The notes: generated from the sequence alone by a model not told the origin. 37,069 bases of DNA from Candidatus Thermoplasmatota archaeon (GCA_035541015.1 DATLFM010000093.1:1-37069), one strand, 5' to 3'. Shown: positions 1 through 37,069, counted from the stretch's first letter. Made by a program: numbers and translations.

Positions 1-32
1 CCCGAGCCGCCCCCGGGCTCGCCCGCGATACG

Positions 33-43
33 CTTATATAAGG
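33..43 (+). promoter_or_regulatory. TATA box for rpsJ
   Basis: CTTATATAAGG is a good archaeal TATA box. Transcription would start near 60-65, leaving a leader of about 130 nt before the rpsJ ATG, long for this window. I see no tRNA or convincing leader peptide in that leader. Confidence 0.65.
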
Positions 44-191
44 CACCGGCTCTCAGGGGTTCGCCCGAGCCGGTCGCCGGCCGAGGCGCTCCCCCCGGGT
101 GACGACCCCCGCCTCGTGCGGCGGCCCGCTCCCCGACGGCGTTGCGCCGCGAGCCGTGTCGGCGAGAAACTCGGGAATCGAGGAATCCCCA

Positions 192-503
192 ATGGCTCAC
201 ACCGCCCGCATCTCGCTCGCCGGCACCGACCCCAAGAAGATCGACGGGGTCTGCCAGCAGATCAAGACCATCGCCGAGCGCACCGGCGTCTCCATCGCCG
301 GCCCCGTGCCGCTTCCCACCAAGCGCTTGAACGTCCAGGTCCGCAAAGCCCCCTCCGGCGACGGCACCTCCACGATCGAGCGATGGGAGATGCGCGTCCA
401 CAAGCGCTTGATCGACATCGACGCCGACGAGCGCGCCCTGCGCCAGCTCATGCGCATCCAGGTGCCCGACGGCGTCAACATCGAAATTGTTCTCCGCGCG
501 TAG
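192..503 (+). CDS. rpsJ: 30S ribosomal protein S10 (uS10), archaeal type
   Basis: This is the small-subunit protein uS10, about 103 residues, the usual archaeal length. The sequence begins [18 protein letters not shown] and contains the family core [16 protein letters not shown] followed by a [14 protein letters not shown] segment, with the conserved C-terminal strand ending VNIEIVLRA. An in-frame start exists upstream at 99, but the extension has no S10 character, and the ATG at 192 gives the canonical N-terminus with a weak GAGG upstream. The gene stands alone behind its own TATA box. In many archaea it follows EF-1 alpha, which would lie outside the window. Its last 30 codons plus stop recur at 623-715 with only synonymous changes in the sense codons (see findings). 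Identification is certain. Confidence 0.98.
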
Positions 504-520
504 GACTCCGATGCGCGCCC

Positions 521-579
521 GCCGCGGCCAAAGGCCGCGGCCCCCGCCCGGAGCGATAGCGAAGGGCGGGGCCGTTTTT
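521..579 (+). terminator. rpsJ terminator: two hairpins and a T-run
   Basis: A perfect 9-bp inverted repeat (521-529 with 533-541, loop AAA) is followed by an 8-bp stem CCCCGCCC/GGGCGGGG (542-549 with 564-571) and TTTTT at 575-579. The second loop contains GAGCGATAGCGA. Position directly after the rpsJ stop and the T-run fit transcription termination. Confidence 0.65.
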
Positions 580-588
580 CCGTCCACG

Positions 589-617
589 CTTTTGCGCGAG
601 CGTTGCGAGCGCAAAAG
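589..617. repeat. Hairpin with GAGCGTTGCGA loop
   Basis: CTTTTGCGC (589-597) and GCGCAAAAG (609-617) form a perfect 9-bp stem around the 11-nt loop GAGCGTTGCGA. It abuts the displaced rpsJ 3' end. Very similar loops with different stems occur at 550-563 and 15655-15665, so this belongs to a recurring small hairpin family in the window. Confidence 0.6.
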
Positions 618-622
618 GGTGG

Positions 623-715
623 ATCGACATCGACGCCGACGAGCGCGCCCTGCGCCAGCTCATGCGCATCCAGGTGCCCGACGGAGTGAACATCGAGATC
701 GTGCTGCGGGCGTGA
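623..715 (+). pseudogene. Displaced second copy of the rpsJ 3' end (30 codons plus stop)
   Basis: This segment encodes the same 30 C-terminal residues as rpsJ codons 74-103 and then stops with TGA. Aligned with 411-503, the first 62 nt are identical. The last 31 nt carry seven third-position changes, all synonymous, and a TAG to TGA change. There is no plausible start for it as a gene, and it has its own downstream hairpin terminator (727-770). It is either a remnant of a second rpsJ or the original 3' end displaced by an insertion that supplied a recoded end. The duplication is seen directly; the mechanism is inferred. Confidence 0.85.
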
Positions 716-726
716 CGACTTCCGCG

Positions 727-770
727 CCGGGGGAGATGAATCTCCCCCGGGCCCCCTCTCTTTTTCCTTC
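727..770 (+). terminator. Terminator after the displaced rpsJ end
   Basis: CCGGGGGAGA (727-736) and TCTCCCCCGG (741-750) form a perfect 10-bp stem with a TGAA tetraloop, followed by a pyrimidine tract with TTTTT at 761-765. This could be the ancestral rpsJ terminator. Confidence 0.65.
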
Positions 771-773
771 TCT

Positions 774-792
774 GCGGCCGCTTCGCGGCCGC
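774..792. repeat. GCGGCCGC-TTC-GCGGCCGC hairpin, copy 1
   Basis: Two GCGGCCGC octamers separated by TTC make a perfect 8-bp hairpin just past the stop codon of the minus-strand gene at 797. A near-identical hairpin with TGC spacer lies at 32006-32024. Confidence 0.55.
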
Positions 793-796
793 GCAA

Positions 797-1786
797 CTAA
801 CCTTCAATAATCATCGCGTCGTCGCTTACGATCCGCTGCCGCTTGTCGCTTTGCACCTTGCCCGTGAGGCCGTCCACGTAGAGGATTCCCTGCGGCCCGG
901 TCCCGCGCCAGGCGGGAACGAGCCAGAGGCCGCGCGATTCGAGCTTGAGCGTCTCCTCCACGGGCACGATCTTGCGGCGGCTCACGATGTAGGCGTTGTT
1001 CGTGGACGCCTTCTCCTTGAGCTCGGTCGTGGAGGCGGAAAGCGCCGCCTGCCGCGCGGCGACCTTGGCGCGCGCGTCCTCCAGCGCCGGCTCAAGCGAC
1101 TCCCCCTCGAACGACGGGCCGGTTGCGGGCTCGGCGTCGAGCGCCACGGCTTCGCCGGAGACGGCGTTCACGAGGACGAACCCCTTGGCCTCGCGCCGGT
1201 CCGGCGCGCCCCAGAGGCGGACGTCGTAGGCGTACAGGTGGTGCGGGATCTTGACGGGTTCGAGGCGTGCCAGGCGCGGCATGGCGGCCTTGGCGGCCGA
1301 CCGCGCGTCGGCCTGGGTGATCTTGGCGGCGACGAGCGGACCCGCGTCGGAGCCCGGCCCGTCGCCGGCGGAATCGTCGAACACCTCCAGTCGAGGCGTC
1401 TCGGCCGCCTGCGCGGCCGCCTTTGCCGGCGGCGTCGCGGCGGAGGTGAGGATGGACGCCATCGTGTCGGTAGGCGCGACGACGGGCGGAGCCGGAACGG
1501 CCGCGGCAACGGCCGGAGCCGGCGGCGGCTCGACGCGAGACGCCGGGGCGAAGGGAAGCGCCTCGCCGCGCTCGACGAGCGCGACGACGGCCATGCCGAC
1601 TTCGGCTTCGAGACGCGTCCGGTCCCAGATCTCAAAACCGGCGCCCTCGATCGCCTCGGCCAACCCGACGCCCAGGGGCTCAAGGCACGCGAGGATCGGC
1701 CGCGCGGAAGGGTCGCGCGCCGTGCGCAGCGCGTTCATGGTCGAGACGAGATCGCGTAGCGTGAGAGCGTCGGCCGTCATCGGCAT
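797..1786 (-). CDS. Hypothetical protein with PepSY-like C-terminal repeats
   Basis: About 329 residues, function not recognised. The N-terminal 90 residues form a compact domain containing EIWDRTRLEAEVGMAVVAL, vaguely reminiscent of degenerate restriction-endonuclease-like archaeal proteins. A Pro/Ala-rich low-complexity linker follows (roughly residues 95-165). The C-terminal half has two related segments, one with KGFVLVNAVSGEAVALD and one with GILYVDGLTGKVQSD, both of the aromatic-strand plus V-D/N-x-x-(S/T)-G-x-V pattern typical of PepSY-type repeats. There is no signal peptide or membrane segment, so it is probably cytoplasmic. The start is ATG 1786, with a second ATG at 1780. It is convergent with rpsJ and lies downstream of the RecJ-like gene on the same strand. 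The PepSY resemblance is by eye only. Confidence 0.75.
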   Translation of the reverse strand: MPMTADALTLRDLVSTMNALRTARDPSARPILACLEPLGVGLAEAIEGAGFEIWDRTRLEAEVGMAVVALVERGEALPFAPASRVEPPPAPAVAAAVPAPPVVAPTDTMASILTSAATPPAKAAAQAAETPRLEVFDDSAGDGPGSDAGPLVAAKITQADARSAAKAAMPRLARLEPVKIPHHLYAYDVRLWGAPDRREAKGFVLVNAVSGEAVALDAEPATGPSFEGESLEPALEDARAKVAARQAALSASTTELKEKASTNNAYIVSRRKIVPVEETLKLESRGLWLVPAWRGTGPQGILYVDGLTGKVQSDKRQRIVSDDAMIIEG

Positions 1787-1836
1787 CCCATCGATCGAAA
1801 ATATCGAGGGCCGACGATAAGACTTGCCTTTTGCGC

Positions 1837-3240
1837 CTAGCCGGTCGCAGAAACCGTCACCGGCTTCGAAAGCTGGCGCTTGAGGACGCTCTCCAAGCGC
1901 TCCAGAAACTCGGGCTCCTTGCCCAAGGGGATCGTCGCGCCGGCCGCGCCGTCGTGCCCCCCGCCCGAGCCTCCGACTTCGCGCGCCGCCTCGCCGACGG
2001 CCTGCGAGAGGACCACGCCCTGGAGCACAAGCTCGCGCGGCGCGCGCGCGGAGACCTTCGTCTCCGTTTCGCTCGCGCGCGCAAAGCCCACGATGGGAAG
2101 CTCCCGGCTGGCGCCGGCGCCGTACATCATGCCGGCCACGATGCCCACGATCGTGTCTCGGATGCTCTCGCCCGCGTCGAACCACTGGACGATCTCGCGG
2201 CGCTCGACCTTGAGCTGCGCAAGCTGGACGCCCGACACGAGGTTCTGCCGGTGCCCGCGAAGGAGCGAGAGAGCCTTCCGGTAGCCCGCGTCGCGGTCGC
2301 CCAGGCACACGGCGAGGCCCGTCGGGCCCTCCCCGTAGCGCGCCGTGCTGTTGAGAAGCGTCGCGAACTCCTTGGCGTCGCGAAGCGGCGTTCCCGGCGC
2401 CTCGCGCGAGAGGACGTACACCTCGCCGATCATGCGTCGCGCCTCCGCCGCGCCTCGCGTGCGCGTCACGCGGACGGCCGCGGCCGAGAGGATCGCGCGC
2501 CGCTCCTCGAGCGAGAGCTGCGTCCAGCGTCGCCACGTCTCCCGCTCCCGGAGCGCGACGCCTTGGTCCTGCACGAAGCGCATGGCCGCCTGATCGCTGC
2601 CGGAGACGCCCGGAAGCAGGGGATCGTCGGCGTACTGCAGCATCTTGTAGACGGGCCGCGTCTCGCGCCCGAACCACCGCGCGTCCAGGCGCCACTCGAC
2701 GACGCCCGCCCGCCGCCCGTCTTCGAGGATGACTCGGTTGAGGCCCGTGAGGCGGCAGGCGTCGGCGTCCTGCAGGTCCCCCACCGCACCGACGACCGCA
2801 AGCGCGGCCAAGTCGACGTTTGCGGGATCGAGCGCGCGGGCGATGAAGTAGGCGCTGCCGGCCCCCGAGCACGACTCGCCCCCCAAGCCAAAGAGACGGG
2901 GATTGAGGTGCGTCGCGAAGTCGGCGCCCATCTGGTGATGGTCCGCCACGGCGCAGGTCCAGTCCTTGAGGACGTCCGCCGAGCCGCTTCCAAGATCGGT
3001 GAACAGGACGAAGGGATGCGCTGCCGCGCGGATCCGTTCGAGCTCGGAGGGCGTGATGCTCTTCACGAACTCGAGATCGTGCGGGATGCCGGCGCGACGC
3101 AGCATGGAGACGGCGATGGACGCGCTCGTGAGGCCGTCGGCGTCGATGTGCGAGACGACGTGCACGCGCGGGGCGCGACGGATCGCCTCGGCCGTCTCGG
3201 CGGCGCGGCGGAGGAAGCCCTCCACGGCTACGGGATCCAT
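1837..3240 (-). CDS. DHH/DHHA1 phosphoesterase, archaeal RecJ-like nuclease
   Basis: About 467 residues with the DHH superfamily signature: motif I VVSHIDADGLTSA near residue 30, LFTDLGSG near 80, ADHH near 100, and VVGAVGDLQDAD near 145. The C-terminal DHHA1 substrate-binding domain carries GGSGGGHDGAAGATI near residue 440. These residues bind two metal ions and cleave single-stranded nucleic acid. Archaeal members act as GINS-associated nuclease in the replisome or in RNA/DNA 5'-3' decay. Which subgroup applies here cannot be decided from sequence by eye. The start at ATG 3240 begins MDPVAVEGFLRRAAETAEAI, matching the family N-terminus. It is divergent from proC with about 70 bp between them, where a symmetric CTTGAAAG near 3271-3278 could serve both directions. 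Confidence 0.9.
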   Translation of the reverse strand: MDPVAVEGFLRRAAETAEAIRRAPRVHVVSHIDADGLTSASIAVSMLRRAGIPHDLEFVKSITPSELERIRAAAHPFVLFTDLGSGSADVLKDWTCAVADHHQMGADFATHLNPRLFGLGGESCSGAGSAYFIARALDPANVDLAALAVVGAVGDLQDADACRLTGLNRVILEDGRRAGVVEWRLDARWFGRETRPVYKMLQYADDPLLPGVSGSDQAAMRFVQDQGVALRERETWRRWTQLSLEERRAILSAAAVRVTRTRGAAEARRMIGEVYVLSREAPGTPLRDAKEFATLLNSTARYGEGPTGLAVCLGDRDAGYRKALSLLRGHRQNLVSGVQLAQLKVERREIVQWFDAGESIRDTIVGIVAGMMYGAGASRELPIVGFARASETETKVSARAPRELVLQGVVLSQAVGEAAREVGGSGGGHDGAAGATIPLGKEPEFLERLESVLKRQLSKPVTVSATG

Positions 3241-3310
3241 CCCATCCACGCCCAAGCAAGCAACCGGCAGCTTGAAAGCCTTTGCGAAGGGTGGCCAAAC
3301 GTGAGGACGT

Positions 3311-4144
3311 ATGGAGTCCAAGCGCATCGCGGTCCTTGGCGCCGGCAACATGGGCACCGCGCTCCTGCGTGGCATGCTCAAGGCCAAGTGGGCCAAGCCC
3401 GACAACCTCATGGCGACCCACCCGCGCAAGCAGCGCGTCGAGGAGATCCGGCGCACGCTTGGGATCGACGCCTCCGTCTCGAACGTCGAGGCCGCGCGAT
3501 GGGCCGACGTCGTCGTCCTCGCCGTGAAGCCGCAGATCGCCCACCGCGTGCTGCGTGAGATCGCGCCCGCCATGGGTCGCGGCAAGACGCTCGTGTCGAT
3601 CGCGGCGGGCGTGACCACGCGCGCCATCGAGCTCATGCTGCCGGAGGTTTCGGTCGTGCGCGCGATGCCAAACGTCGCCGTGACGGTCGATCTTGGCGCC
3701 ACCGCGATCTGCCGCGGCACGCGCGCGACCGACGCCGACTACGACGTCGCGCGCCACGTCTTCGAGGCCGTCGGGATCGCCGTCGAGGTCGAGGAGGCGC
3801 TCATGGACGCCGTCACCGGGCTCTCGGGTACGGGACCCATGTACGTCTTCCAGATCATCGAGGGCCTCTCCGACGCGGGCGTCAAGATGGGCCTCTCGCG
3901 CCACGCGGCCACCGAGCTTACGATCCAGACGGTGCTTGGCGCCGCCAAGATGGCGCAAGTGACCGGGCAGCACCCGGGTCTTCTGAAGGACCTCGTGACC
4001 TCCCCCGGCGGAACGGCCATCGCCGCCCTGCACAGCCTCGAGCAGGGCGGACTTCGCGCCCTTCTCATCGACGCGGTCGAGGTGGCGACGCAGCGCAGCG
4101 CCGAGCTTGGCCGCAACATGGAGGAGAGGGCGGGCACGAAGTAG
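3311..4144 (+). CDS. proC: Pyrroline-5-carboxylate reductase
   Basis: ProC reduces 1-pyrroline-5-carboxylate to L-proline with NAD(P)H, the last step of proline synthesis. The 277 residues match the family length. The Rossmann dinucleotide fold starts at residue 7 with VLGAGNMGTALLRGML. VVVLAVKPQ and LVSIAAGV follow, then RAMPNVAVTVDLGATAICRG, and the C-terminal dimerisation domain has DAVTGLSGTGPMYVFQIIEGL and the signature VTSPGGTAIAALHSLEQGGLR. The ATG at 3311 gives the standard start. The stop is followed four bases later by the GTATAC element, then by the convergent end of the radical SAM fusion gene. Identification is secure. Confidence 0.97.
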   Translation: MESKRIAVLGAGNMGTALLRGMLKAKWAKPDNLMATHPRKQRVEEIRRTLGIDASVSNVEAARWADVVVLAVKPQIAHRVLREIAPAMGRGKTLVSIAAGVTTRAIELMLPEVSVVRAMPNVAVTVDLGATAICRGTRATDADYDVARHVFEAVGIAVEVEEALMDAVTGLSGTGPMYVFQIIEGLSDAGVKMGLSRHAATELTIQTVLGAAKMAQVTGQHPGLLKDLVTSPGGTAIAALHSLEQGGLRALLIDAVEVATQRSAELGRNMEERAGTK

Positions 4145-4147
4145 GAC

Positions 4148-4176
4148 GTATACGTATGTATACAAACGTATACATC
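4148..4176. repeat. Phased GTATAC element, copy 1
   Basis: Three GTATAC palindromes begin at 4148, 4158 and 4168, exactly one helical turn apart, and the element ends ATC. A second copy at 31933-31961 matches 26 of 29 bases with unrelated flanks. Here it sits between the convergent 3' ends of proC and the radical SAM fusion gene, so it is not in a promoter. Confidence 0.85.
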
Positions 4177-4190
4177 CGCGCATTCCGTCG

Positions 4191-6692
4191 TCAGCGCAGC
4201 TTGGCGTTCGTGCGCGGCGCGATCTGCGCGAGCTTGCCGCCCACCGTGCGCGCCATCGCCGGCGGCGCGGGGTGCGACAGCAGCCGTCGCGTGAGGTCGT
4301 CGGCCTCCGCTCGGGCGACGATTCCCGTCGACTCGCGGCGCCGGTCGCGCCAATGGAGCGCGCCCAGGAGCGCGAAGTAGGCCGCGTGGATGGCCACGAA
4401 CAGGAAGGCGTCCAGAAGCGTCGCCGTCGGGAACTGGGTCCCCCCGATCGCGTCGGCAAGCGTGCCCAGCGCAAAACCGTAGGCCACGACGAGCGCGGGG
4501 ACGATGAGCAAGCCGAAGTAGGCGAGGAGGATGGCCACGCCCACGAAGTGCAGCAGGCCGTACGCGCGGACGACGCGCATCTCGCGCGGGCTGACGCGCG
4601 GCTCGGGAACGCTTTTCCAGCGCGGCCATGCGAAGGCGAGGCGGCGCTTGAGCCAGGCCTGCGCGTCGCCGTAGAGGTTGCGGCAGTCCAGCGCGTGGGC
4701 GACGATGTAGTACACGTCCATGCGCAGGTGCAGGAAGAACTGCAGCAGCAGGACGAGGACGCACAGGAGGGCCGTGAGGCGCAAGAGCGCGACGATCGTG
4801 GGGTCGGCAAGCGCCGGGACGATTCCGTACGTTCCGAGGAAGGAGAGCAGGATGGCGACGCCGGCGAGCCACGCGTCGGAGGCCATGCCGGCCACGTAGA
4901 CCTTGACGCGGTCCCACCGCGGCAGGAGCCACAGGTCGCTTGCGTCGGTCTGGACGGCGATGTAGGTGATGCGCGTTCCCAGGGACAGGCTTGCGCGCGA
5001 GCCGTGCGCGCGGGCGGTGAGGACGTGGGCGAGCTCGTGCTTGCCTACGATGAGGAGCATGACGCCAAAGACGGAGAGGCCCACGAACGTGTAGGACGAG
5101 GTCCAGAAGAAGTCGCGGTAGTTCGGGACGAAGGAGGAATCGGCGAGCATGACGCCCGTGGCCATCGCAAAGGGCGCAAGCAGAAGCGGCCACAGCCACA
5201 GGGAGCGCAGCCACCGAAGCTTCGCGGGGTCGACGTCGTCGAAGAGCGTGCGCCGCTTGCGGGGGACGAGGTGGCTGGGCAGCGGCTGCCCGTTGATCGC
5301 TTCCACGAATCCGCCCGCGGCCACGGAGCGCACGAATGCGCCCACGTCCACGTCGCGCCCGGTCTCCTCGCGCACGGCGCGGCGGACGGTCTCCACGCGC
5401 GGCTCGTCGCGCAGGCGGCGCAGGAGGTCGACGGCAAGCGGCGGCATCTCGGCGAAGGTGCCGCGGTCCGGGTTGCCGACGATCCACACGTCGTCCCGCT
5501 CCACCATCGAGAGGGGCGCAAGCGTGGCGGTCTCAACGGCCGTCGGGATGCCGTCGTCGCGGGGCGCGGCCTGCGACTGGCGGTGGTAGATGCATTCGAC
5601 AAGCGTGCCGTCCTCTTCCCGCAGGTGCAGCGAGGAGCCTTGGCACCAGTCCCATTCGGAGCACGTTTCGCACGGGCCTTTTCGGAAGCGGCTTGCGCGC
5701 TCGCCGCGGAACCATCCGTACCGCTCGTCCCAGATCTTGCGCAAGGGCTCCGTCCGGAGGTCCCCCTGCACGCCGATCTTCCGGTTGACCTCGAGGCACG
5801 TGGCGGCCTTTCCGTCGTAGAGGATGGAGGCGATGCGGGTTCCCGCGCCGCAGAAGAAGATGCCGTCGCGCACGCGTCCCTCGAACCGCGAGCCCACCCA
5901 CCCGTCGCAGATCCAGGAGATTCGGACGCCGCTTGCCTCGACGTTGGCGGGGCGGTTGCGGTCGGCGATCCAGTCGAGAAGGTCGCGCAGCTGCTCGTTC
6001 GTGAGGTGCGTGGACGGGTCGCGCGCGCGCCCGACGGGCGAGACGGGTCCCACGTTCCACGTGGGCACGCCAAGCTCCGAGACCAGCCGGTAGGCCTCGG
6101 GAACCTCGTGCCAGTTGTGGGGCGTGACGATCGTGTTGACCGTCACCTCGACGTGCGGGTGACGCTCGCGCAACGCGCGGATGGTCGTGAGGACGTCCTC
6201 GAACGAGCCGTCCTTGCAGCGCTGCGTGTCGTGGCCGCGCTTGGCGCCGTCGAGCGAGAGCGTGAAGAGGCTCACGCCGGACTCGACGAGGCGATCGAGG
6301 AGGGCGGGGTCGCGCGCGGTGAGCGATCCGTTCGTGGTGAGCGACACGGCGCGGAAGCCGAGCTTCTTGATGTGCGCGACGACCTCGCACAGGTCCTTTC
6401 GCAGCGTCGCCTCGCCGCCGGTGATGCCGACGGCGATCCGCGAAGCGTCGAAATCTTCCGCGATCTGCTCGAAAATGGCCTTGGCCTCGGCCGTCGAGAG
6501 CTCCTGCGGCCGCGACCACGCGGCTTCGCCTTCCTTCCCCTCGACGGGGTTGCCGCAGTGCAGGCACGCGAGGTTGCACGCGAGCGTGGCCTCCCAGAGG
6601 AGCCCCTGCAGATCGGGGTTCGCGATCGCGTCGAGCACCTGCTCTCGATGGCGGACGAGGGCCTGCTCGATGCTGAGGAGCTCCTCGGGCAT
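4191..6692 (-). CDS. Radical SAM/SPASM maturase fused to PqqD-like domain and M50 membrane metalloprotease
   Basis: An 833-residue fusion. Residues 1-365 form a radical SAM enzyme with the 4Fe-4S motif CNLACLHC (Cys39, 43, 46) and GITGGEATL, and a SPASM/twitch region binding auxiliary clusters (a Cys pair around ILYDGKAATC, then CETCSEWDWC and a further Cys). Residues about 395-470 resemble the PqqD/RRE-type domain found at the front of peptide zinc metalloproteases. The rest is a polytopic membrane domain with the zinc site KHELAHVLTARAHG near residue 550, an M50 HExxH motif. The family role is radical modification of a ribosomal peptide and intramembrane cleavage of it. In Bacillus YydFGHIJ these are separate proteins. 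The gene starts 26 nt after a tiny peptide gene and follows an ABC exporter pair on the same strand. GGAGG precedes ATG 6692. Domain calls are strong; the substrate is inferred. Confidence 0.92.
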   Translation of the reverse strand: MPEELLSIEQALVRHREQVLDAIANPDLQGLLWEATLACNLACLHCGNPVEGKEGEAAWSRPQELSTAEAKAIFEQIAEDFDASRIAVGITGGEATLRKDLCEVVAHIKKLGFRAVSLTTNGSLTARDPALLDRLVESGVSLFTLSLDGAKRGHDTQRCKDGSFEDVLTTIRALRERHPHVEVTVNTIVTPHNWHEVPEAYRLVSELGVPTWNVGPVSPVGRARDPSTHLTNEQLRDLLDWIADRNRPANVEASGVRISWICDGWVGSRFEGRVRDGIFFCGAGTRIASILYDGKAATCLEVNRKIGVQGDLRTEPLRKIWDERYGWFRGERASRFRKGPCETCSEWDWCQGSSLHLREEDGTLVECIYHRQSQAAPRDDGIPTAVETATLAPLSMVERDDVWIVGNPDRGTFAEMPPLAVDLLRRLRDEPRVETVRRAVREETGRDVDVGAFVRSVAAGGFVEAINGQPLPSHLVPRKRRTLFDDVDPAKLRWLRSLWLWPLLLAPFAMATGVMLADSSFVPNYRDFFWTSSYTFVGLSVFGVMLLIVGKHELAHVLTARAHGSRASLSLGTRITYIAVQTDASDLWLLPRWDRVKVYVAGMASDAWLAGVAILLSFLGTYGIVPALADPTIVALLRLTALLCVLVLLLQFFLHLRMDVYYIVAHALDCRNLYGDAQAWLKRRLAFAWPRWKSVPEPRVSPREMRVVRAYGLLHFVGVAILLAYFGLLIVPALVVAYGFALGTLADAIGGTQFPTATLLDAFLFVAIHAAYFALLGALHWRDRRRESTGIVARAEADDLTRRLLSHPAPPAMARTVGGKLAQIAPRTNAKLR

Positions 6693-6718
6693 GCCTCCGG
6701 CCGGACCGTCCTACCCGG

Positions 6719-6808
6719 CTACGCGGGGGATGGCCAGTGGCTCATGACCGTATTCAACGGGATCGACATTTCGAGCTTCTCAAGCCACTTGAACTCAATG
6801 GTTTCCAG
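6719..6808 (-). CDS. Candidate RiPP precursor peptide, about 29 residues, CTG start
   Basis: A tiny frame ends 26 nt before the radical SAM fusion. A nine-base perfect Shine-Dalgarno (AGGAGGTGA, 6822-6814) is followed after 5 nt by CTG at 6808, in frame with ETIEFKWLEKLEMS and then a Pro/Asn/His/Trp-containing tail ending SHWPSPA. The first half could form an amphipathic leader helix; the tail looks like a core. No ATG is suitably spaced. An ATT at 6799 (same frame) and a GTG at 6907 (62 residues) are alternative starts, but only CTG has normal spacing. The EFK segment recalls the NLEFKG part of Bacillus YydF, though this may be chance. The existence of a translated peptide is inferred from the ribosome site and position; the frame is too short for coding statistics. 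Confidence 0.6.
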   Translation of the reverse strand: METIEFKWLEKLEMSIPLNTVMSHWPSPA

Positions 6809-6813
6809 CCTTC

Positions 6814-6822
6814 TCACCTCCT
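6814..6822 (-). promoter_or_regulatory. Perfect Shine-Dalgarno for the peptide gene
   Basis: AGGAGGTGA on the minus strand is complementary to the archaeal 16S rRNA 3' end over nine bases, among the strongest ribosome sites I noticed in the window. A T6 tract at 6849-6855 lies about 26 bp upstream and might mark a weak promoter, or the end of the ABC transporter transcript. Confidence 0.65.
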
Positions 6823-6929
6823 TTCGCCCGCCCCCCGAGCGGTCCCACGCGAAAAAAGGGTTGCGGCAGTTTCCCCGCCGAAGGGGTGACGATCGGGCCG
6901 GCCACACGGAAATGAGTCGGTTGCGCCCG

Positions 6930-8012
6930 TCAGACCTCTTTCCAGTCGGTCATCGCCGCCCCCAACAGCACGAAGCCGATCGCAAGCGCGGCCGCGATCG
7001 CGCCGTTGAAGGCCATGGCCGAGGCGTTCTGGGTGATCATGGCCGCGCGGAGGCCTTCGTTCACGTACGTGAGCGGGAGCACTTTTGCGATCGAATGCAG
7101 GAGCGGAGGCATGCCCTCCAGCGGGAAGAACGTGCCCGACAGGAAGATCATGGGCATGGCCACGGCCGATCCGGCTGCGTTGGCGCTCTCCTGCTCGTTC
7201 ACATAGCGGGCGATCATCATGGACAGGCCGGCAAACGCGGCCGTGCCGGAGAAGAGGATGAGGATTGCAAACGGGTTCAAGAACACGCGCACGTCGAAGG
7301 CGAGCACGCCCACGACGATGATGGTCGTCGCCGTGATGGCGCCGATCACGCATTGGTAGAGCACCTTCGAGACGACCCACTCGAGCTTGGTGATGGGCGT
7401 CGTGGCGAGCTTCTTCAGGATGCCCTGCGAGCGGTAGCGCGCGAAAAGCTCGAGGTTCCCGATGAGCGCCGACATCGCGATCGTCATGCCGATGACGCCG
7501 GGCAGGAAGAAGTCCACGAAGGAGAGCTCGCTCGAAACGAGCGACTCCTGCGCAAGCTGCACGGCGGGCGAGCGCGCGCCGGCGAGCTCGAGGTTCATGC
7601 GGTCGACGACGCCGCGCACGACGGAGAAGGCGATGTTGCTGTTCGTCTGGCTCGGGTCGTGGTGGATTCGCACGACGGCCTCGCCTTGCTGGAGGGCGGC
7701 CGCGTAGCCAGGAGGAACGACGACGACCGTATGGTACCCTTCGCGGCGGGACGCCGCGACGGCGTCCTCGCCGGCGGGGATCGTGCGCAAATCGAACGAG
7801 CCGGTGTCCGCCAGCGCCTGCCGGAAGGCCTGGCTGGCCGGCGTGCCGTCGCGGTCCTGGAAGCCCAGCGTGACGTCGTCGCCGGCGTTTCCCAGGATGG
7901 AGCCGAACACGAGCATCATGAGCACGGGGAAGGCGATCGTCCAGAAGACGCCGCTGCGGCTCCGGAAGTAGATGCGAAGCGACGCGCGGAGGTCCACGAG
8001 CGCCCGCCTCAT
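6930..8012 (-). CDS. ABC-2 type transporter permease
   Basis: About 360 residues with the ABC-2 permease layout. One N-terminal transmembrane helix (about residues 22-42, VFWTIAFPVLMMLVFGSIL) precedes a large extracytoplasmic loop to about residue 170, then five hydrophobic helices follow. The segment FLSGTFFPLEGMPPLLHSIAKVLPLTYVNEGLR is the usual conserved stretch before the last helix. With the adjacent ATPase it would form an exporter. The start codon ATG 8012 overlaps the ATPase stop (ATGA, 8012-8009), so the two are translationally coupled. Given the radical SAM-protease fusion downstream, the likely cargo is the matured peptide or the pump confers self-immunity; that part is inference. 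Confidence 0.93.
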   Translation of the reverse strand: MRRALVDLRASLRIYFRSRSGVFWTIAFPVLMMLVFGSILGNAGDDVTLGFQDRDGTPASQAFRQALADTGSFDLRTIPAGEDAVAASRREGYHTVVVVPPGYAAALQQGEAVVRIHHDPSQTNSNIAFSVVRGVVDRMNLELAGARSPAVQLAQESLVSSELSFVDFFLPGVIGMTIAMSALIGNLELFARYRSQGILKKLATTPITKLEWVVSKVLYQCVIGAITATTIIVVGVLAFDVRVFLNPFAILILFSGTAAFAGLSMMIARYVNEQESANAAGSAVAMPMIFLSGTFFPLEGMPPLLHSIAKVLPLTYVNEGLRAAMITQNASAMAFNGAIAAALAIGFVLLGAAMTDWKEV

Positions 8013-8920
8013 GCGCCAACGCCTCCCAGGCGCTCGCCGGTGAGGGCAAGGAACGCGTCCTCGAGGTTTGGCGTGCGGACCTCGAGCGAGGCGAGGGTGG
8101 CCTTCGACGCAAGCGCCGACAGGACCTCCTCCAGGCGATGGTCGCCCGGGTCGATGGACAGGTGCGCGTTGTCCACCCGCACGCGCGCGCGGGGAAGCCA
8201 TCCGGCGACGCGATCGGCAAGGCCCGGCTCGGCCGGCAGTCGCACGGTCGTGGAGCCCGCGTGCGCGCGCACGATGGCGTCAGGCGCGTCAAGCGCGACG
8301 AGCTTGCCCCGGTGCACGATGCCCACGCGGTCGGAGAGCACCGCGGCCTCCTCCATGTAGTGGGTGGTGAGGAACACGGTCCGGCCGCCCGCGCGCAGCT
8401 TGCGGATGAGCTCCCACACCTGGCGACGCGCATGGGGATCGAGGCCCGTGGAGGGCTCGTCGAGGAAGACGAGCTCGGGGTCGTTCACGAGCGCGATCGC
8501 GACCCCCGTGCGCTGCTTCAATCCGCCCGAGAGCTCGAGGTAGAGCGTGTCCGCCTTCTCCGTGAGGCCCACGGAGGCGAGGAGTTCGTCCACGTCCGCG
8601 TTCGAGCCAAAGAGGTCGCGGAAGTAGCGGACGTTCTCGCGGACCGTGAGGCGGTCGAAGGTGTTGAAGTCCTGCGGCAGGACGCCGATCCGCTCGCGGA
8701 TGCGCGAGGCTTGGGTCTCCACGTCGTGGCCGAGCACGCGCACGCGGCCGCTCGTCTTTGCCCGCAGGCACTCGAGGATCTCCACGGTCGTGGTCTTGCC
8801 GGCGCCGTTGGGTCCAAGGAGCGCGAACACCTCGCCCTTCTCGACCGAGAAGGAGAGCCCGTCCACGGCGGAAAGCTCGCCGTAGCGCTTGACCAGCTGT
8901 TCCACCTCGACGACCGGCAT
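8009..8920 (-). CDS. ABC transporter ATP-binding protein
   Basis: About 303 residues. Walker A GPNGAGKTTT lies near residue 38, the Q-loop is in GVLPQDFNTFDRL, the signature is LSGGLKQR, Walker B is LVFLDEPSTGLDPHARR, and the H-switch is in LTTHYMEEA. A C-terminal extension of about 90 residues ends in a PNLEDAFLALTG motif, typical of DrrA/CcmA-like ATPases paired with ABC-2 permeases. The start ATG 8920 sits 26 nt downstream of a GCTATAAC TATA box, so the mRNA is probably leaderless. This is the promoter-proximal gene of the putative peptide cassette. It is divergent from the TraB-family gene. Confidence 0.95.
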   Translation of the reverse strand: MPVVEVEQLVKRYGELSAVDGLSFSVEKGEVFALLGPNGAGKTTTVEILECLRAKTSGRVRVLGHDVETQASRIRERIGVLPQDFNTFDRLTVRENVRYFRDLFGSNADVDELLASVGLTEKADTLYLELSGGLKQRTGVAIALVNDPELVFLDEPSTGLDPHARRQVWELIRKLRAGGRTVFLTTHYMEEAAVLSDRVGIVHRGKLVALDAPDAIVRAHAGSTTVRLPAEPGLADRVAGWLPRARVRVDNAHLSIDPGDHRLEEVLSALASKATLASLEVRTPNLEDAFLALTGERLGGVGA

Positions 8921-8942
8921 CCAAATCGCGATGCGCGCACGG

Positions 8943-8950
8943 GTTATAGC
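8943..8950 (-). promoter_or_regulatory. TATA box for the ABC/RiPP cassette
   Basis: GCTATAAC on the minus strand is centred 26 nt before ATG 8920, the spacing expected for a leaderless archaeal transcript. Confidence 0.65.
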
Positions 8951-8986
8951 CGCTTTGATGCGCGGCCGCCCGGCCCCTTCTCGCAA

Positions 8987-8995
8987 GGCTTAAGG
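8987..8995 (+). promoter_or_regulatory. TATA box for the TraB-family gene
   Basis: GGCTTAAGG is centred about 27 nt before ATG 9019, implying a leaderless mRNA. Confidence 0.5.
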
Positions 8996-9018
8996 AGGGT
9001 TCGCGGGGTGCGAGCGTC

Positions 9019-10191
9019 ATGATCGTCGACCGGGGCGACATCGTGCTCGTCGGAACGGCGCACGTGAGCCCCGAGAGCGTGGCGGAGGTGCGGCGCGAGA
9101 TCGCCGCGCGCCGACCGGCCGTCGTGTGCGTGGAGCTCGACGAGCACCGGGCGCGCGCGCTCTCCGACCCGAAATGGCGGGAGACCCCCCTGCTCGACGT
9201 GATCCGCGACGGCAAGGCGTTCGTGCTTTTGGCGCAGGCGTTCCTGGCGAGCTGGCAGCGGCGGCTGGGCGAGAGGTACGGCGTGAAGCCGGGCGCCGAG
9301 ATGCTGGCGGGCATGCAGGAGGCCGAGAAGGTCGGCGCGTCGGTCGAGCTCTCCGACCGCGACATCGGCGTCACGCTCAAGCGCGCGTGGGCCCGCATGG
9401 GATTCCGCGAGAAGCTGCGCCTGGCCTGGGAGTTCCTGAAAGCCCTCACGGGCGCCGACGCCGACGGCCGCGAGGTCGAGGTGGAGGAGCTTCTCAAGGA
9501 GGACGTGCTCTCCTCGATGATGGAGGAGTTCTCCCGCATGGCGCCCTCGATCTCGGAGGTCGTCATCCGCGAGCGCGACGCCTACCTGGCCGGGCGCATC
9601 CTGGAGGCGCGGGAGCGCGCGAAGGGCCGTCCCGTGCTCGCCGTGGTGGGCGCGGGCCACTTGAAGGGCATCCAGCGGCACCTCGACGCCCCCGAATCGA
9701 TCCCCGAGCGCGCCTCCCTGGAGACCGTGCCGGAGCGGTTTCCGTGGGGAAAGGCGATCGGCTACGGCCTTGCGATCGGGATCCTCGCGCTGTTTGCCTG
9801 GCTAGGCTACGGGGCGCTCACGGATCCCGTAAAGCTCGCGAAGCTGCAGGAGGCGCTTCTCATGTTCGTGCTCGTCACGGGATCCTTCTCGGCCCTTGGC
9901 GCGGCGGCGGCTCTTGCCCATCCGTACTCGATCCTGGCCGCGTTCTCGACCGCGTGGTTTGCCACGATCCACCCGGGCATCGCCACCGGCTGGATCTCCG
10001 GGTACGTCGAGCTCCAGAAGCGGAAGCCCACCGTCGCCGACTACGAGGGGCTCTCCACGCTCGCCGGGCTTGGGGATTTCTATCGGAACAAGATCACGCG
10101 CGTGCTCCTTGTCACCGCGCTCACAAACGTGGGCGCCATGGTGGGCTTCTGGCTGGGCGCCGCGGCGCTTCTGCCCATCGCCTTTGGCTAG
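9019..10191 (+). CDS. TraB/PrgY-like family membrane protein
   Basis: About 390 residues of the TraB/TIKI superfamily. Family landmarks are LVGTAHVSPES near residue 10, VCVELDEHRARAL near 40, IRERDAYLAGRI near 187, and VVGAGHLKGIQRHL near 213. These conserved His/Glu residues are proposed to form a metal-dependent protease site in the related TIKI proteins. The C-terminal 150 residues hold about four hydrophobic helices with a conserved-looking HPYSILAAFSTAWFATIHPG loop. The archaeal members are widespread, but their substrate is unknown to me. ATG 9019 directly follows the promoter spacing. It is read away from the RiPP cassette, and nothing links it functionally to that cassette beyond adjacency. 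Confidence 0.9.
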   Translation: MIVDRGDIVLVGTAHVSPESVAEVRREIAARRPAVVCVELDEHRARALSDPKWRETPLLDVIRDGKAFVLLAQAFLASWQRRLGERYGVKPGAEMLAGMQEAEKVGASVELSDRDIGVTLKRAWARMGFREKLRLAWEFLKALTGADADGREVEVEELLKEDVLSSMMEEFSRMAPSISEVVIRERDAYLAGRILEARERAKGRPVLAVVGAGHLKGIQRHLDAPESIPERASLETVPERFPWGKAIGYGLAIGILALFAWLGYGALTDPVKLAKLQEALLMFVLVTGSFSALGAAAALAHPYSILAAFSTAWFATIHPGIATGWISGYVELQKRKPTVADYEGLSTLAGLGDFYRNKITRVLLVTALTNVGAMVGFWLGAAALLPIAFG

Positions 10192-10248
10192 GGCGGCAAC
10201 CGGGAGAAACCGAAGCGTTCATCCCTGTTTTGCCGCCATCTCGACCCG

Positions 10249-11121
10249 TTGCCGGACCCTCCGACGCCCGTCCGTTCACCGCCGCCTGCCCGGCGGGAGA
10301 CGCCGCCTGCGCGCCCCTTGCCGCCTGTGGCCGGCACGCTGCGCAGCGGGCCTCCCCGCCCGTCGGCCCCTCGACCCGCGGCGCCGGCTCCCGCGCGGCC
10401 GCCGCCGGCTGCCTTTGCCTTCGACGATCTTCCGGAGCCGCGCATCTCCACGAGCCTCGAGGAGATCGTCCACCTCGTGGGCTCGGTCGCGATCCTGACG
10501 TGCATCTTCGGCTTTGCGATCGTCAACAACACGCCGCACCTCCTCACGAACGAGCCCTTGGGAGGAGGCCCCCGGGCGGGGCCCTTCGATTGGAACCGCT
10601 ACGTCGCGGTCCTGCCGCCCGTGCTCGTCATCGTCCTCACGGGTTTCGTGCTCCACGAGCTTGCCCACAAGGTCGTCGCGCAGCGATACTACCTGTGGGC
10701 CGAGTACCGCGCGCAGTGGGCCTGGCTTGGAATCGTGGGCGCCGTGAACGTCGCGCAACCGACGCCGCTTCCCTTCGCGCTGCCCGGCTTCGTGCAGATC
10801 GTGGGCGACGCCACGGTCGAGGACAACGGGCGCATCAGCGTCGTGGGCCCGGCCACCAACCTCGCCATCGCCTTCCTCGCGTTCCCGTTCCTCGTGGCCG
10901 AAGGAGGACGCGGCGTTGCGCTCGCCGGGGCGCCTCACGGCACGTTCCTCGAGCTCCTGGTGATGGTGAACGCCGGGCTTGCCGCCTTCAACCTCCTGCC
11001 GGTCTCGGTCCTCGACGGGGCGAAGATCCTCCGGTGGCGGGCGGGCCTGTGGCTCGTGCTGATGCTGCTTGCGTTGGCCCTTTTCCTCACGGTCGCGAAT
11101 CGGCTGTACGTGAACCTGTGA
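10249..11121 (+). CDS. Site-2 protease (M50) family membrane metalloprotease
   Basis: About 290 residues if started at TTG 10249. The first 60 or so residues are Pro/Ala/Arg-rich low complexity, so GTG 10327 is an alternative start. After helix VGSVAILTCIFGFAIV comes the zinc motif FVLHELAHKVVAQRYY (HExxH near residue 137). The distal M50 motif NLLPVSVLDGAKI near residue 250 supplies the third zinc ligand Asp. These features define an intramembrane zinc protease of the S2P/Rce1-like archaeal group with short loops and no PDZ domain. It follows the TraB-family gene by 57 nt and may share its transcript. Its 3' end overlaps that of the EamA transporter by 35 nt in convergent orientation. The substrate is unknown. 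Confidence 0.88.
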   Translation: MPDPPTPVRSPPPARRETPPARPLPPVAGTLRSGPPRPSAPRPAAPAPARPPPAAFAFDDLPEPRISTSLEEIVHLVGSVAILTCIFGFAIVNNTPHLLTNEPLGGGPRAGPFDWNRYVAVLPPVLVIVLTGFVLHELAHKVVAQRYYLWAEYRAQWAWLGIVGAVNVAQPTPLPFALPGFVQIVGDATVEDNGRISVVGPATNLAIAFLAFPFLVAEGGRGVALAGAPHGTFLELLVMVNAGLAAFNLLPVSVLDGAKILRWRAGLWLVLMLLALALFLTVANRLYVNL

Positions 11122-11965
11122 GCGAGGCAAGGCCGACGCCCGCCAGGACGAGGCCGGCGCCCAGCGCGGTGGCGGGGGAGAGACGTTCGAGTCCAAGCGC
11201 AAGCGAGATCGCAAGGGCCACCACGATCTCCGCCACGAGCATCACCGCGCTTGCCGCCGCGCCCACCGCCGGCATGCCGTGCGCCCACAACGCAAACGCG
11301 GCCGCCGTGCACAGGAACCCCACGTACCCCACGGCCGCCCACGCCGCAAGCCCCGCGGGCGCCGGAGCCCCGGAGGCGACGGCCACGGGAGCGAGGACCG
11401 CAAGCGCCCACGCGAAGACCGGCACGATCGTTTCGATGGCGCCCTCGCGCGCGAACAGGGGCTTTGCGCCCACGGCAAAGAACGCCCAGAAAAGACCCGA
11501 GGCAAGCGCCAGGGCGTCGCCGGCAAGCGTGCCGCCGTGCAGCGTCTCGAGGCGCCCGCCGGTCGCCACGAGTACCGCGCCGACGCCGGCGAGCGCGACG
11601 GCGGGCCCCAGCCGGCGGCCCAGCGCCTCGCCGTACATGGCGTAGGCGAGCGCCGCGATGGGAAAGACGCTGAGGTTGACGAACAGAGCCGTCTTGCCGG
11701 GCGTCGTGAGGGTCTGCGCGAGGAACTGGCTGAGGAAGCTTCCCGCCACGAGGAGGCCAAGAACGATCACGCGTCGGGAGGCGAACAGGCCCGGTCGCAT
11801 CCGCCCGACGGCCGCCGCCAAGGCGAGGAGCACGGCAAGCGCGAGCGCGAACCGCAGAGCGGCGAAGGCGAGCGGGTGCACGTGGGCAAGCCCGAGATCG
11901 ATGGCGGGGAAGGAGGTGCCCCACAGGAGGGCGGCAAGCAGGGTGGCGACGACGCCCGGGCGCAC
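11087..11965 (-). CDS. EamA/DMT-superfamily transporter
   Basis: About 292 residues with ten predicted hydrophobic helices in two EamA halves, each opening with the typical pattern. The first half begins with LLAALLWGTSFPAIDLGL and has LAFAALRFALA; the second begins with LAGDALALASGLFWAFFAVGAK. These drug/metabolite transporters export or import small molecules; specificity cannot be inferred here. The start is GTG 11965, only nine bases after the stop of the upstream lipoprotein gene, so the two are probably co-transcribed. The tail overlaps the convergent M50 gene. Confidence 0.93.
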   Translation of the reverse strand: MRPGVVATLLAALLWGTSFPAIDLGLAHVHPLAFAALRFALALAVLLALAAAVGRMRPGLFASRRVIVLGLLVAGSFLSQFLAQTLTTPGKTALFVNLSVFPIAALAYAMYGEALGRRLGPAVALAGVGAVLVATGGRLETLHGGTLAGDALALASGLFWAFFAVGAKPLFAREGAIETIVPVFAWALAVLAPVAVASGAPAPAGLAAWAAVGYVGFLCTAAAFALWAHGMPAVGAAASAVMLVAEIVVALAISLALGLERLSPATALGAGLVLAGVGLASLTGSRTADSRP

Positions 11966-11974
11966 GCGCCCGAA

Positions 11975-12730
11975 CTAGCGGTCAATCCATATCCAGTTGG
12001 CGGGCGGGTTCGAGGCTGCCATGCGCGGATCGTTGCCCACCCACGTGTTGCCAAGCGCGTACTCGTTGTGGAAGGTCGTCTCGATGCTGTACCAGCCGCG
12101 CTGGGAGGCGAACTTCGAGAGCGGGATCTCGATGCGCGCGAAGCTGCGGTCGCCGGGCACCTCGTGCGAGAACCCGTACACGTACGAATTCGACTGGCGG
12201 AGCTCGCCGCGGTACCGCACGTCCACGTTGAGCGTGCCCTTCGTGATGACGCGCGCGTTGGGGTCGCCGGCCGACTTCGTGAGCACGGCGTCCACGGTGG
12301 CGACCTTCGCCGGTCCGTAGGCGCATTGCTTGCTCTGGTCGCAGTAGGCCTGCAGGAAGATCGCGTTCACCCACTTGTCGATCTTGGCGACGTGCCGCTG
12401 CGTGGTGCCTTCGAAGGTCACCTCGACCTCGTAGTTGCCATTTCCCACGACGAACCGGCTGTAGGGCACGAAGACCGAGCCCTTGCCGTCCCGCACGTCG
12501 ATCGTGCCGCGGACGCCGCCGTGCGGGTAGACGACCTCGCCGTTGTAGCGCACCACGAAGTCGGCCCGGCCCTCGGCGGCGCCGAAGGTCCCCCCCGCGT
12601 TTGCGACAAGCACCGTAAGCCCGTTTGACACCATGGGCGCGCTTGCCACAAGCGCAAAAGGCGGCCCGCTGGACAAGCACCCCGCGAGGGGCGCCCCCAG
12701 CAAGATCAGGGCGAGCAGGGCCTCCCTCAT
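11975..12730 (-). CDS. Secreted lipoprotein, unknown function
   Basis: About 251 residues. The N-terminus MREALLALILLGAPLAGCLSS is a lipoprotein signal with lipobox LAGC. The mature part is beta-rich, with two apparent modules around VEVTFEGTTQRHVAKIDKWV and SIETTFHNEYALGNTWVGND and a Cys pair (YCDQSKQC), suggesting an Ig-like fold, but I do not recognise the family. ATG 12730 lies about 29 nt after a GTTAAATC TATA box, so the transcript is close to leaderless. An in-frame longer frame to 12784 lacks a signal and is less likely. It leads the EamA gene. Confidence 0.8.
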   Translation of the reverse strand: MREALLALILLGAPLAGCLSSGPPFALVASAPMVSNGLTVLVANAGGTFGAAEGRADFVVRYNGEVVYPHGGVRGTIDVRDGKGSVFVPYSRFVVGNGNYEVEVTFEGTTQRHVAKIDKWVNAIFLQAYCDQSKQCAYGPAKVATVDAVLTKSAGDPNARVITKGTLNVDVRYRGELRQSNSYVYGFSHEVPGDRSFARIEIPLSKFASQRGWYSIETTFHNEYALGNTWVGNDPRMAASNPPANWIWIDR

Positions 12731-12755
12731 CCGTATTCTCCACGGCCGTCCGGCC

Positions 12756-12763
12756 GATTTAAC
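12756..12763 (-). promoter_or_regulatory. TATA box for the lipoprotein gene
   Basis: GTTAAATC on the minus strand is centred about 29 nt upstream of ATG 12730. Confidence 0.5.
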
Positions 12764-12780
12764 GCTTGTTGGATCGGGAC

Positions 12781-14268
12781 TCACGAAGGCGGCGACCCCG
12801 ACTCGTCGTCGGGCGGGGCCCGCCCTTCCTTCTTCAGGCGCTTGAGGAGCTTGCGGCGCTGCTTCTCGAGTTCGGCCGCCTTCCGCGCCCGCTCCTTAAG
12901 AAGCTTGGCCTCGAGGGCGGCGCGTTCCTTCTCCAGCCTCGCGCGCTCCTTCGCCAAGGCCTTCTGCTCGCGCGCATCGATCTTTCGCCGCACCGCGGAC
13001 TCCTTTGCCGCGACCTTCGCGGCGGCGGCGCGCTCGCGGGCGAGTTCGCGCTCCTTCTGCCGGGCCACCTTCGCACGGGCCTTCTCGAGGAGCCGGCGCT
13101 CGTACTCCGCCTGGGCAAGGATGCGCTTTTGCTCGTTCGCCTGCGCGCGGAGGATGCGCCGCTCCTCGCGTTGCTTGGCCCGCATGGCGGCGAGGATGGC
13201 GCGGCGCTTGGCCCGCTGCTCGCGCCACACCTGCCAACGCGCGCGCCGGGTCTGGAGGAGCTCCGCGCGCCTGGCCTCGTAGGCCGCCGGCTCGGAAAGT
13301 CGCAGGGCCTCGAGCTCCAGCGTCTCGGCCTCCGTGAGGCCGCGCGGGGGCCGCCCCTCCTCCAGGCGCCGCCGCTGGGCGCGGTCGAAGCCGCGGTGGG
13401 CCGCGTGGCCCGCGAGGATGGCGCCCAAGAGCACGAGCGGCCACCAGTAGCCGGGGACGTAGAAGCCCTCGACCGAGACCACCGTGCTCGTGGGAAAGAC
13501 GAAGGAGGGATCGTTTGCGCTTGAGAGCTCGACCGAGATCGTGGCCGCCTCGCCGCCGAAGAACAGCTGGTCCTTGGGCGTCACGACCTGCAGCGGCACC
13601 TCGCGCGTCTCGCCGGGGAACAGCGTCACGCGCGGCACGATGGAGACGAGGTAGCCGGGCTTGCTCGCAAAGGCGCGCAGCGTGAAGGTGTCCGGGTAGG
13701 GGCCGGCGTTCGTGACGGTCACGGGGTACGTGACGATCTCGTAGGGGCCCACGCGCTGGGGCGTGGCGTGGATGAGCGCCAAGCCCTGGTAGTACGGCTC
13801 GAGCTGCACGAAGACGACGTCCTCGCTCTCGTACGTCGCAAAGACGTTGCCGCTGCTGGGGTCGATCGCCTGCGTGAGCGCGTGGACGCGCACGCTCACG
13901 TACGGGTTCTTGACCGTGGCGCCGGCGAGCACCGAGAGCGTCGCAAGCGCGGTCTCGCCCGGCTGCGTGTACACGGTTCCCGGGCCCGTCGTCGCCGCCC
14001 AGCCGTCCGTCTCCTCGCCTAGGATGCGCGCGGTGAGCGTCGTGGCGTGGCTCGGAAGCGTGTTGCCCGGCGTGACCTGCGTGAGGTCCTCGATGCGAAG
14101 CGTCACTTCGCTCTTCCCGAGGCGAGGCACCGTGATGGCCCCGAGCTCCGCGGAGAGGATGACCTGCACGAGCGGAGCCGACGCCGAGGGAAGCTGCGCG
14201 ACGGCCTCCGGAATCGCCACGGGGAGGAGCAGGGCCGCGAGCAGGACCGCCGCGCCCTTCGCGCGCAC
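12781..14268 (-). CDS. Surface protein with signal peptide, one TM helix and long charged cytoplasmic coiled coil
   Basis: About 495 residues. A signal peptide (to about residue 24) is followed by an extracytoplasmic region of some 240 residues. It contains a NEW3/CARDB-like segment, GPYEIVTYPVTVTNAGPYPDTFTLRAF, ending near LFPGETREVPLQVVTP. The motif GFYVPGYWWPLVLLGAILAGH forms a transmembrane helix near residue 275. The last 200 residues are dominated by Arg/Lys/Glu/Ala (many RR, KE and ER steps) and would form a long cytoplasmic helix or coiled coil. The gene starts at GTG 14268, 11 nt after the preceding gene, so it shares its operon. The VTNAGPYPDTFTL and GFYVPG segments are also seen in the upstream partner, so the two are related. 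Possibly it connects the envelope to a cytoplasmic structure; that is speculation. Confidence 0.82.
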   Translation of the reverse strand: MRAKGAAVLLAALLLPVAIPEAVAQLPSASAPLVQVILSAELGAITVPRLGKSEVTLRIEDLTQVTPGNTLPSHATTLTARILGEETDGWAATTGPGTVYTQPGETALATLSVLAGATVKNPYVSVRVHALTQAIDPSSGNVFATYESEDVVFVQLEPYYQGLALIHATPQRVGPYEIVTYPVTVTNAGPYPDTFTLRAFASKPGYLVSIVPRVTLFPGETREVPLQVVTPKDQLFFGGEAATISVELSSANDPSFVFPTSTVVSVEGFYVPGYWWPLVLLGAILAGHAAHRGFDRAQRRRLEEGRPPRGLTEAETLELEALRLSEPAAYEARRAELLQTRRARWQVWREQRAKRRAILAAMRAKQREERRILRAQANEQKRILAQAEYERRLLEKARAKVARQKERELARERAAAAKVAAKESAVRRKIDAREQKALAKERARLEKERAALEAKLLKERARKAAELEKQRRKLLKRLKKEGRAPPDDESGSPPS

Positions 14269-14279
14269 GGGATCGCCGC

Positions 14280-15230
14280 CTAGACGTCCCGGCGCCGGTG
14301 CTTCAAGGCCACCGCAAGCGCGCCCACGCCGCCGACGAGCAGCAGCGTATCGATGCCGGGCACGTAGAACCCGATCACCGTCGTGAGCGAGGAGATCGTG
14401 GCGCGGTCACCTGGCACCTTCGTGTCGAGCGCGTAGTTGCTCGTCATGCGCATGGTGACGGCGCCCACCTCGTTGAGGTAGCCGTTGCGCCAGGGCGTCT
14501 GGACGACCATGTTGGCCGTCTTCGTCGTCGCCTTGCCGCCCTGCTGGCGGGCCTCGAGGATGACCTCGGAGGGCGGGACGACCTGCCAGCCCTCGGGCTG
14601 CGAGAGCACGTCGAAGAAGATCTTCGTGTTGGCGTTGCCGTAGTTCGTGACCGTCATGGGGAAGACGACCTGCTGCTGCGGGCCGCTCTTCTGGATCGTG
14701 GTCGGCGTCGTGGCGTCGATGATGCTGAAGAAGTCGGCCTGCACGGTCGTCTCGGCCTCACCGGAGGAGGATCCAAGGCACCCGTTGCGGTCGGCGTTGG
14801 CCTTGACCTTGATGTTGCCGGGCGTAAAGGCCGGCGCGTCGGCCGTCGTCACCACGAACAGCTCGGCCTTCTCGGTCTTGGAGCCAGAATCCGTGCCGGC
14901 GTTCGTCGAAGGCGTCACGACCGGGAAAAGGTTCGACGGGCTGATCGTCACGATCGTCCAAGCCTGGTTCGTCTCGACGGTGAGACTGATCTTCGAGGCC
15001 GTGAAGCTCGCCGCGTTCTGGGTGTTGAACCAGGAGTACGTGACGTCGACCTCGAGGATCGCAAAGCCGGAAAGGGGTCGAATGGGCGCCTGGTGGGCCG
15101 TGATGCGGACGGCCGTCGTGGTGTCGCAGGTGGGCGCCAGACCCTGGGCCTGCGCGGACGGGGCAAAAGCCACCGTCACGACTGCAACGGCCAAGGCGGA
15201 AAGCACGATGCGTTTCATGGTGTTTGCCAT
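14280..15230 (-). CDS. Secreted surface protein with C-terminal VPG-TM-basic tail
   Basis: About 316 residues: signal peptide ending near PSAQA, a beta-rich ectodomain with two Cys (TCDTT and GCLGSS), and a NEW3/CARDB-like segment VVFPMTVTNYGNANTKIFFDV. It ends with GFYVPGIDTLLLVGGVGALAVAL then KHRRRDV. That terminal arrangement (short motif, helix, basic cluster) resembles sortase-type CTERM sorting signals of archaea, although it is not the classic PGF motif, and a simple membrane anchor is equally possible. ATG 15230 is chosen because a GAGGGA ribosome site lies upstream; MKR five codons in would be an alternative. It leads the operon with the coiled-coil protein. Confidence 0.82.
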   Translation of the reverse strand: MANTMKRIVLSALAVAVVTVAFAPSAQAQGLAPTCDTTTAVRITAHQAPIRPLSGFAILEVDVTYSWFNTQNAASFTASKISLTVETNQAWTIVTISPSNLFPVVTPSTNAGTDSGSKTEKAELFVVTTADAPAFTPGNIKVKANADRNGCLGSSSGEAETTVQADFFSIIDATTPTTIQKSGPQQQVVFPMTVTNYGNANTKIFFDVLSQPEGWQVVPPSEVILEARQQGGKATTKTANMVVQTPWRNGYLNEVGAVTMRMTSNYALDTKVPGDRATISSLTTVIGFYVPGIDTLLLVGGVGALAVALKHRRRDV

Positions 15231-15271
15231 CCGGGTTCCCTCGCTTTGGTATCGTCGTCGAAAGGCCCAAA

Positions 15272-15284
15272 CATTATTTATCGG
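15272..15284 (-). promoter_or_regulatory. TATA box for the surface-protein operon
   Basis: CCGATAAATAATG on the minus strand is AT-rich in a GC-rich background. It predicts a start near 15252 and a short leader with GAGGGA before ATG 15230. Confidence 0.65.
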
Positions 15285-15393
15285 TTCGTATTTTAATCAG
15301 TCCGGGGGCGTTGGGCCGCGCCCGGCGGCTGATGTCCGCCGTACACGAAGCAACCTGATAAACGTTGTGGATAGGTGGCTAGGGCCACGGCCG

Positions 15394-15552
15394 TCAATCG
15401 ATGACGGCCCCGCAGCACTTGCACGTTTTCCCGAACCAGACGGGCTCGATGGCAAGGGGAGGCGGGGCCTGGCACAGGTGCGTGAAAAGCCCCTGCCCCT
15501 GGATTTTCCCCTTGGCCATCGGGTTCCCCTTGACGACGTGCGTGTGGACCAT
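15394..15552 (-). CDS. Small Cys-containing protein, unknown
   Basis: 52 residues from ATG 15552, or 41 residues from ATG 15519, which has AAGGGG upstream. The C-terminus WFGKTCKCCGAVID carries a CxxC-like cluster, and an upstream THLC could complete a zinc-binding set. The frame starts 19 nt after the 3' end of tRNA-Val on the same strand and may be read from the same transcript. I do not recognise the family. The short length and single knuckle make it a moderate call. Confidence 0.45.
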   Translation of the reverse strand: MVHTHVVKGNPMAKGKIQGQGLFTHLCQAPPPLAIEPVWFGKTCKCCGAVID

Positions 15553-15571
15553 GTCGCTCGCCCGCTTGCAG

Positions 15572-15645
15572 TGGGTCCAACCGGATTCGAACCGGTGATC
15601 TGCGCTGTGTGAGAGCGCCGTCATAACCGACTAGACCATGGACCC
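15572..15645 (-). tRNA. tRNA-Val (anticodon CAC)
   Basis: The minus strand folds as a complete cloverleaf: acceptor GGGTCCA/TGGACCC, a D-arm with GTC/GAC, anticodon stem GCGCT/AGCGC with loop CTCACAC giving anticodon CAC, a five-base variable loop, and T-arm ACCGG-TTCGAAT-CCGGT. The discriminator base is A and CCA is not encoded. There is no intron. Confidence 0.95.
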
Positions 15646-15648
15646 GAC

Positions 15649-15912
15649 GGTTGCGAGCGCAGCGAGCAACCGGCGGCGCCGAGGCGCGCAAGAGGAAGCG
15701 AAGCTTCCTCGGCGCCCCGCGAAACCTTGCGGTTCCGCTTGGGCCGCAGGCGCCGCAAGCGCCCGAGCGCGGGCGGCACGCCCGCGCGAGTTCACATACT
15801 TTGCGCAGCGCCGAGTCGGCGGCGCCGGGAGCGAGCGACTTTGGCCGCAGGCCAAAGAGCGAGCTTCCAAGCGCCCGAGCGTTGGTCGCCGCCGAAGGCG
15901 GCGGGCACCAAC
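15649..15912 (-). other. Hairpin array upstream of tRNA-Val; possible structured leader or ncRNA
   Basis: About 265 nt without a gene are filled with short perfect or near-perfect inverted repeats. They include GGTTGC/GCAACC around loop GAGCGCAGCGA (15649-15671), GAGGAAGC/GCTTCCTC (15692-15710), TTTGGCC/GGCCAAA around GCA (15840-15856), and GTTGGT plus CGCCGCC paired with GGCGGCG and ACCAAC around GAA (15881-15912). A TATA box at 15948-15955 points through the array into tRNA-Val. I could not match the array to RNase P RNA, SRP RNA or a known riboswitch. Whether it is RNA or DNA structure is undecided. Confidence 0.5.
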
Positions 15913-15947
15913 GCGAGCCGCCGAACGCGCGCAGGGCAGCGCGAGTA

Positions 15948-15955
15948 CAAATACA
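15948..15955 (-). promoter_or_regulatory. Probable TATA box upstream of the hairpin array and tRNA-Val
   Basis: TGTATTTG on the minus strand lies in an AT-rich patch and predicts a start near 15925, about 280 nt before the tRNA. No closer TATA-like site is visible. Confidence 0.45.
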
Positions 15956-15982
15956 TGACTTCGATGGTCGAGACTTTTAGGG

Positions 15983-17194
15983 TCATAAAACCGGGGCGGG
16001 TTCCGTCGCCCCGACCGCGCGCAGCCGCTTCGCGTACCAGTGCGCCGTGCTCGCGGGCAGACCCGTCGCCGCGGCAAGCTCGCGCACGCTTGCCGCGGGC
16101 CGCTGCGCAAGCGCCGCAAGGACGCGGCGCGCCGGCTCGCGCGCGAGCATCGCGCGCGCGGCAAGCTCCCGCTCCGACGCGGGGTCGCCGGCGGGCACGA
16201 ACATCGTGCGGCCGGCGGCGCGCCGCGGCACGAGCGAGCCGTGGTCGACGAGGAGGAGAAGGTGGTAGCGCGCGGTCGCCTTGTGCACGTCCATGGCGCG
16301 CGCGACCTCCGTCGCCGTCACGTGCCCGTGCGCGACGGCCAATCCGTAGATGCGCTGGCGCAGGTCGCTCTCGAACACGCGCCCGTCGCGGTGGAGGCGG
16401 TGCAGGAGGGAGATGAGCGCGGCCGCGATCGCCGCGGCAATCGCAAGGAGCGTCGAGGGCGGCTCCCAGGGCGCGTGCGCGAACGCGGGCGTTGCCGCCG
16501 ACGCGAGGGGGGAACGGGATGTGGCGGGCGCGGGCGGGCGGGGGATCCATGCGGGGTTCGTCGACGCGGCCGAATCGGTTCCCGCCCGTGCGGCAAGCGT
16601 CGGCGTCGGGTCGTCGTGGTTGGACCCAACGGGCGCGATGGCCGACGTTGGCGCCGGCGCCGGCCCGTTCGCGGGCGCCTCGGGCGCGAGGCTCGCCCGC
16701 GCGCAGACGTTGGCCGGCTCGGGAAGGCTCGAGGAGGTGAAGCTTGCGCAGGCCGCCACGAGCGTGCCTGCCGTGACCGCGTCGAGGTCTACCGCAAGCG
16801 TTTCGCCGTCGAGGGTGTTCGTTGCGTCGGTGCCGGCGGCCCAGGCGATCTCGCCCTCCTCGTCGGGGAGCAGTTCCGTCGCCGCGTCGTGCGCGCCTTG
16901 CACGGCGCCCGGCGCGTCAAGGCTGGTTTCGTCGACCGCCGGCGCGGGCGGTTCGGTTGCGAGGGCTTCGCCCGCTTTCTCGATGGCGATCGCGCACGCG
17001 GCCGAGAGCGTCTTGGGATCGGCGGTCGCGTGGACGTTGTGCACCGTCACGGGGTAGGGCTGCGGGTCCAGTCCCGCGGCGCGCCAGGGCTCGCACGGGT
17101 CGAGCGCGGCCGCGGGGGTCGACGCCAGAAGCGGAAGGAGAGCGGCGGCCAGAAGCGCGCCGGCGGCCGCCGGCTCGCGCGCGACTCTTCTCAT
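15983..17194 (-). CDS. Membrane-anchored protein with tandem winged-helix domains (A)
   Basis: About 403 residues. An N-terminal signal/anchor (AAAGALLAAALLPLLASTPAAA) leads to about 200 residues of Ala/Pro/Thr-rich, poorly conserved-looking ectodomain with several Cys, then a helix LLAIAAAIAAALISLL near residue 255. The C-terminal 130 residues hold two MarR/ArsR-like winged helices, the first with VTATEVARAMDVHKATARYHLLLLVDHGSL and the second with SVRELAAATGLPASTAHWYAKRL. The topology predicts DNA binding in the cytoplasm under the control of an outside domain. Its ATG overlaps the stop of the Cys-rich secreted protein gene (ATGA, 17194-17191), so the two are coupled. Two more proteins of this architecture occur at 26463 and 35970. 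Confidence 0.85.
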   Translation of the reverse strand: MRRVAREPAAAGALLAAALLPLLASTPAAALDPCEPWRAAGLDPQPYPVTVHNVHATADPKTLSAACAIAIEKAGEALATEPPAPAVDETSLDAPGAVQGAHDAATELLPDEEGEIAWAAGTDATNTLDGETLAVDLDAVTAGTLVAACASFTSSSLPEPANVCARASLAPEAPANGPAPAPTSAIAPVGSNHDDPTPTLAARAGTDSAASTNPAWIPRPPAPATSRSPLASAATPAFAHAPWEPPSTLLAIAAAIAAALISLLHRLHRDGRVFESDLRQRIYGLAVAHGHVTATEVARAMDVHKATARYHLLLLVDHGSLVPRRAAGRTMFVPAGDPASERELAARAMLAREPARRVLAALAQRPAASVRELAAATGLPASTAHWYAKRLRAVGATEPAPVL

Positions 17195-17592
17195 TTGATG
17201 TACGTCCCGTTGCACGGGCACTCGCCGCTTTGCAGCTTGGGCGATCCTACGCAACCGTACACGTTCGTGATTTCTGCGACGGCGCCGCTGAACACGATCG
17301 CGACGCACGTGGTGCTCGCGTGGGCGCCCACCGTGCAGAGGACGGGGCCGGTCTGGGCCGAGCAGATGAAGTACTGAGGAGACCCGAAGACGTGGTATTG
17401 GCAGCTGCCGCAGGCTTGCCAGCCGAACTGGTCCTCGCAGAGGGCGCGGACAGCGGGATCGACGAAGGCGCTTGCCGGGGGGGCGGCGGCCGCAAGGCAA
17501 AGCGCCACGGCAAAGCCGGCGCCAAGAGCGATCCGGAGCGGCCGGCGCCAGCGGCCGGCGGTCCTTGGTCCTCCCAAGCCTGTCCCAATCAT
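17191..17592 (-). CDS. Cys-rich secreted protein
   Basis: About 133 residues. A signal peptide (GAGFAVALCLAAAAPPASA) precedes a mature domain with nine Cys, including CEDQFGWQACGSCQYHVFG, FICSAQTGPVLC and GECPCNGTYIK. This suggests a small disulfide-stabilised extracellular protein; I do not recognise the family. It is translationally coupled to the downstream membrane winged-helix protein, so it may be the signal or sensor partner of that regulator. This is inferred from the overlap only. Confidence 0.75.
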   Translation of the reverse strand: MIGTGLGGPRTAGRWRRPLRIALGAGFAVALCLAAAAPPASAFVDPAVRALCEDQFGWQACGSCQYHVFGSPQYFICSAQTGPVLCTVGAHASTTCVAIVFSGAVAEITNVYGCVGSPKLQSGECPCNGTYIK

Positions 17593-17622
17593 GCTCTCCC
17601 CCCCGTCCGGCGGCTGGAGACG

Positions 17623-17631
17623 GCTTAAACC
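17623..17631 (-). promoter_or_regulatory. TATA box for the Cys-rich/winged-helix pair
   Basis: GGTTTAAGC on the minus strand is centred about 35 nt upstream of ATG 17592 with a GGGGGAG ribosome site between them. Confidence 0.55.
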
Positions 17632-17732
17632 TTTTCGTGCGGTCGTTGGAAACGTCGCCCCGGCTGGGGGCCTTCCAAGCCTCGTTCGAAAACGCCCAAG
17701 AGCCCGCCCTCCGCGTCCGGCCCGGTGAACGC

Positions 17733-17963
17733 ATGTCGGAACGAAACCTTGGAACTCGATGGGCGGCGGCTGCGATCCTCGTCGTGGCCGCTCTGAGCGC
17801 GACCGTTCTTCTGGCCCCCGCGGCCGAGGCGGGGTCGATCACGCTGTGCGGGTCGGGAGGCTGCTCGACGCACTACCGCGGCACGTTGCCGATCGGCGAC
17901 CACTGCGTCAACACGACGGGCTCGGGCGACCCGTGCGGCGGCTCGGCGCCGGCGGTCAAGTAG
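17733..17963 (+). CDS. Small secreted Cys peptide
   Basis: About 76 residues from ATG 17733. The signal peptide WAAAAILVVAALSATVLLAPAAEA is followed by a mature peptide of some 43 residues with four Cys (LCGSGGCSTHY, DHCVNTT, DPCGG), enough for two disulfides. No family recognised. It is transcribed away from the Cys-rich/winged-helix pair and sits 74 nt before another small secreted Cys protein. Confidence 0.6.
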   Translation: MSERNLGTRWAAAAILVVAALSATVLLAPAAEAGSITLCGSGGCSTHYRGTLPIGDHCVNTTGSGDPCGGSAPAVK

Positions 17964-18037
17964 GTGTGGGAGGCCTTCAACCCATGTGGAAAAATCAGGA
18001 ACCTCCGCGCGCGCGGCCGAGGCTCGGCGCGCTTCGG

Positions 18038-18292
18038 ATGGATGAACGGAGCCGACCGTCGAGCTTGAGGAAGCGAGCGATCGCAGCCGGCATCGTGGTG
18101 GTGCTCGCGCTTGGCGTCCTTGCCCTCTCGGGCGCGGCCTCGGCGTGGCAGACGGCCCCTTGCAAGCACTATTGGGCCGGCAAATGCCAGGACGGGACGA
18201 CGTACAGCTACAACTGCAAGCGCTATTGGTACAAGAACTCGGAAGGCGAGTGGCGGTCCTCGACGTACTGCCAGCAATGGTCGAGCCGCTGA
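18038..18292 (+). CDS. Small secreted Cys/Tyr/Trp-rich peptide
   Basis: About 84 residues from ATG 18038. A basic N-terminus and hydrophobic stretch (AIAAGIVVVLALGVLALSGAASA) form a signal peptide. The mature part is aromatic and Cys-rich: APCKHYWAGKCQDG, YSYNCKRYWYKN, and STYCQQW, four Cys in about 45 residues. No family recognised. Together with the preceding gene and the one at 17191 it forms a local group of three small secreted Cys proteins. Confidence 0.6.
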   Translation: MDERSRPSSLRKRAIAAGIVVVLALGVLALSGAASAWQTAPCKHYWAGKCQDGTTYSYNCKRYWYKNSEGEWRSSTYCQQWSSR

Positions 18293-18353
18293 TCCACCGA
18301 CGGGAGGCTTGCCCTGCGCTGGCGCGCGCCCTTTGTGCGCCGGCCGAAACGCG

Positions 18354-18812
18354 CTACTCCCTCGTCCACGCCTCGTCGACGCGCGTGTAGGAGAGAAGCT
18401 CCTTCTCGGGGAAGTAGAGCGCAAGCTCGCGGCGCGCCGTGTCGAGGCTGTCGGAGCCGTGCACGACGTTGCGGCCGATGTCCGTCCCGAAGTCGCCGCG
18501 GATCGTGCCCGGGCTTGCCTTCAGCGGGTCGGTCGCGCCGTTTGTCTCCCGGACGGCTTGCACCGCGTTCTTGCCTTCGACGGCGAGGATCACGGTGGGG
18601 CCGCTTGTGATGAACCGCACGAGGCCCTCGTAGAAAGGCTTGCCGCGGTGCTCGGCGTAGTGCTGCTCGGCGAGCGCGCGGTCGACGTGGATCAGGCGAA
18701 GCCCCACGATCTTGAGGCCGCGCCGCTCGTAGCGGGCGAGCACCTCGCCCACGAGGCCCCGCTGCACGCCGTCGGGCTTCACCATCGCGAAGGTCCGTTC
18801 GATGCCGGCCAT
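18354..18812 (-). CDS. ndk: Nucleoside diphosphate kinase
   Basis: About 152 residues. Ndk transfers the gamma phosphate of ATP to nucleoside diphosphates through a phosphohistidine. [20 protein letters not shown] opens the fold and the active-site His lies in [16 protein letters not shown]. The ATG at 18812 gives the normal start; an in-frame GTG three codons earlier overlaps the preceding stop region. It is the last gene of the conserved archaeal order L7Ae, S28e, L24e, Ndk. Confidence 0.97.
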
Positions 18813-18821
18813 CGGGTCCAC

Positions 18822-19106
18822 CTACTTCTTCGGGGCCACCGCGGCGCGGGGCTTGGCGGCCGACTTCGCCTTGGGCGTCGGCGGCGCCTCGGTGGCGCCG
18901 GCCGTCGCGGCGGGCTTCTGCGGCGTTCCCTTCACGTACGCGCGCGTCCACTTGATGTTGCGCGGGATGCGGCGGAGCTTCAGGAGGTTCTTCTGGCACT
19001 TCTCCGTGCAGAAGTTGTGGCGCGTGCCGTCGCGGCGGACGAACAGGCGTCCCGTGCCCGGCTCGATCACGGTCCCGCAGAAGGCGCATTCCTTGCGTTC
19101 CGGCAT
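18822..19106 (-). CDS. rpl24e: 50S ribosomal protein L24e (eL24)
   Basis: About 94 residues. The zinc-finger core is complete: ECAFCGTVIEPGTGRLFVRRDGT then HNFCTEKCQKNLL, i.e. a CxxC plus CxxxC zinc site followed by RRIPRNIKWTRAYVK. A lysine/alanine/proline tail of about 30 residues extends beyond the typical 60-70-residue archaeal protein. The ATG directly follows the S28e stop. Confidence 0.97.
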   Translation of the reverse strand: MPERKECAFCGTVIEPGTGRLFVRRDGTRHNFCTEKCQKNLLKLRRIPRNIKWTRAYVKGTPQKPAATAGATEAPPTPKAKSAAKPRAAVAPKK

Positions 19107-19334
19107 TTACCTCACGCCCAGCTTCTTGGCCTCGCGGGCCGTCTCGCGCAGCATGAGGATGTCCCCGAGCTGGATGGGACCCATGGCGTTGCGCGTGATG
19201 ATGCGTCCCTTGTCGCGCCCCTCGAGCACGCGGACCTTGACCTGCGTCGCCTCGCCCGTCATGCCCGTGCGGCCGATGATCTCGACCACCTCGGAGGGGA
19301 TGCTCTGGTTTTCGTCGTCCTCGGGCATCGCCAT
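19107..19334 (-). CDS. rps28e: 30S ribosomal protein S28e (eS28)
   Basis: About 75 residues. [61 protein letters not shown] is the eS28 core, shown here only to identify the fold by its landmarks GRTGxxGE, [15 protein letters not shown] and [12 protein letters not shown]. ATG 19334 is favoured because AGGTGG precedes it; ATG 19328 is an alternative. Only four bases separate it from the L7Ae stop. Confidence 0.96.
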
Positions 19335-19338
19335 CCAC

Positions 19339-19707
19339 CTACCGCTTGCGAAGCTCTTGGAACTTCGCCGCAAGCTCGTCGACGATGGGCTTGCCGCGAC
19401 CCGGATCCACGACCGCGACGGCGGCCGTGCCGACCTTGAGGCCCGTGGCCGTGCCGAGCTCCTGCTTGGAGGGAACGTACGTGTAGGGGACGCCGCGCTC
19501 CTCGCACAGGAGGGGCAGGTGCGCCACGACTTCCTCGGGCGAGACGTCCTCGGCCAGGACGACGAGCTTGGCGACGCCGCGCTCGACGAGCTTTGTCACC
19601 TCGTTCGTACCGCGGCGGACCTGACCCGAGTCGCGGGCGGCCTCCACGGCCTGGTACGCCTTGTCCTTGAGATCCTGCGGAACTTCGAATCGCACGTGCA
19701 GCGGCAT
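19339..19707 (-). CDS. rpl7ae: 50S ribosomal protein L7Ae (eL8)
   Basis: About 122 residues. L7Ae binds kink-turns in 23S rRNA, box C/D and H/ACA guide RNAs and RNase P. The signature [35 protein letters not shown] is followed by [21 protein letters not shown] 19707 matches the family N-terminus [10 protein letters not shown]. The gene leads the L7Ae-S28e-L24e-Ndk operon and has an unusually long, hairpin-containing leader. In some archaea L7Ae represses its own mRNA through a leader kink-turn. Confidence 0.98.
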
Positions 19708-19842
19708 GGGTTCACTTCCTTGGACGGAAAAACGAGGCAAGCCTCGGTCGTCCGACCTCATTGGCCTCCCGAGGCGCAGCCGAGGGACGCGGTGGGATCG
19801 CCGGAGGCGATTCCACGAGCGTCCAGGCTTGCGTCCTGGAGT
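19708..19842 (-). promoter_or_regulatory. Structured leader of the L7Ae operon with terminator-like hairpin
   Basis: If transcription starts about 26 nt after the TATA box at 19863-19874, the L7Ae leader is about 135 nt. Just before the ribosome site it holds CGAGG-CTTG-CCTCG followed by TTTTT (about 19726-19744), nested inside an outer GGACG/CGTCC pairing. Further up is CCAGGACGCAAGCCTGG. I did not find a clear kink-turn consensus by eye. Attenuation or autoregulation is inference. Confidence 0.4.
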
Positions 19843-19862
19843 AAGGCGACGAAGGCGGGTCC

Positions 19863-19874
19863 GGTATAAAAACC
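19863..19874. promoter_or_regulatory. TATA box, probably for the L7Ae operon
   Basis: GGTATAAAAACC reads GGTTTTTATACC on the other strand and could work in either direction. The L7Ae operon has no closer candidate, while the plus-strand gene at 19977 has a better-spaced one at 19935. Confidence 0.5.
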
Positions 19875-19934
19875 TTCAGCAGGCAGGAAACCCCGGGCGG
19901 ACGGCGGCCCATTCGCGATGCCGCAATCTGGGCA

Positions 19935-19943
19935 TGCTTAAGA
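19935..19943 (+). promoter_or_regulatory. TATA box for the PuuD-like membrane protein
   Basis: TGCTTAAGA is centred about 38 nt before ATG 19977, giving a leader of about 12 nt with GGGTGG. Confidence 0.45.
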
Positions 19944-19976
19944 GGACGTCGCGCGTTTGCCGCCGCGGGTGGCTCC

Positions 19977-20690
19977 ATGGCAACCGCGACCGCTTCGGCG
20001 ACGAAGCCCAAGTTCGCTCCCTCGGCGCCGGCCATGTACATCGTCATGGCGGCGGCAACGATCCTCCTCATCGGCGACCTCGTCGTGCTGGCGGGCGTCT
20101 ACGACGCGGCCCCAGCCGAATTCTCCATCGGCTACCGGTGGGTCCACATCGTGGCGGGCATCCTCTGGATCGGCCTCCTGTACTTCTTCAACTTCGTGAA
20201 CGTGCCCTACACGAAGGAGGAGGCGTTTGCGCAGGTGAAGAGCGTGCACCTCACGAAGCTCATCAAGCGCGCCCTCTTCTGGTTCCGCTGGTCGGCCATG
20301 CTGACCCTCCTGGCGGGCCTTGGCCTCCTGTTCGCCGACGCGAAGTTCTACCCCATCACGCAGAACGCCGGGGTGCTTCTTGGCCCTGCGGGCCTCACGA
20401 TCACCGCCGGCATGGCCCTTGCGATCGTCATGTGGTTCAACGTATGGTTCGTCATCTGGCCCAACCAGCGCCGCATCCTGGAGGCGACGGAGACGGCCGG
20501 CAAGGTGGAGCCCGCGTGGGGCAAGACCGCGCTTCTGGCAAGCCGCGTGAACACGGTCTTCTCGTTCCCCATGATCTTCTTCATGGCGGCCTCGGCCCAC
20601 TACCCGTTGCCACCGGTGTGGATCGCCGGCGTGTTCGTGCTCACGGCCGCCGCGGCCTGGGGCATGATCCACGTCACGTCGAAGAGCTAA
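19977..20690 (+). CDS. Multi-pass membrane protein resembling the PuuD/urate-oxidase N-terminal family
   Basis: About 237 residues with five or six hydrophobic helices. The segments YRWVHIVAGILWIGLLYFFNFVNVP and VMWFNVWFVIWPNQRRI, the latter with the conserved-looking WPNQ, resemble the membrane domain of bacterial PuuD-type urate hydroxylases and related heme-associated proteins. His residues in RWVHIVAG and SAHYPLPP could be heme or metal ligands. The family match is by memory and no cytochrome c domain is attached, so enzymatic activity is not implied. It is a single gene with its own promoter, divergent from the ribosomal operon. Confidence 0.75.
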   Translation: MATATASATKPKFAPSAPAMYIVMAAATILLIGDLVVLAGVYDAAPAEFSIGYRWVHIVAGILWIGLLYFFNFVNVPYTKEEAFAQVKSVHLTKLIKRALFWFRWSAMLTLLAGLGLLFADAKFYPITQNAGVLLGPAGLTITAGMALAIVMWFNVWFVIWPNQRRILEATETAGKVEPAWGKTALLASRVNTVFSFPMIFFMAASAHYPLPPVWIAGVFVLTAAAAWGMIHVTSKS

Positions 20691-20726
20691 GGCGCCTGGC
20701 CGTTTCGGTGCCGCATCGGCGCAGGC

Positions 20727-22199
20727 CTAGGGCGCCACGGCGCCCACGAGCGCTTCCAGTGTCCCGCCCAGCAGGCCTGGCCCGTCCTCGAGGATGGCGA
20801 CCGTGACGCGTCGCAGCCGGCTCTCGGATGCGCTCGTGCACCGGTCGCAGCCGTCCGCGAAGACGACGTAGGGCCGTCCTTCGTGCTGCGTCATGCCGAT
20901 GAAGTCCAAGAGGTTGCGGCAGGGGTTGCCGCCGCCGGATTGCCACACGCAGCCGATCTGGACGGGATCGTCCTCGGGCGTGACGCGCTGGCTCACGAAC
21001 AGCGGGTCCGCGTCGAGCGCGTTCTCGCTCATCGTGAGGTAGAAGTGCCACACCGTGGACTCGTCGGCGTTCTCGGGCGAGGGTGGATGCCCGTTTCCGC
21101 CCCAGCGGGAGGTGTCGGCGTCGGTTCCGAGGTAGGCGATCGCAACGCGGCCGGGCTCGCCTGCGGTGATCACCGAGAACACCGTTCCGGTGACCTGCGG
21201 GGGCGAAGCGCGAATGGGCTTGCTCCACGTCCGCCCGGCGTCGGTGCTCACGGAAACGTAGAGGAGGTTGTCGAGGCCCGGGTAGACGAGGTAGGCGTTG
21301 CCGGCCGAGTCCGTGGCGATGTGCGGATTCACTGCCAGGGGCTCTTGGATGCCGTAGTCGTCGATGCGCCCCGTGACCTCCCAGCTCCTGCCGCCGTCGC
21401 GGCTCACGGCCACGTTGGCCCCCTTGCAGGCGGGCTTCGGCGAGTAGGCGGTCCCGTCGATGCCGACGGCCACGGGGCCGGCGACGCCGGCGTGGCAGTC
21501 GCTCGGGTGCGCCACGCCGCCCAGCGACCACGTACGGCCGCCGTCGAGCGAGGTCGAGATCCACGTGCCTTCGTCGCGGAAGGAGTTGTAGGAGTAGTAC
21601 ACGACGTTCGGGTAGCCCATGGTCGTCACGCCCGGCGGGGGCGGCCCGGTCGTGAGCTTCTGGTGGTCGTGCGCCGGGGGACCGCAGCCCGTGAGCGGAT
21701 TTGCCGTCCACGTCTGCCCGAGGTCGTCGCTCCAGGAGGCCCAGGTGCAGACCACGTACAAAGGCGCGTTGTAGACGCGGTTGGTGATGGGGTCGACCCA
21801 CATCCAGGGATCGAGGTTTGCCTTGGGGCCCACGACCACGTCGCCGACGGGTTCCCACGTGAGGCCGTGGTCGCGCGAGCGCACGAGCTGGTGGTGCAGG
21901 GTGGCCGCTCGGCCGGCCGCCGAGGCCGTCGGGACGCTCGAGGTCGCGAAGATCGTGCCGTCCGACGTGACGCCGATCGTGGGCTCCGCTCCGTTGTAGC
22001 CCGTGAGCGCAAGGCGCACGCGGAGGCTCTGGAACGCCTCGGGCACGGCGGCCACGCCCGCAAGCGTATGGGCCACGCTGGACGGGTCGACGGGTAGCGG
22101 CTGCACAACCGACGCGGAGGATAGGTCCTCCTGCGGCGCGCCCACGCAACCGGCCACGACCATGCTCAACGCCGCGAGAATGCCAACCTTGCCACGCAT
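20727..22199 (-). CDS. Secreted lipoprotein with BNR/Asp-box repeats (sialidase-fold)
   Basis: About 490 residues. The signal MRGKVGILAALSMVVAGCVG has lipobox VAGC. At least five Asp-box motifs of the form S-x-D-x-G-x-T-W are visible: SRDHGLTWEP, SDDLGQTWTA, SLDGGRTWSL, SRDGGRSWEV and STDAGRTWSK, evenly spaced through a predicted six-bladed beta-propeller. This fold occurs in sialidases but also in many non-enzymatic surface proteins; I did not identify an arginine triad, so no glycosidase activity is claimed. Two Cys pairs may be disulfides. ATG 22199 lies 26 nt after a TATA box, implying a leaderless mRNA. It is divergent from the phosphofructokinase gene. Confidence 0.87.
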   Translation of the reverse strand: MRGKVGILAALSMVVAGCVGAPQEDLSSASVVQPLPVDPSSVAHTLAGVAAVPEAFQSLRVRLALTGYNGAEPTIGVTSDGTIFATSSVPTASAAGRAATLHHQLVRSRDHGLTWEPVGDVVVGPKANLDPWMWVDPITNRVYNAPLYVVCTWASWSDDLGQTWTANPLTGCGPPAHDHQKLTTGPPPPGVTTMGYPNVVYYSYNSFRDEGTWISTSLDGGRTWSLGGVAHPSDCHAGVAGPVAVGIDGTAYSPKPACKGANVAVSRDGGRSWEVTGRIDDYGIQEPLAVNPHIATDSAGNAYLVYPGLDNLLYVSVSTDAGRTWSKPIRASPPQVTGTVFSVITAGEPGRVAIAYLGTDADTSRWGGNGHPPSPENADESTVWHFYLTMSENALDADPLFVSQRVTPEDDPVQIGCVWQSGGGNPCRNLLDFIGMTQHEGRPYVVFADGCDRCTSASESRLRRVTVAILEDGPGLLGGTLEALVGAVAP

Positions 22200-22221
22200 G
22201 GCGGACGACCGGACGAGGCGC

Positions 22222-22229
22222 GATATGAG
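22222..22229 (-). promoter_or_regulatory. TATA box for the BNR lipoprotein
   Basis: CTCATATC on the minus strand is centred 26 nt before ATG 22199, consistent with a leaderless transcript. Confidence 0.5.
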
Positions 22230-22296
22230 CTTTGCCGTCGCCGTCTGTTCCAAGGGCCGCAGAAAACCCTTTCCCGGGAAACCCTGTTCCCGCCGC

Positions 22297-23538
22297 ATGC
22301 GCAAGCTTGCCATCCTGGTCGGTGGGGGCCCGGCCCCCGGCTTAAACGGCGTCATCGCCTCGGTCACGCGCCGCGCGCACGACCGGGGTTTGGGCGTTTG
22401 CGGGATTCCCGAAGGCTTCTCCCAGATCATGAAGGGGATCACCGACGGCGCTCGGGAGCTTTCGCCGGCCCTTGTGGAAGGTCTCGAGACGCGCGGCGGT
22501 TCGATCCTCTTCACGTCGCGCGCCAACCCCACGAAGGACGCGGCGCACCTGGAGGCGGTCGTCAAATCTCTGGCGACCTTGGGCGCGGACGGCCTCGTGA
22601 CGATCGGTGGCGACGACACGGCCACCTCCGCCGCCAAGGTCGCGGCGGCAGCCGGCGGCCGCTTGCGCGTGGCGCACGTCCCAAAGACGATCGACAACGA
22701 CCTTCCGCTTCCGCCGGGCGTTCCCACGTTCGGCTTCACCACCGCGAGGGAGCTTGGCGCGCGGCTTGTCGCAAACTTGGCCGAGGACGCGCGGACCACG
22801 CGCCGGTTCTATCTCGTGACGGCCATGGGCCGTTCCGCCGGCCACTTGGCCCTGGGCATCGGCCAATCCTCGGGCGCCATCCTCACGCTCATTCCGGAGG
22901 AGTTCGGCGCCAAGGTGAAGCTCGAAGGGGTGGTGGCGCGCGTCCAGGCGGCGTTTGCAAAGCGCGTCGCGGACGGGCAGCCCTACGGCGTCGTCGTCAT
23001 GGCCGAAGGGCTCCTGGACCGCATGGATCCCTCGGAGATGCAGGAGCTTCGCAACGTGGAGCGGGACGAGCACGGCCACCCGCGCCTTTCCGAGATCAGC
23101 CTTGGCAAGATCGTGAAGGACGTGCTCGCGCAGAGGCTCTTGGAGCGCGGGCGCAAGGCCACGTTCGTGGCCAAGGAGATCGGCTACGAGCTTCGCTGCC
23201 AGGACCCGTCGGCCTACGACGTCGCCTACACGCGCGGCCTTGGCGCGGCGGCCGTCGACTTCCTCGCGGAAGGCTCCGGCCACGCCATGATCACGATCCA
23301 GAACGGGCGCGCCACGCCGGTTCCGCTCGACGCGCTTCGCGATCCTGCGACGGGAAAGACGCGCGTGCGCTTGGTCGACACAAGCGACGAGACGTACCGC
23401 AACCTTCGCCGCCTGGAGGCCCGGCTCTCGCCGGCCGATCTTGCGCAGCCGCGGATCGCGAAGCTTGCCGCGGCCGTCGGCATGGACGCTTCCGAGTTTG
23501 AGCGCAGCTTCGCCCCGCTTGCGGAGGCCTGGAAATGA
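22297..23538 (+). CDS. 6-phosphofructokinase family, probably PPi-dependent
   Basis: About 413 residues of the PfkA superfamily. LVGGGPAPGLNGVI opens the phosphoryl-donor site. VTIGGDDTATSA (GGDD near residue 104) replaces the GGDG of ATP enzymes; an Asp at this position, together with VPKTIDNDLPLP near 128 and TAMGRSAGHLA near 175, is the hallmark of the PPi-type or PPi-derived group. The reaction is fructose 6-phosphate to fructose 1,6-bisphosphate, reversible when PPi is the donor. The stop overlaps the start of the aldolase gene (ATGA, 23535-23538), so the two glycolytic steps are coupled. Donor specificity is inferred from motifs. Confidence 0.92.
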   Translation: MRKLAILVGGGPAPGLNGVIASVTRRAHDRGLGVCGIPEGFSQIMKGITDGARELSPALVEGLETRGGSILFTSRANPTKDAAHLEAVVKSLATLGADGLVTIGGDDTATSAAKVAAAAGGRLRVAHVPKTIDNDLPLPPGVPTFGFTTARELGARLVANLAEDARTTRRFYLVTAMGRSAGHLALGIGQSSGAILTLIPEEFGAKVKLEGVVARVQAAFAKRVADGQPYGVVVMAEGLLDRMDPSEMQELRNVERDEHGHPRLSEISLGKIVKDVLAQRLLERGRKATFVAKEIGYELRCQDPSAYDVAYTRGLGAAAVDFLAEGSGHAMITIQNGRATPVPLDALRDPATGKTRVRLVDTSDETYRNLRRLEARLSPADLAQPRIAKLAAAVGMDASEFERSFAPLAEAWK

Positions 23539-24974
23539 CGAGTCTTGTCGCGCGCAACCTCACCGAGCTCGACGACGCGATCCGCCCCGCGCTTGCGGTG
23601 TCCGACGGCCGCGTCAAGGTCGCCAACGAGGAGCGCCTGCGCGGCGACGTCTGCGACCGCCTCGCCTGGACGGCGGTCTTCTCGCCCGACACGCTTGCAC
23701 GCGACCGCGCGCGATGGCTTCTTCGCGCCGCCGCGTGGGAGGCCGGCCTCCGCTCCGCGTCGATCCACGAGCTGTACGCGGCGCGCGGGCGCGGGGAGGT
23801 CCCCTCGAACTTCACGGTTCCCGCCGTGAACGTCCGCGGCCCGACCTACGACGTGGCCCGCGCGGCGTTCCGCGCCGCCTCGCGGCTGTCCGTGGGCACG
23901 CTCATCTTCGAGCTTGCACGAAGCGAGGTCGGCTACACGGACCAGCGGCCGCCCGAGTACGCGGCGGTGGTCACGGCGGCGGCCTTGCGCGAAGGCGTCC
24001 GGGGACCGCTGTTCCTCCAGGGCGACCACTACCAGTTCAGCCCCTCCAAGTACCCGAAGGACCCAAACGCCGAGAAGAGCGCGATCCGCGCGCTCATCGA
24101 CGAGAGCCTCGCGGGCGGATACCGCAACATCGACATCGACGCCTCCACGCTCGTCGATCTCTCGAAGCCCACCGAGCGCGAGCAGCAGCGCGTGAACGCA
24201 ACGCTCACGGCCGAGATGACCGCGCACGTCCGCGGCGCGCAGCCGCCCGGCGTCACGATCGGCGTGGGCGGCGAGATCGGCGAGGTCGGCAAGGGCAACT
24301 CGCGGCCCGAGGAGCTTTCCGCCTACGTCGAGGAGCTCCTCGAGCGCCTGCCCGCCGGCGCGCGGCCCGGGCTCTCGAAGGTGAGCGTGAACACGGGATC
24401 GAGCCACGGCGGCGTCGTCCTTCCCGACGGCACGATCGCCAAGGTGAAGATCGACTTCTCGGCGCTCGAGACGCTGTCGCGGCAGGCGCGCGAGCTTGGC
24501 ATGGCCGGCGCGGTGCAGCACGGCGCCTCGACGCTGCCGGAGGACCTCTTCGACAAGTTCCCCGCGGCCGGCGCGGCCGAGATCCACCTCGCAACGGGCT
24601 TCCAGAACCTCCTGTTCGACCACCCGGCCTTCCCCGAGCCGCTGCGCCAGAAGGTCGTTGCGTGGACGAAGGCGAACTGCGCCGACGAGCGGAAGCCCTC
24701 GGACACCGAGGAGCAATTCGTCTACAAGAGTCGAAAGAAGGCCATGGGTCCGCACAAGCGCGAGATCTGGTCGCTGCCGGACGACGCCCGCTCCGCGATC
24801 CTGAAGGACATGGAGGCGAAGTTCGAGCTTCTCTTCCGCAAGCTTGCCGTCATCCGCACGCGCGAGCTTGCCGCGCGATGGGCCCTTTCGGATCCTGCGC
24901 CGCCCCCGCCGCCGGGCGTCTTGGCTCCGCGCCGTCCGCTCGACCGCGGCATGGCCAAGGACGAGGGCGAATAG
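23535..24974 (+). CDS. Class II aldolase-like protein, probable fructose-bisphosphate aldolase
   Basis: About 479 residues, longer than bacterial class II FBA. It has the class II TIM-barrel landmarks: FTVPAVNVRG (residues about 94-103), FLQGDHYQFS with the catalytic Asp and zinc His near 163, YRNIDIDAST near 197, GGEIGEVGKGN near 250, and the phosphate-binding VNTGSSHGG near 287, followed by AAEIHLATGFQNLL. N- and C-terminal extensions of about 90 and 80 residues are lysine/arginine-rich and not recognised. It is coupled to the phosphofructokinase gene by a 4-nt overlap, supporting fructose 1,6-bisphosphate as substrate. Related tagatose-bisphosphate or uncharacterised aldolases remain possible. 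Confidence 0.85.
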   Translation: MTSLVARNLTELDDAIRPALAVSDGRVKVANEERLRGDVCDRLAWTAVFSPDTLARDRARWLLRAAAWEAGLRSASIHELYAARGRGEVPSNFTVPAVNVRGPTYDVARAAFRAASRLSVGTLIFELARSEVGYTDQRPPEYAAVVTAAALREGVRGPLFLQGDHYQFSPSKYPKDPNAEKSAIRALIDESLAGGYRNIDIDASTLVDLSKPTEREQQRVNATLTAEMTAHVRGAQPPGVTIGVGGEIGEVGKGNSRPEELSAYVEELLERLPAGARPGLSKVSVNTGSSHGGVVLPDGTIAKVKIDFSALETLSRQARELGMAGAVQHGASTLPEDLFDKFPAAGAAEIHLATGFQNLLFDHPAFPEPLRQKVVAWTKANCADERKPSDTEEQFVYKSRKKAMGPHKREIWSLPDDARSAILKDMEAKFELLFRKLAVIRTRELAARWALSDPAPPPPPGVLAPRRPLDRGMAKDEGE

Positions 24975-25013
24975 GCGGAGGAAACAGGGCGTCTGCGCTT
25001 CCGGAAACGCAAA

Positions 25014-25022
25014 GCTAAATAG
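25014..25022 (+). promoter_or_regulatory. TATA box for the zinc-ribbon gene
   Basis: GCTAAATAG is centred about 37 nt before ATG 25055, predicting a short leader. Confidence 0.5.
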
Positions 25023-25054
25023 AAGGCGTCCTACATCTCCCCCCGGTCGGCGGC

Positions 25055-25237
25055 ATGGAAATCTGCAGCGTATGCGGCGAAAAGAAAGTTGTTTTCGTCG
25101 TCGCCAACAAGTGGCGCTGCAAGGCGTGCGGCAAGTACTTCGATTGGACCGAGATCAAGCGCGCCAAGGACGCCCTCAAGGAGAAGAAGGCGTCCGGCGG
25201 CGCCGCCGCCGGCAGCCCGCCCGGGGCTCCGCCGTAG
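25055..25237 (+). CDS. Small zinc-ribbon protein
   Basis: 60 residues. Two CxxC knuckles, ICSVCGEKK and RCKACGKYFDWTE, are 17 residues apart and make a classic zinc ribbon; a lysine-rich helix and a Gly/Ala/Pro tail follow. Such single-ribbon proteins in archaea often bind nucleic acid or partner proteins; the function here is not known. It has its own TATA box and is convergent with the lipoprotein gene at 25287. Confidence 0.75.
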   Translation: MEICSVCGEKKVVFVVANKWRCKACGKYFDWTEIKRAKDALKEKKASGGAAAGSPPGAPP

Positions 25238-25286
25238 GCGCGCCGGAATTCGCCGCGCGTTTGCGAAGGTTCTCCTCGCCGTGGGT

Positions 25287-25790
25287 CTAGCTCTCGTCGG
25301 TCCGCTCCGTCACGACGAACGCGACGTCGACCTCGCCGCCCTCGGAGCCCACCGCGACGAAGATCTCGGAGCCTGAGGCCAGCTCGAGGTCGAAGCGGAC
25401 CTGCGCGGAGCCCTCGACCGTGCGCGCGTCCTCGAACACGACGAACTCGGTGACGCGGTCGGCCGCGCGAAGGGTGACGTATGGCGTCCCCGAGACGGCC
25501 GTGAGGTTCACGACGACCTCGACGGCGCGGCCGCGATCGCCGCTTGCGATCGCGAAGGTTCGCGCGCCACCGTCCTCGACGCGGAAGGATTGTTCCTCGT
25601 CCCCTGGAAGCACGCGCGCGTCCCCGTTCGGATCGTTCTGCTCGCCCGGCTCGTCGCCGTCGCCGGGCCGCGGATCCTGCCGGTCGGCGTCGCCGTAGGG
25701 TCCTGGCGAGCCGTCCTGCGGCTCCCCGACGCATCCGGCAAGCGCGATCGCGACGGCAAGCGCAAGGCACAGCGGGCGGAGGCGGTTCAT
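25287..25790 (-). CDS. Secreted lipoprotein, unknown function
   Basis: About 167 residues. The signal peptide ends in lipobox LAGC near residue 20. A disordered, acidic Gly/Asp/Pro linker (PGPYGDADRQDPRPGDGDEP) leads to a beta-rich domain of about 100 residues, with VEVVVNLTAVSGTPYVTLRAAD and SEIFVAVGSEGGEVDVAFVV, which resembles a PPC-type jelly-roll. No enzymatic motif is visible. The domain resemblance is by eye. Confidence 0.75.
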   Translation of the reverse strand: MNRLRPLCLALAVAIALAGCVGEPQDGSPGPYGDADRQDPRPGDGDEPGEQNDPNGDARVLPGDEEQSFRVEDGGARTFAIASGDRGRAVEVVVNLTAVSGTPYVTLRAADRVTEFVVFEDARTVEGSAQVRFDLELASGSEIFVAVGSEGGEVDVAFVVTERTDES

Positions 25791-25945
25791 CGGCTCTGCA
25801 AGGCCGGCTGCCAGGCACGGCGTTTGTGGGACGGAACCGCGGCACGTTTCCCGACGTCCGGGTCGCGCCGGCGCGCGGCACGTCCAACGACCTGGGAAAA
25901 AGTGGAATGCTCCCGCGCGGGCAGTGGGGCGCGAGCGTGTGCTCG

Positions 25946-26380
25946 ATGCAAGACACGAACCGCCAACCGCGACGGAACCGGACCTTGATCACCCTGCTTG
26001 CCCTGGGCCTGCTGGCCGGAACGCCCTTGGCGTTGGGCGCCACCCCGGAGACGGCCGGCGTTTCGGTCGTGCTCAAGCGCCAGGATGGGATTGCCTTCGT
26101 GGAGCTCGTGCAGGTGGAGGCCGACCGCGCAATCGGGTTCATCAACCGCTTTGGCGCGGGCGGCGAATCCTCGAACAAGCTCGACTTCCTTGGCAACGCC
26201 GCAAGCGGCTGGATCACGGCGCCCGGCCAGATCTGCGTCGAAATCGCGCCCTACGGCGACGGTCGCGGCATCGCGGTCCGCGCGGGCCACCGGCTGGCGG
26301 GCGGTTGCGACGCGACGCACCCCGTCTACTCGGGCACCTACGACGACCTCGCGGCCGCGCCGGGCGCGATCTCGGCTTGA
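25946..26380 (+). CDS. Secreted protein, unknown function
   Basis: About 144 residues from ATG 25946; an ATG at 25907 in the same frame is less likely because a weak A-rich promoter-like GGGAAAAAG lies only about 10 nt upstream of it. A basic N-terminus and hydrophobic stretch (LITLLALGLLAGTPLALGA) form a signal peptide. The mature part has two Cys (QICVEIAP and GGCDATHP) that could pair. No family recognised. It precedes the second membrane winged-helix gene by 82 nt on the same strand, similar in outline to the secreted protein paired with regulator A. Confidence 0.65.
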   Translation: MQDTNRQPRRNRTLITLLALGLLAGTPLALGATPETAGVSVVLKRQDGIAFVELVQVEADRAIGFINRFGAGGESSNKLDFLGNAASGWITAPGQICVEIAPYGDGRGIAVRAGHRLAGGCDATHPVYSGTYDDLAAAPGAISA

Positions 26381-26416
26381 GGCTTTTCCCCGTCTCGTTG
26401 GACGCGCCACCAGAAA

Positions 26417-26425
26417 GGTTATGGG
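26417..26425 (+). promoter_or_regulatory. Possible TATA box for winged-helix regulator B
   Basis: GGTTATGGG is centred about 42 nt before ATG 26463, with GAGAGG in the presumed leader. Confidence 0.4.
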
Positions 26426-26462
26426 ATCGCGAGGGCACCGCGGACCGGGAGAGGTCGAGGCC

Positions 26463-27704
26463 ATGCGCACCGCCGTCTGGATCGCGGTCGCCTTCGCGCT
26501 CGTCGCCCCGCTTGCAAGCGCCGGGGCCGGCCACCATCCGACGGAGTACCTCCTTGGCGCCTCCCCGGACCAAATCCTGTCCGACGCGTCCCGATGGGCC
26601 GCTCGCGCGGCCGGGGACGCCGGCGCGCCGCTTCCCCCAGGCGTTGCGGCGGCGGTCCGCGAGGAGGGCGCCGCCGCCCTGCAGGGTGCCGACGGCGCGC
26701 GGGACGCGCTTCTCGCGGACGCTCGCGAGGCGTCCCGCTCCGTCGCGGGCGCTTTGCCCTCGGACGCCCTCCGGATCGATCCTGGACCGGCGGGACCGCC
26801 GTTGGGCCAGGCGGCGGCAGCGGTTTCCTCGGCGCTTCGGGAATCGGTGGCGCCGGTCCTTGCGCCCTTCGTCGCGGCGCGGCACGAAGGCTGCCGCGAC
26901 CTTCGCCCCTGGTTCGAATCCGTCCGCGATCCCCTCGTCGCCGCGTACCGCGAAATCTTCGCCCCCGAGCGGCCGCGCGAGCCACGCGGATTGTGCGAGG
27001 CAATCCCCGGACGCGACGCTTCGGGCGTCGCGTCGGGCGACGGCCTCGCGCCGTCGCCTTCGCTTGCCCCCGGCGGGACGTCCGGGGCCGCAGGGTCCTC
27101 CTCCGGACCGCAGCCGGCGCCCGAACGGGCAAGCGAATCGCCGCGCGCGGAAGCGCCCGCGTCCGCTTCCGCGTCCGTCGCCTCTCGCGTGGCCGCTTCG
27201 GCGCCCCACGAAACGGCGCCGTTCTTCGCGGCGGCGCTGCCCATCGTCCTCGCGGCCTGGGCCCTGTACCGCCACCTTCGCCGGACCTCCGTGCTCCGGA
27301 ACGGGACCCGCCGCGCGCTTCTCGACCTCGTCGGCAAGCAGCCGGGCGGGACGGCGCACACGATGGCCCGGGCCCTTGGCATCGACCGGAAGACGGCCCT
27401 GTACCACCTCGGCGTCCTGCGCGCCTTCGGGCACGTCGAATGCGTGCGCTTGGGCGCTTGGCAGCGGTACGTTCCCGCCGGCTCGCAGGCGCATCGCGCC
27501 TCGGCGCTTGCAAGCGTCGCGCTTGCCTCGCCTGCCGCCCGCGCGGTGATGGCGGCGCTTCGCGAGCGGCCCGACGCCTCGTCGAGCGAGCTTGCGCAAG
27601 CGGCGGGGATTCCGCGAAGCACGGCCGCCTGGCATGCGCGGCGCCTGCGGCAGTTCCCTTGCTTGGAAGCGCCGCCGGCCGTGGCCGAGCCGGTTCCGGG
27701 CTAG
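26463..27704 (+). CDS. Membrane-anchored protein with tandem winged-helix domains (B)
   Basis: About 413 residues. A signal peptide (MRTAVWIAVAFALVAPLASA) leads to an Ala-rich helical ectodomain of about 200 residues with two Cys, then a Ser/Pro linker and the helix FFAAALPIVLAAWALYRHLRR near residue 260. Two winged helices follow: GTAHTMARALGIDRKTALYHLGVLRAFGHVE and SSSELAQAAGIPRSTAAWHARRL. The order (outside domain, helix, two wHTH) matches the proteins at 15983 and 35970, and the second-helix pattern R/ASTAxWHxRRL is shared. A one-component membrane transcription factor is the natural reading; ligand and targets are unknown. Confidence 0.85.
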   Translation: MRTAVWIAVAFALVAPLASAGAGHHPTEYLLGASPDQILSDASRWAARAAGDAGAPLPPGVAAAVREEGAAALQGADGARDALLADAREASRSVAGALPSDALRIDPGPAGPPLGQAAAAVSSALRESVAPVLAPFVAARHEGCRDLRPWFESVRDPLVAAYREIFAPERPREPRGLCEAIPGRDASGVASGDGLAPSPSLAPGGTSGAAGSSSGPQPAPERASESPRAEAPASASASVASRVAASAPHETAPFFAAALPIVLAAWALYRHLRRTSVLRNGTRRALLDLVGKQPGGTAHTMARALGIDRKTALYHLGVLRAFGHVECVRLGAWQRYVPAGSQAHRASALASVALASPAARAVMAALRERPDASSSELAQAAGIPRSTAAWHARRLRQFPCLEAPPAVAEPVPG

Positions 27705-27729
27705 CCAAGCGGTCCGGCGCGACGCGGCG

Positions 27730-27739
27730 TTTTTATACG
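27730..27739 (+). promoter_or_regulatory. TATA box for the ABCE1 gene
   Basis: TTTTTATACG is centred about 33 nt before ATG 27768; the leader would be only a few bases. Confidence 0.65.
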
Positions 27740-27767
27740 GCGCGGCGCCGTACGCGGCCTTGCCGCA

Positions 27768-29561
27768 ATGCGAATCGCCGTCGTCGAGAAGGACCGCTGC
27801 CAACCGCGCAAGTGCAACTTCGAGTGCCACCACTTTTGCCCGATCGTGCGCCAGGGCAAGCCCTGCGTGTGGATGGGCGAGGACAACAAGGCGAAGATCA
27901 GCGAGACGCTTTGCATCGGCTGCAACATCTGCGTCGTGAAGTGCCCCTTCGACGCGATCCACATCATCAACCTCCCCGAGGAGCTCAAGGAGGATCTCCT
28001 GCAGCAGTACGGCGAGAACGCCTTTCGCCTCTACCGGCTGCCCGTGCCCCGCAAGGGCTCGGTCGTGGGCCTCCTGGGCGCAAACGGCATCGGCAAGACC
28101 ACGGCCATCCGCATCCTCTCGGGGCAGGAGCTGCCCAACCTCGGCGACTGGACGGCCGCGCCGTCGTGGCAGCCGGCCATCGACAAGTACTCCGCGACCG
28201 AGCTTGGCGACTACCTGCGCCACGTCGCCGCCGGCAACGTGAAGACGGCGCTCAAGCCCCAATACGTCGACAAGCTGCCGCAGGCCGTGAAGGGCAAGGT
28301 GGGCGACCTCCTCCGCAAGACGGACGAGCGCGGCGCGCTTGCCCACGTCGTCGACGCGCTTGCCCTTGGCGCCGTGCTCGACAGCGACCTTGCCGCCCTC
28401 TCCGGCGGCGAGCTGCAGCGCGTGGCCATCGCGGCGACTGCGCTCAAGGAGGCCGACGTGTACTTCTTCGACGAGCCCTCCTCCTACCTCGACATCGGCC
28501 AGCGCCTGCGCGCCGCCCGCATGATCCGGACGCTTGCGGCCGAGAAGGCCGTCGTCGTCATCGAGCACGACCTCGCCGTCCTCGACTTCCTCGCCGACGA
28601 CGTCCACGTCTTGTACGGCACGCCGGCCGCCTACGGCATCGTCACGATCCCGCGGCCCGTGCGCTCCTCGATCAACGTCTATCTGTCGGGGTTCCTGCGC
28701 GAGGAGAACATCCGCTTCCGCGACACGACCATCGAGTTCGAGGCGCACCCGCCGCGCAAGGACTGGCAGGCCCACGTCCTCCTCGAGTTCCCCGAGCTCG
28801 AGAAGTCGTACGAGTCCTTCCGCTTCCGCTCGCAGCCCGGGCAGATCCGCGTCGGCGAGGTCGTGGGCGTGGTGGGCCCCAACGCCACCGGCAAGACGAC
28901 CTTCGTGAAGATGCTGGCCGGCGAGATCGCGCCCACCCGCGGCACGGTCGACGTCAAGGTCAAGGTTTCCTACAAGCCGCAGTACGTGAAAGGCGACTAC
29001 GAGGGCACGGTGCAGGAGCTCCTGTACGTCGCGCTCGCCGAGCAGGCCGCAAGCCCGTTCTTCCTTCACGAGATCGCCCGCCCGCTCGACCTCGAGAAGC
29101 TCTCCGCAAAGAGCGTGGACAAGCTCTCCGGCGGCGAGCTCCAGCGCGTCGCCGTGGCGCTTGCGCTTGCGCGCCCGGCCGAGCTCTACCTCCTCGACGA
29201 GCCCTCCGCCTACCTCGACGTCGAGCAGCGCATGGTCGTGGCCAAGACGATCCGCCGCGTCATGGAGAAGACCGGCAAGAGCGCGCTCGTGGTCGACCAC
29301 GACGTGTACTTCATCGACCTCATCGCCGACTCCGTCATGACCTTCGGCGGCAACCCCGGCGTGGAGGGCCTCTGCGCGGGCCCCTTCCCGATGCGCGAGG
29401 GCATGAACCGCTTCCTCGCGGACGTGGGCGTCACCTTCCGCCGCGACAAGGACACGCGCCGCCCGCGCGTCAACAAGGAAGGCTCCCGACTGGACGTCGA
29501 GCAACGGGCAAGCGGCGAATACTACTACGCGGTCGAGGACGCCGCCGCGCAGGCCGAATGA
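27768..29561 (+). CDS. Ribosome-recycling ATPase ABCE1/Rli1
   Basis: About 597 residues, full length. ABCE1 splits post-termination ribosomes with release factor aRF1/aPelota. The N-terminal iron-sulfur domain has DRCQPRKCNFECHHFCP and the second ferredoxin motif CIGCNICVVKCPFDAI. NBD1 carries GANGIGKTT, LSGGELQRVAIA and YFFDEPSSYLDI; NBD2 carries GPNATGKTT, LSGGELQRVAVA and YLLDEPSAYLDV. All catalytic motifs are intact. The start ATG 27768 gives MRIAVVEKDRCQP, the usual N-terminus. It has its own strong TATA box. Confidence 0.98.
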   Translation: MRIAVVEKDRCQPRKCNFECHHFCPIVRQGKPCVWMGEDNKAKISETLCIGCNICVVKCPFDAIHIINLPEELKEDLLQQYGENAFRLYRLPVPRKGSVVGLLGANGIGKTTAIRILSGQELPNLGDWTAAPSWQPAIDKYSATELGDYLRHVAAGNVKTALKPQYVDKLPQAVKGKVGDLLRKTDERGALAHVVDALALGAVLDSDLAALSGGELQRVAIAATALKEADVYFFDEPSSYLDIGQRLRAARMIRTLAAEKAVVVIEHDLAVLDFLADDVHVLYGTPAAYGIVTIPRPVRSSINVYLSGFLREENIRFRDTTIEFEAHPPRKDWQAHVLLEFPELEKSYESFRFRSQPGQIRVGEVVGVVGPNATGKTTFVKMLAGEIAPTRGTVDVKVKVSYKPQYVKGDYEGTVQELLYVALAEQAASPFFLHEIARPLDLEKLSAKSVDKLSGGELQRVAVALALARPAELYLLDEPSAYLDVEQRMVVAKTIRRVMEKTGKSALVVDHDVYFIDLIADSVMTFGGNPGVEGLCAGPFPMREGMNRFLADVGVTFRRDKDTRRPRVNKEGSRLDVEQRASGEYYYAVEDAAAQAE

Positions 29562-29612
29562 CGTCCGCTTGACCCAAAAGCGCTATGGCGGCCCTGCCGA
29601 CGACGGCGTTGC

Positions 29613-29864
29613 ATGGAGCTTGCGCAAATCGTGGCGGGCGACGGCGTCGGCCTGCTCGTGCTGCTCGTCCTCCTCGTGCTGGGCTTGTTCGTGATCGGCT
29701 TTGTCGTGGGCGCGCTCATCTGGCTTTTGCCGGCCATCGTCGTCGCCGCGCTCGTCTGGCTCGTCACGGGCAACACGCTGTGGACGGGCATCGCGTTCCT
29801 GGTCGTGGCGCTGCTTTCGCTCGTGCCTCGCCCCGCCTACCGGCGGCGCTACTCTCCGCCGTGA
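29613..29864 (+). CDS. Small two- or three-helix membrane protein
   Basis: 83 residues, almost entirely hydrophobic, with helices around VGLLVLLVLLVLGLFVIGFVV, GALIWLLPAIVVAALVWLV and GIAFLVVALLSLV, ending in a basic YRRRYSPP. No family recognised. The frame overlaps the 3' end of the convergent kinase gene by 16 nt. Confidence 0.6.
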   Translation: MELAQIVAGDGVGLLVLLVLLVLGLFVIGFVVGALIWLLPAIVVAALVWLVTGNTLWTGIAFLVVALLSLVPRPAYRRRYSPP

Positions 29865-31843
29865 GCCCCTCGCAGGCGAAGGAGCGCATCGCGCACGGCG
29901 GCCCGCATGTCCGCCGCCGACGGGAAGCGGTCCTCGCGGCGCTTGGCGAGACCCTTGCGAACGACGGCCGCGATCCCGGGCGCAAGGGACGGATCGAGCG
30001 TGGGCTCGCCCTCCAGCACCGCCGTCCGCAGCTCGTAGTAGTCCCGCGGCGGCTGGCCGAGGTAGTGCTTGCCCGTTGCCATGAGGTGCAGCAGCGCTGC
30101 CACGGCGTACAGGTCGGTCCGCGCGTCGGCCGGCTCGTTCCGCAGCTGCTCGGGCGCCATGTAGAGCGGCGTGCCCGGCTGGTGCCCCGTCGAGCTTAGC
30201 GTCGTGACGTTCACGTTGGGCGAGTGCGCGATGCCAAAGTCCGCAACCTTGGCCCGCCCGTCGCGCGCGAACAGGATGTTGGCTGGCTTCAGGTCGCGAT
30301 GGAAGATGCCCTCCTCGTGCACGCGCTCCAGGCCCGCCAGGATCTCGTCGGCCACGCGAAGCGCCTCGGGCGCGCCAAGCGGCCCCTTCTGCACCCGCTC
30401 CGCGAGGCTTCCGCCCTCCACGAACTCCATGATGATCGCGTCGTTCTCCTCGTCCACGTCGTGCACGATCACGACGTTTGGATGGTTCACGGAACCGGCC
30501 ACGCGCGCCTCGCGCAGGAACGCCGCGCGCATCTTGGGGATCGCGCGCCATTGCGGGTGCAGCTGCTTCACCACGACCTTGCGCCCAAGCTGCGTGTCCT
30601 CGCTCACGACCACGCGCCCAAAGGCGCCCGAGGGAAGCTCGCGGAGCGTCCGGTAGCGGGGCGGGCGCGGCCCGCCGCCTCCACGCGAGCTCTCGCCCGC
30701 GGGCGAGGGCACGCCCCGCCGCCCCCGGAGCAACAGCGCGACGGCCACGAGGGCAAGCCCCAACGCCAACGCCACCGGGAGCCACGGCAGGCCGCCGGAG
30801 AGATCCTGCGTTCCCAGTCCGCCCGCGCCTTGCCCGCCGGTCGCGGTGATCTTGACGCGCACGCTTGCGAAGTCGGCAAGCACGTATTCGACGCGCCAGC
30901 GGCCCGCCTCCGCCGGCATCGTGTACGAATCCGGCTCGGCCCCGCGGCCCAACGTCCGCGAATAGGCGAGGCTCCCCGAAGGCGCAAACACGCGCACCTG
31001 CGCCGAGCCCGACCCTTGCGCCTCCGTCTCCACCACAAGCGGGCCGTCGCCGGGCAGCGAATCGAAATGGTCCGGCTCGCGGGGCGCAAGCGCCCACGAG
31101 TAGCTCGCCTCGTACACCACGCGCGCGGAGCCCGACGGCGGAGGCGCGGCGTCGTCGGAGGTGTCGTTTCCGGACAGGTTCGAGGGCGGCGGCGTTTGCC
31201 CGGGCGGGCTCGCCGGGGGCGCGGGCACCGGCACCTCGCGCCCGAAACCGTCGTTGGGCGCGCGGTCGGCAAGATACCACGTCGGCCGCGCCGCCGCGTG
31301 CGCCCGCGTCGAGCCAAACGACTCTGCGAAGGTGTCCGAAAGACGGCCGGCCCCGCTCAGCCCCGGCAGCACCGCGCGCGGGACCTCGAAGACCACGCGC
31401 GCAGGCGTTCCGCGCTCGAAGGAAAAACCGATCGGCGAGACCTCCGACCACGGAAGCGCGCCGTCCCCGCCGGCCGAGCGCTCCACGAGCGCGGCCCGCT
31501 CCTCGTAGGCGAGGTTGATCGGCGAGCGCAAGTACATGGCGCCAAGCTGCCGGCCGCCCACGGTCCACCCCACGACCCACGCGCAGTTTGGACACCGCTC
31601 GAGGAAACCCGACGCCGCCGACCGCGTTTCGAGCGTGACGAGAATCGTCGCTCCGTCGACGGAGAAGTACGCCCGGAGAAGGTCGACCTCGGACGCGGCG
31701 CTGCCCGAGCCCCCCACGGGCACGTAGAACTCGTCGCCGCTTGCGTCGGCGACCTCCGGATCGGTGGCCGTTCCCGCCTGCGCGCCCGCGGCCGCAAGAA
31801 GCGCCGCCAGGATCGCGCCGCGAAAGGCTCGCTCCTGCCGCAT
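29849..31843 (-). CDS. Receptor-like Ser/Thr protein kinase (Hanks type) with extracytoplasmic sensor
   Basis: About 664 residues. A signal peptide (to about residue 23) opens a roughly 320-residue extracytoplasmic part with a beta-rich, DOMON-like first domain (two Cys in ERCPNCAW) and a second beta domain after a Pro-rich linker. A helix WLPVALALGLALVAVALLL (near residue 355) crosses the membrane. The C-terminal 260 residues are a complete eukaryotic-like kinase: glycine loop LPSGAFGRVVV, VVVKQL, catalytic HRDLKPANI near 514, DFG in VADFGIAH, and MAPEQ. Sensor outside and kinase inside at the C-terminus is the receptor-kinase topology, the reverse of bacterial PknB. No phosphatase or substrate is evident nearby. 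Confidence 0.92.
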   Translation of the reverse strand: MRQERAFRGAILAALLAAAGAQAGTATDPEVADASGDEFYVPVGGSGSAASEVDLLRAYFSVDGATILVTLETRSAASGFLERCPNCAWVVGWTVGGRQLGAMYLRSPINLAYEERAALVERSAGGDGALPWSEVSPIGFSFERGTPARVVFEVPRAVLPGLSGAGRLSDTFAESFGSTRAHAAARPTWYLADRAPNDGFGREVPVPAPPASPPGQTPPPSNLSGNDTSDDAAPPPSGSARVVYEASYSWALAPREPDHFDSLPGDGPLVVETEAQGSGSAQVRVFAPSGSLAYSRTLGRGAEPDSYTMPAEAGRWRVEYVLADFASVRVKITATGGQGAGGLGTQDLSGGLPWLPVALALGLALVAVALLLRGRRGVPSPAGESSRGGGGPRPPRYRTLRELPSGAFGRVVVSEDTQLGRKVVVKQLHPQWRAIPKMRAAFLREARVAGSVNHPNVVIVHDVDEENDAIIMEFVEGGSLAERVQKGPLGAPEALRVADEILAGLERVHEEGIFHRDLKPANILFARDGRAKVADFGIAHSPNVNVTTLSSTGHQPGTPLYMAPEQLRNEPADARTDLYAVAALLHLMATGKHYLGQPPRDYYELRTAVLEGEPTLDPSLAPGIAAVVRKGLAKRREDRFPSAADMRAAVRDALLRLRGAHGGE

Positions 31844-31932
31844 GCTGGCCGCACGGAGGGTGCCGCGACGGAAAAACGTTGGCGAAGGGGCGCGGGGAGA
31901 GGGCGCGCGGCGGCGGGCGGGCGCGGAGGGAT

Positions 31933-31961
31933 GTATACGTGTGTATACGAAGGTATACATC
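31933..31961. repeat. Phased GTATAC element, copy 2
   Basis: Three GTATAC palindromes start at 31933, 31943 and 31953, with ATC after the last. It matches copy 1 (4148-4176) at 26 of 29 positions, and flanks are unrelated. It lies about 90 bp upstream of the kinase start codon and downstream of tRNA-His, so it could be a regulatory site here. Confidence 0.85.
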
Positions 31962-32005
31962 AGGGTGCGGGCCGCGTGCGCGCGGGGCCGGCGCCCCCGC
32001 TGCAT

Positions 32006-32024
32006 GCGGCCGCTGCGCGGCCGC
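32006..32024. repeat. GCGGCCGC-TGC-GCGGCCGC hairpin, copy 2
   Basis: The same paired GCGGCCGC octamers as at 774-792, with spacer TGC instead of TTC. It lies between tRNA-His and the GTATAC element. Confidence 0.55.
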
Positions 32025-32030
32025 GACGTC

Positions 32031-32055
32031 GGGAAACCCCTACGCGGGGTTTCCC
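32031..32055 (-). terminator. Hairpin downstream of tRNA-His
   Basis: GGGAAACCCC (32031-32040) and GGGGTTTCCC (32046-32055) form a perfect 10-bp stem with loop TACGC, 16 bases after the tRNA 3' end. There is no strong T-run, so its role as a terminator or processing signal is uncertain. Confidence 0.5.
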
Positions 32056-32070
32056 GGACCCTTCCCCAAG

Positions 32071-32143
32071 GGCCCGGGCCGGGAATTGAACCCGGATCCA
32101 GGGATCCACAGTCCCCGAGGATAACCACTACCCCACCCAGGCC
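32071..32143 (-). tRNA. tRNA-His (anticodon GTG)
   Basis: The minus strand forms a full cloverleaf: acceptor GCCTGGG/CCCGGGC with one G-U pair, anticodon stem GGGGA/TCCCT with loop CTGTGGA giving GTG, and T-arm CCGGG-TTCAATT-CCCGG. The hallmark tRNA-His features are encoded: G at position -1 (32143) opposite discriminator C (32071). CCA is not encoded and there is no intron. Confidence 0.95.
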
Positions 32144-32167
32144 ACAAACCAACCCGTCTCGCTCGCC

Positions 32168-32278
32168 GTCGCGGCCCTTTGGGCCGCGACTGCCGCCGCG
32201 CGGCACTCCGGGCCGCGCGGCCTGCGCTCGCTCGCGGGTTCGTTTGATCGGACTCGCTCTTCGGCGGGGCCGCCGAAG
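32168..32278 (-). other. Hairpin-rich stretch upstream of tRNA-His
   Basis: The 270 nt between tRNA-His and the Bat-like gene hold no gene. Two perfect hairpins stand out: GTCGCGGCCC/GGGCCGCGAC around TTT (32168-32190) and CTTCGGCG/CGCCGAAG around GGGC (32259-32278). Between them lies CGCGAGCGAGCGC (minus strand), akin to loops upstream of tRNA-Val. A TATA-like box at 32305-32314 points through this region to the tRNA. Confidence 0.45.
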
Positions 32279-32304
32279 TCGCGGACGACGCACGCCGCGT
32301 CGCC

Positions 32305-32314
32305 TTGAAATAGG
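32305..32314 (-). promoter_or_regulatory. Possible TATA box upstream of tRNA-His
   Basis: CCTATTTCAA on the minus strand predicts a start near 32283, leaving about 140 nt of hairpin-rich leader before the tRNA. Confidence 0.4.
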
Positions 32315-32345
32315 TTGCTACGGCGAATGCATGCTCCAAGCGGCT

Positions 32346-32381
32346 TCACGAGAAGTATCTCGCGATCACTTTTCGTTCGGC
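32346..32381 (-). pseudogene. Displaced second copy of the Bat-like gene 3' end (11 codons plus stop)
   Basis: On the minus strand this segment encodes AERKVIARYFS and TGA, the same last 11 residues and stop as the gene at 32415. It matches 33 of 36 bases, and all three differences are synonymous third positions (Lys, Arg, Phe codons). About 33 nt separate it from the real stop and include a GGGGG/CCCCC hairpin with loop GCGCAAC. It has no start. This repeats the arrangement at rpsJ (623-715). Confidence 0.8.
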
Positions 32382-32414
32382 GCTCGGGGGTCCGTTGCGC
32401 GGCCCCCCGGCGCC

Positions 32415-33107
32415 TCACGAAAAGTACCTCGCGATCACCTTTCGTTCGGCCGCCTGGAGCCGGTTATGGACCGCCGCCTTCGAGATGCCAAAGATGTTGG
32501 AGAGGTCGTCGAGGGTGACGGAGCGCGGCGTGTTGTAGAAGCCAAGCGCAAGAGCCGTCTTGATGACCTCGAGCTGCTTTTGCGTGAGCGCCTCGGCGAA
32601 GGCGCCCGTGATCTGCTGCTCGGGGTCGAAGTCGTCGATGCGGATGAGCTTGAAGTCGTCCCAGCGTCCGCCGTCCACGCCGTTCTCGTACTGCTGGAGC
32701 ATCTCGGCGAGGTCGACTTTGCCAAGGACGATGAGGCGCGTGTTGAAGTAGCCCGCCTTCACGAGGCTCGGCTGGACGATGGCCTTCTCGCCGAAGTACT
32801 CGAGGGCAAACCCGTGGGGGCTCTTTGTTTCCTTGAGCTGGTCGAGGGTCGTCGTGACGCGGAAGGAGACCGTGTCCTTGGCGGTGCGGACGACCTCGTG
32901 CGCCTTGAAAAGCGTGTCGAACTGCGACAGAAGCTCCTTGGTGGAGCCTTCGGGCGCGGCAACGGTGAGGAGGAGCTTCACGAGGCGGGTCTGGTCGTCG
33001 TAGGCGGTCTGGTTGACGAGGACCTTGCTGCCCGGGTTCTGTTCCGTGAACGCGCAAAGCGGGTAGGCGTGGCTCTTCATCTTGTACACGACTTCGGTGA
33101 GCGTCAC
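32415..33107 (-). CDS. Bacterio-opsin-activator (HTH_10) family transcription regulator
   Basis: About 230 residues from GTG 33107; ATG 33080 (MKSHAYPLCAF) would be a shorter alternative. The C-terminal 60 residues form the HTH_10 domain: LTQKQLEVIKTALALGFYNTPRSVTLDDLSNIFGISKAAVHNRL, shown by its landmarks LTxxQ, GYY-like GFYNTPR and ISKAAVHNRLQAAERK. The N-terminal 160 residues are an alpha/beta domain without Cys clusters and probably sense a ligand. Members are archaeal transcription activators or repressors. The final 11 codons recur downstream (32346-32381). A GGCTATTAACC TATA box precedes it. Confidence 0.88.
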   Translation of the reverse strand: MTLTEVVYKMKSHAYPLCAFTEQNPGSKVLVNQTAYDDQTRLVKLLLTVAAPEGSTKELLSQFDTLFKAHEVVRTAKDTVSFRVTTTLDQLKETKSPHGFALEYFGEKAIVQPSLVKAGYFNTRLIVLGKVDLAEMLQQYENGVDGGRWDDFKLIRIDDFDPEQQITGAFAEALTQKQLEVIKTALALGFYNTPRSVTLDDLSNIFGISKAAVHNRLQAAERKVIARYFS

Positions 33108-33138
33108 GGAGAACCGCCGACGGCGGAAAGGGGTAGGG

Positions 33139-33149
33139 GGTTAATAGCC
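33139..33149 (-). promoter_or_regulatory. TATA box for the Bat-like regulator
   Basis: GGCTATTAACC on the minus strand is centred about 37 nt upstream of GTG 33107. The flanking 33108-33229 intergenic stretch holds nothing else I can support. Confidence 0.55.
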
Positions 33150-33229
33150 TTAACGTGGGCTCGAACATGTTCGACAGATTCTATTCGTTGGTTGGGCCGG
33201 GAAACGGATCGCCCGCGTAGTCGGTTCGA

Positions 33230-34306
33230 TCATTCTTGGCCTTTTTCGTTCCCGCCCTCGACGCGCACAAGCTTCGTGCGTCCGGGCGCGACAAGGACGC
33301 GGATCCAGGCCGGGAACCGCGCGTCGAGCGCGGGGTCCTGCGTGTCGACCCGCAGGCAGGGAAGCCCGCGGAGCTTCTCCTCGCCGGCGGCCACGACGAG
33401 GCGGTCGGGTGGGATGCGCGCGAGCACGGCGGGGGAGAGGGGCGCGTTGCCGCGGCCGATCACGAAGCCCTGTCCTCCGATGGGCGCGACGACGAGGCCC
33501 AAGGGATCGGGCAGCGCGACGAGCTCCCGCTCGGAGGCGTCCTTGGCCACCTGCCGCCCGTCGCGCACGGCGTCGAGGCCAAGGAGCGTCGCGTCGAGGC
33601 CCATCAGACGCTTGGCGTCGTGGAGCGTGCCGCCGGGGCCCAGGATCCACGTGACGCCCGGGGAAAGCGCGTGCACGATGGCGTGCGCGACCTCCTCGTC
33701 GCCGGGGGGCGCGGGGCTTTTGCCCGGCGGCACGCGGGGCGAGGCGGGCACGCGCAGGCGCCCGGCCAGGCGAACCTCCATCCGGCCGGAGCGGATCGCG
33801 CCCTCGTCGGCGTCGAGCACGTCGCGAAGCTCGGTCCTGCCGTCCCATTCCGCGAGGATGGCCGCCGCCTCGCGGGGCGTGGGGGCAAAGCAGGCGGAAT
33901 GCATCTTGACGCCCGCGGGCACGCCGAGGGCGGGCACGCGCTCGCCGACGGCGGCGAGGACGTCCTGCGCGGTGCCGTCCCCGCCGACAAACGCGAGGAC
34001 GTCGACGGGCAATTCCGCAAGCGCGGCTGCGGCCTCGCGCGTGTCGTTGGCGCTCGTGGGCTCGGCGGGCACGTGCGCGACGATGGCGCTTGCGCCCGCC
34101 GCCTCGCAGGCGCGCTCGCCCATGGCGCCTGCGCACGTGGCGATCTCGACGTTCTCCGGGAGGGCCCGGAGGAACTCGACTGCGCGATCGCCGGCGCGCG
34201 CGACGGCGCCTCGTCGGAGGGCTTCCGCGACGGCGCCGTCCGTGCCTTTGAGCCCGACGCGGCCGCCAAGGCCCGCGACGGGGTTGACGAGAAGGCCCAC
34301 GCGCAC
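33230..34306 (-). CDS. ATP-NAD kinase/AcoX-like protein
   Basis: About 358 residues. The N-terminus GLLVNPVAGLGGRVGLKGTDG and the motif AFVGGDGTAQDVLAAVGERVPALGVPAGVKMHSACFA place it in the AcoX/NAD-kinase-like family, where GGDGT binds the nucleotide. The C-terminal half has HALSPGVTWILGPGGTLHDAKRLMGLDATLLGLDAV, also family-typical. True NAD kinase activity is plausible but several family members have no known reaction. The start is GTG 34306, about 26 nt after a weak CTTTCAAG box. It is upstream of the Bat-like gene on the same strand. Confidence 0.88.
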   Translation of the reverse strand: MRVGLLVNPVAGLGGRVGLKGTDGAVAEALRRGAVARAGDRAVEFLRALPENVEIATCAGAMGERACEAAGASAIVAHVPAEPTSANDTREAAAALAELPVDVLAFVGGDGTAQDVLAAVGERVPALGVPAGVKMHSACFAPTPREAAAILAEWDGRTELRDVLDADEGAIRSGRMEVRLAGRLRVPASPRVPPGKSPAPPGDEEVAHAIVHALSPGVTWILGPGGTLHDAKRLMGLDATLLGLDAVRDGRQVAKDASERELVALPDPLGLVVAPIGGQGFVIGRGNAPLSPAVLARIPPDRLVVAAGEEKLRGLPCLRVDTQDPALDARFPAWIRVLVAPGRTKLVRVEGGNEKGQE

Positions 34307-34410
34307 GGACGCGCAACCTCGTTTGGGCTTGAAAGCCTAGCGGCTCGCCGGCTCGTGTTCCCGCGGTTCGTCCGGCAAGGATTGTGGCGACCGGTGGAGA
34401 GGGAAGGACC

Positions 34411-34833
34411 ATGAGGTCGGGCGCAAAGGTGCTGCTCGCGTGCGCCGCGGCGGTCTCGCTGCTCGTGGTGGGCCAGTGGCAGGAGGAGAGCGCGACGACG
34501 CCTCCGGCCGACGCGCCCTTGCTTCCCAAGCCGCCGGGCGACGCGGACGCCCCGTCGCGACCCTCCGCGCGCGTCGCCGGGCCTCCGCCGCGCGACGAGC
34601 CGCCTTCGGTCCGGCCGCCCGACACGGCGCCGCCGGCGGCCGGCGGGACCGAGGATCCACCGGAAGCCCCGTCCTCGCGAGGCGGGCTCCTCGATGTCGT
34701 GAAGGGCATCGTCTTGAGCGGGGATCGCAAGGACGACGACGGCGACGACGAGCAGGACGACGAGGACGAGGAGGAGCGGGAGGAGCGCTCCGAGAGTCCC
34801 AAGTCCGGAAAGCGCGGGCGCGGCAAGCGTTGA
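34411..34833 (+). CDS. Secreted or anchored low-complexity protein
   Basis: About 140 residues. An N-terminal hydrophobic segment (AKVLLACAAAVSLLVVG) acts as signal or anchor. The rest is Pro-rich, then acidic (a run of Asp/Glu around DDGDDEQDDEDEEE) and finally basic (SGKRGRGKR). Ribosome site AAGG precedes ATG 34411. No domain is recognised. The frame shows the local third-position GC pattern but its composition makes it a moderate call. Confidence 0.5.
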   Translation: MRSGAKVLLACAAAVSLLVVGQWQEESATTPPADAPLLPKPPGDADAPSRPSARVAGPPPRDEPPSVRPPDTAPPAAGGTEDPPEAPSSRGGLLDVVKGIVLSGDRKDDDGDDEQDDEDEEEREERSESPKSGKRGRGKR

Positions 34834-34879
34834 TCCCGCTTGCGCAAGGTTCGTATGGGCAAAGGCGGGTTCGCTCGCG

Positions 34880-35323
34880 ATGCGACCGGCGGCGGCCACC
34901 CTTGCGACCGCGTTCCTTCTTCCCGCGCTTTCGGGCTGCGCGGTGCTGGACACGGTCACCGGGCCCGAGTACGCAAGCGTGGCCAAGGCGCAGGTCGCCG
35001 GCAGCTTCTCGCCGCTCAACGCGCCGGCTCGCGAGGAGGTCGTCACGTTCGAGGTGACGCCCGGCTCGACCGACCTTGCGATCCTCCTTCGCGTGACGTT
35101 CCACACGCCCGTCGTTCCTGCCCCGCCTCCCGTGCAGGGCCGCGCCGAAGCCTCGATCCGGGACCCGGCGGGCGCCGGCGAGTCGTTCGAATGGGACGCA
35201 AGCGGCGAACGGGACTTCTCGCTCCGTTCCCCGCGGACGGGCGCATGGTCCGTGCGGCTCTCCGCCACGGGCGAGGGCACCTACGAGATCCGCGCCACCG
35301 CGACGGAGCCGGTGCCGCGATGA
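34880..35323 (+). CDS. Secreted lipoprotein, unknown function
   Basis: About 147 residues. The signal ends with lipobox LSGC near residue 20. The mature part is a single beta-rich domain with SFEWDASGERDFSLRSPRTGAWSVRLSATGEGTYEIRATAT, resembling small envelope beta-sandwich domains. No catalytic motif. The stop overlaps the start of the HAD phosphatase gene (ATGA, 35320-35323), so the two are translationally coupled. Confidence 0.75.
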   Translation: MRPAAATLATAFLLPALSGCAVLDTVTGPEYASVAKAQVAGSFSPLNAPAREEVVTFEVTPGSTDLAILLRVTFHTPVVPAPPPVQGRAEASIRDPAGAGESFEWDASGERDFSLRSPRTGAWSVRLSATGEGTYEIRATATEPVPR

Positions 35324-35964
35324 GACCCCGCTTCGAGGCCGTTCTCTTCGACATGGACGGCACGCTCGTGGACCGCCACTCGAGCTGGGAATGGGTGCAC
35401 CACAGCCTCGGGATCGACAACGAGGGGGTGCTGCAGGCGTTCCTGCGGGGCGAGTTCGACGAGGTGGAGTTCGTCCGGCGCGACCTCGCCCGCTGGAAGC
35501 AGGCGGGGCTCGGGCACCGGCGCGAGCTTGAGGCCACGCTCGCGAAGCTTGCGCTCATCGACGGCGCGAAGGAACTCGTCGCCGAGCTGTCGCGCCGCGG
35601 CACGAAGACGGCCATCGTCTCGGGCGGCCTCGACATCCTGGCCAAGCGCGTGTGCGAGGAGACCGGCATCGGCGCCTACCTTGCAAACGGCGTCCTTTTC
35701 GACCACGACGGGCGGCTGCTCGACGACGGGTTCGTGAACGTGCCGGTCCTCGACAAGGGCCGGCCCATCCCCCGTCTCCTCGCGGATCTGGGCGCAACGC
35801 CCGGCCGATGCGCGGCCGTGGGCAACAGCAGCCAGGATGTCCCCATGTTCCGCGCGGCGGGCTTTGGCGTCGCCTTCAACCCGAGCGACGACGACGTCCG
35901 CAAGGCGGCCGACGTGGTGGTGGAGGAGAAGGACTTGCGCCTGCTCATCCCGATCCTGACGTGA
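35320..35964 (+). CDS. HAD-superfamily phosphatase, SerB-like
   Basis: About 214 residues. Motif I VLFDMDGTLVDRHSSW carries the nucleophile Asp and DxDxT; motif II is in AIVSGGLDILA; motif III/IV are represented by LDKGRPI and VGNSSQDVPMFRAAGFGVAF. A four-helix cap lies between motifs I and II, as in phosphoserine phosphatase. SerB-like activity is the best guess, but related HAD enzymes use other phosphate esters. Motif IV reads GNSSQD rather than GDSxxD, a conservative change. It is coupled to the lipoprotein gene upstream. Confidence 0.88.
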   Translation: MRPRFEAVLFDMDGTLVDRHSSWEWVHHSLGIDNEGVLQAFLRGEFDEVEFVRRDLARWKQAGLGHRRELEATLAKLALIDGAKELVAELSRRGTKTAIVSGGLDILAKRVCEETGIGAYLANGVLFDHDGRLLDDGFVNVPVLDKGRPIPRLLADLGATPGRCAAVGNSSQDVPMFRAAGFGVAFNPSDDDVRKAADVVVEEKDLRLLIPILT

Positions 35965-35969
35965 GCCGT

Positions 35970-37019
35970 TCAGGCGCCGACGGCGCGCTCGGAGACCTCG
36001 AGGGTCGTGGGCACCGGCGCGTCGACCGCGGAGGCCTGGTTGGGAAGCGCGCCCCAAAGCGCCGTCGCGCGGTAGCGGACCTCCTTGCCCACGCGCTCGC
36101 TCTGCACGAGGCCGGCCTCTTCGAGCTTGCGGAGGTGCCAGTGTGCCGCGGTGGGGCTCATGAGGAACTGCGCGCAGAGGGCGCGCTGGGGAACGTCCGG
36201 GTGGTCGCGGATGAACGCGCCGATTGCAAGCGCCTTGGGGTTGCGCACGGCGCCCACGGCCGCCTTGACGTCGCCGCCGAAGGCGCCCGCGGGGAAGTAC
36301 CGCCGCGCGCGGCCGGAGCGCTCGCTTGCCACGAAGCCCTGCCGCTCGAGGAGGTGCAGGTGGTAGGCGACGGCGCTTCGCGAGAGGCCCGTGCGGTCGA
36401 CGAGGTCCTGCAGGCTTGCGCCCGGCTCCGCGCGGATCGTCTCGTGGAGCTTCGAGCGCGCGTCGTGCACGAGAAGCTCCCGGCGGGAAAGGCGCGAGTA
36501 GAAGGGCATGGGAGCGGCGAGGAAGCCGCGGCGCGCGTCGCGATAGTCGATGGCGCCGCTGCTGGCCGTCGCGCCGCCGACGAGCGCGGCCGACACGAGG
36601 GGCGAGGCCACCACGGCCGCCCCGGCGGCCATGGCCAGGCTCGCGTCCAGGGGCGCCTCCGGTGACGCCGGCTGGGCGTGCGCGCGCGTCGAGGGAAGGC
36701 TCTCGGGCGCCTTGCGGGCCTCGGAAAGAAGGCCAAGCGCAGGGTCGGCGACGGGGGCGACGCGGTCGGCAAGGCCGGAGGCGGCCTGCTCGACGACGGC
36801 TCGCCGCTGGGCGACCACGCTTGTCACGTCCTGGGCCGTCGGGGCCTCGATGCGGGAGGGCAACGAGGCCTTGGGAAGGCTGCTCTCGACCACGGCGGCG
36901 GCTTGGGAGGCCACCGCGCCGGGGTTCGAGGCGATCTCCGTTGCGGCGACCGAGGGCGCCGTGAATCCGAGAATTGTCAATGCGAGCAATGCCGCAACCG
37001 CCGTTCGTACCGCCAACAT
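35970..37019 (-). CDS. Membrane-anchored protein with tandem winged-helix domains (C)
   Basis: About 349 residues from ATG 37019, preceded by GGTGG; GTG 37028 is an alternative. A signal peptide (LAVRTAVAALLALTILGFTA) leads to an Ala/Ser-rich ectodomain of about 120 residues, then a hydrophobic stretch around LAMAAGAAVVASPLVSAALV near residue 150. Two winged helices follow: ASLQDLVDRTGLSRSAVAYHLHLLERQGFV and VPQRALCAQFLMSPTAAHWHLRKLEEAGLV, the latter with a wing VRYRATALW. Architecture matches proteins A (15983) and B (26463). The ORF stops 6 nt past the HAD gene's stop in convergent orientation. The first ~50 nt upstream lie at the window edge, so its promoter is not resolved. Confidence 0.85.
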   Translation of the reverse strand: MLAVRTAVAALLALTILGFTAPSVAATEIASNPGAVASQAAAVVESSLPKASLPSRIEAPTAQDVTSVVAQRRAVVEQAASGLADRVAPVADPALGLLSEARKAPESLPSTRAHAQPASPEAPLDASLAMAAGAAVVASPLVSAALVGGATASSGAIDYRDARRGFLAAPMPFYSRLSRRELLVHDARSKLHETIRAEPGASLQDLVDRTGLSRSAVAYHLHLLERQGFVASERSGRARRYFPAGAFGGDVKAAVGAVRNPKALAIGAFIRDHPDVPQRALCAQFLMSPTAAHWHLRKLEEAGLVQSERVGKEVRYRATALWGALPNQASAVDAPVPTTLEVSERAVGA

Positions 37020-37069
37020 GCGTGCCACCGGGATGTTCCCGCTCCCGGCCCAAGACCCCCGGGTGTACC

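Follow-up and report, generated by a model that had tools for sequence, protein, structure and literature searches.

The locus occupies positions 4,191–8,950 of a 37,069-nucleotide stretch of DNA from a Candidatus Thermoplasmatota archaeon (GCA_035541015.1, DATLFM010000093.1:1-37069); this whole stretch is hereafter called the window. The 16S and 23S rRNAs of the genome were both fitted best by archaeal Rfam models. As the original prediction had it, an ABC ATPase, an ABC-2 permease, a mini-ORF, and a large fusion protein lie together on the minus strand (Table 1). The cassette of mini-ORF and fusion gene has as its neighbours the ABC pair, proC, and a TraB-like gene. On the opposite strand, an open frame of 1417 aa (4107-8360, +) runs antisense to the cassette; it was not picked by the codon model and is a typical artefact of high GC content. 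Elsewhere in the window, several small proteins that are rich in Cys and predicted to be secreted are encoded close together (17191-18292).

Table 1. Features of the locus, in window coordinates
Feature	Position	Strand	Details
Fusion protein	4191-6692	-	833 aa, single ORF; rSAM-SPASM-RRE-M50
Intramembrane M50 metalloprotease domain	4458-5105	-	Residues ~530-745; PF02163 E 1.7e-4; NF041824 E 8.8e-12
RRE / PqqD-like domain	5295-5546	-	Residues ~383-466; hhalign, AlphaFold model, Foldseek
SPASM domain	5661-5852	-	Residues 281-344; PF13186 E 7.5e-7
Radical SAM domain	6084-6587	-	Residues 36-203; CNLACLHC cluster motif; PF04055 E 1.7e-22
Candidate precursor peptide gene	6719-6808	-	Putative CTG start, 29 aa: METIEFKWLEKLEMSIPLNTVMSHWPSPA
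Shine-Dalgarno AAGGAGGTGA	6814-6823	-	10 nt, 5 nt ahead of CTG
ABC-2 permease	6930-8012	-	PF12698 E 6.8e-35; neighbour, membership doubtful
ABC ATPase, DrrA-like	8009-8920	-	PF00005 E 2.7e-32; neighbour, membership doubtful

The union of a radical SAM/SPASM maturase, a PqqD-like recognition domain, and an M50 protease in one protein, also part of the original prediction, was borne out by Pfam, hhalign, a structural model, and sequence motifs. Pfam cut-offs were passed by the radical SAM and SPASM domains. Among NCBIfam families, the best relative of the radical SAM part was TIGR04133 (229.4 bits, below the curated cut-off of 425), and the SPASM-region cysteines C281, C299, C341, C344, C350, and C367 are invariant in the window protein and in the one other copy of the fusion that we found (see below). 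The M50 match fell below the Pfam cut-off (21.5 vs 27.2 bits); its motifs, HELAH at residues 552-556 and R-x-D-x-Y (D659; RMD at 657-659), are intact and are kept among the homologues.

The PqqD-like domain was not detected by Pfam. Aligned by hhalign with archaeal PqqD proteins, a profile of 11 homologous modules reached 73% probability (E 3.2e-5), while reversed and five shuffled control profiles gave 0.1-0.4%. An AlphaFold model of the RRE-M50 half, built from six sequences (mean pLDDT 66, with an unreliable transmembrane part), placed the secondary structure in the bbb-aaa order of an RRE, with strands at 6-9, 13-17, 20-25, and 30-34 followed by helices at 36-47, 51-62, and 68-77. The short, high-probability PDB matches returned by Foldseek were RREs, either leader-bound or fused to RiPP enzymes (6jx3, 5v1u, 5lq4, 8vpo, 6gos, 5why); their E-values exceeded 0.1 because the query includes the long, poorly modelled transmembrane part.

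The mini-gene and its archaeal counterpart

The start of the mini-gene is most likely the CTG at position 6808, which is favored by the Shine-Dalgarno sequence just before it. The 3' end of the 16S rRNA (...GGATCACCTCCT) is complementary to this element over the stretch CACCTCCT, and the Shine-Dalgarno matches of 100 called genes from seven loci do not exceed 7 nt (range 0-7), compared with 10 nt here. We rejected two other starts: (i) an upstream GTG (62 aa), as the nearest in-frame GTG overlaps the Shine-Dalgarno and has no counterpart in the second genome, and (ii) an internal ATG (16 aa), which has no Shine-Dalgarno. CTG starts are rare, and standard gene callers would miss the gene on account of this one.

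Genome G003, which represents a different family within the same archaeal order, encodes a full-length homologue with 60% identity; directly upstream of this homologue lies a mini-gene (L033:359-451) encoding METIDVKWLEKLEMTSLHTNTVMTHFPAAW from a TTG start, with an 8-nt Shine-Dalgarno 4 nt ahead. The two mini-ORFs score 99 in a six-frame translated comparison, against 44+-5 (maximum 70) for 400 dinucleotide-shuffled pairs. Their base differences by codon position number 8/6/14, so that 14 of the 28 fall at position 3. Both peptides share the leader motif F/V-K-W-L-E-K-L-E-M and the core NTVM[S/T]H[W/F]P, a core motif drawn from two sequences because only two of the genomes searched carry the fusion. 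Neither precursor contains cysteine, and the C-termini differ (SPA vs AAW). The window peptide would divide into a leader of approximately METIEFKWLEKLEM(S) and a core of approximately (S)IPLNTVMSHWPSPA.

Distribution of the fusion and of the leader

The fusion is carried by just two of the 390 genomes scanned for the phylum, that of the window (G000) and G003. A search of the genome contigs with the full-length pair yielded no more fusions, and none was found in viral contigs; searched against the genome contigs, the RRE-M50 half matched only G004 and planctomycete/lipoyl-type M50 proteins. A degenerate KWLEKLEM pattern likewise had exact matches in G000 and G003 only, and the inexact matches that we inspected (in G239, G219, and G159) proved to lie in long ORFs or in frames open by chance. 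A further M50 match of the phylum, the only other one inspected (G040), turned out to be an ordinary PDZ-type site-2 protease. Our search of the open-access literature turned up no previous account of an rSAM-RRE-M50 fusion.

Genome G004 (Centralia_MAG_189), grouped in the same archaeal order, holds a separate cluster (L066:3695-12743) resembling a class V lanthipeptide system. By eye, we assigned to it a phosphotransferase, HopA1-like, LanC-like, and luciferase-like monooxygenase genes, an unfused RRE-M50 protease, and five Cys-rich precursors with the common leader ...DVESLENTSI / DIEQLENTSI. GenBank lists this MAG as 'Proteobacteria bacterium', whereas the genome set groups it in the window's archaeal order; its contamination is 6%.

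Bacterial homologues of the RRE-M50 half, 27-33% identical, are encoded on actinobacterial plasmids, most of them forming a two-gene unit with a preceding ThiF-family adenylyltransferase gene. The same pairing occurs in Priestia, and one Streptomyces locus lacks an annotated ThiF beside the RRE-M50 gene. The Nonomuraea ThiF protein exceeds the cut-off set for the leader-binding family TIGR03882, and the bacterial RRE-M50 proteins resemble the daptide metalloprotease family NF041824. On a Macrococcus plasmid (L112), ThiF, arginase-like, cysteine-hydrolase, and RRE-M50 genes stand in a row; no leader-bearing peptide was found at that locus. A region of a Muribaculaceae plasmid (L113:768-5762) codes for a metalloprotease of the daptide type (NF041824, 103 bits) together with a radical SAM protein and a large outer-membrane-like protein.

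Beside most of the bacterial RRE-M50 genes, tiny ORFs carry a leader similar to that of the archaeal peptides (e.g., KLEVKIRKLEKIETTI, MEKIEIRPLDRLETTA, PARIGFRRLERVETTN, and MKKIVVRKLATVTVPQ), with several copies in Priestia (L110), where the profile scan returned three. At L105-L110 (Streptomyces, Nocardia, Nonomuraea, Actinacidiphila, Priestia), such precursor-like ORFs are missing from the annotation tables. The bacterial peptides were first chosen by eye from a Shine-Dalgarno-filtered list, and a leave-one-out test was made afterwards: the held-out peptide ranked first in eight of nine loci, the window included, and fifth of 214 in G003. A profile built from the bacterial leaders alone placed the window peptide first among 786 open frames of the window and L033. 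Taken together, the strong Shine-Dalgarno, the conservation in G003, and the leader ranking indicate that the 29-aa peptide is very probably a RiPP precursor and the substrate of the adjacent fusion. The hidden precursor gene that the original prediction had placed in front of the fusion thus gains support from the G003 mini-gene, the Shine-Dalgarno, and the leader profile.

A proposed pathway and its alternatives

We favor, with considerable confidence, a compact and apparently undescribed archaeal RiPP pathway with a two-gene core. The RiPP interpretation of the original prediction, in which a precursor is served by an rSAM-RRE-protease fusion, is strongly supported by the conservation in G003 and by the leader held in common with bacterial RRE-M50 loci. 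In the proposed pathway, the precursor would be translated from its CTG behind the very strong Shine-Dalgarno, and the mid-protein RRE may grip the F/V-K-W-L-E-K-L-E-M leader. The N-terminal rSAM/SPASM domain would then modify the Cys-free core, and the C-terminal intramembrane M50 domain would remove the leader, by analogy with daptides probably just past LEM[S/T]. A modified peptide of 14-15 residues would be released and might need no ABC exporter of its own. The lack of cysteine in the core rules out thioethers of the sacti- or ranthipeptide kind; the radical step most likely forms a crosslink involving W/F/H, of the C-C or another side-chain type, with epimerisation as the next choice. 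Judged from sequence, the product is very probably an archaeal, Cys-free, rSAM-modified RiPP whose maturase, recognition domain, and leader protease are joined in one chain. We put forward more tentatively, as a possibility short of even, that the locus defines an archaeal RiPP class, in which a single polypeptide modifies, recognises the leader, and cleaves in the membrane, and in which a CTG-hidden precursor with an NTVMxH[WF]P core gives rise to a type of product not yet described (crosslinked peptide, signal, or cofactor).

The original prediction went further in making the upstream ABC ATPase and permease the exporter of a complete, Yyd-like system. The permease stop lies on the same strand, 121 bp before the peptide start, and ABC transporters are encoded in daptide and Yyd clusters too. 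However, an orthologous ABC pair (permease 46%) occurs in G001, from the window's own family (genome 76% complete), without an adjoining fusion; conversely, the 360 bp of contig that remain upstream of the G003 peptide and fusion contain no ABC gene, nor does that genome (97% complete) hold a close ABC orthologue, its best match being 27%. The gap between permease and peptide contains a T6 tract and folds into no unusual RNA structure, so that the pair and the peptide gene may or may not share a transcript. Since G001 has the pair but no adjoining fusion, and none is seen beside the fusion of G003, we regard the pair as probably a neighbor rather than part of the core system, and its role as exporter as unlikely.

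Alternatively, the product might resemble PQQ, mycofactocin, or the pearlins in being a small redox cofactor or just one modified residue, with the M50 domain acting near the C-terminus. The precursor is very short, SPASM relatives include PqqE and the mycofactocin maturase, and in pearlins the M50 proteases TglG/TmoG release C-terminal residues (PMC10885120). Against this stand the unconserved tails of the two peptides, the absence of PEARL or PQQ-type partner genes nearby, and the daptide-like leader and protease, so that we consider such a product improbable. Less probable still is that the mini-ORF serves as an untranslated leader or attenuator of the fusion gene, the real substrate lying elsewhere: its place just upstream of the fusion and its non-ATG start would suit such an element, but the third-position bias, the strong Shine-Dalgarno, and a leader found on unlinked bacterial peptides argue against it.

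Few RiPPs of archaea are known from experiment, and those of recent date are lanthipeptides of haloarchaea (PMC12144867). A pathway of the kind that we favor, with a two-gene core and maturase and protease in one protein, would be convenient to express and test. Via a portable RRE-protease module, the common leader ties the radical SAM pathway of an archaeon to the ThiF and daptide pathways of bacteria, which suggests that protease and leader travel jointly between different chemistries. As most of the precursors lack annotation (for the archaeon, owing to CTG or TTG starts), more such systems have likely been overlooked.

Comparison with known systems

TIGR04133 is the closest named family for the radical SAM part; its partner there is a lipoprotein, and no RRE-M50 protein accompanies it. 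The Yyd/Epe epipeptide system (YydFGHIJ), which the original prediction took as its model, resembles the archaeal locus in its short precursor, rSAM enzyme, and M50 protease, but there these functions reside in separate proteins, and the YydH family NF058609 is not the one closest to the archaeal protease: it gave no match to the window module at E<=1 and reached only E 0.0043 with that of G003. The protease half of the window protein matches NF041824 instead (44.8 bits; curated cut-off 300), and on these profiles the RRE-M50 module is closest to the daptide leader protease DapP/MpaP. YydIJ, moreover, is a postulated immunity transporter (PMC7026026), which contradicts its earlier description as an exporter. 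The ThiF cassettes of actinobacteria and Bacillota share with the archaeal locus a homologous RRE-M50 protein and a similar leader on a tiny ORF; they differ in that the modifier is an unfused ThiF-like adenylyltransferase and the core sequences are unrelated.

In daptides, the leader protease joins an RRE to a site-2 protease of the intramembrane type, the leader reads ELExMEAP, and recognition and processing via the RRE protein MpaB require its L(-7) and M(-4) (PMC10036551); for some daptide clusters, radical SAM enzymes have been noted among the accessory genes. Daptide and archaeal systems alike have tiny precursors and an RRE N-terminal to the intramembrane M50 domain. By contrast, the archaeal locus bears an rSAM/SPASM part fused in front and lacks DapB/C/D/M genes: neither DapB (DUF-RRE), nor an oxidative decarboxylase, nor an aminotransferase was found in the flanks of the window or G003 copies. 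The invariant C-terminal Thr and the aliphatic core of daptides are also missing from both archaeal peptides. With neither that Thr nor DapB/C/D, membership in the daptide family fails on predicted gene and peptide content. The closest resemblance is in the leader, where both follow L-E-x-[M/L]-E and WLEKLEM[S/T] (WLEKLEMS in the window) aligns with ELExMEAP; from this alignment, cleavage is predicted after the S/T, which would release the cores IPLNTVMSHWPSPA in the window and SLHTNTVMTHFPAAW in G003.
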